DNA of 40,205 nucleotides. It comes from Candidatus Ornithomonoglobus merdipullorum (GTDB lineage: Bacteria > Bacillota > Clostridia > UBA1381). How positions within the stretch are numbered: the first letter of the stretch is position 1; the number at the start of each line of letters is the position of its first letter. The notes under the pieces are model-generated. The model saw only the letters and a list, made by a program, of their open reading frames with translations. It made no database searches and was not told the origin of the DNA. The DNA lies in assembly GCA_018714695.1 (NCBI GenBank), contig DVNB01000002.1:1-40205 (forward strand). Direction: 5' to 3'. The translations under genes and the position numbers were made by a program. Of this stretch, positions 1 through 40,205 are shown piece after piece.

Positions 1-153
1 TCGGTGACAGTGAGCGCCAATGGGAGCTATTTTTGAAAGGGCAAATATTTTATTAGCCGTATTATATATTGCTAAACGATTACCAACTGTAACTGCGCTA
101 TCTGCGGCCAACGCAACAGCGTTCTTGTTCATTATGCAAATCCCTGCACTCAT
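1..153 (-). CDS. N-terminal fragment of a putative Ntn-hydrolase (proteasome-like) protein
   Basis: Only the first 51 codons are inside the window and the frame is open to the edge. The ATG at 153 is preceded by an AAGGAGGA ribosome binding site. The peptide starts MSAGICIMNKNAVALAADSA and continues with a VTVG turn and an ANKIFALS segment. The 'ALAADSAVTVG...NKIF' pattern resembles the first strands of proteasome-beta/HslV-like Ntn-hydrolases, in which a nucleophile-bearing strand precedes a conserved Asp-Ser. No N-terminal Thr nucleophile follows a short propeptide here, so catalytic activity is not shown. It could be a prophage cargo gene or the first host gene past the prophage end. The family is an inference from a short fragment. 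Confidence 0.5.
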   Translation of the reverse strand, partial: MSAGICIMNKNAVALAADSAVTVGNRLAIYNTANKIFALSKIAPIGAHCHR

Positions 154-225
154 AAGAATCCTCCTTTTTCATACCATTGTTTACAATTTCAGCTGAATAT
201 TGATACGAATACGAAGCACAAATTA

Positions 226-498
226 TCAATTGTGCTCCGCATTCTTCCTCAATCCATGCGGCTCAAGAATTAAATTATCGCCCGTTTTCTTGATCTTGTT
301 GGGAATATACTCGATAAGATCCGATATGTCACATTCCAATGCCTCACATATTCTGTCCAGATGGTCAATGTTCAGCCGTGCACACATCTCATTATAAATA
401 TCGCTTATTGTATTCGGTCGGATACCGGTAAGCTGTGATAACTGCTGCTGTGTCATCCTCCTTTTCCCCAACAATTCAGATAATTTGATCTTGATCAT
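226..498 (-). CDS. XRE-family (Cro/CI-type) helix-turn-helix regulator
   Basis: A 90-residue protein with a compact HTH_XRE domain over about residues 4-66: a KLSELLGKRRMTQQQLSQLTG helix-turn-helix core is followed by a recognition-helix segment RPNTISDIYN and then DHLDRICEALECDISDLIEY. This C-terminal pattern is typical of the short stand-alone Cro/C-protein type. A charged tail (residues 67-90) follows. It probably binds DNA as a dimer. It lies downstream of the Dam gene on the same strand, so it may regulate the methylase cassette or the fragment at the left edge. The upstream 80 bp are very AT-rich with repeated TTATCGA/TCGATAA-type words that could be its operators. The target is not known. 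Confidence 0.85.
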   Translation of the reverse strand: MIKIKLSELLGKRRMTQQQLSQLTGIRPNTISDIYNEMCARLNIDHLDRICEALECDISDLIEYIPNKIKKTGDNLILEPHGLRKNAEHN

Positions 499-577
499 CG
501 ATTTACACCTCGATAATTATTATATCATTTATTGTTAATAATTATCGTAGTTCGTTATTATTTATCGAAATTTGATA

Positions 578-1330
578 TTAAAAATTTTTGATGATCAATT
601 CTTTGTATCTTTTATTATCTTTACCAATGGATAAGTTATTCTGCCGCTCAACTTCGATAATATTAAGCTCCCTGTAAAGCTCCCGAATATGAGGATCGTC
701 ATTATAAGACAAAATAAATTTGCCTTTTATATCTAAAAGTATGTTGCACAGATCCAGATGGTCATTATCCGAAAAGCGTTCATCATACATATGCTCTGAG
801 CCATAATAAGGAGGATCCAAATAAAACAATGTATCCTCTTTGTCATACGATGCGACTATGTCTTTGTAATCTCTATTTTCAATCATCACTCTTGACAATC
901 GTTTTGAGATCGCCGAAAACGCTGATACCGCATCAGGTATATTAGGTTGTTTTCCCGCTGTAAAGGATTCCGCTTTTGCCCCAAAGCTGTGCTTTATAAG
1001 TATGTAAAATCTGGCTGCCCTCTGTATATCAGTTAATCCGGCACACTGTAACTGTTCCTTGAAACAATAAAACTGTTCACGGGAGTTCAAAAGCAGCGAA
1101 AGTTCATGCTGCAGCTCCATGCAGTGATATTTCATGCAACGAAACATATTTACAAGATCACTATTCTTATCATTGTATATTTCTATCTTTCCAGTATACT
1201 CAAGGCCGAAGAGTACCCAACCGGCACCGCCGAATACTTCAACGTAACGCTTGTAGTCCTCAGGGAATTCATTAATAATATATTTTCTGAGCAGCTTTTT
1301 GCCGCCGACCCATGATATAAAACTATTCAC
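578..1330 (-). CDS. DNA adenine methylase (Dam/D12 class N6-adenine methyltransferase)
   Basis: Transfers a methyl group from S-adenosylmethionine to adenine N6 in DNA. From the GTG start, the N-terminal block SFISWVGGKKLLRKYI is the D12-class motif X, FGGAG (about residues 33-37) is the SAM-binding motif I, and DPPY (about 172-175) is catalytic motif IV; the 250-residue length fits the family. The GTG at 1330 is preferred over an upstream TTG because AAAGGTGA lies 6 bases before it. No cognate restriction enzyme is next to it, so it looks like an orphan phage methylase that protects phage DNA or alters host regulation. Its position beyond the endolysin is typical of late-end cargo. The recognition sequence cannot be read from the sequence. 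Confidence 0.92.
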   Translation of the reverse strand: MNSFISWVGGKKLLRKYIINEFPEDYKRYVEVFGGAGWVLFGLEYTGKIEIYNDKNSDLVNMFRCMKYHCMELQHELSLLLNSREQFYCFKEQLQCAGLTDIQRAARFYILIKHSFGAKAESFTAGKQPNIPDAVSAFSAISKRLSRVMIENRDYKDIVASYDKEDTLFYLDPPYYGSEHMYDERFSDNDHLDLCNILLDIKGKFILSYNDDPHIRELYRELNIIEVERQNNLSIGKDNKRYKELIIKNF

Positions 1331-1390
1331 AAAATCACCTTTCAATAAATATTTGAGGTGTAATCGGTGATATGTGAGCCTTACATGGAG

Positions 1391-2293
1391 TTATAGCTTC
1401 ACATTAATAAGCTTACATATGAGATTGACCGCCCGCCTTATCATTGCGCATATACGCAGATCCTTGTCGTCAAGACCGAGCCCGTCACCGGTTCCCACGA
1501 TTATACCGTTGTCCACACACCACTGCACACTTTCGCGAGCCCACTCGGGCATGTTCTCATCGATATAGTTGTATATCATCTTAGGCGTATTGATCGCCGT
1601 CTGCAGTGCAACTATCTGCTGTCCCATTTTGTTTATGATATTGTCCTTTGACTCTATGAGTCCCTTCAATTCCTCATACTGTGTCACTGTAAGTCCTCCG
1701 TTTCCGTTCATATAGTTTTCTATCAGCGGCTTCAAGTTCGCCTCATATGCCGCCCTCGTGTTCCCACCGAAAAACGCCGTGCCCGGACATGTCTTTGCTG
1801 ATCTGCCGGCAACATAATCGCCCAAGCTTCCACCGTCCGCAGTCCACCACGCATGATATGTCACCGCATCGGTGCCAAGGTTGAACCGTTTCAGCAGCTC
1901 TCCCACAGCTGAGACTATCGCCTCTTTCTGGGCTGTAGTCATGCTGTCGCCGCCGCGGTCAAAGTTGCCGAGGTTCTCTATGCAGATCGCTCCGGTATTC
2001 GCACCATATATCCCGGCAGGAGCGCTGTTTAAGCTTCTTCCGGTAATAATTGTACCATCGAGGCATATGGTGAACTGTTGTGCGATATCTGCCCAACCGT
2101 TGCTGTTCACATGATAGCTCTTCATGCTGTTCTGCCAATAGAATGCGTCCGGGTGACCATTCCATGAGCTGTAGTCCGGCTGATATGTATGATGGAGCTG
2201 TATTCTTTTTATACTCCTCGTTACATTCTGTTTTGCAAGCCAGCCGCCAAACTCAGCGGCTGACATTGCAGTAAATCCATTTTTAGTTTGCAC
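1391..2293 (-). CDS. Endolysin: N-acetylmuramoyl-L-alanine amidase (Amidase_2) with a degenerate C-terminal repeat
   Basis: Cleaves the amide bond between N-acetylmuramic acid and L-alanine of peptidoglycan at lysis. Residues about 25-190 form an Amidase_2/PGRP-like domain. Candidate zinc ligands are His34 or His35 in IQLHHT, His147 in YHAWW and Cys169 in KTCPGT. A short coiled segment (200-235) follows, then one SLH-like unit (about 247-285: WARESVQWCVDNGIIVGTGD) probably used for wall targeting. The GTG start follows AAGGTGATATT at good spacing. There is no signal peptide, so export depends on the holin encoded just upstream. The last 15 residues lose the SLH pattern and look truncated or diverged. 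Confidence 0.95.
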   Translation of the reverse strand: MQTKNGFTAMSAAEFGGWLAKQNVTRSIKRIQLHHTYQPDYSSWNGHPDAFYWQNSMKSYHVNSNGWADIAQQFTICLDGTIITGRSLNSAPAGIYGANTGAICIENLGNFDRGGDSMTTAQKEAIVSAVGELLKRFNLGTDAVTYHAWWTADGGSLGDYVAGRSAKTCPGTAFFGGNTRAAYEANLKPLIENYMNGNGGLTVTQYEELKGLIESKDNIINKMGQQIVALQTAINTPKMIYNYIDENMPEWARESVQWCVDNGIIVGTGDGLGLDDKDLRICAMIRRAVNLICKLINVKL

Positions 2294-2302
2294 AATATCA
2301 CC

Positions 2303-2584
2303 TTAATCCTTTATGCTGTTCGGCGCGTCATACTGCAGTGCCCGCGAGCTGTCGGTCACACCGGTGCTCGTGGGGTCTACGATCGCATTGTATACCGACA
2401 CCGCGACCGTCAAAATCACATACGGATTAGACACCGCCTGCACAACGACGTCCCATATCGCACCCCAGCTTGTCATGTCCTGCGCCGTCAAGCCAAAGTA
2501 TGCGAGTATCGGCGTCACTATCGCGATAGCGATGCTAACCCAAAAAGCGGGATTCTTAATTCTTACTCTCCAGTTTATGTTCAT
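2303..2584 (-). CDS. Phage holin, phi-LC3 family
   Basis: A 93-residue membrane protein that permeabilises the cytoplasmic membrane and releases the endolysin. INWRVRIKNPAFWVSIA leads into a first membrane span at about residues 13-32, with a second hydrophobic segment at about 50-66. The C-terminus DPTSTGVTDSSRALQYD carries the 'DPTT.G..DS..A..Y' signature of phi-LC3-type holins. The start overlaps the end of the upstream membrane protein by 29 bp and is served by AAGGAG. The amidase follows 9 bp downstream, giving a compact holin-lysin cassette. Confidence 0.93.
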   Translation of the reverse strand: MNINWRVRIKNPAFWVSIAIAIVTPILAYFGLTAQDMTSWGAIWDVVVQAVSNPYVILTVAVSVYNAIVDPTSTGVTDSSRALQYDAPNSIKD

Positions 2585-2909
2585 TATTCAGTAACTCCTT
2601 CCTGTCCGGAAGATCCATATATTTATCATGTATATCATCCATTACGCCGTTGACTCCTAACGAATGATATTTCTTCCACACGTTTTCAAAGTTTTGTTTT
2701 GCGTATATAGCCGCATATCCTTTATCAAGCGCCTTATTGTACTCACTTATCATCTGAGCACGCAGGAGCGCCTGTATACCCTCCTGTGTTGCCGTGCGCT
2801 TTATATCCGCATCCTTTATACGCTTGTACAGCGATTTATACGCTATAACGCAAACGGTCGGAAACCCTATGCACGACAGCACAAGAGAAAGTATATCATA
2901 CCATTCCAC
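2556..2909 (-). CDS. Membrane-anchored small protein of the lysis module
   Basis: A 117-residue protein with one N-terminal membrane segment (about residues 4-24: YDILSLVLSCIGFPTVCVIA) followed by a long charged helical region ending KHKL/ESKN-like. The GTG start is chosen because AAAGGTGA precedes it at a 7-base spacing; an ATG 18 bp upstream would place that site inside the gene. It overlaps the holin gene by 29 bp. Position and topology suggest a second holin, a holin regulator or a spanin-like accessory protein, but no family is recognised and the role is inferred. Confidence 0.75.
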   Translation of the reverse strand: MEWYDILSLVLSCIGFPTVCVIAYKSLYKRIKDADIKRTATQEGIQALLRAQMISEYNKALDKGYAAIYAKQNFENVWKKYHSLGVNGVMDDIHDKYMDLPDRKELLNNEHKLESKN

Positions 2910-2942
2910 AGCATCATCACCTTTCATTTTTATTTGTGCTGT

Positions 2943-3080
2943 TTATTCCGCATCCTCAACTACGAGCGACTCCAAGCCGCTCTCTATCAAGATCTCCTTG
3001 ACCTGCTCCTTGAGCAGTCTCGGCACATCCGTGTACTGCTTCTTGCCTAAAATTATCTTCTGAGCCCAAAGCATTGCCAT
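2943..3080 (-). CDS. Small CD1375/XkdX-like phage protein
   Basis: A 45-residue protein beginning MAMLWAQKIILGKKQYTDVP and ending in a helix KEQVKEILIESGLE. Short proteins of this style (an aromatic-rich start, an 'I..GK..' turn, 'VP..LKEQV..IL') are commonly found between tail fibre and lysis genes in clostridial and bacillar phages. The strong GGAGGTG site lies 9 bases before the ATG; a GTG one codon upstream (3083) is equally possible. Function is unknown even where the family is named. Confidence 0.75.
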   Translation of the reverse strand: MAMLWAQKIILGKKQYTDVPRLLKEQVKEILIESGLESLVVEDAE

Positions 3081-3123
3081 CACCGTGTCCACCTCCTTCC
3101 CGTAGATCAATCGCAGCAGCAGC

Positions 3124-3480
3124 CTAAGCATAGACCATCATGCTCATTTCAAGCAGGCACTCCTCGAGCATTTCCATGCGTTCATTTGCCTCCTTGAGCT
3201 GTCTCTGCGTCTCGCTGAGCTGCTCTTCATGCGTCCACTTCTTGCCGTACTCCCACCATTCATCAAAGCTTGCTGTAAGCTCATCGGCGAGAGTGTCACT
3301 GTACGCATGAGTAAAGTATACCTCATCGGCTGTGTATGCCGTTATACTTTCCCCGTTTTCATTTGTGTACTGCGTCTCGGATATATTTTTACGCAGCCAT
3401 ACATCCGCGATCCCCACGTCCTCGCGGTGATTGATCTCGACCGCCTGCAATGGGCTTTCACTTTCTGTTTTTGTCAGCAT
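3124..3480 (-). CDS. Conserved phage tail-region protein of unknown function
   Basis: A 118-residue acidic protein. The first half is beta-rich (VGIADVWLRKNISETQYTNE, then AYTADEVYFTH). The second half is a coiled coil (about residues 82-112, EEQLSETQRQLKEANERMEM). The ribosome binding site is GGAG, 10 bases before the ATG, and the start overlaps the reverse transcriptase stop by 7 bp. Proteins of this shape are usual after tail fibre genes in clostridial phages, so it is more likely a structural or chaperone gene interrupted upstream by the retroelement than part of the retroelement. It does not show the four-helix, basic Avd signature. Confidence 0.7.
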   Translation of the reverse strand: MLTKTESESPLQAVEINHREDVGIADVWLRKNISETQYTNENGESITAYTADEVYFTHAYSDTLADELTASFDEWWEYGKKWTHEEQLSETQRQLKEANERMEMLEECLLEMSMMVYA

Positions 3481-4730
3481 ATATTATCAGCTCCTTTCGC
3501 TCCTATGCTTATAGTGTTGTTAGCCGCCTTAAAAGCTCCTTTATGCCTGCAAATAAAATTATATGAGTCACTGTTCTTGAGCCAGCCATAAAGTGATGAT
3601 GTCTCACGCGCAAGCCTCAGCGGGATATCTTCGCCGTCTGCCATATACCGTTCAACACTCAGTACCTTCCGCCGCAGTCTGCGAAATATACGCTTGCGTA
3701 CTGTCGTACATCTTCTGCCTATACGATAGCCCATCATGTCGATCACATCACCGTGAGTCTTGCCGTCTTTGTCATAATACTGTACTCGGAAAAGCCTCCA
3801 GCTGTCCTTCAGCTCAAGCTCCAAAAAGTCAGCCATGTACTGCCTCAGCATTTCAAAGCCCTGCCGCAGCTGATGTTTATTGCCGCCCAAGAGTAGTATA
3901 TCGTCCATATAGAAAAGAACATGATCCGCCAGTCTTACACGTTTTGTCTGCCCTCGCCTTGTCTTTGTAATTGCAAGCTGCTCTGCCGCATAATGATACG
4001 CGTACGATAAATAGTAATTACACAGATATTGTGAGAGATACGAGCCTATAGACAGGCCGCTGTCAAACTGCTTTATCAAGATCTCCATGAGCCATAGCAG
4101 TGATTCATTCTTTATATCTCTGTTCAGAAGTTCTATAAGCCGTTCCTGATCGATGCTCGGATAGCACTTCTTAACATCAGCCTTTACAGCATATTTCGTT
4201 GTCTTTGGTAATCGCCTAAGCCACTTTTCAATTGCTCTCTTGCCGTATATCTGACCTCGCCCCGGTATGCTTGCGCATTGATATACGCCTATCTTCTTAT
4301 CAAACAGCTCCTGCGCACCTCTCACGGCAATATAGTCATATATTTGATGTATCATCGACTCTCTGCCTATATCCCGCTCTTTACCGCTGTGACCGTCTAT
4401 GATGATCTTGTGCTGTACATGCGGCAGCTCCAAAGTGCGATTTTTGATATTGACGCTTATTTCAGCCGCAAGCGACTTTATATTGCCTCCGAGCCGTTCT
4501 GCCATGGCTGTGCGGCGCAGACTGTAATCTATGGCGTAGCCATCGCCGGTATTGTGCCTGTAGCTTTTAGCGCTGCATATGCGGCATACTTCGCCGCGGC
4601 TTTGCTCACCATATTTTGAGAGCAACTTATGTACCTCGACCCGCTCCCACTTACCGTCAAGGCACTCATATATGCAAGCCTCGATAAATCCGACATCTGT
4701 AATATCGACGCCTTTACAATACCTCTTCAT
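3474..4730 (-). CDS. DGR reverse transcriptase
   Basis: Copies the template repeat RNA into cDNA with frequent misincorporation opposite adenine. It has 418 residues. Motif A is KADVKKCYPSID (about 183-194, Asp185 catalytic). The motif-4 segment IGSYLSQ (228-234) is of the DGR type rather than the QG.P.SP of retrons and group II introns. The catalytic YMDD is at 274-277, followed by a GYRIG motif at about 334-338 in place of the usual 'FLGY'. The first 130 residues include a CRIC pair (Cys49, Cys52) that may bind metal; I do not recognise this extension. The ATG follows GAGG at about 7 bases and lies 205 bp past the template repeat. It is probably co-transcribed from the late tail operon. Confidence 0.95.
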   Translation of the reverse strand: MKRYCKGVDITDVGFIEACIYECLDGKWERVEVHKLLSKYGEQSRGEVCRICSAKSYRHNTGDGYAIDYSLRRTAMAERLGGNIKSLAAEISVNIKNRTLELPHVQHKIIIDGHSGKERDIGRESMIHQIYDYIAVRGAQELFDKKIGVYQCASIPGRGQIYGKRAIEKWLRRLPKTTKYAVKADVKKCYPSIDQERLIELLNRDIKNESLLWLMEILIKQFDSGLSIGSYLSQYLCNYYLSYAYHYAAEQLAITKTRRGQTKRVRLADHVLFYMDDILLLGGNKHQLRQGFEMLRQYMADFLELELKDSWRLFRVQYYDKDGKTHGDVIDMMGYRIGRRCTTVRKRIFRRLRRKVLSVERYMADGEDIPLRLARETSSLYGWLKNSDSYNFICRHKGAFKAANNTISIGAKGADNIC

Positions 4731-4934
4731 ATATAAACCTCGTTATTGTCTTTCTGTATCTAAAGGGCTTTCGGTTTGTACTACTGACCCCGCACAGCGT
4801 CCTTCTCGCAGCTGCGCCCCGTACTCCTTGCCGTTTCCGGGTTGCGGTTTCGACATTATTTTCGGCATTCCGCCGAGGCCGGAGTTTTTCTCCGAGCGAT
4901 CTCACAGGACCGCGACATAGGACGCATTTATGAT

Positions 4935-5049
4935 CAGAATTGCGCGAGCCGATATTCCAGTTGGCGTTCGACACGGCATTATTGCCGTTCCAAATGAACA
5001 GACCGGCATTGCTGCCGTTGTTCAGGTTGCCGCCGAATAGAAGCTCGTT
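4935..5049 (-). repeat. DGR template repeat (TR)
   Basis: A 115-bp sequence that matches the variable repeat at 5134-5248 except at 22 positions. All 22 are adenines in the sense (minus) strand of this copy; the other 86 non-adenine positions are identical. In the frame of the target gene it carries 12 AAY (Asn) codons, plus AGC, ATT and ATC, and every one is altered in the variable copy. AAY codons let adenine mutagenesis give many residues without stop codons. The transcript between 5104 and 4731 is the expected TR RNA. It contains a CGGAG-AAAAA-CTCCG stem-loop at 4880-4894 that may aid priming or RT binding (inference). Confidence 0.97.
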
Positions 5050-5074
5050 GCGCCCTAAGTCCCTAATTTTTATT

Positions 5075-5094
5075 GCAAGGGGAGATCCCCTTGC
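5075..5094 (-). repeat. DGR target-site hairpin downstream of the variable gene
   Basis: A perfect inverted repeat with 8-bp arms GCAAGGGG/CCCCTTGC and a 4-nt loop (ATCT on the sense strand). It lies 10 bp after the stop codon of the variable gene and 40 bp from the 3' end of the variable repeat. In the Bordetella phage BPP-1 DGR, a GC-rich hairpin of this size just past VR stimulates retrohoming. It is not followed by a T-run on either strand, so it is not a Rho-independent terminator. The role here is inferred from position and shape. Confidence 0.8.
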
Positions 5095-5104
5095 GAACCC
5101 CCGG

Positions 5105-6727
5105 CTACGCGGCTTCGCCGCTTCGCCCGCTCGCAGAAAGGCGCGAGCCGACATACCAGTAGGCGAACGACACGGCAGAAGAGCCGTACCAAAGGAACAG
5201 ACCGGCAGAGCCGCCGAAGTACAGGGAGCCGCCGAATAGAAGCTCGTGATTTGTGCCGCCGGAAATGTAATAATAGTCGCAGTAATACGTGCTCGTACTC
5301 CCTCCGACCGTTATGGGCAGCCTTACAGACGGATGCGCGGCATCACTGCCCATCTCTTTTACGTACCCGCCTGAGCTTGACAAGCTATAGCCGACTTCAA
5401 TATAGTCGGATGATACGTTTGTCGTAAACTTTGTACAATCGTAGCAAATATAAGCCTTGTAGTTGCTTATTATAACGTCACTCATGATGGTATACACGTT
5501 GCCGTATAAGCTTTCGACACCTCTGTATTTCATGGGATAGTATCCGTTAGTATTGCTCTTATAGCTGCCGCTCGTGCCCTTTACGCCGTCAGTCATGCCG
5601 GTGTACCACGGCATTGTGCTGATATAGCACTCCGTTGTTGTGTCAAAGGTATCGTCTCCGACATCGAGATATATCGCGGTATTGCTGTCATCATATGCTT
5701 CCTGCGAAAGCACACGCTTACGGTTTACTATAGAATTCATTGATGCAAGATTTCTGTCGGTGCTGCCGGAAGATGATGCGGTGCCGACTGATACGGTGCA
5801 GCCGACCGGAAACTTTGACGCATTGGAATTTGACACTATAACGCGCGTTGCGCCTGTTTCCGCAACGGTTGGATGTATTTGAAAGTTAAGATTTACGCAG
5901 CCCTGCATGATACTCTGAGAATTACGTGTCGCAAACTCCACACAGAACATATCCTGCAAAAAGGCTACCTCCTTCGTGGTCATGCCGCAATATTGATTTC
6001 CCTTCTTGCGTATCTCTGTAAGCTGCGTATTGTGCGAAAGCCCGGCAGTCGTCGCGTTCCGGTTCGTGTACGTGTTATGAGCCGTCGGCACTCCGGAAAT
6101 CGATGCAGCTAAACTGTCGGAGTTATATCCCATCTCATACGCCGCTATGTAAGCATACCGCTTGAGCCGCCCGTCAGGTGCTACAAAGATGCCGTAAGGA
6201 CACCATCCCTCGTTCGGCCGGTATATATCGGTGATCTGTATCTCCTCATGTGTATCTGTAATGATATACTTGAAAAATCTCGTGCTCCAACGCACATACA
6301 CATCTCCGTTCGAGCCGTCCACGCTGAAAGCAGGATCGCCCTCTATTGCCGTTTCGACAAATTCGCCGTCGCTTGTAAGATGGCCGTTCACGCGTGTAAA
6401 CATAAAGCACGGCTCCAGGTCAAAATCATTTGCGGCCGCAGTCTCATCGGTAGAAGCTGCCGCCGTCAGCCCGACCGCCGCTTCGGTGCGTTCTCCCGCC
6501 GGAGCGCTTGAGTATGACGCAAGCGGGAATTTTACGCCGTATATCTTGCCGGATGCGGTTATTGGTCTGTCGTATGACAGCCGCTCGATCGCATCCGCCG
6601 CACCGAGCACCGACTGCACACTTTCGTCAAGGCTCTCCTCGACCGCCTCTGCAGCAGCTTCCGCTGCTGCGGCAACGACTGCGTTTGTTTCCTCAGGGCT
6701 AAGCCCTTTTCCCATATCATAACCCAT
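5105..6727 (-). CDS. DGR-diversified tail receptor-binding protein (C-type-lectin-like C-terminus)
   Basis: A 540-residue late tail protein whose C-terminal 47 residues contain the variable repeat. The N-terminal 60 residues are Ala/Glu-rich and helical, probably a tail-attachment trimer. The C-terminal part has a GVESLYGNVY motif (about residue 405), like the 'GIENLWGNV' core of formylglycine-enzyme-type C-type lectin folds used by DGR variable proteins. The VR-encoded end is GLFLWYGSSAVSFAYWYVGS, where the W, G, A and V scaffold is fixed and the diversified sites are S/Y/F/L. The ATG at 6727 is preferred (AGAGGTGG 5 bases upstream) over a GTG 9 bp earlier. It probably binds the host surface at the fibre tip. 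Confidence 0.93.
   Translation of the reverse strand: MGYDMGKGLSPEETNAVVAAAAEAAAEAVEESLDESVQSVLGAADAIERLSYDRPITASGKIYGVKFPLASYSSAPAGERTEAAVGLTAAASTDETAAANDFDLEPCFMFTRVNGHLTSDGEFVETAIEGDPAFSVDGSNGDVYVRWSTRFFKYIITDTHEEIQITDIYRPNEGWCPYGIFVAPDGRLKRYAYIAAYEMGYNSDSLAASISGVPTAHNTYTNRNATTAGLSHNTQLTEIRKKGNQYCGMTTKEVAFLQDMFCVEFATRNSQSIMQGCVNLNFQIHPTVAETGATRVIVSNSNASKFPVGCTVSVGTASSSGSTDRNLASMNSIVNRKRVLSQEAYDDSNTAIYLDVGDDTFDTTTECYISTMPWYTGMTDGVKGTSGSYKSNTNGYYPMKYRGVESLYGNVYTIMSDVIISNYKAYICYDCTKFTTNVSSDYIEVGYSLSSSGGYVKEMGSDAAHPSVRLPITVGGSTSTYYCDYYYISGGTNHELLFGGSLYFGGSAGLFLWYGSSAVSFAYWYVGSRLSASGRSGEAA
5134..5248 (-). repeat. DGR variable repeat (VR)
   Basis: The diversified copy, inside the last codons (residues 494-531) of the receptor-binding gene. 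Compared with the template: 13 A-to-T, 7 A-to-C and 2 A-to-G changes on the sense strand, all at first or second codon positions. They change 15 residues to S, Y, F, H, L, V or G. The 3' part has an adenine-free block GGCTCGCGC shared with the template. It is followed by GC-rich sequence (with a GCGGC-TTC-GCCGC inverted repeat at 5109-5121) where the initiation-of-mutagenic-homology element would lie. Confidence 0.97.
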
Positions 6728-6729
6728 TG

Positions 6730-7023
6730 TTACCACCTCTTCTCCGTAATGCTTATCTCACCTGCAGACTGCACATATATGTATACCGTGCCCGCTCCCG
6801 CGAAGTCCGGCCTATACCCGTTATATGCGCCTCCTGCCGGGATGCTGCTGTATTTCCCAACGCCTTCGCTTGATGTGAAATCGCCCGTTGTATTGATGTA
6901 TATATCATCTCCGGTAGCATTTCGTATGTCGAGCACCTTGCATAACTCATACTTTACGGCATAGGTATCCGCCGCTTCTGCGATTATCGTCATATCCGGT
7001 GATGTGCTTGTTATTTCAATCAT
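6730..7023 (-). CDS. Small tail-fibre-associated protein
   Basis: A 97-residue beta-rich protein (MIEITSTSPDMTIIAEA..., a YKYELCKVLDIRNATGDDIYIN-like middle and a VYIYVQSAGEISITEKRW end). GGAAGGAG precedes the ATG. It sits between the tail fibre and the DGR variable protein, 2 bp upstream of the latter's start. The size, all-beta look and place suggest an adaptor or connector between the fibre and the receptor-binding protein, or a small decoration protein. No family is recognised. Confidence 0.75.
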   Translation of the reverse strand: MIEITSTSPDMTIIAEAADTYAVKYELCKVLDIRNATGDDIYINTTGDFTSSEGVGKYSSIPAGGAYNGYRPDFAGAGTVYIYVQSAGEISITEKRW

Positions 7024-7038
7024 TGTGTGCTCCTTCCA

Positions 7039-8925
7039 TTATGTTTCCTGCAGTGTAATTGTTGCCTTTTGATATGATTCATAGCTGCCCTCTTCGATTT
7101 CGCCGCTTGCATCCGCCCAAGGTATAGTATCCAAGGACTGAGAGACATAAGAGCTTTGTGAAGAACCGATATATAAGCAATTATCTATAACTATTTCGGT
7201 TACAGGTGTTACGATCAACTGATTTGGATTATAACCGATTATAGATCCGGACATATTCTGTTGTCCGTTGCCGTATTGAACATATGAGCTATCCGAATTC
7301 GTTAGAGTCCCATTGTTTACTGTTGTACACGAAACCCATCTGTACCTGTAATAAGGATACTCACTATGCCCGTTATTCGTTATCTTGTATATAACTATCG
7401 TCAGTGAATTTATTTCATCTCCGAGACGGGCATTCGTGATCTGTTGTTTGACCTGTTCTATCAGCTCTTGTACAAAAGCTGTCGTTGCAAGTCTGGTTGA
7501 ATTATCGCTTATGTCCGGAGTCGGTGCTTTTGGCGTGCCGGAGAAAGTAGGTGAATTTGTATTCGCTTTACCATCCCAATTGGATATATTGCTCGAGGAT
7601 ATCCCATCCAGCACCGATTTGTTGCTATGCGTATGCCGCTGTGAATATGCCGCATCCCAATTGCTCATTTTTTCGGATGATACTCCGTCAAGCACTGTTT
7701 TATTTTCGTGAGTATGAGCTTTCTCCGAGAGCTCCGGTATTTCCGTAACAGCAGTGCTGCCGATCCGTACCGGAGTCCCGTTTATGTAGATATACTCATT
7801 CCTATAACCATCTTCCTCAACAATGTATCGGATATTGTTCGATGGTGTATCTCCAAGCGTTACCGACAGCGTGTTTGCGATCTTCAAATTTGACTGTGAC
7901 CATGTGTATACCTCAATTGCTGTTATTTCCGCACAGGTGTAATCGAGATAATCAAGTTCGCCCGACATATAGGATGTTCCGGTATCCTTGTTCTTTATTT
8001 CATATGTGACAGCTTTCAGTTTATTATCAAACAAAGCGCTGAAATGCAACCATGTATCAAGCGGTACAGTAGAAGCAGCATCGCCGTTTAACAGGAATGT
8101 ATCACCGTCTTTTGTCCCGAAATAGATCGCTACGCCTACCGTATCATAGGTTATTTTACTTGATTCTCCCGGACGAACTGCAAGATTCACGAGCGACACA
8201 TACCATCTGCTGCCCGCTGGTATAAAAACATCAAATTCAATAGATGCCTTATTCACATTGGAAAGGATTCCGGACAGGTCAGCCGCCGCCATGCCGTATT
8301 TATTCCCGGCATTGCTTGCACTGTCTATCTCAAGCCGGTCGTTTTCCTGATCATATTCCACTGTGCATCGTTCAATACCTTCGTAAACAATGTCTTCGGC
8401 AAAATCATATTCGGTGCATGTCGTAGGAAGCGACGACACTTCCCGCTGTTCGAGTTTGTCCTTGATATCGTCCCATGTAACATTCGTTATACCCGTTATA
8501 TCTATTGACACATTTTCCGTTGCGCCTATGTCCACATATATGTCGATATCCTGTGTCACCGGATAACTGCCGCTGTAGGTCGTGATATAGTCGGCATTGT
8601 CGCCGTAATTGCTGTAAGCATATAATATTTCTCCGTCGTCCGGATCGTACGCCATAATACCGACCTCACGAAGGTAAAAATCCTTATCCGCCGAATAGAT
8701 GCGTACTGCCATTCGGAATGTGCCGTCCGGCATGACCTGTTTCTCAAGTGTATCGACCGTTGCATCCACCGGACTTACAAGCTGTGTTATGTCCAATGTA
8801 TCCTCCGTGATATATCCGTCACCGACTGCAACGCGTGTAAACCTTAGCGGTGCGCCGTTATGTACTTTGGCATACAGAGCTTTTCCGGCTTCCGTTAAAT
8901 GCATTGCAGGAATTGCATAAGCCAT
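7039..8925 (-). CDS. Tail fibre / tail-collar fibre protein (gpH-like N-terminus)
   Basis: A 628-residue fibre. Residues 1-150 match the tail-collar N-terminal domain of P2 gpH-like fibres: MHLTEAGKALYAKVHNGAPL, then FTRVAVGDG and DFYLREVGIMAYDPDDGEI. The middle (about 180-365) looks like a concanavalin-like jelly roll. At about 405-455 there are two 'HTH.NK.VLDG.SS..MSNWD' repeats, a fibrous module with an HxH pattern that may bind metal. Then TFSGTPKAPTPDISDNSTRLATTAF-like segments are of the kind seen in trimeric fibres. The start overlaps the gpI stop by one base. It likely connects the baseplate to the receptor-binding protein. Confidence 0.9.
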   Translation of the reverse strand: MAYAIPAMHLTEAGKALYAKVHNGAPLRFTRVAVGDGYITEDTLDITQLVSPVDATVDTLEKQVMPDGTFRMAVRIYSADKDFYLREVGIMAYDPDDGEILYAYSNYGDNADYITTYSGSYPVTQDIDIYVDIGATENVSIDITGITNVTWDDIKDKLEQREVSSLPTTCTEYDFAEDIVYEGIERCTVEYDQENDRLEIDSASNAGNKYGMAAADLSGILSNVNKASIEFDVFIPAGSRWYVSLVNLAVRPGESSKITYDTVGVAIYFGTKDGDTFLLNGDAASTVPLDTWLHFSALFDNKLKAVTYEIKNKDTGTSYMSGELDYLDYTCAEITAIEVYTWSQSNLKIANTLSVTLGDTPSNNIRYIVEEDGYRNEYIYINGTPVRIGSTAVTEIPELSEKAHTHENKTVLDGVSSEKMSNWDAAYSQRHTHSNKSVLDGISSSNISNWDGKANTNSPTFSGTPKAPTPDISDNSTRLATTAFVQELIEQVKQQITNARLGDEINSLTIVIYKITNNGHSEYPYYRYRWVSCTTVNNGTLTNSDSSYVQYGNGQQNMSGSIIGYNPNQLIVTPVTEIVIDNCLYIGSSQSSYVSQSLDTIPWADASGEIEEGSYESYQKATITLQET

Positions 8926-9524
8926 TATTGATAACCCCTTTCATAGTTATTGAGTTTTTCCGCAGGTATGGCGGACTTCTTCCGCCGCCTCAGGATCGCT
9001 GCACTTGCATAGATTTTATTCGTCAACGTCCGCTTGAACGATGCCCCCTCAAGCTTTGCCCTAACCGGTTTCAGCTTGTTCAGATTCGATATAAAGGCAT
9101 CGTGTGCTTCTTGTGTAACATGCGCCGGATATACGCTTTCAACATTCACGCGGAAATAATACGGTTCACCGCCGTACTCGTACCACTGCTCAACTTCACC
9201 GCCTCCAAAGGCGGCAGCAAGCAGATTGGTCATACTTGACACGGTGCCGACACGGATGTTATGTATGAACGCTGCGGCGATCACCGATCTTTTCTGGTCA
9301 TCCGATAGATCGGCGGAATAGAACGGCGCATCCAGCTCCGCTGCCATTGCATCGAGCAGGGCAGCGGAGGCATTATCTATATCTGCCCAGAACAGTACAC
9401 TTGAAAGTGTGTCATATACATATGCATTAAGTGCCTTTATCGCTCTTGACAGTGCCTTATATTCATCAGTCTTGAATGTGTGCGGTAAAATATCGAGTAT
9501 CTCTGCATCTCTTATATTGATCAT
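8925..9524 (-). CDS. Phage tail protein I (P2 gpI-like)
   Basis: A 199-residue baseplate protein beginning MINIRDAEILDILPHTFK. It has the family features: early helices ('LSRAIKALNAYVYDTLSSVLFW'-type), 'ASAALLDAMAAELDAPFY', and 'IRVGTVSSMTNLLAAAFGGGEVEQWYEYGGEPYYFRV'-type strands. The ATG at 9524 is chosen because AAGGAGG is 5 bases upstream; an ATG 33 bp earlier lacks a site. Together with gpJ and gpV it builds the contractile-tail baseplate. It is placed directly before the fibre gene, as in P2. Confidence 0.93.
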   Translation of the reverse strand: MINIRDAEILDILPHTFKTDEYKALSRAIKALNAYVYDTLSSVLFWADIDNASAALLDAMAAELDAPFYSADLSDDQKRSVIAAAFIHNIRVGTVSSMTNLLAAAFGGGEVEQWYEYGGEPYYFRVNVESVYPAHVTQEAHDAFISNLNKLKPVRAKLEGASFKRTLTNKIYASAAILRRRKKSAIPAEKLNNYERGYQ

Positions 9525-9534
9525 TGCATCCTCC

Positions 9535-9921
9535 TTATGTAGGATCGTAGCCGTCAAGCACGATCTTTTCAGCGCTCAGCTTTAATGTTCCGGTGCTTTT
9601 TCTGTAAACTACAGACGCGCCGCCAAGATCGATATTTACTGTGCCATCCTTTGCGGTGATCTTGACACCTGCAAACGCTTTTCCGTATCCGTCCGACACA
9701 GGCGGCGGCTGACCGTATGAAAATATTTTTCCCAGACAGACGCCTTCGCCTTTTTCATCCAGTATAGTGGCAACAAGCGCGCCTACCTCGGGAACATTGT
9801 ACTCGTTCCCGAGGAGAGGAAGCCATCCTGAAACAATATTATTCTCCTGTGGATACGTCACTTTAACAAAACCGTGCTTAGCATCAATACTTGATATGCG
9901 TCCGGTGTAGTAACCTTCCAT
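9535..9921 (-). CDS. Baseplate assembly protein V (central spike)
   Basis: A 128-residue gpV-like protein. The N-terminal OB-fold begins MEGYYTGRISSIDAKHGFVK and continues with VTYPQENNIVSGWLPLL. The C-terminal beta-helix-like part is GKAFAGVKITAKDGTVNIDL. The family forms the trimeric spike below the tail tube that pierces the cell envelope. The ATG at 9921 is preceded by GGAGG at 8 bases; the reading frame extends upstream into the tape measure gene but without a site. Confidence 0.9.
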   Translation of the reverse strand: MEGYYTGRISSIDAKHGFVKVTYPQENNIVSGWLPLLGNEYNVPEVGALVATILDEKGEGVCLGKIFSYGQPPPVSDGYGKAFAGVKITAKDGTVNIDLGGASVVYRKSTGTLKLSAEKIVLDGYDPT

Positions 9922-9970
9922 GAAAAAAACCTCCGTTTTGTCATTTCTTTTTATAGCCTTATATTCCGCG

Positions 9971-12900
9971 TCAGAATTCCTTCCGCCGCTTGTCGCGCTC
10001 ATATTCTCTCATATAATCCTTGAATTCCGCAAAAGACAGCCGCATTGCCTGGCGCATAGTATCGGCATCAGCGCTGCCCGTTATTGTTATGTTCGGGCTG
10101 AATACGATACTCGATGTGCTGCCATCACTTTCCGAACCGCCGCGCTGTGGTCCGTTACGGCGCATCTCATCCATTACATCCTGTATCCACGCCATCATAT
10201 CGGAGATGCTCATCCCATTGTAAGCTGCCGCTTCGTCAGATGTCAAAACTCTTTCACCCCGGTGAAGCTCCGCGATATACCCGTCATAAGGAACATAGTC
10301 GAGCCCGTCTCGGTGCGAACCGTCAATCATCGATCTTGACTCTGCCGCATTATATATGCGCGCTCCTCTCGGAATGTCCGCAAGCACATCTCTGCCTTCA
10401 TACCACCAACGGCTGCCGTTATACTCGATCACTTCACGCGGATCGGGTATATTTTGATCGTTTACGTATGTAAGTCCTCCGCGCCAGTAATTAGTTCCGG
10501 ATGCATTGTTCGCCGGCGGAGTGCCATTCTGCACATAGTTTACGGTGTATGTTACCGATTTATCCTGCAGGCTGCTCTGATACGATAATGCCGTTTCGAT
10601 CTCGGCTTTTCCCGGAAACGATCCTTTTACTGTCTGTGCAACATTGACCGGTTTCAGCTGAAGTTGATTTTGTATCGCTTCTTTTAGTTCTGCTCGTCCC
10701 GTGAAGGTACCGGTAACGGTCTGAGTTGCGTATACATCCTTAAGGTTCCCGGATGCCTGCATTGCAGCTTCTATCTCTGATAAGCCGTAAACCTGTCCGT
10801 TTACGCTCACCTGTGCATTCTTGCTGTCGATCGTGGCAATGACTTCACCTGCTTTGTTGAGCACATCAATGTTTCCCTGTGCATTAACGCTGAGCGAAAC
10901 CGCTCCCATACCCTGCAGTGCAGCCATTTCGCCCGTTGCCTCGTTTACTATAGACACATCTCCGTTAGCATTGACAGAAACATCAACATTCCCCTGAGAT
11001 TTAAGACTTGCGATCTGGTTCTCAGCCTCCTCTATCACCGCAAAATTTCCGTTGGCATCTATTGTGATAGTCTTATTTTCCGGGATAAGGTTCATTGCAT
11101 GAGCCATATCAGACAGCTTATCTGCAATACCGTCCGGAGTGGATATGCCTTCAAATATGCCCTGCATATCTCCGAGCGATTTCATATCGGATATAACAGC
11201 ATTTATAGCATCGCCGCCGGCCGCTGTTGCCTGTGCAACATTTTCAAAGCCGTTCTGTATCAATGCCGCACCCGAGACAGCATTCTCTGTGGTCTCGCCG
11301 ATCGCAAGCTTGTAGTCAATGAAGCTGTTTGCCATTTCTGCCGCTTTTCCGTCAGCGATAGCCGCCGCAAATTCAGTGTATCCGGACTTCGCCGCCGCAA
11401 ACGATGTCGCAACCGAGTCAGTGTTCTTTCCGGCGAGGACCATTGCCTGACCGAGCTGTTCAAGCATTTGTATATCTGTATCCGTACCGAACGCATTACC
11501 TGCATTAACATCACTTGCCAATGCTTGTGAAAGGTACGTGCTTGCCTGCTCAACACTCTTGTCAAACTCGCTTGTACTTGAGGTACAGCGATCAAGTTCC
11601 TTATTGACACCCGAAAGCTGTAAGTTTGTCATGGAGAGTCCACCGTTTATCGCGTCAACAAATGCCTGTACCCCATATGAGTCAAGATGCTCTTGATCGA
11701 GGAACTGAAACTCTATGCCGGCAGCCTTAGCTTTCTGATAAAGAGCGTCCATATTGCTTATGTACTCGTCCTGCGTGGACAGCCCCTTCTCAAATGAGGT
11801 TCGGTACATCTCCGCACCTGATACGAGATCATTGTATACGGTCTGCATGCTTTCAAGGCTGCTCTGTTGCTTTTCAAGCTGAGGTATGCTTTCGGTATCA
11901 AGTTTATACTGCTCGGCGCCGCCCTGTACTTTATTTATGAGATCGGTACTTGAATCGATCAGCTCACTTCTTTCAAGCTGCTGAGCCATATTGATCGCAG
12001 TTTCAAGCTCAGATGTATCGGCATTGATTACAAGGTTATATTCCTCACCAAGCATTTGTGCTATCTCTTCAAGCCTCTGTTTCGCCGACTCTACCTGTTC
12101 CGTACTGCTGTTCGGATCCGCTATAACAAGACGGAGCGACGATACCTCCTGTGCAAGATCGTTGTACTTCTGAAGTCCGACCGATGCTTCCTCGATCTGA
12201 GATGCAGTTTCAAGCATTCCGTCTGCATAATGATATTTTCTGTTTGAGAAATAATCTATAGCTCCGGCAACTGCTGCTATACCGGCAGCCACGCCAACAG
12301 ATGGCAATGCCGCCGCGGCTATGCCCGAAAGTACTCCGGTCACTATGCCGCCGAATGTACCTGCGGCTGTTGTCGCTCCTGTGAATGTACCGATCAAAGT
12401 CTTGAGCACTCCTGCAGCGCCTCCGGATCTTGCGATCGGAGCAAGAACTTTTCCGAATGATATAAGGCTGTCGATCCCTTTTATTGTTCCCGAGCCGAGC
12501 TTTATTCCGACAAAGGCTTTTGCTATACCCTTTGCCGCTGAAATGATATTGTCACTGTTGTCTATAAGCCCGCCGAGCAGATCGGAGGCAACCGGTATAG
12601 CCTTTTCGATACCTTCCGAGAATGTTTCAAACAGTGTCGGCATCTTTGCAGCAAGCGCCTCCGCCGCGTCTCCTACAAGCGGCAATATCTTCTGTCCAAG
12701 CTTGATCTGCTCCTTCTCAAAGGCATTGTTGAGAAGCGTCAGCTTGTTTGCGGTAGTGTCCGCAGCCGCCTCATACTCTTTCTGCATGCTTCCTGCATAC
12801 TGAGTGCTGTCCGATACCTTGTCGAACTGCGTTCGCAGATTATCAAGATTGGCAAGCAGCGGCGCGATGGCTGCGATCGACTCATTTCCGAAATACTGTG

Positions 12901-13768
12901 ATAATGCTGCAGACTGTTCCGCTTCCGGCAGCTGTGACATTGCGCCGAGCAAGTCTAAAATTGCACCCTTGGCATCGACCTGCATCCGGGCGGCAAGATC
13001 CGTCGCGTTGAATCCGAGCTTTTCAAGCACGGCTTGCTGTTTTTTCGTTGCTGCCTCACCGAGCGTCATTGCCTTAGTCATATTCTTGATACCCGTCGCG
13101 GCTATCTCTGCCTCAACTCCCGGCATCGCCGCCGCAAGTGCCGCGACCTCGCCGCCCGAAAGACCGGCTATCTGTCCGAGTGAGCCTACGCGTGATACAA
13201 CTTCCGCAAGTTTCGTTGCACGTTCACTTGAGGTGTTTCCGAGATAGTTTATCTGATCTGCAAGGCTTTCGACCTCCGGCTGTGTCAGTGACATGGATGT
13301 TCGCCACTGCGCCATCCATTCGCCTGCCTGCTCTGCAGTAGTATCGAATGCTATGCCCATCTTGGCAGCTGATTCGGCAAAGCTGAGCAGTTCGTTTTCG
13401 GCAATGCCTGACTGTCCTGCGGCTTCAACAATGCTTGCAATATCATTTGCTGCCATCGGTATCTCTGTACTCAGATCGAGTATACCGTCATAAAGATCAT
13501 AGTATGTCTCTGTCAGGTTACCGTTGGCATCACGCGCTCCGTCAACCACCTTTGCAACTCCGGCCATAGCTTTCTCATAGCTGATAGCCTTTTTAGTGCT
13601 GTCGACGATCAGACCTGCTCCGGCTGCTGCGGCTGCACCTGCCGCAACATTTACAGCCGTGTTGACATTCCTTCCGAGTGAGCCCAACTGCCGTTCTGCT
13701 GCGCTTATAGCATTCTGCAGAGACGGATCGAGAGCGCCACCGATCTTTATAATCAATTCCTTAGCCAT
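9971..13768 (-). CDS. Tail tape measure protein (TP901 family)
   Basis: A 1265-residue protein that sets tail length. The N-terminal 400 residues are the TP901 tape-measure core (KISYEKAMAGVAKVV-type start, 'LSTEIPMAANDIASIVEAAG', 'EWMAQWRTSM', and 'VSRVGSLGQIAGLSGGEVAALAAAM'). An Ala/Gly-rich hydrophobic region at about 395-510 is followed by coiled coils. A beta-like repetitive stretch at about 890-1050 has 'ITIDANGNFAVI' and 'VSVNANGDVSIV' repeats. The C-terminus carries 'PRGARIYNAAESRSMIDG' and 'LHRGERVLTSDEA' patterns typical of clostridial tape measures. At 0.15 nm per residue the tail would be near 190 nm (estimate). The tail chaperone that normally lies upstream is not here. Confidence 0.95.
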   Translation of the reverse strand: MAKELIIKIGGALDPSLQNAISAAERQLGSLGRNVNTAVNVAAGAAAAAGAGLIVDSTKKAISYEKAMAGVAKVVDGARDANGNLTETYYDLYDGILDLSTEIPMAANDIASIVEAAGQSGIAENELLSFAESAAKMGIAFDTTAEQAGEWMAQWRTSMSLTQPEVESLADQINYLGNTSSERATKLAEVVSRVGSLGQIAGLSGGEVAALAAAMPGVEAEIAATGIKNMTKAMTLGEAATKKQQAVLEKLGFNATDLAARMQVDAKGAILDLLGAMSQLPEAEQSAALSQYFGNESIAAIAPLLANLDNLRTQFDKVSDSTQYAGSMQKEYEAAADTTANKLTLLNNAFEKEQIKLGQKILPLVGDAAEALAAKMPTLFETFSEGIEKAIPVASDLLGGLIDNSDNIISAAKGIAKAFVGIKLGSGTIKGIDSLISFGKVLAPIARSGGAAGVLKTLIGTFTGATTAAGTFGGIVTGVLSGIAAAALPSVGVAAGIAAVAGAIDYFSNRKYHYADGMLETASQIEEASVGLQKYNDLAQEVSSLRLVIADPNSSTEQVESAKQRLEEIAQMLGEEYNLVINADTSELETAINMAQQLERSELIDSSTDLINKVQGGAEQYKLDTESIPQLEKQQSSLESMQTVYNDLVSGAEMYRTSFEKGLSTQDEYISNMDALYQKAKAAGIEFQFLDQEHLDSYGVQAFVDAINGGLSMTNLQLSGVNKELDRCTSSTSEFDKSVEQASTYLSQALASDVNAGNAFGTDTDIQMLEQLGQAMVLAGKNTDSVATSFAAAKSGYTEFAAAIADGKAAEMANSFIDYKLAIGETTENAVSGAALIQNGFENVAQATAAGGDAINAVISDMKSLGDMQGIFEGISTPDGIADKLSDMAHAMNLIPENKTITIDANGNFAVIEEAENQIASLKSQGNVDVSVNANGDVSIVNEATGEMAALQGMGAVSLSVNAQGNIDVLNKAGEVIATIDSKNAQVSVNGQVYGLSEIEAAMQASGNLKDVYATQTVTGTFTGRAELKEAIQNQLQLKPVNVAQTVKGSFPGKAEIETALSYQSSLQDKSVTYTVNYVQNGTPPANNASGTNYWRGGLTYVNDQNIPDPREVIEYNGSRWWYEGRDVLADIPRGARIYNAAESRSMIDGSHRDGLDYVPYDGYIAELHRGERVLTSDEAAAYNGMSISDMMAWIQDVMDEMRRNGPQRGGSESDGSTSSIVFSPNITITGSADADTMRQAMRLSFAEFKDYMREYERDKRRKEF

Positions 13769-13794
13769 TGATCCGCCTCCCGGTTATTGATCGC

Positions 13795-14307
13795 TTACAG
13801 ATACTGCGAAATGCCTTCTCGCACGTCTACTCCGTTTACCTTATAGGTACCGTTGAGCTTGTCGATCTCGATGAATACGTTTCCTGCCTCATCCTCGACC
13901 TTGATATATGTAAGAGTCAGAGTGATCTTGCTGTCCATCTTGTCGGAACGTGTGAGTGTACCGAGTTCGATCTCTTTCGCAAAGCCCTTCGTGCTCACCT
14001 TCAAGCCGCCATAGCTGAAATCATGCGTATCTGTATTGATCTTTTGTGCCGCTCCGCGGAGTATGATAGATGTTGTCTTTGTGAGCGATATGGCAGATGC
14101 CGCTTCCTTATCGAATATCTGGAACGGGATCTCCATTTCGAGGTTTTCAGTCCTCATGCCCGGTACGTCTATATCTCCGGCGGCAAGCTCTGCTGTATAT
14201 GTTTTTGAAGTGATCGTCGGTAATGTCACCTCGGAGCCGTGCCCGAAAAGCTTTTCCGATGCGTTATATGCCGAAAAATCAACTATCTGTGATGGAATCT
14301 TACTCAT
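13795..14307 (-). CDS. Major tail tube protein (P2 FII-like)
   Basis: A 170-residue tube subunit starting MSKIPSQIVDFSAYNASEKL. The FII family patterns 'GHGSEVTLPTI', 'AAGDIDVPGMRTENLEMEIPF' and 'LTLTYIKVEDEAGNVFIEIDKLNGTYKVNGVD'-type end are present. It polymerises as hexameric rings around the tape measure and receives the sheath on its outside. Its start overlaps the sheath stop by 8 bp with a GGGAGG site, and only 26 bp separate it from the tape measure gene. Confidence 0.94.
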   Translation of the reverse strand: MSKIPSQIVDFSAYNASEKLFGHGSEVTLPTITSKTYTAELAAGDIDVPGMRTENLEMEIPFQIFDKEAASAISLTKTTSIILRGAAQKINTDTHDFSYGGLKVSTKGFAKEIELGTLTRSDKMDSKITLTLTYIKVEDEAGNVFIEIDKLNGTYKVNGVDVREGISQYL

Positions 14308-15730
14308 TTGTCGTACCTCCCAATATCGAATTTCTCAGTGTTTCGGTGTCGAAACTGAAAATATTCTCGATGCACTCGCCGGGAACATTCGCAGCAAGAT
14401 TCGTCCTAAATGTAAATTTGCCGTTCAAGATATCCTCCGACGGATTATCATCCGCATTGTAGTACATAGTTCCTCCGGCTATGTATCCTGCCGCAGTATA
14501 TGCTGCAAGCTTGATGTTTTCATCTGTGATGCAGTCCTCGACCATCTTTGAGGAGAGCGGGGAATCTATCACAGCAAAGTTCGAATTGATGAAGTCGTTC
14601 TCTATCCATAGGAACGAAAGCCTCGTCATGATCCAACGCTTGACCGGATCCGTTTCTCCCGGATATGCCGCCGTATTGTTACCCCAGGTATACCATCCGT
14701 TGCGTGATATTACGGTTACAATACCCTCGGCATTGAGTTCGTTGCCGTCCTCCTGATCGTAATATACGCTTGTCCCGTCACTTAGCACAACATCGTCTAT
14801 ATCGATCCTTTGATTTGACGGCGACTTACATGTTATCCCGTCCGAATCCGCCGCCTGATCCATTATCACGGCTGCAAGATAGGCTGAGAGCGCGATGGTC
14901 ATATCATTTTTCTTGATCATCGGCCACACCGCTATGCAGTTCTCATTAAGCGTTCGCGACTGCTTTTCCTCGATAGCCGCCGCGCGCGTTTTTGCCGTCG
15001 TAGAGTCTATGTCGCATATAGCCATACCCTTGTAGCAGCCGTTTATCTCCGCCGCTTTTGCGGAGAGCGCCGCGCCTACCGTATCATCTGTAGTCCAGCC
15101 CGGAGCGGTAAGAATAAGCGGTACAACGCCGAGCATCGGATAGATCGACTTAATGACCTCCATACCCGTTCTTGCGTCCGTCTCTGTGTCCCATGCTCCT
15201 ATGATATCCTTTGCTGTGACCTTTGACACATCTGCTTTGTTATATGAAACAGAGACTTCGCCGGTCTGTGTCTCCGCGAAATTGACGACAAGCTTTCCGT
15301 TGACCCACTCTGTCTCGTATTTGTCAGCAGTTATTGGTGTTGACTCTTTCTTGATAACAAGAGTCGATACGATAACGTCATCTTCTATCGTGATCACATT
15401 ATCCGATACCGGGTAATCTGTTTCCTCCACTGCGGTAAAGTGCTTAGATGGATCCAGAACGTTAATAAACACGACCGGAGCAACCGAAAACGCTGAAAAG
15501 CTTGCATACATAGCCTGACAGAGGGTGTATTTTGCAAAGTCTGCAGAATATCCGAGCTTGCTTCTGCATTCCGCCATGTTATAGCATATAACGGGCTTGT
15601 TCACGGCAGCTGTCGGATCGGCTGTCATATGCACCGGAGCGGTGCCTATAGCGACCTGTGCGAACGTTGTCGTCACGGCTGCTGTCATTTCCGTATCTGT
15701 GGTACTGTTATAAATACCGTGTCTGTACAT
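14300..15730 (-). CDS. Contractile tail sheath protein (FI-like)
   Basis: A 476-residue sheath subunit, which shows the tail is contractile. The start MYRHGIYNSTTDTEMTAAVT is followed by 'VAIGTAPVHM' and the conserved C-terminal sheath block 'SFLWIENDFINSNFAVIDSPLS' and 'GYIAGGTMYYNADDNPSEDIL'. A strong AAGGAGGAC site precedes the ATG. It lies between the tail-completion genes and the tube gene, the standard sheath-tube order. Confidence 0.95.
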   Translation of the reverse strand: MYRHGIYNSTTDTEMTAAVTTTFAQVAIGTAPVHMTADPTAAVNKPVICYNMAECRSKLGYSADFAKYTLCQAMYASFSAFSVAPVVFINVLDPSKHFTAVEETDYPVSDNVITIEDDVIVSTLVIKKESTPITADKYETEWVNGKLVVNFAETQTGEVSVSYNKADVSKVTAKDIIGAWDTETDARTGMEVIKSIYPMLGVVPLILTAPGWTTDDTVGAALSAKAAEINGCYKGMAICDIDSTTAKTRAAAIEEKQSRTLNENCIAVWPMIKKNDMTIALSAYLAAVIMDQAADSDGITCKSPSNQRIDIDDVVLSDGTSVYYDQEDGNELNAEGIVTVISRNGWYTWGNNTAAYPGETDPVKRWIMTRLSFLWIENDFINSNFAVIDSPLSSKMVEDCITDENIKLAAYTAAGYIAGGTMYYNADDNPSEDILNGKFTFRTNLAANVPGECIENIFSFDTETLRNSILGGTTNE

Positions 15731-15742
15731 CTTTTGTCCTCC

Positions 15743-16165
15743 TTATTTCGATAATATTTCGGCGTATTCAACGGACTTTCTGTAGCAGAAATCCTCTCTG
15801 CTGCCCGCCTGCGCCTTCTTTTTCAGGAACCCGGTAAAATCCTCTATGGGGATCACAAGCTCCCTTATAAACGGAACGTTGAGTTTTTCAGGCACAGTGC
15901 CCGTGAGTGCCGTGTTTGACTTGATGCCCGGCAGGCTTGCCCCGACATAGATCATCGTTCCCTTATGGTTTTCCGCCGCCGCGCCGGATGTTTGAGTATC
16001 GACACCCTTTCTCTCCGGCACGGCTGCCGCGGCTCTTTTGCTTTTTTCGGCAGCGTCCGCTGCCGTTTGTGCGGCATCCGCTGCCGTTTTTACGGCTTCT
16101 GCCGTCTCTGCACCGGTTGTTTCGCCGGCTGTATTTTCATCAGTAGTTGTTTTGCTCCTCAGCAT
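15743..16165 (-). CDS. Hypothetical protein upstream of sheath
   Basis: A 140-residue protein. The N-terminal half is low-complexity, rich in Ala, Thr, Glu and Lys (TAGETTGAETAEAVKTAADA, with repeats of AAD AAQ/AAE). The C-terminal half is folded-looking (GTMIYVGASLPGIKSNTALT, then 'PFIRELVIPIEDFTGFL'). The ATG at 16165 is chosen for the AAGGAGG 6 bases upstream. A gene of this size with a variable linker and conserved tail is usual just before the sheath in Mu-like and clostridial contractile phages. The role is unknown; tail completion is possible. Confidence 0.75.
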   Translation of the reverse strand: MLRSKTTTDENTAGETTGAETAEAVKTAADAAQTAADAAEKSKRAAAAVPERKGVDTQTSGAAAENHKGTMIYVGASLPGIKSNTALTGTVPEKLNVPFIRELVIPIEDFTGFLKKKAQAGSREDFCYRKSVEYAEILSK

Positions 16166-16179
16166 GTTATGCCTCCTTA

Positions 16180-16650
16180 TCATAAAAATCCGAGCGGATC
16201 GTCAAAGCGCATAGCGTCAAGCTCCCATACCGTCACAACGTTGCCGATAAAATACGGAGTGGTGAACGCATCGCTGATGTTCCACTTCAGCGGGAACTTC
16301 ATTCGGAACTCACCGCGGATCCCGACATGCTTTAAAAAATAATCGCGTATGCGCTGTATTACGATCATCAATGTTTCGTGTCCCGACATATTCTCGCTCT
16401 CATCCTTGATCGCTATAACGATCTCTACGGTGGTCTTCTGCGGATCCGAAGCTTTCTCTATCTCACCGCCGCACGTCTTGACTATACAGCACGGGAAATA
16501 TGTATCTTCCTCGTCGCCTTCAAATTCCGTTGTGAGCGGTATATCGTGCTTATATACTTTAATGCCTCTGAGCTCCGGTATAGATATATCCGGCAGGATC
16601 TCATTTTCAAGGATCCGCTTTATCTCGTTTTGCAGTCTTATTTCAGCCAT
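16180..16650 (-). CDS. Tail terminator/completion-like phage protein
   Basis: A 156-residue protein starting MAEIRLQNEIKRILENEI, with a 'FPCCIVKTCGGEIE' strand, a 'TTVEIVIAIKDESENMSGHETLMIVIQRIRDYFLK'-type central sheet-helix, and an 'FTTPYFIGNVVTVWELDAM' end. This alternation resembles gpU/gp37 (DUF1834-like) tail terminators. It overlaps functionally with gpZ two bases upstream and is translationally coupled (stop TGA two bases before the ATG). It probably caps the tail tube; the family assignment is moderate. Confidence 0.65.
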   Translation of the reverse strand: MAEIRLQNEIKRILENEILPDISIPELRGIKVYKHDIPLTTEFEGDEEDTYFPCCIVKTCGGEIEKASDPQKTTVEIVIAIKDESENMSGHETLMIVIQRIRDYFLKHVGIRGEFRMKFPLKWNISDAFTTPYFIGNVVTVWELDAMRFDDPLGFL

Positions 16651-16651
16651 A

Positions 16652-17191
16652 TCAGTTCAGCAGCCTTTCCAGTTCCGAGTCAATGCTGTCATGCAGCATC
16701 GCTCTGATCTCGTCCTCGATCGTCGCCCATGTATATCGGTTGTAATGCGCAGTCGGACTTGTGAGTGACATCATCTTTTCTATCGGCAGACGTTTTGACG
16801 TCATACGCACCATTATCGTATTGTAAAGAAACGCCTTGTTGCCATATTTGCCGATGCGCTTGCGCCCCTTCTTTGTGTTTATCACGGCGCTTACTCCGAC
16901 ACGTTTTCCGGCGTAATGACTGAAATGCGACATTGGTATCGCTCCGCCCTTATCACGGAGCTCGGCTATAAGATTAGCGGTCGTAGCTTTTTTGAGCTGC
17001 AAATTGTTGATGTCTCCCTTTGCCGTATATGTCTTCTTTGTGATCCTGTCATCCATATTTTTAGCCTTTTTTGCGGTATTGTTGACCGCCGTGCGTATGA
17101 CCATCGGAGCACGCTTTCTCATATCTCCGAGAGCTTCTCTTACGCGTGCAAGCTCTGAATCAAGATCAATGGTGATATTTATTGTCGGCAT
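16652..17191 (-). CDS. Minor tail protein Z (gpZ-like)
   Basis: A 179-residue basic protein. The features are 'DMRKRAPMVIRTAVNNTAKKAKNM', 'ITKKTYTAKGDINNLQLKKATTANL' and 'YAGKRVGVSAVINTKKGRKRIGK', which fit the prophage minor tail protein Z / tail-completion family. Its start overlaps the stop of the head-tail joining gene by one base. It acts at the head-tail junction. Confidence 0.85.
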   Translation of the reverse strand: MPTINITIDLDSELARVREALGDMRKRAPMVIRTAVNNTAKKAKNMDDRITKKTYTAKGDINNLQLKKATTANLIAELRDKGGAIPMSHFSHYAGKRVGVSAVINTKKGRKRIGKYGNKAFLYNTIMVRMTSKRLPIEKMMSLTSPTAHYNRYTWATIEDEIRAMLHDSIDSELERLLN

Positions 17192-17532
17192 TATCTTCCT
17201 CCTGTCTTATGGAGATCGATCTTATACATCCCATCCTGTTCCGATACAGATACGACCGTATATGTTTTACCGTCAAGCTTGAGCATGGTCCCGACCTTCG
17301 GCTTACCGAAATCATCTGTTGAGATATAAAGAGCGATCCCTCCGCTGTAAAGTCCCCCGGCTCTCTGAGCGCTTTGGCCGTGATAGCTTATGCTGACCTC
17401 ACCGTCAAGCAGATCGTCATCGACCACTGCCGGGAGCTGCACACCGTTTATATCGTGCAGCTCTCCAAACTCTGTCAGATTCAAAAATGCAGTCTTGACG
17501 TCCTCATGGATGATATCCTTGAACGTTTTCAT
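17191..17532 (-). CDS. Head-tail joining protein
   Basis: A 113-residue protein with 'MKTFKDIIHEDVKTAFLNLTEFGELHDINGV' at the N-terminus and a C-terminal beta domain 'VGTMLKLDGKTYTVVSVSEQDGMYKIDL'. The 'FGE.H.I.G....V' entry and the terminal barrel are typical of lambda FII-like / Phage_attach head-tail connectors. The start overlaps the DUF2190-like gene by 4 bp. It probably completes the neck after packaging. Confidence 0.75.
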   Translation of the reverse strand: MKTFKDIIHEDVKTAFLNLTEFGELHDINGVQLPAVVDDDLLDGEVSISYHGQSAQRAGGLYSGGIALYISTDDFGKPKVGTMLKLDGKTYTVVSVSEQDGMYKIDLHKTGGR

Positions 17533-17858
17533 CTGTTTAGTCTTACCGCGGCGGCAGTGTCACCGGCTGCCGCCGCCGCTGCGGCTATACCTATAAAGGT
17601 ATTTGAGCTCGCTGTTGCCGTGACCTCACCGGCATCGTCGTCATAATATACCTTTGCTCCCGCGGTTATCGCCGCATCGTCTTTCGGCAGCGACCACACC
17701 CCGGTCGTTGTGATAACGCCTGTCTCTCCGGGCTGGATCGTGCATGCCGCTATTCCGCATATCTCACCCATAACAACGAGCGTTCCTGCGGCTATTGCCG
17801 TCTCCGTCTCGTTGATGTAGTCAAGGTTATTGCCTTCCTGTATGTATTCCGCTGTCAT
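17529..17858 (-). CDS. DUF2190-like putative capsid decoration protein
   Basis: A 109-residue protein. 'YIQEGNNLDYINETETAIAAGTLVVMGEICGIA' and 'VWSLPKDDAAITAGAKVYYDDDAGEVTA' match the DUF2190 pattern found next to capsid genes in many phages. An AAGGAGGCAC site precedes the ATG. The family is thought to decorate or stabilise heads. Here it is separated from the capsid gene by two tail/baseplate genes, which is unusual. Confidence 0.8.
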   Translation of the reverse strand: MTAEYIQEGNNLDYINETETAIAAGTLVVMGEICGIAACTIQPGETGVITTTGVWSLPKDDAAITAGAKVYYDDDAGEVTATASSNTFIGIAAAAAAAGDTAAAVRLNR

Positions 17859-17870
17859 TTCCGTGCCTCC

Positions 17871-18158
17871 TTATATGCTTATTTTTATCGTGATATTGCC
17901 GTTTTCGTCGGCTTTTATATCTATCGTGTTAAGTGTTACGCCGTAATAATTACGGATCCCTGTCACTATATCGACAGTCGCTTTCGTTCGGAAGATCTGA
18001 AACGGCTCATCGATTATAGAGTAATCGAATCCGTATCCCCGCATAAGCGGCAGGCTGCCCTTTGGCGTTCGGATGAAGAACTTGATATTCTCCATCAGCA
18101 GTGCTGCAGCCTCCTCGGTCATAGTGCTGTTTGTGATCTCGGTCTCAAGCATCAGCAT
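17871..18158 (-). CDS. Baseplate wedge protein (gp25/GPW family)
   Basis: A 95-residue protein with the family core 'NIKFFIRTPKGSLPLMRGYGFDYSIIDEPF' followed by 'IVTGIRNYYGVTLNTIDIKAD' and an 'ITIKISI' terminal strand. gp25-like proteins form the baseplate wedge next to gpJ in contractile tails. In P2 this gene (W) lies beside J; here it lies 5.6 kb away from J, between head genes. Its start overlaps the gpU-like gene by 7 bp. Confidence 0.9.
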   Translation of the reverse strand: MLMLETEITNSTMTEEAAALLMENIKFFIRTPKGSLPLMRGYGFDYSIIDEPFQIFRTKATVDIVTGIRNYYGVTLNTIDIKADENGNITIKISI

Positions 18159-18544
18159 TCCTCCAGTGTTACATCAAGCTCGGCATGAGTTATGATCCCG
18201 TTATGGATCACCTCTGTGAACTTCTCAACAAGTTTTGTGCAGATCCACTTATTGTGACCGTATACCTTTGTCCCAATAACAAGTTCGCCTGCAACTCCCT
18301 TGTTTACCCACGTGACCAGATCCGCGAGCAGGTCGCGCAGATTTTTATTGAACCTCTGGTCGAGCACCATCGTAAAAGTGAGCTTTCCCGCCTCGGGACC
18401 GAGAAACACCTGCTTCGGTCTGTCAGTCGTGTTGGCGGGATAGTATGTTGCATAGCGTCCCTCTGCCGTTCTTTCGATATTCGCCGGGTACTGCCACCAT
18501 TCACTGTTGACCTCGAACTCCAAATAGCCCCAGTATCCGATCAT
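18152..18544 (-). CDS. Tail protein gpU-like
   Basis: A 130-residue protein: 'GYWGYLEFEVNSEWWQYPANIERTAEGRYATYYPANTTDRPKQVFLGPEAGKLTFTMVL'-type start, a helix 'NLRDLLADLVTWVNKG', and an 'ITHAELDVTLEEC' end. The order of strands, the 'G...GKLTFTMVL' block and the final 'DVTL' strand fit the P2 gpU tail-assembly family. It begins two bases after the capsid gene stop. The assignment is by fold pattern and size, so a related head-proximal protein is possible. Confidence 0.75.
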   Translation of the reverse strand: MIGYWGYLEFEVNSEWWQYPANIERTAEGRYATYYPANTTDRPKQVFLGPEAGKLTFTMVLDQRFNKNLRDLLADLVTWVNKGVAGELVIGTKVYGHNKWICTKLVEKFTEVIHNGIITHAELDVTLEEC

Positions 18545-18545
18545 T

Positions 18546-20090
18546 TTACTCTACAGTGATCTTTACTCCCGGATTGCGGCATATAGCCTCGGGATGGAGC
18601 ATACTAACGCCAAAGTCAAAGTATACATCCCAGATAAATCCGAGCGTTCCGGGCTTTTCGGAGCGCCTTATAGTAGCCTCGCGCTGCCCGTTCAAATAAT
18701 CCACCTGCATAAACTCGCGGTTTACGCCCATAAACCACGGTATGGCGCTGCCTTCTTCGACCATGCCGTTGAGCGTTACATCCTCAACAACGGTGAAGTT
18801 TGCGCCATAGTATGGATTTGCCGCCTGTGTGTTGTCGGTCGTGTTAATTGTCTGGCTCCTGAGGATCGTATTCACCTTTACTCCGAGACCGAGCGGAACG
18901 ATGAAAAGATCCGGAACAAGCGCAAGCTGATTGCCTGCCGCGTCCTTTTGAAGTCCTATCATGAGTATCATCTTCTGGATCGCTTCAAGCGTTATATCCG
19001 TTCCTGTTGTGAGTGTGTTCTTGCGTGCCGCTGAAAACAGCGTCTTGCCGTCAAATATCTTATTATTGTTGAGGAGAATATCGTATACCGCCTCATTCTG
19101 GGTCCTCATCGACATCGCCGCATATCTGCGCGGCATCGTTGTCAGAAGACCGATATCATCGTCGATAAACGCCTTACGTGACATTGTGAACTGTCTGCCG
19201 AAGGTGTCAAGCTGACGCTCGGGCATCGCAACATCCTGCGGAACATATGCCTTGAGCTCACCGTTTTCCGGTACGCGCTCAAGCCTGCCGCCGAGGGACA
19301 TTATGTACTCGTGATTAGTCGTCTTCTTGAAGTTCGGAAGTGATCCGAAACGCACAAACTTGTCAAAGCTTACGTTTGCCTTCTTGAGGCCCTCCACATA
19401 CGACTTTTTCACGACCTCATCCATGATGGCAGGGAAGAAGCTCTCGGGGTTGTAGAAGTCTCTCTGCAGCGCCGAGAGGAATCTTTCCGTGTCCATATGC
19501 CTGTAGTCAACGGAGCTGTTTTCGTTCGACATGCACTCTATTGCCATCTCTCTGAGCGAAGTTCCGCGGTAGTTATTCGAGCCTTCCGCCGGGTTTTCGA
19601 TGCTGCTTCCGCCGCGGAGCAGGAGCCCGTCCACCATTGCGCGGTGCAGCTTGTCACGGTGATCCTCCGTGATATATATGCCGGTATTCAACGGAGGTGC
19701 TGTGCGCATCTGCTCGTTTACGATCTCGGCAGAGACCTGCTGCGGTGTCAGCCCTCGCTCGATATAGCTTGTCGGATCCACACCGAAGTGACGGCATATA
19801 TTTATTATTTTTACCGCCTGCGCTCTTGTGTTGTCCATAGAACGCTTTTCGGGATCCTTTTCCTCCTCTTCATCTTCGTTATCTTCCTCATCCCCAGATG
19901 CGGGTTTCTTTGCGGCCGTTTTTCTCTTTTTCTTGCCTGTGTCCTCGCATTCCTGCCGCTCGAACTCGTCGATCACAGACTGAGCCGCGTTGAACTCACG
20001 GATCTCGTCCGGAGTCATGTCTCTGTTTTCGGCTCTGGCTCTGTCAACGAGCTCGCGCTGCCTCTTTAAAGCTTCCAAAATTTCATTCAT
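18546..20090 (-). CDS. Major capsid protein (HK97-fold, Mu gpT-like)
   Basis: A 514-residue shell protein. The first 100 residues are a coiled coil (EILEALKRQRELVDRARAEN) plus a Lys- and Asp/Glu-rich linker, which looks like a scaffold (delta) domain removed by the protease. The shell domain follows, with 'FVRFGSLPNFKKTTNHEYIM', 'RQFTMSRKAFIDDDIGLLTTMPRRYAAMSMRTQNEAVYDIL' and 'FIVPLGLGVKVNTIL', as in Mu-like capsids. The start overlaps the protease stop (ATGA), with GGAGG upstream. It is the most likely abundant virion protein. Confidence 0.93.
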   Translation of the reverse strand: MNEILEALKRQRELVDRARAENRDMTPDEIREFNAAQSVIDEFERQECEDTGKKKRKTAAKKPASGDEEDNEDEEEEKDPEKRSMDNTRAQAVKIINICRHFGVDPTSYIERGLTPQQVSAEIVNEQMRTAPPLNTGIYITEDHRDKLHRAMVDGLLLRGGSSIENPAEGSNNYRGTSLREMAIECMSNENSSVDYRHMDTERFLSALQRDFYNPESFFPAIMDEVVKKSYVEGLKKANVSFDKFVRFGSLPNFKKTTNHEYIMSLGGRLERVPENGELKAYVPQDVAMPERQLDTFGRQFTMSRKAFIDDDIGLLTTMPRRYAAMSMRTQNEAVYDILLNNNKIFDGKTLFSAARKNTLTTGTDITLEAIQKMILMIGLQKDAAGNQLALVPDLFIVPLGLGVKVNTILRSQTINTTDNTQAANPYYGANFTVVEDVTLNGMVEEGSAIPWFMGVNREFMQVDYLNGQREATIRRSEKPGTLGFIWDVYFDFGVSMLHPEAICRNPGVKITVE

Positions 20091-20686
20091 CTGAATTTAT
20101 TCCTCCTTGCGATCTTGATTAGATTTTGATTTATCTTCATCCGATAATCAACATAATTCTTTATTTGTCCGTTCTCGGTGACTGAGCGCCCGACGCCGAC
20201 CGATATATCCGCGGGTACCGACACAATTGATATTTCGATCGGTTCCCATTTCGTTGCGGTATAAGTCACATGCATCGTCTCACCCTTGCCGGTGGCGGTC
20301 CTCTGCTGCTCATGCACGATATATCCTACAGATACATTCCTGAGAGTTCCGTTTTTGACCTTGTTGTAATATATAAGGCTCTCATCGTCATCATCAAACT
20401 GTACCGTTGCAATACCGCGCCTGTTTTTGACCGATGCTTTGATCACCTTGCCTATGACTTTATCCCTGTTGTGATTATAGAGCAGGCATCCGGTCTTATT
20501 GAGCCGTTCAAGCATCACTGCGCCGCTTTTGTGGCTCAGTATCTCCGATACGCCCCATCGTTCAACCGGCGTTTCGCTCGAAAATGACAGCTCTACCGTG
20601 CGGGTGCTGTCGTCTAAAGTCCGGACCTCTCCGGACTCTGCATCCATCTGCCGCTGCATGATCTCAAATCTCTGTTCTGTTTCCAT
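20087..20686 (-). CDS. Prohead protease (HK97-type serine protease)
   Basis: A 199-residue protease of the caudoviral prohead family. The family pattern is seen as 'VERWGVSEILSHKSGAVMLERLNKTGCLLYNHNRDKVIGKV' (His of NHNR, about residue 70), 'LIYYNKVKNGTLRNVSVGYIV' (Ser of NVSVGY, about 119) and 'WEPIEISIVSVPADISVGVGRS'. It matures the capsid by removing the scaffold domain. The ATG at 20686 follows AGGAGGTG; it overlaps the portal gene by 23 bp. Confidence 0.93.
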   Translation of the reverse strand: METEQRFEIMQRQMDAESGEVRTLDDSTRTVELSFSSETPVERWGVSEILSHKSGAVMLERLNKTGCLLYNHNRDKVIGKVIKASVKNRRGIATVQFDDDDESLIYYNKVKNGTLRNVSVGYIVHEQQRTATGKGETMHVTYTATKWEPIEISIVSVPADISVGVGRSVTENGQIKNYVDYRMKINQNLIKIARRNKFR

Positions 20687-22142
20687 CCTGTTCACCTCCT
20701 CCCAGATACGGCAGTGCGGTATTAAGTCCAACTTCTGCCGCGTAATCCTGTATTTTCTTTAACTCGTCAATAACGGTCTTATAATCCTTTCCTTGCTCCG
20801 CCCATATGTCAACAAGTGTTTTCTGCCCGCTTTCAAGGGAAACTTTGTTTCCGTTTGCCTCCTTGAGCGGATCGATCCACTTCTTCGGTTTCTTGTTCCA
20901 CTCATGCTCGGTGTATGTATCGGGATCGGTCCAATATTCCGAGCCTATATCAAGTGTACCTGTAAGCACCGCTGATTCGATAAACGACTTATAAACTTCG
21001 TCATAGAATTCGTCAAGCAGCTTTGCCTGTTCCGGCTCGAACTGCTCCTCATCCTCGATCATCGCCTGACGAGCACTCGAATAATTCGCCTCGGAAAGGT
21101 CACGGCTCGTTGCCTCATAGCTTATGCCCTGTCCGGCTGCGATAAGCCGCGACATCAGCTTTACAAAATTGCTGCCGTCCGTTGCCGATGCACCTGGATT
21201 TACGACCTGTATATCATCACCGGCATTCAGCTCCGTAATGAGTCCCGGAGCAAGCTCGACTTTTCCGTAATCGTTCTTTTCGCCCGGTGTGCTTTGAACA
21301 CCGAGCCCGCCGGAGGGCAGCACCTTTTTGATGAACACGGAAAGGCATGCCGCAATGCGTTCCTTCATGGACGCAGCCTCAATGTATCCGTTCGTCTCCT
21401 TTATCCTGCTTATGGTCGCCGCCATCTCCGGCATCTCGCGGATCTGCGACGGGCGAGTTTTCGAGAACATGAATATAACGTTTTCACGTGGTACGTAGCG
21501 TGGCGCGAGTGTTGTGTAGCCTTCTATGTCGTATTGCTTTATCCAATACCCCACAGGACGGTTATAGCTATTGTATTCAACGCCGCCAACGACTCTGTTG
21601 CCGGGAGTATGGGGCGCAAACTGTGTGCCGTCAAGCTCATCGACCTCAAGCGCCTGCAGCTTGAACGGCAGCAGCCCGTCCGGAGTATAGCATTTTACAA
21701 AAAGTGCGGCTCCGTCGACCTTCTTCCTCCGCACAGCCATTCTTGCCATTTCCGCCAAGGACTGCATCCTGGTAACATCACAGTTCTCCTTTTTGCACCA
21801 CTTCCGCCAAAGCTTTTCTATCTGCGTATTGAGCGTCTCGTCAGGCGTCTTCGCCTCAAGCGTAAATCCCTTGCCGACAACATTCCTGATCCACGGATAT
21901 ATATTGGCGTTCATGATGTCGCTGTTTCGTTCAAGATCCCGCGAACGCGCCCTTACAATGTCTCTGTAATCCCGATCAGTCGTCTCTGCCGACTCGTTAA
22001 ACGCGTACCAATTCCGGTTCAGCCTGTCGAATGTGCCGGCATCATAATTTCGCTTCTGTTCGTCATATGCATTGCGCCATGCCTGCCTTTTATATGCAAG
22101 TTTCGGCGCAATGTATTTTAAAATGTCCATTCCATTGCTCAT
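20664..22142 (-). CDS. Portal protein (lambda gpB family)
   Basis: A 492-residue portal. 'DIVRARSRDLERNSDIMNANIYPWIRNVVGKGF' is the hallmark start of lambda-family portals. It is followed by 'RKKVDGAALFVKCY', 'NRPVGYWIKQYD', 'VPRENVIFMFSKTRPSQIREMPEMAATISRIKETNGYIEAA' and 'AAGQGISYEATSRDLSEANYSSARQAMIEDE'. It forms the 12-subunit ring for DNA entry. It is preceded by the gpD tail gene, not directly by terminase. Confidence 0.95.
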   Translation of the reverse strand: MSNGMDILKYIAPKLAYKRQAWRNAYDEQKRNYDAGTFDRLNRNWYAFNESAETTDRDYRDIVRARSRDLERNSDIMNANIYPWIRNVVGKGFTLEAKTPDETLNTQIEKLWRKWCKKENCDVTRMQSLAEMARMAVRRKKVDGAALFVKCYTPDGLLPFKLQALEVDELDGTQFAPHTPGNRVVGGVEYNSYNRPVGYWIKQYDIEGYTTLAPRYVPRENVIFMFSKTRPSQIREMPEMAATISRIKETNGYIEAASMKERIAACLSVFIKKVLPSGGLGVQSTPGEKNDYGKVELAPGLITELNAGDDIQVVNPGASATDGSNFVKLMSRLIAAGQGISYEATSRDLSEANYSSARQAMIEDEEQFEPEQAKLLDEFYDEVYKSFIESAVLTGTLDIGSEYWTDPDTYTEHEWNKKPKKWIDPLKEANGNKVSLESGQKTLVDIWAEQGKDYKTVIDELKKIQDYAAEVGLNTALPYLGGGEQDGNRTEI

Positions 22143-22162
22143 CCTTTCCGCGCTCTGCTGAT

Positions 22163-23278
22163 CTAAATATCCTTTTCAAGCGTGACCGCGTGAGCTTCAA
22201 CGCTCATTAGATACGATTTCTTGCTTGTGAGCATATGCGTAACCTTGTCAACTGCATATTTTCCGCTGTAGCCCCCAAGCCCAGTGAAATAATAATTATT
22301 CCCGCTGTATATAGGCTCCGTGCCGCCGAGTATATTGTTGAACCTGAGCACGACTGCTTCAATATTGGTATTATAAAGCGCCGCCTTTGCTTTGAGTTCT
22401 GCTTCAGCCGCCGATTTTGCCGATGTACTGAGTTTTATAACGCGTTCCTGTGAGCCGTATGTATATGTCGACTCGTCATCGCTGCCCTCCGGCTTATATG
22501 TGCATTCTACTCCTGTGTAGGTGCCCTCCTGGTTATCCTCAATGGTGTACACGGAAGAGCTTGCGGAACGCAGCGTCCTTACGTTTATCGTACCGACGGG
22601 ATCGGCAGCATCGCGCTCCTCTCTGTTGTATATAACAATGTTGTTTCTATAGACCTTCATGCCCAGTCCGTATTCACGGCATACGCTGTATAAGAATTCG
22701 ACATCCGTCTGGCGCGACTGCTGACGCGATTCAAGTTGTATGTCGGCTGCATAATACTCGAGTCCGCATCCAAGACGCGAGCATATTTCCTCAGCAATAG
22801 CCGAAATCGTGATATTTTCCCACTTCTGCGTGTTCTCTGAGCCGTAAGCTGGCAGCGTCAGCGATTTTATCGTCACTTCATTCGGAAACCCGGAAATCTT
22901 TATTGAATCACAGAGAAATGTTCCGCAGTCTATCCATTGCTCATCACCCGGTGCAAGCCAGTTCTGCAGATGGATCTTTGCGTTAAGCACAGTATTTTTA
23001 TCTATGAGCCAGTCGGTGGTCCAATGCTCCGCTTCATCTTTCATGGTGATCTCAAAACTATCAGTTTCTCCGTCCGCAACGTCCGTATACTCCATGTCCG
23101 TGACAAACTCCTTAATATCGCCCCAGATATTAACGCCGTTAATGCCCACAAGACCATCTGCTCTCGCCGCTGATTCTGTAACCACATGCTTGTTGGACGG
23201 CGCCGAAAATGATACTATTGCCGAGCCGCCGCTCATCACTGCCGACTGCCCGCTCGGACCGGTTATTGTTGTAGGCAT
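22163..23278 (-). CDS. Late control protein D (gpD-like baseplate hub)
   Basis: A 371-residue hub protein. 'INIWGDIKEFVTDMEYTDVADGETDSFEITMKDEAEHW', 'GCGLEYYAADIQLESRQQSRQTDVEFLYSVCREYGLGMKVYRNNIVIYN' and a C-terminal 'GYSGKYAVDKVTHMLTSKKSYLMSVEAHAV' fit the gpD/gp27-like hub family. The AAAGGAG site precedes its ATG. It works with the gpV spike at the base of the tube but is encoded 12 kb from it. Confidence 0.9.
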   Translation of the reverse strand: MPTTITGPSGQSAVMSGGSAIVSFSAPSNKHVVTESAARADGLVGINGVNIWGDIKEFVTDMEYTDVADGETDSFEITMKDEAEHWTTDWLIDKNTVLNAKIHLQNWLAPGDEQWIDCGTFLCDSIKISGFPNEVTIKSLTLPAYGSENTQKWENITISAIAEEICSRLGCGLEYYAADIQLESRQQSRQTDVEFLYSVCREYGLGMKVYRNNIVIYNREERDAADPVGTINVRTLRSASSSVYTIEDNQEGTYTGVECTYKPEGSDDESTYTYGSQERVIKLSTSAKSAAEAELKAKAALYNTNIEAVVLRFNNILGGTEPIYSGNNYYFTGLGGYSGKYAVDKVTHMLTSKKSYLMSVEAHAVTLEKDI

Positions 23279-23294
23279 ATCATGCTCCTTTCAT

Positions 23295-23495
23295 TCATTG
23301 CCGCCACGGCGGAAGATACACGGTGCTGTCCGTTTTCTCAATCTCAGGTATCTCAAGCTCGATACCAAAATCAAATACCGCTGTCTCTACATATTCCTGA
23401 TTTGTAGCGATTATCGGCGCTGTAAGAGTTTCGTCGCCGTATGCCGTATATGCGATATTGTCCCATGTGTCGCCTTTTACTGTTGTATATTTCAT
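23295..23495 (-). CDS. Tail protein X (LysM-like)
   Basis: A 66-residue protein with a LysM-type domain: MKYTTVKGDTWDNIAYTAYG, 'APIIATNQEYVETAVFDFGIELEIPEI', and a PPW end. P2 gpX-like proteins of this size join the tail base. The start overlaps the upstream gene by 4 bp. It is adjacent to gpD, as expected for the family. Confidence 0.9.
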   Translation of the reverse strand: MKYTTVKGDTWDNIAYTAYGDETLTAPIIATNQEYVETAVFDFGIELEIPEIEKTDSTVYLPPWRQ

Positions 23496-23707
23496 CGCCT
23501 GTCAAAAAACGCAAGAGCCGTTTTTCTGCCCAAGCCCGGGGCTTCCGCCTCACTTACGGCTGATTCAAGCTCGTTCTTCATCTTGTACAGCGTCGCAAGA
23601 TCGGCGCGTGTCAATGTCCTTGAACCTATCTTATAAGACTGTCCGCCCATAAGTATGGCGGAAATAGCCGCATTCACCTCTTCAAGCTGTGTCTTTGCGT
23701 CTGTCAT
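23492..23707 (-). CDS. gpW/DUF6148-like head-tail joining protein
   Basis: A 71-residue protein: MTDAKTQLEEVNAAISAILM, then 'GGQSYKIGSRTLTRADLATLYKMKNELESAV'. The 'GQSY.IG.R.LTRADL..L' motif is diagnostic of gpW/DUF6148 head-tail joining proteins. The ATG at 23707 is chosen for the AGGAGG site. A hairpin with a T-run lies directly upstream, so its level may be set separately from gpJ. Confidence 0.85.
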   Translation of the reverse strand: MTDAKTQLEEVNAAISAILMGGQSYKIGSRTLTRADLATLYKMKNELESAVSEAEAPGLGRKTALAFFDRR

Positions 23708-23720
23708 GCATCTTCCTCCT

Positions 23721-23769
23721 AAACAAAAACAGGCGTTTAGAAGGGTCTGCATGCCCTCTTTAACGCCCG
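23721..23769 (-). terminator. Intra-operon Rho-independent terminator-like hairpin
   Basis: On the minus strand, an outer GGCGTT/AACGCC stem encloses an AGAGGG/CCCTTCT stem. It is followed by the run TTTTTGTTT and then the AGGAGG of the gpW-like gene. It lies in the 78-bp gap between gpJ and the gpW-like gene inside the late operon. It has terminator architecture; partial read-through is expected since essential genes follow. Confidence 0.65.
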
Positions 23770-23785
23770 TAAAATATTTAAAGAT

Positions 23786-24928
23786 CTATTCCTCTATATA
23801 GCCCTTATATTCTATACTTGTACTTTCGCAGTATGCGATCTCATTTGCTTCGACCTTCGTATCCAGAGGAGAAGCGATCGTTACCTGCGCGGCTCCCGCG
23901 GCTATGAGCAGTGATATAAGTTTTTGACTGCTTATGTCTCTGCCGATCCGCGCGCTCTGCCATGTCTTGAATTCCTCCGCCGCTGCGGCGATCGCTTTCT
24001 GTATCTCGGCAAGCTTGGAAAGATCGGTGTCGTATATCTTGTATTCCACCGATATAGCATAGTTCACTCTGGTAACGTTTTTGACGGTTATATTATCCGT
24101 CAGAGGCTTTATATCCGGATCGTCAAGATAATTTTCAAGCTCCTCCAGAAATGCGCTCGTCGCTTGTGTCCTGTCCGCCATGAGAATGTATATATCTATG
24201 TTCGCATCAGAAGGATTCAGGACCACGACATCATCTATAAGCGTTGAAAATGCCTTGGTATAATAGATGTATGCCTGCTCGGCTCCGGCTGTGCTGTATG
24301 TATAGCGCGAATCGTATATGCGTTCGGCGAATGCGTCATCACTTTCAGCATCCGTGCCGCCGGTGGGAGCATCCGTGTTTGATACCGAACCGATATATGC
24401 GATCGGATCCACAAGCATATTGAGCTCGCCGATCTCAAAATCATTTGCCGCCGCGCCGCCTGCGGTCGCCATACACGGCACATCTACGTATTCCTCACCG
24501 GGGGCGATCTCCGCATATTCGGTCGTGGCAAAATATATCCTGCTACTTCCGCCGGTCACCCTCGTTCCTTCAGGGATGCCTATAACATTCTGCCGCACTG
24601 CGGATGCCGTAAATCGAATCATCACAACTGCTGACTCAGCCTGCTTGCGAGTTAGTCCGCCGCGGCTTATGCCGATATTGTCAAGATACGTTCCCGATGA
24701 ATATTTCAAAAGATTTTGTTTCGCCTTCGAATTGATCGCCTCGGCAAGCTGATAAAACAGCGCCGCAGCAGCATACATTATAGCAAGCTGCTCGTCAGGC
24801 ACAGTTTTATTTTCGCCCGTTATTCCAAGATAAGCGGTGTTGTATTCTTCGACGATCTTCTTTTTAAGCCCCTCGAGTGTGATGTCTCCCATGAACGAGA
24901 CATCTGAAATCTCTTCGAATCGTGCCAT
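23786..24928 (-). CDS. Baseplate J protein (gp47/gpJ family)
   Basis: A 380-residue baseplate protein. Features: 'IVEEYNTAYLGITGENKTVPDEQLAIMYAAAALFYQLAEAINSKAKQNLL', 'GTYLDNIGISRGGLTRKQAESA', 'GIPEGTRVTGGSSRIYFATTEYAEIAPGEEYVDVPCMATAGGAAAND' and 'TDAESDDAFAERIYDSRYTYSTAGAEQAYIYYTK'. These are the standard gpJ blocks. It begins 9 bp after the TerL stop, far from its usual partners gpI and gpV (15 kb away). Confidence 0.95.
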   Translation of the reverse strand: MARFEEISDVSFMGDITLEGLKKKIVEEYNTAYLGITGENKTVPDEQLAIMYAAAALFYQLAEAINSKAKQNLLKYSSGTYLDNIGISRGGLTRKQAESAVVMIRFTASAVRQNVIGIPEGTRVTGGSSRIYFATTEYAEIAPGEEYVDVPCMATAGGAAANDFEIGELNMLVDPIAYIGSVSNTDAPTGGTDAESDDAFAERIYDSRYTYSTAGAEQAYIYYTKAFSTLIDDVVVLNPSDANIDIYILMADRTQATSAFLEELENYLDDPDIKPLTDNITVKNVTRVNYAISVEYKIYDTDLSKLAEIQKAIAAAAEEFKTWQSARIGRDISSQKLISLLIAAGAAQVTIASPLDTKVEANEIAYCESTSIEYKGYIEE

Positions 24929-24937
24929 AAATCCTCC

Positions 24938-26761
24938 TTAATATCCGCTGAGCCAGCCGCTTTTCCTTTCCTCGTTCGTCTTGCTCGGTTCCGGTTGCTT
25001 CTGATGCGTGATATCAGCCGTCAAGCTCCTTGCGCCTCGTATGTCTGCCGCCGCTGTAGCGTACACTCTCGCATCAAGATAGTGGTTATCGGCATGACTT
25101 GTTTTCGGTTTCCATACAAGTCTGCGGCGTGCTCCGGTGCCTTCGGCAACCTTGTGTTCTGCCGTGAGCTGCTGCGCGTATTCCGCGTCACAGTCAGCGT
25201 GTACCATACAAGAGCCCGTTCCGTTAGGCTGATGCAGTCTTGAAGCTATCATATCCTTGTACTTGCTGCCGTCAACAAGTACGAGAGGCTGTCCGTCGTA
25301 TCTTGCATTCGTACGGTTGATCTTGCTGATCTTATAGTGATTGTTGTTCGGAGCAACGCCTTTGCAGGCTATAGCCCACTCGTGCTGCAGGCAGAAGTCG
25401 TATACCGTATCGGTTTGGTCGCCGGAATCTATGAGACACAGCAGTACGATGAATTTCCGCCCCGATGCGGAACTGTATTCCGCCGTCATATAGGCAGGAA
25501 TATCATCCAGTGACATCAGCTGTGCGTGGAACACCGACTGAGTAGTCATTCCGGCACCCACTGCTATTATGTCTATATAGACCGAATTTTCCTGAACATC
25601 AACGCCCGCGGTCAGCAGCTCCGCCCATTCGGGGACCGTACCGCGTGTTTCCGCCGCTTGTCTCGCCAGAACGAGCTCCGCCGAAGTTTTGAGCTTAGTA
25701 TCCTCCCACGGTTCACCGAGCCATGAGTTCACAAAGTTCTGAAGCTCCTCCGGATCATCCTTTGAGTCAAGGAATTCAAAAACAATATCACGCCATGTAA
25801 GAAAAAACGAATACAGCGCATTTATGTGAAAGCTGACGCGCTGAGGGAGCCCGACGCAGGTCTTTTTTACGTCGCGCCATTCTCCGCGGCGCAGCATTGC
25901 AGGCTTTTCCTTGTCCTCGATAGCAGCGCCGCACTCCTGGCAAAAATACATTGCAGTCGCCGACCGTTCGGCGTTGGTCAGTTTTTTTTCATCGTTGTCT
26001 GCGAATTTTATCTGTTCCCATTCGAGCAGTATATACTCACCGCAGTGAGGGCATGGAACATAGTAATATCTCTGCTCGTCCGCCCTCTCGTGGAATTTCC
26101 ACACATAGTTCTCGCGGTGAGTAGGTGTAGAACAAGTGTAGACTTTTCGCGAATATTTGAATGTTCTCGTTCGTTCCACGGCAAGATTATAAGGCGATGC
26201 CTCTTTCTTGCTCGCGCCCGCCATCTTGTCGATCTCGTCAAAAAACAGATATTTTATCGCCTTCGACGCAAGCTTTGACGGGCTGCCGCCGCTGCGGAGA
26301 TACAGGTTCATATTGCGGAATCTGAGGTTCAGTTCGCTTGATTTCGTCCTGAAAAACCTTTCTGCGATCTCCGGAGTCTGCCTGTAAGCCGGTTTAAGCT
26401 TGTCGTTCGATATATCTTTCGCAAGATCGTCCGTCGGGTATACTATCATAGTCGGTGCCGGTGCCTTTGTGATGATCCAACCGGTGGCATTTATAAGTGC
26501 TTCTGTGCCGCCGACCTGTGTTGATTTCACAAAATTGATAAAGTGTATATACGGGTCGTTGAAGCAGTCCATGATCCCGACGAGATACGGAGTAATATCG
26601 TTATGCCAGTGGCCGGGCAGGCTCGAGCTTTCATCGAGTATCCTGTATTTCTCCGCCCACTGCGAGACCGTCAGCTGCTCCGGACGTGAAAGGGAAGCTT
26701 TCAGACATCGCCTGAACAGATTCCGCGTTTTCTGCCGCCGCCTCTGCCGCTCGCTTGACAT
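24938..26761 (-). CDS. Terminase large subunit (lambda GpA family)
   Basis: A 607-residue packaging motor/nuclease. The GpA start 'LSRPEQLTVSQWAEKYRILDESSSLPGHW' is present. The variant Walker A KSTQVGGTE is at 79-87 and Walker B 'YLFFDEID' at 171-178. A CPHC/CQEC zinc-ribbon-like pair occurs in the middle, and the nuclease part has 'TAGVDVQENSVYIDIIAVGAG' plus 'SHADNHYLDARVYATAAAD'. GpA-type terminases cut at cos sites with a Nu1-type small subunit. Its ATG follows immediately after the stop of the frameshifted tail-chaperone extension (TAAATG). Confidence 0.96.
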   Translation of the reverse strand: MSSERQRRRQKTRNLFRRCLKASLSRPEQLTVSQWAEKYRILDESSSLPGHWHNDITPYLVGIMDCFNDPYIHFINFVKSTQVGGTEALINATGWIITKAPAPTMIVYPTDDLAKDISNDKLKPAYRQTPEIAERFFRTKSSELNLRFRNMNLYLRSGGSPSKLASKAIKYLFFDEIDKMAGASKKEASPYNLAVERTRTFKYSRKVYTCSTPTHRENYVWKFHERADEQRYYYVPCPHCGEYILLEWEQIKFADNDEKKLTNAERSATAMYFCQECGAAIEDKEKPAMLRRGEWRDVKKTCVGLPQRVSFHINALYSFFLTWRDIVFEFLDSKDDPEELQNFVNSWLGEPWEDTKLKTSAELVLARQAAETRGTVPEWAELLTAGVDVQENSVYIDIIAVGAGMTTQSVFHAQLMSLDDIPAYMTAEYSSASGRKFIVLLCLIDSGDQTDTVYDFCLQHEWAIACKGVAPNNNHYKISKINRTNARYDGQPLVLVDGSKYKDMIASRLHQPNGTGSCMVHADCDAEYAQQLTAEHKVAEGTGARRRLVWKPKTSHADNHYLDARVYATAAADIRGARSLTADITHQKQPEPSKTNEERKSGWLSGY

Positions 26762-26988
26762 TTATTTTCTCCGCCTCCTTCGGTTCATGGCTTTTTCACG
26801 CTCCTCACTCTGCCGTTTCAGCTCTTTCACATAAACACATATGTCACTGTACGGTACTTTCATCCAGTATTCGACCGATGTGTTTGTCACAAGCGCAATA
26901 CGAAAGGCAAGCATTTTAAGAGCATTTGCGCTCAGCGCTTCCGGTTCGCCCTCCGCCAGGCAGGGACAGCCGATTATTATTCCGTGTA
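26762..26988 (-). CDS. Tail assembly chaperone, -1 frame extension (gpE'-like)
   Basis: This frame is open from the slippery site to a TAA touching the TerL start and adds 75 residues to the upstream protein, giving a product of about 199 residues. It begins IHGIIIG, continues EPEALSANALKMLAFRIALV, then 'VEYWMKVPYSDICVYVKELKRQ', and ends in a basic run. It has no good start of its own. It is recognised only because it continues in the -1 frame from T TTT TTA. In P2 E/E' and lambda G/GT, the extended form recruits tube protein onto the tape measure. Confidence 0.8.
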
Positions 26989-27360
26989 TAAAAAATTGAT
27001 CACGCGGTTCTTGATCTTAACCGCATCCTTAAGGCTTATCTGCTTAAAGAACTCCACAGGAAGCCCCGTGACTTTGCTTGCCGCAGCCATAGCGTAGTCG
27101 ACAGTTGTTTCGGGTGAAGTGCTGTAGGTCTTTGTTATCTTCTTGTAGAGCCTTTCAATATCCTGTCCATCCTCTGCCGACAGGTCGGCAAGTCCGGAAA
27201 GGTCAACACTTTCGATCGTTTTGCCCTCAAATTTATACTTTTTTGAGAATAAAACGACTGTATCGACTGCTTCGGCAGTCTCGTCCACGACTATCTCTTT
27301 GACATCATCTGCCGCCGTGATCTCCACTGTCTCTTTTGTATTGTTTTTGTTATCATCCAT
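26977..27360 (-). CDS. Tail assembly chaperone (gpE-like, zero frame)
   Basis: A 127-residue chaperone. The N-terminus is acidic and low-complexity. The conserved core is 'VVLFSKKYKFEGKTIESVDLSGLADLSAEDGQDIERLYKK', then 'ETTVDYAMAAASKVTGLPVEFFKQISLKDAVKIKNRVINFLY'. This 'F.GK.......L.GL.DL...D' pattern is typical of myovirus gpE-like tail chaperones. The ATG at 27360 follows AGGAGG at 8 bases. Oddly, it lies between TerS and TerL, 13 kb from the tape measure gene that it normally precedes. Confidence 0.88.
   Translation of the reverse strand: MDDNKNNTKETVEITAADDVKEIVVDETAEAVDTVVLFSKKYKFEGKTIESVDLSGLADLSAEDGQDIERLYKKITKTYSTSPETTVDYAMAAASKVTGLPVEFFKQISLKDAVKIKNRVINFLYTE
26989..26995 (-). promoter_or_regulatory. 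Programmed -1 ribosomal frameshift site (T TTT TTA)
   Basis: The canonical heptamer X XXY YYZ as T TTT TTA, in the zero frame of the chaperone gene four codons before its stop. P2 E/E' uses the related T TTT TTG. Slipping back one base opens the 75-codon extension that ends exactly at the TerL start. Confidence 0.85.
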
Positions 27361-27406
27361 CTTTGTGACCTCCTGAAATATATTTGTCAAGCCGTTTTAG
27401 GCATGA

Positions 27407-27952
27407 TCATTCTCCATCGTCTTCCGGCTCATCCGTATCATCGGGATCCTCCTCTACTGTCTGCTCCATAATGCCGGTACTGTCGTTATTTATCGCGTCC
27501 GGATCGTATTCTGAAAGCTCGTCAAGCACTTCCAGGAATTCATCGTTTAAAAGCTTGATGATCCTGTTTATATCGCTTTCATTAAGGATCTGCGGTGCGA
27601 CCTTACCGGGAACGGAGAGCAGACGTGCGCGAAATCCGAGCAGCATATTGTTCAAAAATTCCTCGACGTCCGCCGCTTCATGGACTTCCTTACGGAGCTT
27701 ACGGAGCTTGATCTTCGTGATCTCTTTTTTAAGACGCTCATGCTCCGCCTGTTCTTTTTCTTTGTTTATCGATGTCCCGCTGCCGGTTTCCGCTTTTACT
27801 TTGAATTCAATATACTCCGAAACACAGGTTGTAAGATCATACTTTTTTGTTCCCTGCATGAACGAGAACATGCCCTGTTCGCGCAGATTACGTACCTGAC
27901 GCGCGGAGATCCCAAGCGCCGCAGCGAGTGTTTTTTGATTTACGGCATACAT
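27407..27952 (-). CDS. Terminase small subunit (Nu1-like)
   Basis: A 181-residue DNA-binding subunit. The N-terminal winged-helix 'AVNQKTLAAALGISARQVRNLREQGMF' and 'GTKKYDLTTCVSEYIEF' match the Nu1 pattern. A charged coiled coil follows (residues 63-105: KEKEQAEHERLKKEITKIKL), then an acidic tail (EEDPDDTDEPEDDGE). It recognises the packaging (cos) site, probably in the gene-poor leader just upstream. The start has only a weak AGGTG site at a long distance. Confidence 0.9.
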   Translation of the reverse strand: MYAVNQKTLAAALGISARQVRNLREQGMFSFMQGTKKYDLTTCVSEYIEFKVKAETGSGTSINKEKEQAEHERLKKEITKIKLRKLRKEVHEAADVEEFLNNMLLGFRARLLSVPGKVAPQILNESDINRIIKLLNDEFLEVLDELSEYDPDAINNDSTGIMEQTVEEDPDDTDEPEDDGE

Positions 27953-28351
27953 GTTTTAAAACACCTGCCAAAACTAAGTTTTTACAATTATCGCGCGCGC
28001 GGAATTTTTAATTGTGAGCTGCTCGGTCGAAGATCGTACAGTCACAAGATCCGCTGCTGATCGATCGCCCGTTTGATTTCGCATAGATCATCTTTACCGA
28101 TCGCCGGAATAACGCCTTTGCCGATCATGGTCATATAATGAGAGATGCAATCGCATCCGAGCGTCAAAAATCGGCTCGGGAGAGGAAGGAAGTCCCCTGA
28201 TTTTTTCTCAAAAAAAGCGGAATTTCCCGCGCCTCTTTAGCGCCGCAGGTGGGGAGGGGATTGGAAGTACCTTGCAATTTCTTAAATTTTCCACAACTTT
28301 CCTATCCCGTCCTTCGCGGCAAAGAAAATTATCAAAGAGGAGTTCCATGAC

Positions 28352-28376
28352 CCCCGGGCAGCAGTGCCGCCCGGGG
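28352..28376 (-). repeat. Strong GC-rich stem-loop in the late leader
   Basis: Perfect 8-bp arms CCCCGGGC/GCCCGGGG, extendable by a G-U and two G-C pairs to a 3-nt loop. It lies about 45 bp downstream of the putative late -10 box. No T-run follows on either strand, so it is not a simple terminator. It could be an mRNA 5' stabiliser, an antitermination element, or part of cos. Confidence 0.7.
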
Positions 28377-28419
28377 AATGAAAAACCGCAGAGCAACGGG
28401 CTACTGCTCTACGGTATAG

Positions 28420-28425
28420 ATTATA
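28420..28425 (-). promoter_or_regulatory. Candidate late promoter -10 box (TATAAT)
   Basis: A perfect TATAAT on the minus strand just after the putative late regulator gene and before the packaging/structural operon. No consensus -35 box lies 16-18 bp upstream; TTGTCA is 22 bp upstream. This would fit a promoter that needs an activator, such as the protein encoded at 28461-28787. Weak evidence on its own. Confidence 0.45.
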
Positions 28426-28460
28426 TCACTTTTATTTGACGTGTGAGTGACAACATTCTG

Positions 28461-28787
28461 TCAGTGGATATAGTATGCAAAGAAAAGTCTGCGTGCCCTT
28501 GCAAGCTTTCGCCACACAGTCCTGGCATCCATGTTCATTTCTTCGGCTGCGGCATTTACTCTATGCGTTATGACATTCCTATGTAACCTGCCGTTGGGTA
28601 AAGAGCCGTACACCTTATCTATAAGTGTTATGGTCTCAGCGTCTCCTTCTACGCATAAGTGTCTTCGCACAGAGATCACAGCGTCAATAGTATCGCTGTC
28701 CTCAGGCGGAACACCGGAACTATCGCTTATATGCCCATAATACCGAAACGCTGCCACAGCGTAATTCTTGATATTATCCTGTTCCAT
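28461..28787 (-). CDS. Putative late transcription regulator (sigma-region-4/ArpU-like)
   Basis: A 108-residue protein: MEQDNIKNYAVAAFRYYGHI, then a helical middle (SDTIDAVISVRRHLCVEGDAE, 'ITLIDKVYGSL'), and a C-terminal helix-turn-helix of sigma-70 region-4 style (RVNAAAEEMNMDARTVWRKL, then ARARRLFFAYYIH). The last gene before the terminase block in many Firmicute phages encodes such late activators. Start at 28787 with AGGAGG; overlaps the previous stop by one base. It probably switches on late genes at the promoter just downstream. No biochemical family is certain. Confidence 0.75.
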   Translation of the reverse strand: MEQDNIKNYAVAAFRYYGHISDSSGVPPEDSDTIDAVISVRRHLCVEGDAETITLIDKVYGSLPNGRLHRNVITHRVNAAAEEMNMDARTVWRKLARARRLFFAYYIH

Positions 28788-29032
28788 TATTCCTCCTGAT
28801 TGCTTACAAAATCGTCTACATTGCATTGCTTCCCGTCAGCTGTCTTTTTCCTTTGCACAATGCATATGCCATTTACGTGATTGTCACAATTGCCGCATGT
28901 CATTGATGCAGTTTCCTTTGTTTTGTAAAACGCGCAGTCCTCGCTCTTGCAATACATCTTATCAAGCGCAGAGCATCCGCGTCCGCTCGGAGTTACAAAG
29001 ACGCAGTCGCTCTTTATCATACTTTTAGCCAT
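28787..29032 (-). CDS. Small cysteine-rich, probably zinc-binding protein
   Basis: An 81-residue protein with eight clustered cysteines. 'GCSALDKMYCKSEDCAFYK' is followed by 'TCGNCDNHVNGICIVQ' and 'KQCNVDDF'. Spacing (C-x7-C-x4-C ... C-x2-C-x8-C) suggests one or two zinc sites. It overlaps RecU upstream by 8 bp and the late regulator by one base, so it is coupled to both. The function is unknown. Confidence 0.8.
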   Translation of the reverse strand: MAKSMIKSDCVFVTPSGRGCSALDKMYCKSEDCAFYKTKETASMTCGNCDNHVNGICIVQRKKTADGKQCNVDDFVSNQEE

Positions 29033-29654
29033 TATCTATCACCCCCTCCGCTGTTATCAGCTTGCCGTTTGTATACTCAAGAAAGCGCACCGACCCGTCG
29101 TATATGACTTCGTACTCAGATATATCACCCGGCATTAAAAACTTCTTTCCAAAAATCTTTTTCATATCTCGCCATATCTGCCACGGGATAGTGAAGAACT
29201 TGCCTCGTATATCTATGCACACAAAAGAAAGCGCACCGATCTCGTGCTGTGTTTCCAGCCAGCTCATTTGTCTATCGGTCAGCTTGTCCCGCTGCATACG
29301 ACTCTTGTGCGTAGACTTAGCCTCGAAGACTATAGCTCTTCCGCCTTTCATGACTCCCTTGAAATCCGGTTCTGCTCGGTCTTTCCACACCCCTATGAAT
29401 CGTCCGTCTCTGAGAATATTTTTAACTCCATACGGCTCATATACCTTGTTTATGATCGCGTTACCACGACCGGCATAGTATCGGCATCCTTTAGCGAGCA
29501 GATTCTCAAAAGCTCGGCCGCGGTCAGAATTACATCGGTTGCGGTAGCGCGTCTCCATGTCCTTGTCCGGTTCGCTCTGCTCATGTCCCGGTGTGTTTGC
29601 ATGCCTTAGCATTGCTCGAAACTCTTCCGGACTTATATGCTGTGTTATATCCAT
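29025..29654 (-). CDS. Holliday junction resolvase, RecU-like
   Basis: A 209-residue nuclease that resolves four-way junctions. The RecU pattern is 'NSDRGRAFENLLAKGCRYY' (Glu50), 'EPDFKGVMKGGRAIVFEAKST' (Asp97, Glu111, Lys113 as the PD-ExK core) and 'LTDRQMSWLETQHEIGALSFV'. An AAAGGAG site precedes the ATG. In phages it clears branched DNA before packaging. Its neighbours are a Rep-type protein and the late switch, so it belongs to the replication/recombination set. Confidence 0.9.
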   Translation of the reverse strand: MDITQHISPEEFRAMLRHANTPGHEQSEPDKDMETRYRNRCNSDRGRAFENLLAKGCRYYAGRGNAIINKVYEPYGVKNILRDGRFIGVWKDRAEPDFKGVMKGGRAIVFEAKSTHKSRMQRDKLTDRQMSWLETQHEIGALSFVCIDIRGKFFTIPWQIWRDMKKIFGKKFLMPGDISEYEVIYDGSVRFLEYTNGKLITAEGVIDNG

Positions 29655-29656
29655 CT

Positions 29657-30469
29657 TTACTCCTTTCTCATCTTGCAGAGGTATATGCGCACATATGCCC
29701 CGTCCTGCCTGTAGTCTGTCTCGCCGTCAGCATTCTTTTGGAATCCATACGGCTCTATGTATGTTACCGTATACCCGGGATAAAGCGGCTCAAGATCCCG
29801 CTCGGTGAGCTCGCCCTTGATGATCTTCTTAGCCGTTTCATGTGATATACGCCCGGTGCGCTCCGATACCTTGGGACGCTTCAATCCTTTGCTCTGTATC
29901 CATCTCTTGACCTTGCCCTCGATTTCCGGCTTGTCCGGATTGCATACAAGATACTTCGCAAGCCCCTTCATACCTTCCTCGTTCCATTCAAGCTTGAATG
30001 TCCGCGCTGTGCCGTACTCCCAAAGATCTTCAAGCTTTTCTCTTATCTCGCCGCGTCTTGACGGATCAGGAATATTCATCGTTATGTGTGCATGGAACTT
30101 ACCTCTCTTGATACCTTTCTCGATCACCCCGACGTACTTGAGCTTGACATCAAATTCCTTGCCGTAGTATGTACGCACCCTCCGAAGATATCTCTGTACA
30201 CATGCAAGAGCTTCCTCATAGGTCTCCGGGGGAATATCGAAGCTGAGCTGCATCTCAACATCCGAGGATGTGAAATTGTTATCTATGAGCATCCGGAACT
30301 TTTCCTGTGCATGAAAATCATTGAGTTTCTTCTGCGTCTCGGAAGATGGCTTGAGTTTCTTGCTCCTGCTGTTCGCTTTCTTGTATCCCGGGAAAAGGAG
30401 CACGGTCCCGTAGTTGCCATGCCAGTATCTTTTTTCGATCTGTCTGCATCTGCCCGATCTCTTTTCCAT
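29657..30469 (-). CDS. HUH-type replication-associated protein (rolling-circle Rep/G2P-like)
   Basis: A 270-residue protein. 'GKFHAHITMN' (His126-x-His128) is the metal-binding HUH motif, and 'GLAKYLVCNPDKP' holds the likely nucleophilic Tyr173; the preceding 'VKLKYVGVIEKGIKRG' is the usual strand of rolling-circle replication-associated proteins. It probably nicks one strand at an origin and starts replication. No helicase, primase or polymerase is encoded in the window, so this is the only recognisable initiator. The ATG follows GGAGCACGGGG. The region directly upstream has the stem-loops expected of an origin. Confidence 0.82.
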   Translation of the reverse strand: MEKRSGRCRQIEKRYWHGNYGTVLLFPGYKKANSRSKKLKPSSETQKKLNDFHAQEKFRMLIDNNFTSSDVEMQLSFDIPPETYEEALACVQRYLRRVRTYYGKEFDVKLKYVGVIEKGIKRGKFHAHITMNIPDPSRRGEIREKLEDLWEYGTARTFKLEWNEEGMKGLAKYLVCNPDKPEIEGKVKRWIQSKGLKRPKVSERTGRISHETAKKIIKGELTERDLEPLYPGYTVTYIEPYGFQKNADGETDYRQDGAYVRIYLCKMRKE

Positions 30470-30517
30470 CCCCGTGCTCCTCCTGTACGTCGATATGATA
30501 ATACATCATAGGCTTCC

Positions 30518-30608
30518 TCAAAGCGGCTCCCGCCGCTTTGAAGTGTATTGTTAATTATTGTTATTTATTCACGTTTTGTTTTGTGAATCTCTACATATAA
30601 AATGTAGA
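30518..30608. other. Stem-loop-rich AT-rich intergenic region, candidate replication origin
   Basis: Three inverted repeats in 91 bp. TCAAAGCGGC/GCCGCTTTGA is a perfect 10-bp stem with loop TCCC (30518-30541). TTCAC/GTGAA is at 30568-30587 and TCTACAT/ATGTAGA at 30590-30608. The spacer between them is AT-rich (TTAATTATTGTTATTTATT). It lies between the coiled-coil gene and the HUH Rep gene. A nick-site stem-loop by the rep gene is the usual arrangement for HUH origins; this use is an inference. Confidence 0.5.
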
Positions 30609-31628
30609 TCATTCCGCTGTCAGTTCAAACATACTGCAAAGCGTATCCAGGATCTTGCCTCGGTATACATCACCGTCCGGCACTCCATCGAGTAAGATAT
30701 TCATTTCGTCGATATATCTCTGTGTGTTTTCAAACAGAATATTGACACGCACAAGGCTCTCGCTCCTGCTTTTTTCGAGTTCATTCCTCAGCTTGTCCAC
30801 CTGCTCCTGCAAGCTTTTTCTTTTTACGCTCTCCTCATTCGCTTGTCTATTCGCTTTCTCCGCCTCTTGTTCTGCTTCCTGACGCGCTGCTTCCGCCTCT
30901 GCAAGCTTCTTCTCAGCCTTTGCAATGGCTGTTTTCAACTTTTTCGCATTCTTTTCCTTCGTCTCTGCCTCTATTTCGGCTTTAAGTCTGTCTATCTGCT
31001 CCTGCGGTATCTCCGGATCTTCCGCCAGTCTACGGTACTCTTCCGCCTCGTTCTGCGCTTTTTCAAGCTCCTGTTTCATTTCTCGGATATCGTTTCGCAG
31101 TTCTTCGGTGTTCTGACGCTCTTTTTCAAGCTTATGTTTGCGCTCTTCTGCTTCTTTAAGAAATTCGTTTAACTCTCGCTCGGCAGCCGCCGCCTTTTCT
31201 GCGGCTGCGTCTCTTTCCTTAACAAGCCGCTCTATCTCGCGCACCGATTTATGCTCAATATCATTGTCCTTGACAAAGTCCTCAAGCTCCTCATCCGGCA
31301 CAGATATGAGCTTTAAAGCCTGCGAATACGTCAAATTCGTAAACGTTTCCGAATTTAACTCCGCGCCCAAAAGGCTTATCTGACGCGCTCCGAATTTCTC
31401 AAAAAGCTTCATATGCTTATTTGCGGTCGACTGTGAAAACTCGACCTCATTCCTCAGCCAGTCTCCCCATTCGCCGTGCGGCAGTATATCCTTAGCCTCC
31501 ACTAATCTCCGGCCTATTTCTATGGCATATATAAGCATCATGTGCCGTGCCTCTGAGCACAGGCTTTTTATCTCCGCCGTTACAACATCGATATTGCGCT
31601 TTTGCGTTTTTACTATCTCCAACTTCAT
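30609..31628 (-). CDS. DUF3102-type protein with long coiled coil
   Basis: A 339-residue protein. The N-terminal 100 residues fit DUF3102: 'VTAEIKSLCSEARHMMLIYAIEIGRRLVEAKDILPHGEWGDWLRNEVEFSQSTANKHMKLFEKFG'. Residues 125-300 are a very charged coiled coil (EERKHKLEKERQNTEELRND and similar). The N-terminal part resembles KilA/ParB-like DNA-binding helices of plasmid and phage regulators. The ATG overlaps the PcfJ stop by one base (TGATG). It may be a DNA-binding partition or replication accessory; the role is not established. Confidence 0.8.
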   Translation of the reverse strand: MKLEIVKTQKRNIDVVTAEIKSLCSEARHMMLIYAIEIGRRLVEAKDILPHGEWGDWLRNEVEFSQSTANKHMKLFEKFGARQISLLGAELNSETFTNLTYSQALKLISVPDEELEDFVKDNDIEHKSVREIERLVKERDAAAEKAAAAERELNEFLKEAEERKHKLEKERQNTEELRNDIREMKQELEKAQNEAEEYRRLAEDPEIPQEQIDRLKAEIEAETKEKNAKKLKTAIAKAEKKLAEAEAARQEAEQEAEKANRQANEESVKRKSLQEQVDKLRNELEKSRSESLVRVNILFENTQRYIDEMNILLDGVPDGDVYRGKILDTLCSMFELTAE

Positions 31629-33508
31629 CAACTCCTCACTTGTTGTATAGCTGCGGCATACCGCTTAGCAAACTCCTTCACCGGTTTTGGCAACGGTCGG
31701 TACGCGTCATTAAGGTATCCATGTACCTGTAATACTTTATATGATAACATGCTGATCTCGCAGCATACATATGGAATATCGGGCGTTTCTACGTGGCGTA
31801 TAAAACATATCAAGCTTTGACCGCTCATGTGCTTTTCAAGATACGAACTCATGCCGACACATATACTTAGCTTTTCGCCTTCTCTGATAAAATCCTCCGG
31901 CTCGTGTGGGAGCACTATGCAATAATCCTTGTTGTGATACTCCTCGGGCAGTTTCTCGTATAGCTTTGGGATCGCCTTTTCAAAACTCTCTTTTTTCTTT
32001 TCATCATGCACATGTTTAATACGTTCGGCAAGCCTATCATGCTCAAACGCTAAATCACGCGGAAAATATTCGGATTTTGTCTCAAGCGTCATATTCAGCT
32101 CCCTCATCATGTGCAAATAGTCTTCATATGTGATCTTGAAACAATAAAAATTCGTCTTGTGTTCGGAGCAATACTTATACGTGTAATTCAACAGCTTTCT
32201 ATCGCTGAACTTGTCATCGACAAGAGCCCTTATTCGTTGATAGTCGTCATATTGTATATCATACTTTTGTATATTCTCAATATCGTGTTCTTTTACATAG
32301 AAATCAAGACTTCGTATAACTCTGTTCTCGCCCCAAGATACATTGAACTTCTTGTACATAGGCAGATATTGCTTTGTAACGCCTGTGATCTCGCTGAAAC
32401 TGCGCGCATCCGGCGGCATGTCGGCTATATGAGTGGCAAGACGTGCGAGCCCGAGCTTCAGCAGATACTCAATTTGCTGATATCGGCTACTGTTGGCGGC
32501 CAATATGATAATGTCAAACACTGAGGGGGTGTCTTTAAAGATACGCTCTATATGTTCCGGCACTCCCAGCGCTTTCGTGAGATCTTTGTAGTACAGATAC
32601 GCGTCTCCTCTGTCATATATGTACTTGGCTTTACTGATCCATTCTTGACTGTACTGCGTTATCAGTCTATAAGACCATTGAAAATTCAGATATTCTTTTG
32701 GCCGCGATATCGCCCAGAAGAACGGTTTATACTCTATTTTTTCGTTATCGATATTGTATGTTCGCATTACTTCGCTCCATCTGACGAGCATTCTGTCTTC
32801 GTACAGCTGAACATCGCACAGCTTCATCTTGTCTCTGATAGAGTTCTTGTACCGCTCTTTGAAATATACAATATCTTCACCGCATAACGGGCACTTCCCG
32901 GGCTGTTTATGCTTGTACTCTGACGTTCTCAATCCAAACCGACTGCCGCAAACAGTGCATCGCGCCGCGCATATGCCTTTAACGCTGTTCGATACAAACA
33001 CGTATTTCGGCAGTGCTCTTATCACATATTCGTCCATCTCGCTGTCTGCGTCTTTAAACCATTTTATGCGTTCTTGTTTTAGCTGCTCGGCTCTGTCTGC
33101 CGCCGCAGCACGCCGCTCTCTGTCAACATCCTCTTGAAACTCAAGGCACCGATGATACGCATCCCGCGGATATCGATATGTTTCTCCAAAAAAATCATTC
33201 ACCCTTTTGTCGGATTCCTTTGATGAAAAAACATCAAAATAAGCGTACCAGACGCTGCCCAGAACTGTATGTATTCTCACATGCATCCATTCATCATCTT
33301 CCGGCTCGTAGCATATATAGTTCTGCTTATCCGTGAAAAATCTGCATCTAAGCTTTTTGCCGCTATCATAGATGTCCAATGCAAGTACTTCACCGCACTT
33401 ATCTGCGTCGTGGATCTCTGCAGCGGCAAAAAAGTCGTATTTCTTTTTAAACTTCCCTTTTGGGAACGGCATAACCGGCAGCTCCCGAAGAATCTTCTTT
33501 TTAAGCAT
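31628..33508 (-). CDS. PcfJ-like protein
   Basis: A 626-residue PcfJ-family protein. The middle has 'CTVCGSRFGLRTSEYKHKQPGKCPLCG', a CxxC...CxxC zinc ribbon. The conserved C-terminal block is 'LPHEPEDFIREGEKLSICVGMSSYLEKHMSGQSLICFIRH' followed by 'VCCEISMLSYKVLQVHGYLN'. PcfJ was named on the conjugative plasmid pCF10 and occurs widely in Firmicute mobile elements with PcfK; its biochemical role is unknown. The ATG at 33508 has GAGGTGG 5 bases upstream. Paired here with PcfK, 10 bp away. Confidence 0.85.
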   Translation of the reverse strand: MLKKKILRELPVMPFPKGKFKKKYDFFAAAEIHDADKCGEVLALDIYDSGKKLRCRFFTDKQNYICYEPEDDEWMHVRIHTVLGSVWYAYFDVFSSKESDKRVNDFFGETYRYPRDAYHRCLEFQEDVDRERRAAAADRAEQLKQERIKWFKDADSEMDEYVIRALPKYVFVSNSVKGICAARCTVCGSRFGLRTSEYKHKQPGKCPLCGEDIVYFKERYKNSIRDKMKLCDVQLYEDRMLVRWSEVMRTYNIDNEKIEYKPFFWAISRPKEYLNFQWSYRLITQYSQEWISKAKYIYDRGDAYLYYKDLTKALGVPEHIERIFKDTPSVFDIIILAANSSRYQQIEYLLKLGLARLATHIADMPPDARSFSEITGVTKQYLPMYKKFNVSWGENRVIRSLDFYVKEHDIENIQKYDIQYDDYQRIRALVDDKFSDRKLLNYTYKYCSEHKTNFYCFKITYEDYLHMMRELNMTLETKSEYFPRDLAFEHDRLAERIKHVHDEKKKESFEKAIPKLYEKLPEEYHNKDYCIVLPHEPEDFIREGEKLSICVGMSSYLEKHMSGQSLICFIRHVETPDIPYVCCEISMLSYKVLQVHGYLNDAYRPLPKPVKEFAKRYAAAIQQVRS

Positions 33509-33518
33509 CCCGGCCACC

Positions 33519-33863
33519 TCATATATCAAACAGACTGACAGGAGCTCTTCTTTTAGCTTTTGTCGTAGATGATATCGTCTCCGGCCGCTCCACAGTGGAG
33601 TCTATCCCGAAATAACTGTGAACTATCGCAAATCCTTCCTCGTCCGAAAGAACTCCAACGCCGTTGGCTGCTGACTTTTTCGCAGCCGCTTTCATCTTGT
33701 CTATTGCTCCGTCGAGCGTCTTATCATCTTTTATGAGTTCAGCCGCCCCGGGATGTGTATGTAAGTAATCGGCCATATGCTCACATAATACCCGTAAAAC
33801 TGTGTTGTTGGGCTTCTTATCACATTCGGCCTCAAACTTGCTGATCCATTCTGCTGTTGTCAT
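33519..33863 (-). CDS. PcfK-like protein
   Basis: A 114-residue protein: MTTAEWISKFEAECDKKPNN, 'VLRVLCEHMADYLHTHPGAAELI', 'KTLDGAIDKMKAAAKKSAANGVGVLSDEEGFAIVHSYFGID', and a basic low-complexity tail. This is the PcfK pattern, and the partner PcfJ follows. The ATG at 33863 is chosen for the GGAGGAG site. It overlaps the upstream gene by 4 bp. Confidence 0.85.
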   Translation of the reverse strand: MTTAEWISKFEAECDKKPNNTVLRVLCEHMADYLHTHPGAAELIKDDKTLDGAIDKMKAAAKKSAANGVGVLSDEEGFAIVHSYFGIDSTVERPETISSTTKAKRRAPVSLFDI

Positions 33864-34102
33864 TGCTTCTCCTCCAATAAAATGATTTTCTCCGGCGATA
33901 CCCAAGCACGAACCGGCCGCAGGTCCATGCTCTCGACCTGCACCAACACCGACCGTCTTGGTACACCGTCATAGTACTCCACTGAGTAAGAGTGCCCGGT
34001 TATCACATATTCTCCGGTAAGCGGCATGGTCCAGCCCCACTTATGCGGATCGATCATCCGGCATCGTCTGCCGATCGAGCTTTTTATCTCACTTATCTTC
34101 AT
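33860..34102 (-). CDS. Small phage protein of unknown function
   Basis: An 80-residue, beta-rich protein (MKISEIKSSIGRRCRMIDPH, 'MPLTGEYVITGHSYSVEYYDGVPRRSVLVQVESMDLRPVRAWVSPEKIILL'). The strand pattern looks like a small SH3-like barrel. It overlaps both neighbours by 4 bp (ATGA). No family is recognised. Confidence 0.75.
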   Translation of the reverse strand: MKISEIKSSIGRRCRMIDPHKWGWTMPLTGEYVITGHSYSVEYYDGVPRRSVLVQVESMDLRPVRAWVSPEKIILLEEKQ

Positions 34103-34278
34103 TCTTCCGCATTGAGCCTTTCCGCCAGTTCTGCCGCCTCTTCGCGTGTCTCAAAGATAGCCTCAGCGAACTCGCGGTTGCCCGAGTGATCCACTGCGTT
34201 GACATTTCTCAGGCGATACACCTGCCATATCTTGCTTTCACCGAAGTATTGACTGGTTATTCTCCATTCACTTCTCAT
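34099..34278 (-). CDS. Small phage protein of unknown function
   Basis: A 59-residue protein (MRSEWRITSQYFGESKIWQV, then 'ETREEAAELAERLNAEE'). The beta-beta-alpha layout with an acidic C-terminal helix resembles small 'DUF1508-like' phage proteins, but I cannot assign it. ATG 34278 has GGTGA 5 bases before it; a GTG 9 bp upstream is closer to the GAGG. Confidence 0.7.
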   Translation of the reverse strand: MRSEWRITSQYFGESKIWQVYRLRNVNAVDHSGNREFAEAIFETREEAAELAERLNAEE

Positions 34279-34292
34279 CTGCTTCACCGCCT

Positions 34293-34610
34293 CTATCTTG
34301 TTTCTCTTATAAGTTTTTTAATTGCATCTGACTTATGCATCTCTATGCGAAGATTTTTCATTCCCGGCATATACATGTTCGCCAGTGTATCAATGTCAAG
34401 CTGATTCAGAAAGTCGTAGTTCTCCTCGGTTTCACGGTTTATCTCTTCTGCCTCTGCCTCCGCATCAAAGAAGGGGAGACCTTCTATTTCTATTCCCTCG
34501 GGAGTTATGAGGTTATTCCCCTTCGCTCTGGCTCTTCCATTCCATCTGTTTGTCGTAGACGTACTTGATATGCTCATCAATGTCTCGTTTGATCCGTTCT
34601 GATTCTTCAC
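34293..34610 (-). CDS. Small phage protein of unknown function, overlapping its upstream neighbour
   Basis: A 105-residue acidic protein: Ser/Thr/Asn-rich start, 'LITPEGIEIEGLPFFDAEAEAEEINRETEENYDFL', and a basic end 'MKNLRIEMHKSDAIKKLIRETR'. The GTG start at 34610 is supported by GGAG 8 bases upstream, giving an overlap of about 98 bp with the membrane protein gene in another frame. A later start is possible (ATG 34577), but it still overlaps. Confidence 0.6.
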   Translation of the reverse strand: MKNQNGSNETLMSISSTSTTNRWNGRARAKGNNLITPEGIEIEGLPFFDAEAEAEEINRETEENYDFLNQLDIDTLANMYMPGMKNLRIEMHKSDAIKKLIRETR

Positions 34611-34749
34611 GGTGTTTTCTCCTTTCATTTTCAATCTCCTCTTCCGACTCTTTTATCTTGGTCGCCGCGCCGATAAGTCCCAGCACCGCTACGACCACAA
34701 CGCTCCCGACCAGTGCTCCGACGATAAATCCAGCTATACCATATATCAT
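34513..34749 (-). CDS. Single-pass membrane protein with charged helix
   Basis: A 78-residue protein: MIYGIAGFIVGALVGSVVVV starts a membrane segment (residues 2-27) that ends LGLIGAATK. A strongly charged helix follows (KESEEEIENERRKHREESER). AGGAGG precedes the ATG at 34749. It overlaps the zinc-ribbon gene by 4 bp. It looks like a small membrane-tethered coiled-coil protein; function unknown. Confidence 0.75.
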   Translation of the reverse strand: MIYGIAGFIVGALVGSVVVVAVLGLIGAATKIKESEEEIENERRKHREESERIKRDIDEHIKYVYDKQMEWKSQSEGE

Positions 34750-34973
34750 CGCGGTACCTCCTGCCTCAGCTCCCGAGGATCGCTCGGCAGCTGCGTATTC
34801 CTCACAAACGCACCGCATGCCGGGCACATCCCGACAGGCTTGTACAGTCCGTTGTAATATGCGCCGCATTGCACACATCGGTACGGCGGGCGCGACCGCA
34901 TCCATTTGCCGAATTCGATTATAGGCGTGCGGTCACGTCCGCCCATCCATGGCATATCATGTGTTTCATCCAT
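34746..34973 (-). CDS. Small zinc-ribbon protein
   Basis: A 75-residue protein with a CxxC pair at residues 33 and 36 (RCVQCGAYYNGLY) and another at 50 and 53 (GMCPACGAF), forming a zinc ribbon. The N-terminus is MDETHDMPWMGGRDRTP. AAGGAGG is 11 bases before the ATG. It overlaps the next genes at both ends. Such ribbons are common phage DNA- or RNA-binding accessories. Confidence 0.8.
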   Translation of the reverse strand: MDETHDMPWMGGRDRTPIIEFGKWMRSRPPYRCVQCGAYYNGLYKPVGMCPACGAFVRNTQLPSDPRELRQEVPR

Positions 34974-35556
34974 CTGACACCGCCTCCTTCATGATCTCTC
35001 CCATAGTGACCTGATGAGAGGTGCTGTTAAGATGGTTTAAATACGCCTCGCGTGCCTCATGTGTCATAGCACTGAGCTCGTCATGAAGCTTCTCAAAGTC
35101 GCACTTGATGGGCATGATCCCGCCTATTATTTCTCTGTCACAAACCACCAGCACCATAGACTCTTTTTCTGCAGATATATAATATTTAGTGTACCCGGGC
35201 AGCGGTCTAAACACATCAAACAGCTTATCATCCACAAGTATCATCCCTTTACCGGAACGAAACGCTATCATAGGATCAGGCATACAGATCTTTTTAGGGA
35301 ATCGTTCAAGCTTCTCGCAGTATGTACTTTCATCAATATACGTTTCAAACTCTATCGGACGAACAGCTGCATAGTAATCTCCTTTACGATTATCGGGGAC
35401 ATCCATGTATTCAAAGATATTTTCCAAGCATACACTTGAGTAGTCCTTTAGACGATACAGAATGTGTCCATCAGATAAATATTTCAGATCCCCGAGCTGG
35501 TATATAAATACATGCTTACTTTTCTTGCACCTTGCTACCATTTTCGATAAGCTCAC
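34966..35556 (-). CDS. Phage early-region protein of unknown function
   Basis: A 196-residue protein. It is beta-rich with 'YQLGDLKYLSDGHILYRLKDYSSVCLENIFEYMDVPDNRKG', 'GKGMILVDDKLFDVFRPLPGYTKYYIS' and 'MVLVVCDREIIGGIMPIKCDFEKLHDEL', followed by a helical end. The repeated sheet pattern could be clamp-like, but this is speculation. The GTG start at 35556 is chosen because AAGGGAGG precedes it; an ATG 15 bp later has no site. It overlaps the upstream gene by 41 bp. Confidence 0.7.
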   Translation of the reverse strand: MSLSKMVARCKKSKHVFIYQLGDLKYLSDGHILYRLKDYSSVCLENIFEYMDVPDNRKGDYYAAVRPIEFETYIDESTYCEKLERFPKKICMPDPMIAFRSGKGMILVDDKLFDVFRPLPGYTKYYISAEKESMVLVVCDREIIGGIMPIKCDFEKLHDELSAMTHEAREAYLNHLNSTSHQVTMGEIMKEAVSDG

Positions 35557-35872
35557 GGATCATCGCCTCCCTTCTTCCTGCCGGCAGTTTGCGCACAACG
35601 CAGCTTTTTGGTGATGCCATAACGGTAACTACCGTCTTGGGCTTGTCTTCCGCCTCGGCGGGCGGAGACAGTTCAGCCCTCCTCGATGCTCTTGCATCCT
35701 CACGGAGCATGCGTGCTCCGGCAAGCTCTATCTCAAGTGATCGCTGCATCTTCCGCTTCCTGCGGAGCTTTTCGGCACGACTCTCGCGCCGGCCCTTTTC
35801 CATCATCCAGCCTACGAAAATCATGCCGCCCGCAAATATGACAGGACATATGTCAAGTATTATTTCAAACAT
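35516..35872 (-). CDS. Membrane-anchored basic protein
   Basis: A 118-residue protein: MFEIILDICPVIFAGGMIFV begins a membrane helix (residues 4-24), then a highly basic stretch (GRRESRAEKLRRKRKMQRSL) and a helical tail with 'VVTVMASPKSCVVRKLP'. AAGGAGG precedes ATG 35872. It may tether nucleic acid or another phage protein to the membrane (inference). Confidence 0.7.
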   Translation of the reverse strand: MFEIILDICPVIFAGGMIFVGWMMEKGRRESRAEKLRRKRKMQRSLEIELAGARMLREDARASRRAELSPPAEAEDKPKTVVTVMASPKSCVVRKLPAGRREAMIRELIENGSKVQEK

Positions 35873-36053
35873 TCTGCCCCTCCTTGCTGCTATACGGTAT
35901 ATATGCCACTCTCCCGGATGTACGATGACGTATCTCAAGCAAGTGTCCGTCATCAGATATACACAGCCAGTTTGCCGGATTCAGCTTGCGAGGTTGTTTT
36001 GCAAGCAAAATCTTCTGTTTTCTCGTCAGCCGCCGCCCTCGTTCATCCTTCAT
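35865..36053 (-). CDS. DUF6906-like small protein
   Basis: A 62-residue basic protein (MKDERGRRLTRKQKILLAKQ, 'LNPANWLCISDDGHLLEIRHRTSGRVAYIP'). The 'R.LTR.QK..L....LNP.NWL' pattern with a following 'H..TG....I' matches the small DUF6906-type family of clostridial phages. AAGGAGAG precedes the ATG. Function unknown. Confidence 0.8.
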   Translation of the reverse strand: MKDERGRRLTRKQKILLAKQPRKLNPANWLCISDDGHLLEIRHRTSGRVAYIPYSSKEGQNV

Positions 36054-36201
36054 TTACTGCTCTCCTTTCATGCTCAGCACATGATTCCTCATCGGTGCGG
36101 GCTAAGATATTGTATAATATCTCTGCAATGCCGTTTATAACACCTTGAGGAATAGTATCTGCCTTAACTGCTGATGCATTGCTGTATTCTTCAAATATCA
36201 T
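36043..36201 (-). CDS. Small phage protein of unknown function
   Basis: A 52-residue protein: MIFEEYSNASAVKADTIPQG, then a helix 'GIAEILYNILARTDEES'. AAGGAGGAAACC precedes ATG 36201. It overlaps the DUF6906-like gene by 11 bp. Confidence 0.65.
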   Translation of the reverse strand: MIFEEYSNASAVKADTIPQGVINGIAEILYNILARTDEESCAEHERRAVNEG

Positions 36202-36264
36202 GGTTTCCTCCTTTTTGTTCGCAATTTGTAAATGACCGGTCATTTGAGTTACTGATTTAAATCA

Positions 36265-36327
36265 TGGAGCCGGGAGCGGGAGTCGAACCCGCTTCGTATT
36301 TTGCATTTACCGTTATGCTATCCCGGC
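36265..36327 (-). ncRNA. tRNA-like RNA lacking the anticodon arm, with encoded CCA
   Basis: On the minus strand the 63-nt sequence folds as a tRNA in every part but one. There is a 7-bp acceptor stem GCCGGGA/TCCCGGC, then TA, then a 4-bp D stem GCAT/ATGC with the loop AACGGTAA. A 5-bp T stem GCGGG/CCCGC carries the loop TTCGACT, and a discriminator T and CCA follow. Only 10 nt (AAAATACGAA) separate the D and T arms, where about 22 are needed for the anticodon arm and variable loop. It cannot decode. It may be a decayed phage tRNA or a deliberate tRNA mimic; the intact stems and CCA argue for a retained function. Confidence 0.75.
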
Positions 36328-36332
36328 ATACA

Positions 36333-36352
36333 CCGCCGGACGATCCCGGCGG
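36333..36352 (-). repeat. Stem-loop next to the tRNA-like RNA
   Basis: A 7-bp perfect stem CCGCCGG/CCGGCGG with a 6-nt loop, 5 bp upstream of the 5' end of the tRNA-like RNA on its transcript and 7 bp after the stop of the 53-residue gene. No T-run. It may be a processing signal separating the mRNA from the tRNA-like RNA. Confidence 0.55.
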
Positions 36353-36359
36353 CTGTAGT

Positions 36360-36521
36360 TTACGCGGTCGCTTTGGCAGCCTGCTCCGCTGCCGCTGACC
36401 CAATTCGTGTTCCTTCCACGAGAAATAGTATCTTATCTACCTCGCTCTCCGGAAGACTTCTTATCAGAGCTATAAGCCGCTCCGATGATTTTGTCATTTC
36501 ATTCATTCTGTTCTCGTCCAT
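36360..36521 (-). CDS. 53-residue early phage protein
   Basis: A short gene with AGAGG 8 bases before ATG 36521. The product begins MDENRMNEMTKSSERLIALI, continues 'RSLPESEVDKILFLVEGTRIG', and ends in an Ala-rich tail (SAAAEQAAKATA). The amphipathic helices look like the small regulators found early in Firmicute prophages. No family is recognised. It ends directly before the tRNA-like element. Confidence 0.7.
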   Translation of the reverse strand: MDENRMNEMTKSSERLIALIRSLPESEVDKILFLVEGTRIGSAAAEQAAKATA

Positions 36522-36594
36522 CTTACTTACCTCTCTTCATTGAATGTTATTCTCTATGATGATTATGAATCTACTGCTTGTTTTTCTATATTCT

Positions 36595-36903
36595 TTATTT
36601 ATCCATATTGCTGTTTTCAAAGTGTTTTCTGACTTTAAATGATGAATCATCTAATATTAGTTCAGTATAAAAGTCATTGTCATCCATCTTGACATCTACT
36701 GTGCATTTAAACATGTCTTCAGCTAAGAGCTTAAGTTCTGATACTCTCTCTCTGTGCATTTTTCTAAAGCCGTGAAGTTGATCCATACTTTCTAAGTCAT
36801 ATGCGTCAAGCTCCTCCCATAGGATGCTGTTTGCTTTCCCCATTTCAACAGTGATATGTGATGCAAGAATTCTTTTCTCGTAATCTGTCATTTCTCGCTT
36901 CAT
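36595..36903 (-). CDS. First leftward early gene, unknown function
   Basis: A 102-residue protein (MKREMTDYEKRILASHITVE, 'WEELDAYDLESMDQLHGFRKMHRERVSELKLLAEDMF', then a beta-rich end). ATG 36903 follows AAAGGAG. It is the first gene after the leftward promoter, in the place of Cro, but has no HTH. It may be an antirepressor or regulator; the role is inferred from position only. Confidence 0.7.
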   Translation of the reverse strand: MKREMTDYEKRILASHITVEMGKANSILWEELDAYDLESMDQLHGFRKMHRERVSELKLLAEDMFKCTVDVKMDDNDFYTELILDDSSFKVRKHFENSNMDK

Positions 36904-36935
36904 AGGTTTTGCTCCTTTCATGAATTGTGAATGTC

Positions 36936-36963
36936 GTAACATTTTTAAAAATCAATATGTTAC
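36936..36963. promoter_or_regulatory. Operator-like inverted repeat GTAACAT/ATGTTAC
   Basis: A 7-bp inverted repeat with a 14-bp spacer at the start of the leftward transcript. Its GTAACA/TGTTAC core recurs in both 15-bp repeat arms nearer the repressor gene, giving four core copies in about 110 bp. A likely secondary repressor site. Confidence 0.6.
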
Positions 36964-36972
36964 TATAATCAC

Positions 36973-37001
36973 AGTATAGCACATTATTTTGTTACTGTCA
37001 A
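36973..37001 (-). promoter_or_regulatory. Leftward early promoter (PL/PR-like)
   Basis: On the minus strand: -35 TTGACA (36996-37001), 17-bp spacer, -10 TATACT (36973-36978). The -35 box lies within one arm of the 15-bp inverted repeat, so a bound repressor would block it. It drives the leftward early genes. Confidence 0.88.
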
Positions 37002-37044
37002 CACTAAATTTAAATTTTTTTCTGATTTTGTGTTGACAGTAACA
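36990..37044. promoter_or_regulatory. Repressor operator pair (perfect 15-bp inverted repeat)
   Basis: TGTTACTGTCAACAC at 36990-37004 and its exact reverse complement at 37030-37044, separated by a 25-bp AT-rich spacer. Each arm contains a -35 box, one for each direction. This is the likely binding site of the CI-like protein encoded at 37090. Confidence 0.85.
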
Positions 37045-37061
37045 CATTTTAATGATATAAT
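37033..37061 (+). promoter_or_regulatory. Repressor-maintenance promoter
   Basis: TTGACA (37033-37038), 17-bp spacer, TATAAT (37056-37061): a perfect sigma-70/SigA consensus. The start would be about 20 bp before the repressor ribosome binding site. Its -35 lies in the other arm of the inverted repeat, so the repressor probably regulates its own gene. Confidence 0.9.
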
Positions 37062-37089
37062 GAATTAAACAAAGATTGGAGGAAATGCA

Positions 37090-37539
37090 ATGAACGAACG
37101 TTTAAAGTCAATCAGAAAGTCATTATCTATGACTCAAAAAGACTTTGGCGCAGAATTAGGTGTTAGCCGTGACACTTATGCAAGCTATGAAAGCGGAAGA
37201 GTGATTCCAAATAACACATTCATACAGCTTATGTGTTCAAAATTTAATGTCAATGAGGAATGGTTGCGTACTGGCGACGGCGAAATGTTTATAAAAACAA
37301 AGCGGACTACACTTGATGAACTTACGGCGTCATATAATCTGAATGATAAAGAAAAAGCGATCATCCAAGCGTTTCTTGATCTGTCCCCACAGGGCAGAGC
37401 TGGGGTACTTGAATATGTCGATAAGATTGTCGAATCGATGGCCGGATCAGCACCTTCGAGAGATGAGCAGATCGCACAGCGTATAGCTGACACAAATAAG
37501 ATGATAGAGAATGCGGCAAAAGAGTCAATAAAGCAGTAA
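37090..37539 (+). CDS. CI-like repressor (XRE family)
   Basis: A 149-residue protein. Residues 1-62 are a clear HTH_XRE: MNERLKSIRKSLSMTQKDFG, 'ELGVSRDTYASYESGRVIPNN', 'FNVNEEWLRTGDGEMF'. The C-terminal half is helical (DEKAIIQAFLDLSPQGRAGV-like, 'EYVDKIVESM') and lacks the LexA/CI peptidase Ser-Lys pattern. It is thus unlikely to self-cleave; induction may need an antirepressor or a separate protease. GGAGG is 8 bases before the ATG. It keeps the lysogen by binding the adjacent operators. Confidence 0.92.
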   Translation: MNERLKSIRKSLSMTQKDFGAELGVSRDTYASYESGRVIPNNTFIQLMCSKFNVNEEWLRTGDGEMFIKTKRTTLDELTASYNLNDKEKAIIQAFLDLSPQGRAGVLEYVDKIVESMAGSAPSRDEQIAQRIADTNKMIENAAKESIKQ

Positions 37540-37737
37540 TCGGTTACGGGTGGTTTCAGATGATCGGGAATGTACCAATTTTCCGATATGTCTACACCCG
37601 CCCGGAATCTGCTCCGCTTCATGAATCTATGTTCAAAGTGTCAATCAAGGGGGTGTATTGTTGGGTACAGATTTTCTATTAATAGTAAATGAAATATTAT
37701 AGTCGATGTTCGATTTACAAAGAAAGGATGAGTGATA
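37540..37737 (+). other. Intergenic region with nested stem-loop
   Basis: No gene seen. CGGGTG (37548-37553) can pair with CACCCG about 45 bp downstream, enclosing an imperfect ATCGG/CCGAT stem. No T-run follows, so it is not a standard terminator. It could be an RNA structure in a repressor-cargo transcript. Confidence 0.4.
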
Positions 37738-38190
37738 GTGTTAAACCATAATTATCACAGCAAAGTTTTTAAAAGATGCTGTATTCTTCTTGTTTTAATC
37801 ACTGTAATAGTGGGAGTCATTGCAGGGTTCGTTTTTAAAACAGGCGGTGATGCGGAAATATCATCATATGGATATTATATTTCTGCATCGGAACCTAAAT
37901 TCAATTGGCTTTTGATGATTTCGATATGGATATCTTGTCTACCATTGGCTGCAATATTATATGCGGTTTATTCGCATCTTGAAAATCAAGAAATTACGAT
38001 CAATTTGCTGAATGCTATATACAATGATATTAATAACGAAAAGAACAACAATAACGAATCAAGCCCCCTGACCAATTTCCTTGCAATGGATAAGGATAAT
38101 AAAACATGGAGATGTCCGCAGTGTAATACTGTAAATCTTCTTAAAGATACCGCATGTAAAAACTGCGGTTATGTCGATAGAGGTATTTAA
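37738..38190 (+). CDS. Two-span membrane protein with RanBP2-type zinc finger
   Basis: A 150-residue protein. There are two membrane segments (about residues 17-37, CILLVLITVIVGVIAGFVF; about 60-80, WLLMISIWISCLPLAAILYA). A hydrophilic Asn-rich linker follows, then the C-terminal finger WRCPQCNTVNLLKDTACKNC, which fits W-x-C-x2-C-x3-N-x6-C-x2-C exactly. The GTG at 37738 has AAGG about 10 bases upstream; a GTG two codons earlier (37732) is also possible. It lies on the repressor strand, so it is probably expressed in the lysogen; a superinfection-exclusion or cargo role is possible. Confidence 0.8.
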   Translation: MLNHNYHSKVFKRCCILLVLITVIVGVIAGFVFKTGGDAEISSYGYYISASEPKFNWLLMISIWISCLPLAAILYAVYSHLENQEITINLLNAIYNDINNEKNNNNESSPLTNFLAMDKDNKTWRCPQCNTVNLLKDTACKNCGYVDRGI

Positions 38191-38222
38191 TTATATTTGA
38201 AAGAAAAGTTAGGAGATTACAT

Positions 38223-38837
38223 ATGAGAAAAATATTTTCAATTGCGGTTGCTGCTTTATTGGCGGCTTCGCTTGCAGGCTGTGTGAGCAACTCGGAATAC
38301 GAAGCGCTGAGAAAAGAAAATGAGCTGTTGCGGGAAGCTGCGGACAGCGAAGATGTTTCATCAGAAACACCAGCAACCAATGATTCAGAGACTCAAACGG
38401 GATCCTCGACACAGGAATATGGAATCGGTGAGCCGATTACGATACAAACTGATCACGGTGACTATAGTGTTGCTGTATTGAGTGCATCAAAATCAAGAGA
38501 GCTGAATGAAGACGGGAATTACACTTTGATCGTCTCATATGAAATAGAAAATATATCATACGATTACAGCGATCAAAGTGATCAGTTTTCAATGCCATGG
38601 TCTAATTCCAGGAATGCGATAATCGTATCGGATGAGGACAGAAACATTTTAGAGTATTACGATATAGCCGGTCCAAAGGAAGTGCATACGCCAAAGAATG
38701 TACCTATAGGCTATAAAGAGCAGGGGAGCTATGCGTATTTTCCTGTAACGCCTAATGTATACCCGGAAAATGTAGATGTGCAGGTATGCAAGGATGCTAT
38801 GCCTGTTGGAATAGTTACGGTTCCAGTAGTAGATTGA
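38223..38837 (+). CDS. Prophage-encoded lipoprotein
   Basis: A 204-residue protein. The signal peptide MRKIFSIAVAALLAASLAGC ends in a lipobox LAGC (Cys20). A short coiled segment follows (YEALRKENELLREA), then a Ser/Thr-rich linker and an Ig-like beta domain (about 75-204, 'GDYSVAVLSASKSRELNEDGNYTLIVSYEIENISYDYSDQSDQFSMPW'), similar in style to DUF4352/DUF5067 telokin-like domains. AGGAG is 8 bases before the ATG. It would be anchored outside the membrane of the lysogen and could block phage entry or bind ligands; this is inferred. Confidence 0.85.
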   Translation: MRKIFSIAVAALLAASLAGCVSNSEYEALRKENELLREAADSEDVSSETPATNDSETQTGSSTQEYGIGEPITIQTDHGDYSVAVLSASKSRELNEDGNYTLIVSYEIENISYDYSDQSDQFSMPWSNSRNAIIVSDEDRNILEYYDIAGPKEVHTPKNVPIGYKEQGSYAYFPVTPNVYPENVDVQVCKDAMPVGIVTVPVVD

Positions 38838-38847
38838 TAAATAAAAA

Positions 38848-38957
38848 TCCCCCGGTGCTGCAACACCGAGGGACAAATGTCCGCCGCGGACCAACGCGGC
38901 AAACGGAGTGTTATGGTATAAACCCAACCCACAAGTTGATTATACCATAGCACTCCG
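38848..38957 (+). repeat. Three tandem stem-loops before the integrase gene
   Basis: (1) 38848-38873: CGGTG/CACCG extended by TCCC/GGGA. (2) 38883-38900: GCCGCG/CGCGGC with a 6-nt loop. (3) 38904-38957: an 18-bp stem with one G-T pair, 5' arm starting CGGAGTG and ending GGTATAA, and an 18-nt loop. No T-run follows any of them on the + strand. They could form an RNA structure controlling the integrase or part of the recombinase attachment site. Confidence 0.7.
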
Positions 38958-38989
38958 AAAAAATCAAGTAAAAAAGGAGTGTGTTTTTT

Positions 38990-40205
38990 ATGTCAAAAAA
39001 CAGCAAGAACGCAAAATCAAAGAACAGGTGCGTCATATATGCGCGCTACTCGTGCCATAACCAGACGGAGCAGAGCATCGAAGGTCAGATGCACGACTGC
39101 GAGAGATATGCTGAAGCTAACGGTCTCCAGATAGTAAAGACGTACATAGACCGAGCCATGACAGCAACCTCCGACCGCCGCCCTCAGTTTCAACAGATGA
39201 TAAAGGATAGCGCATTAGGGATGTTTGATACCATCCTTGTATGGAAGCTGGACCGCTTTGCACGCAACCGCTACGACAGCGCTGTGTACAAAAGACAGCT
39301 CCGCAGCAACGGCGTTACGGTCGTTTCCGTTATGGAGCATATCACCGACAGCCCGGAAGGTGTGCTCATGGAGAGCGTACTTGAAGGTTTTGCGGAGTAT
39401 TTTTCACGGGATTTGTCGCAGAAGGTCGTGAGAGGGATGCGCGAGACGGCACAAAATCATAAGATAACGGGCAAGATACCGTTTGGATACCGTAAAAGCT
39501 CAGATGGAAGATACGAGCCGGATCCTGTAACGGCGCCGGCTGTTAAAAAAGTATTCTCTATGTATAACAGGGGTTATAAAAAATCTGAGATCGCCGGCTG
39601 GCTGTGCAAGAGCGGATATAGGACTGCATCCGGAGCGTCGTTTACACAAGCTGCTGTTACGAGGATCTTGCAGAACGAGAGATATACGGGTAAGTATACA
39701 TACAGCGGGCTTGAGATCATAGATGAGACGCAGCGTATCGTTTCGGACGAGGTTTTTTGCAAGGTGCAGGATGTATCTCATGCTAAGACCAACTCCGGTA
39801 GGATCCATCGTATAAACGAAAAATATCTTCTTTCCAATAAGCTGTATTGTGGCTATTGTTATAATCGTATGAACGGCGAGTGCGGCAAGAGCAGTACGGG
39901 AAAGACATATGCGTACTATGCTTGTGTAGGGAGGAAGAAGTTTCACGTATGTATTCGAAAAAATTTTAATAAGGATGCTATAGAGAAAATCGTTATCGAC
40001 TCCATATCAAGGCTGATATCCGATAGCGATATAATAGATAGGATATCAGATGCTATCATTAAGTATCAAAACGAGCATGATAATACCGGCGAACGAATCT
40101 CGGTTTTAACAAACAAGCTTAATTCCATAAATTATAAAATAACAAATTTAATGAGCGCTATAGAAAATGGGATTGTAACACCAACTACCAAGCAGCGGCT
40201 TATTG
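38990..40205 (+). CDS. Large serine recombinase (site-specific integrase), C-terminally truncated by the window
   Basis: 405 codons are visible and the frame is open to the edge. The N-terminal resolvase domain has YARYSCHNQTEQSIEGQ (catalytic Ser21), 'DTILVWKLDRFARNRYDSAVYKRQL' and 'LEGFAEYFSRDLSQKVVRGM'. The recombinase domain follows ('GKIPFGYRKSSDGRYEPDP', 'KSEIAGWLCKSGYRTASG'). Then comes the zinc-ribbon 'LYCGYCYNRMNGECGKSSTGK...YYAC' and the start of a coiled coil. It integrates and, with a directionality factor, excises the prophage. GGAG is about 10 bases before the ATG. Confidence 0.95.
   Translation, partial: MSKNSKNAKSKNRCVIYARYSCHNQTEQSIEGQMHDCERYAEANGLQIVKTYIDRAMTATSDRRPQFQQMIKDSALGMFDTILVWKLDRFARNRYDSAVYKRQLRSNGVTVVSVMEHITDSPEGVLMESVLEGFAEYFSRDLSQKVVRGMRETAQNHKITGKIPFGYRKSSDGRYEPDPVTAPAVKKVFSMYNRGYKKSEIAGWLCKSGYRTASGASFTQAAVTRILQNERYTGKYTYSGLEIIDETQRIVSDEVFCKVQDVSHAKTNSGRIHRINEKYLLSNKLYCGYCYNRMNGECGKSSTGKTYAYYACVGRKKFHVCIRKNFNKDAIEKIVIDSISRLISDSDIIDRISDAIIKYQNEHDNTGERISVLTNKLNSINYKITNLMSAIENGIVTPTTKQRLI

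Follow-up and report, generated by a model that had tools for sequence, protein, structure and literature searches.

The window, meaning the whole 40,205-nucleotide stretch analysed (positions 1 to 40,205 of contig DVNB01000002.1, Candidatus Ornithomonoglobus merdipullorum), carries on its minus strand a cassette that we interpret, with a probability of about 0.96, as a diversity-generating retroelement (DGR) of a contractile-tailed phage, diversifying a tail protein that most likely has the small protein p118 as its partner. This identification follows from template and variable repeats (TR and VR) that differ only at adenines, from an adjacent reverse transcriptase (RT), from the order of the genes and the C-terminal position of VR, from a target protein whose predicted fold is that of a DGR variable protein, and from homologous cassettes whose VRs differ almost exclusively at template adenines. 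A sequence-only reading had already proposed a complete DGR, and the adenine-confined divergence (P = 7e-18), the RT, the usual gene order and the TaqVP-like target model all support it. Its wording that all parts are present is slightly too strong, since RT, TR and VR are there but no Avd was found.

In such a cassette, the RT would copy a TR-derived RNA with errors opposite adenines, and the resulting cDNA would replace the matching 3′ end of the adjacent tail-protein gene, yielding tail proteins with new binding surfaces. We infer RT dependence and homing at the VR 3′ end by analogy with the DGR literature; this copy may still be active at present. The features are collected in Table 1.

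Table 1. Features of the cassette, in window coordinates
Feature	Positions	Strand	Remarks
CD1375-like small ORF	2943..3131	minus	after p118; E 2.2e-5; 24.8 bits (Pfam cut-off 27)
p118, small protein	3124..3480	minus	overlaps RT stop by 7 nt; unnamed family
DGR reverse transcriptase (RT), 418 aa	3474..4730	minus	IGSYLSQ and YMDD; PHROG and Pfam matches
TR-to-RT spacer	4731..4934	minus	predicted RNA fold compared with shuffles
Template repeat (TR)	4935..5049	minus	between target gene and RT
Candidate homing hairpin/cruciform	5075..5094	minus	8-bp stem, 4-nt loop; 39 nt after VR
Short hairpin GCGGC-GAA-GCCGC	5109..5121	minus	12 nt after VR; from DNA fold of 5050-5133
DGR target gene, tail protein of ~540 aa	5105..6727	minus	phrog_17147, phrog_5302; predicted TaqVP-like fold
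Variable repeat (VR)	5134..5248	minus	3′ end of target gene

Template and variable repeats

The chief evidence for the DGR is the pattern of divergence between its two repeats. TR and VR align over 115 bases with 22 mismatches, every one at a template adenine: 22 of the 29 adenines are changed in VR, and none of the 86 other bases, an outcome with P = 7e-18 under random placement over the 115 sites (hypergeometric). One of these mismatches, at the opening base of the 115, sits right on the boundary of the repeat, which leaves a 114-bp core with 21/21 mismatches at A. The substitutions (13 A-to-T, 7 A-to-C and 2 A-to-G) fall at codon position 1 in 15 cases and position 2 in 7, are all non-synonymous, alter 15 residues relative to the template and affect all 12 of its Asn codons. 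The repeat coordinates, the mismatch, substitution, residue and Asn counts and the restriction to codon positions 1 and 2 had been given in the sequence-only reading, and each was reproduced on recomputation. VR is followed by 8-9 codons (ASGRSGEAA) before the target-gene stop. Chance, or an A-biased process of another kind such as a deaminase or ordinary gene duplication, is untenable given these counts and has a very small probability; nothing was found in its favour, and adenine became T, C and G, which a single deaminase is not expected to bring about, the other 86 sites are untouched, and an RT adjoins the repeat. The same lack of non-A differences (0/86) suggests, as far as the sequence tells, that the last TR-to-VR copying was recent relative to ordinary mutation in this lineage. 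The 3′ ends of the two repeats likewise differ at adenines only, with no fixed non-A difference marking IMH and IMH*.

Homologous cassettes extend this picture. A set of 80 IMG/VR loci was collected by the similarity of their RTs; in 70 of them a script search found a high-scoring A-biased TR/VR pair, in L066 only a low-scoring one and in 9 none. Since this search accepts a pair only when 85% or more of its mismatches lie at A, these totals are no independent proof. Independent proof comes from the TR/VR count in the window and from the comparison of VRs with one another. In 17 pairs of loci the TRs are identical, and the VRs are identical in 7 of these pairs and different in 10. The differences across the ten fall 137 times at template adenines and twice elsewhere (120 and 2 over nine pairs, if L101/L102, a duplicate of L044/L102, is left out). 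The VR of L101, a locus of Hespellia stercorisuis DSM 15480, differs from that of its MAG relative L102 at 17 template adenines and nowhere else. Among 33 further pairs with TR identities of 90-99%, 4 have 1-2 VR differences at shared non-A sites. Of the 10 relatives in the RT alignment, 8 have an A-biased TR/VR pair (the exceptions are L014 and L015). A 51-base pattern of the TR of the window (most adenines as N) had 0 exact matches in viral contigs. No third TR copy was found in the bacterial genome assembly that carries the phage (86% complete).

Reverse transcriptase, flanking RNA and DNA elements

The RT matches the PHROG family ‘Reverse transcriptase’ (E 2.9e-65) and Pfam RVT_1 (E 3.7e-10). 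DGR RTs are marked by GxxxSQ in place of QGxxxSP, a motif found here as IGSYLSQ; both this and YMDD, as originally reported, are confirmed in the 418-aa frame. The search for relatives turned up nothing close to this phage, the best RT identity being 47%. The spacer between TR and RT may, by analogy, be likened to the TR-to-RT spacer of BPP-1, to which, as part of the RNA, the RT is described as being recruited (PMC12875486). Its predicted fold is no stabler than that of shuffled sequences (z -0.93), and Rfam gave no match at the gathering threshold within the window.

The GC-rich hairpin that phage DGRs carry downstream of VR is represented by the 8-bp stem listed in Table 1. Perfect stems of at least 8 bp within 80 nt after VR occur in 37/93 TR/VR loci, as against 28/1860 control windows. 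Hairpins of phage DGRs are reported to have a GRNA loop and to lie 4-34 nt from VR (PMC3240598); the one in the window falls outside these values, with an ATCT loop and a spacing of 39 nt. These deviations would fit a true DGR whose last homing was recent but which has since fallen silent, a variant of the favoured explanation and compatible with it. We consider silence rather improbable: the RT frame is intact over 418 aa with its YMDD, the p118 and target frames are open, and the two repeats still agree at every one of the 86 non-A sites, showing no drift.

The target protein

The target gene likely starts at the ATG at 6727, although the open frame extends to 6736 with a GTG start. Its product belongs best to phrog_17147, a family of unknown function (E 7.7e-93), and also matches phrog_5302, ‘tail protein’ (E 5.3e-38). 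The AF2 model (mean pLDDT 88.1), compared as a whole, matches the Thermus aquaticus DGR variable protein TaqVP (PDB 5vf4) at a Foldseek E of 1.5e-7 and prob 1.00; this is the sole solved structure at E 0.001 or better, Mtd (1yu0) reaching only E 0.46. The model accordingly places in the target a predicted variable domain of the C-type-lectin type, common among DGRs. From the tail family phrog_5302, the adjoining tail fibre gene and the DGR literature, the protein may be expected to bind a receptor. Elsewhere in the window lie tail sheath, tape measure, baseplate, portal and terminase families.

Search for Avd

No Avd was detected with the bAvd model PF22296 in the own genome or in any of 47/47 related virus records, and the same model detects Avd in BPP-1. 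PF05635 was rejected as a probe and replaced by PF22296 because it does not find the BPP-1 Avd; it had matched 2/37 records, at one place in the own genome (contig C5) and four in G077, with no match in 32 virus records. Avd, common in DGRs but not defining, co-occurs with 62% of DGR RTs (PMC8934634). Avd-free DGRs have been suggested to use ‘another small protein’ (PMC5883640), and alternative accessory factors are also mentioned (PMC12875486).

The companion protein p118

The small protein encoded after the RT is a regular companion of related RTs. Its family is present in 79/80 related RT loci (50 RT clusters at 80% identity), directly after the RT in 75 and between target and TR in 4, and its open frames mostly overlap the RT end or lie near it. 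Some DGR RTs that are more distant lack it (that of LBR48; in L006 it is below threshold). A scan by p118 alone confirmed 16/133 pattern matches, with an RT in 16/16 of the confirmed loci, 6 of the contigs being new; a second confirmed 10/170 and added one new contig, again with an RT. In an order-wide search of 95 genomes, own included, 4 carry p118, with an RT in 4/4. Wherever the sequence continues past a target homologue, p118 and RT are both present (28/28 loci, 6 of them on new contigs); 5 further loci end at the target. The first-round model, built from 12 sequences, already recovered 71 open frames; the final one, run against 8,826 open frames, scored 100 hits in as many loci, and is partly circular, having been built on its own hits.

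The predicted fold of p118 comprises strands and a long C-terminal helix. No Avd family appears among its Pfam or PHROG matches. Foldseek found no solved structural relative in the PDB (best E 0.15), and in BFVD three phage proteins with uninformative names (E 1.8e-4 to 4.4e-4). A tblastn search of 50,697 phage records returned no match, but its sensitivity is too low for this to count as absence: profile searches place p118 in five phage records (L010-L014), one of which was found when another p118 member was the query. Some members have C-terminal extensions with DUF4376 or CBM5/12, and the long p118 of L003 matches phrog_1348. DUF4376/phrog_1348 was nevertheless rejected as the wider family: phrog_1348 occurs at 6 places in 299 genomes, all matching from profile position 44 on, and at these six loci (~3-kb) neither the p118 model (best E 0.035) nor the RT model (best E 0.15) has a good match. 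XkdW was also rejected, with no detectable match in Pfam; a profile comparison gave prob 0.4-1%, a weak test with two XkdW sequences.

Two roles may be weighed for p118. It may act together with the diversified tail protein, as an assembly factor, cap or co-fibre, and have no role in mutagenesis, which we think the likelier case; or it may be, a possibility to which we give roughly one chance in four, a DGR accessory protein that replaces Avd as RT cofactor in an Avd-free lineage. Slightly more doubtful still is the fuller proposal of a dedicated accessory of a large Avd-free phage DGR lineage, loading the RT or directing homing as Avd does. A cofactor role is favoured by the near-constant place of p118 directly after the RT, by the failure of searches by p118 alone to confirm any RT-less locus, and by the failure of the bAvd model to find a match in 47/47 virus records when BPP-1 scores positive. 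Those scans, however, confirmed only a small fraction of their pattern matches (16/133 and 10/170). The four loci with p118 between target and TR, its absence beside the LBR48 RT and its weak score in L006 speak against a cofactor. So do the DUF4376 and CBM5/12 extensions, odd for such a role, and the predicted fold of strands and helices, unlike that of Avd, a four-helix bundle. Moreover, p118 is followed in the window by the CD1375-like ORF and then by a holin, which is how tail modules usually end.

All of these points count in favour of a tail partner, and what tips our lean that way is the phage oengus: no RT was found in 50,000 of its 58,391 bases, and the corresponding position, after a tail fibre gene, is occupied by a small protein that shares the C-terminal end of p118. 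The oengus match covers only about the last 40 residues, likely a coiled-coil region, and the N-terminal domain of p118 was never seen without an RT in searches by p118, both of which weigh against the partner reading. The 28/28 target-homologue loci with p118 and RT are in keeping with a tail partner, but no RT-less homologue is among them (0/28), so that linkage to the target and linkage to the RT are inseparable there.

Relation to known systems

The DGR itself is ordinary, one more beside the >30,000 analysed (PMC8144416). Its potential importance lies in an Avd-free DGR lineage with a conserved, unnamed companion: p118 is a concrete candidate for the small protein proposed in print, and the fibre-partner reading serves as the null hypothesis. 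Wu et al., in Nucleic Acids Res. in 2018, reportedly described two new DGR accessory genes, one encoding an unnamed conserved hypothetical protein; no priority is claimed for p118, since it could be that protein. Mention is also made in PMC10053308 of one suggested DGR protein that belongs to no Pfam family.

A close known counterpart is the DGR of Bordetella phage BPP-1 (mtd-avd-TR-brt), in which a tail gene likewise carries VR at its 3′ end, TR lies between this target and the downstream RT, a hairpin follows VR (PMC3240598), and the same detector gives 17/17 mismatches at A. It differs in having avd between VR and TR, where none was found here, p118 instead following the RT, and its RT is 25.6% identical over 61% of the query. 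With phage DGR clades 1/4/6 of Roux et al. 2021, as described there, the cassette shares phage carriage, a tail-protein target, a C-terminal VR and a share of 75% or more of the mismatches at A (PMC8144416), a likeness in features. Lack of Avd is shared with Faecalibacterium phage DGRs (PMC5883640). Among these comparisons, Epona has an RT 28% identical to that of the window, and the end of its RT gene is overlapped by a small ORF (p118 model E 0.014, not significant); Taranis and Mushu have no p118-like match, and Mushu has Avd. TaqVP matches the target model at prob 1.00 but at 12-13% identity, with TM-scores of 0.45 by target length and 0.33 by query length. In Butyrivibrio phage Arawn, the RT is 34% identical over 63% of the query, the ORF after it matches the p118 model (E 2.5e-6), and 9/9 TR/VR mismatches lie at A, the same restriction as in the window.

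Architecture of the locus and its carrier

Genes for baseplate, tape measure and tail sheath proteins are found upstream of the cassette, as are those for head protease, portal and terminase, so the carrier of the diversity-generating retroelement (DGR) is a contractile-tailed phage. A Dam-type adenine methyltransferase is encoded at 578-1345, past the lysis genes, and a replication initiation protein of this tailed phage (29657-30469) matches phrog_3584 and, more weakly, a rolling-circle type initiator.

Features of the DGR cassette and its neighbors
Feature	Positions	Strand	Remark
Tail fibre gene	7039-8925	minus	phrog_7037
Small ORF between tail fibre gene and target	6730-7023	minus	
Target gene, VR at its end	5105-6727	minus	phrog_17147 (unknown function), phrog_5302 (tail protein)
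5-bp hairpin past VR	5109-5121	minus	
8-bp hairpin past VR	5075-5094	minus	
Template repeat (TR)	4935-5049	minus	followed by spacer, then RT
Reverse transcriptase (RT)	3474-4730	minus	
p118	3124-3480	minus	
CD1375-like ORF	2943-3131	minus	
ORF	2556-2927	minus	phrog_4105
Holin	2303-2584	minus	
Amidase	1391-2293	minus	

Variation at template adenines

The TR aligns without gaps to the variable repeat (VR, 5134-5248, minus strand), and the repeat was also recovered by an independent search. The sequence-only reading had placed every TR/VR difference at a template adenine, and recomputation agrees: 22 of 115 sites differ, 22 at the 29 adenines of the TR and none at its other 86 bases (P 7e-18 under random placement; 21 of 21 mismatches at A once the outermost repeat base, a boundary mismatch, is excluded). 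Its substitution spectrum (13 A-to-T, 7 A-to-C, 2 A-to-G), its restriction of changes to first and second codon positions (15 and 7) and its 15 altered residues, including all 12 template Asn, were likewise reproduced. At those 12 codons the VR encodes 4 Ser, 4 Tyr, 2 Phe, 1 Leu and 1 His. No further TR copy was found in the genome (2.65 Mb, 86% complete). A-to-G changes are rarer in this VR than in a set of 92 other loci that includes duplicates (2/22 vs 597/1394; P 0.0007); a different error spectrum, or selection favoring surfaces rich in Tyr and Ser, could account for this.

The same reading had called for a search for the same TR with other VRs. Because close relatives of the window phage are lacking, this comparison was moved to its kin, namely the best 80 of 422 confirmed IMG/VR candidates by RT similarity (top identity 47%) and eight genome loci with a similar RT, including Hespellia, Gallispira, Megasphaera and an Akkermansia MAG. 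Of those best 80 loci, 70 contain a high-scoring A-biased TR/VR pair. Across 93 loci with a pair, counting the window and some duplicate phages, differences fall at 1415 of 2246 adenines and at 34 of the 7618 remaining sites, under a detector that itself demands at least 85% of mismatches at A. Among 17 pairs of loci with identical TRs, seven have identical VRs and ten differ, with 137 differences at template-A sites and 2 elsewhere; of 33 more pairs at 90-99% TR identity, four carry one or two differences at shared non-A sites. The phage contigs L027 and L028, whose names share a genome number, have identical TRs and 300 nt before the VR, and their VRs differ at four template adenines and are otherwise unchanged. 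A Hespellia stercorisuis phage locus (L044/L101) and a Hespellia MAG locus (L102), which also share TR and 300 nt before the VR, show VR differences only at 17 template adenines, and make a good natural test pair.

Target fold and sequences past the VR

A C-type-lectin-type fold is familiar from TaqVP, the Thermus aquaticus DGR variable protein, and similar proteins. When the target model (mean pLDDT 88, built from an alignment of 33 targets) was compared with the PDB, the three chains at E 0.001 or better were all TaqVP (E 1.5e-7, probability 1.00); Mtd, the target in Bordetella phage BPP-1, ranked lower (E 0.46). This modeled likeness supports a target of the C-type-lectin-type DGR kind, the fold described for TaqVP and its kin in PMC6328139.

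The region after the VR, with its two hairpins, folds as DNA with z -1.89. Within 80 nt past the VR, the 93 loci have a mean longest perfect stem of 7.0 bp, vs 4.5 in control windows, and stems of at least 8 bp occur in 37/93 loci vs 28/1860 control windows. Efficient homing in BPP-1 requires such a hairpin, according to Guo et al. (2011, PMC3240598), where phage DGR hairpins have stems of 7-10 bp, loops of the form GRNA and a spacing of 4-34 bp; the 8-bp hairpin in the window fits that description in its stem, but not in its loop or spacing.

A small protein linked to the RT

The 118-aa ORF p118 opens just ahead of the RT stop, with a 7-nt overlap. By iterated profile, relatives occur in 79 of the best 80 (of 422) IMG/VR RT loci, whose RTs group into 50 clusters at 80% identity; 75 lie directly after the RT and four between target and TR. 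The exception, L068, has an RT frame of only 321 nt. In the four displaced cases (L032, L040, L069, L100), p118 is accompanied by another small ORF, and TR and RT have apparently shifted as a unit with respect to the tail module. p118 is also found in 7/7 genome loci that extend far enough (an eighth is cut) and in 7/13 further loci, window counted; it was missed in the distant RT locus LBR48, L006, L007, L017, L019 and L021, although L006 matched at E 1e-4 in a separate scan with further phage records. Among six further RT-bearing phage records picked from 57, L182 (E 1.7e-18) and Arawn (2.5e-6) match, Epona does so weakly (0.014), and L183 (0.19), Perkons and cr56_1 do not. BPP-1, Taranis and Mushu gave no significant match; Toutatis stands outside the comparison, since the sequence read there stops within its RT.

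Searching from p118, the RT adjoins in 16/16 confirmed loci checked, and a second scan added a single contig, RT alongside. Four of 95 genomes of the order carry p118, with the RT beside it in 4/4; in a phylum-wide sample only the bacterial genome that holds the window does (1/398). Searches by tblastn in phage records were too insensitive to bear on this linkage. The p118 model (pLDDT 94.8) has four strands and then helices, the long C-terminal one last; its best PDB match reached only E 0.15.

Substitution for Avd, the usual DGR helper protein, fits the constant linkage to the RT, the overlap with its stop and the failure to find Avd: the Pfam bAvd model (PF22296), which does recover BPP-1 Avd, detects none in the bacterial genome that holds the window, nor any in the 47 virus records (possibly fragments) behind the compared loci. 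PF05635, said to be related to Avd in PMC10053308, was discarded as a probe for failing to recover BPP-1 Avd. One PF05635 member, a protein of the 23S-rRNA-IVP family, lies on a different contig of the genome (C5:31780-32094), unmatched by the bAvd model. That p118 is instead a partner of the fibre has a probability of about 0.6. Its slot in the window precedes the CD1375-like ORF and holin, the next small ORF is similar by eye in many relatives (XkdX by Pfam in Epona and Arawn), p118 stands directly behind the target in four loci, and some relatives carry C-terminal CBM5/12 or DUF4376 additions (L111 4884-5705; L003 7256-8014).

A fibre partnership also draws on phage oengus, in which no RT was found within 50,000 of 58,391 bases read. 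Its 107-aa protein, between a tail fibre gene (PHROG) and a small phrog_1382 protein resembling by eye the CD1375-like ORF, aligns with the C-terminal 40 or so residues of the p118 family (HMM E 1.2e-6 for the sequence alone, 0.0022 for the scanned set; hhalign probability 88%). This match is suggestive only, because the residues involved are helical, perhaps in a coiled coil. A scan for target homologues cannot separate the two roles, since all 28/28 loci with downstream sequence (six new contigs) carry both RT and p118.

Comparison with known elements

Paper searches brought up no description of a small protein of this kind in Avd-free DGRs, the family being unnamed and so not searchable by name. 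Wu et al. 2018 may include it. The window element itself is an ordinary DGR, correctly found by the sequence-only reading; tail-protein-directed DGRs of gut phages are well known, as PMC8144416, PMC11792537 and PMC5883640 attest. In PMC5883640 only two of the phages had Avd, and another small protein is suggested there for the rest. What most deserves pursuit here is the question of p118.
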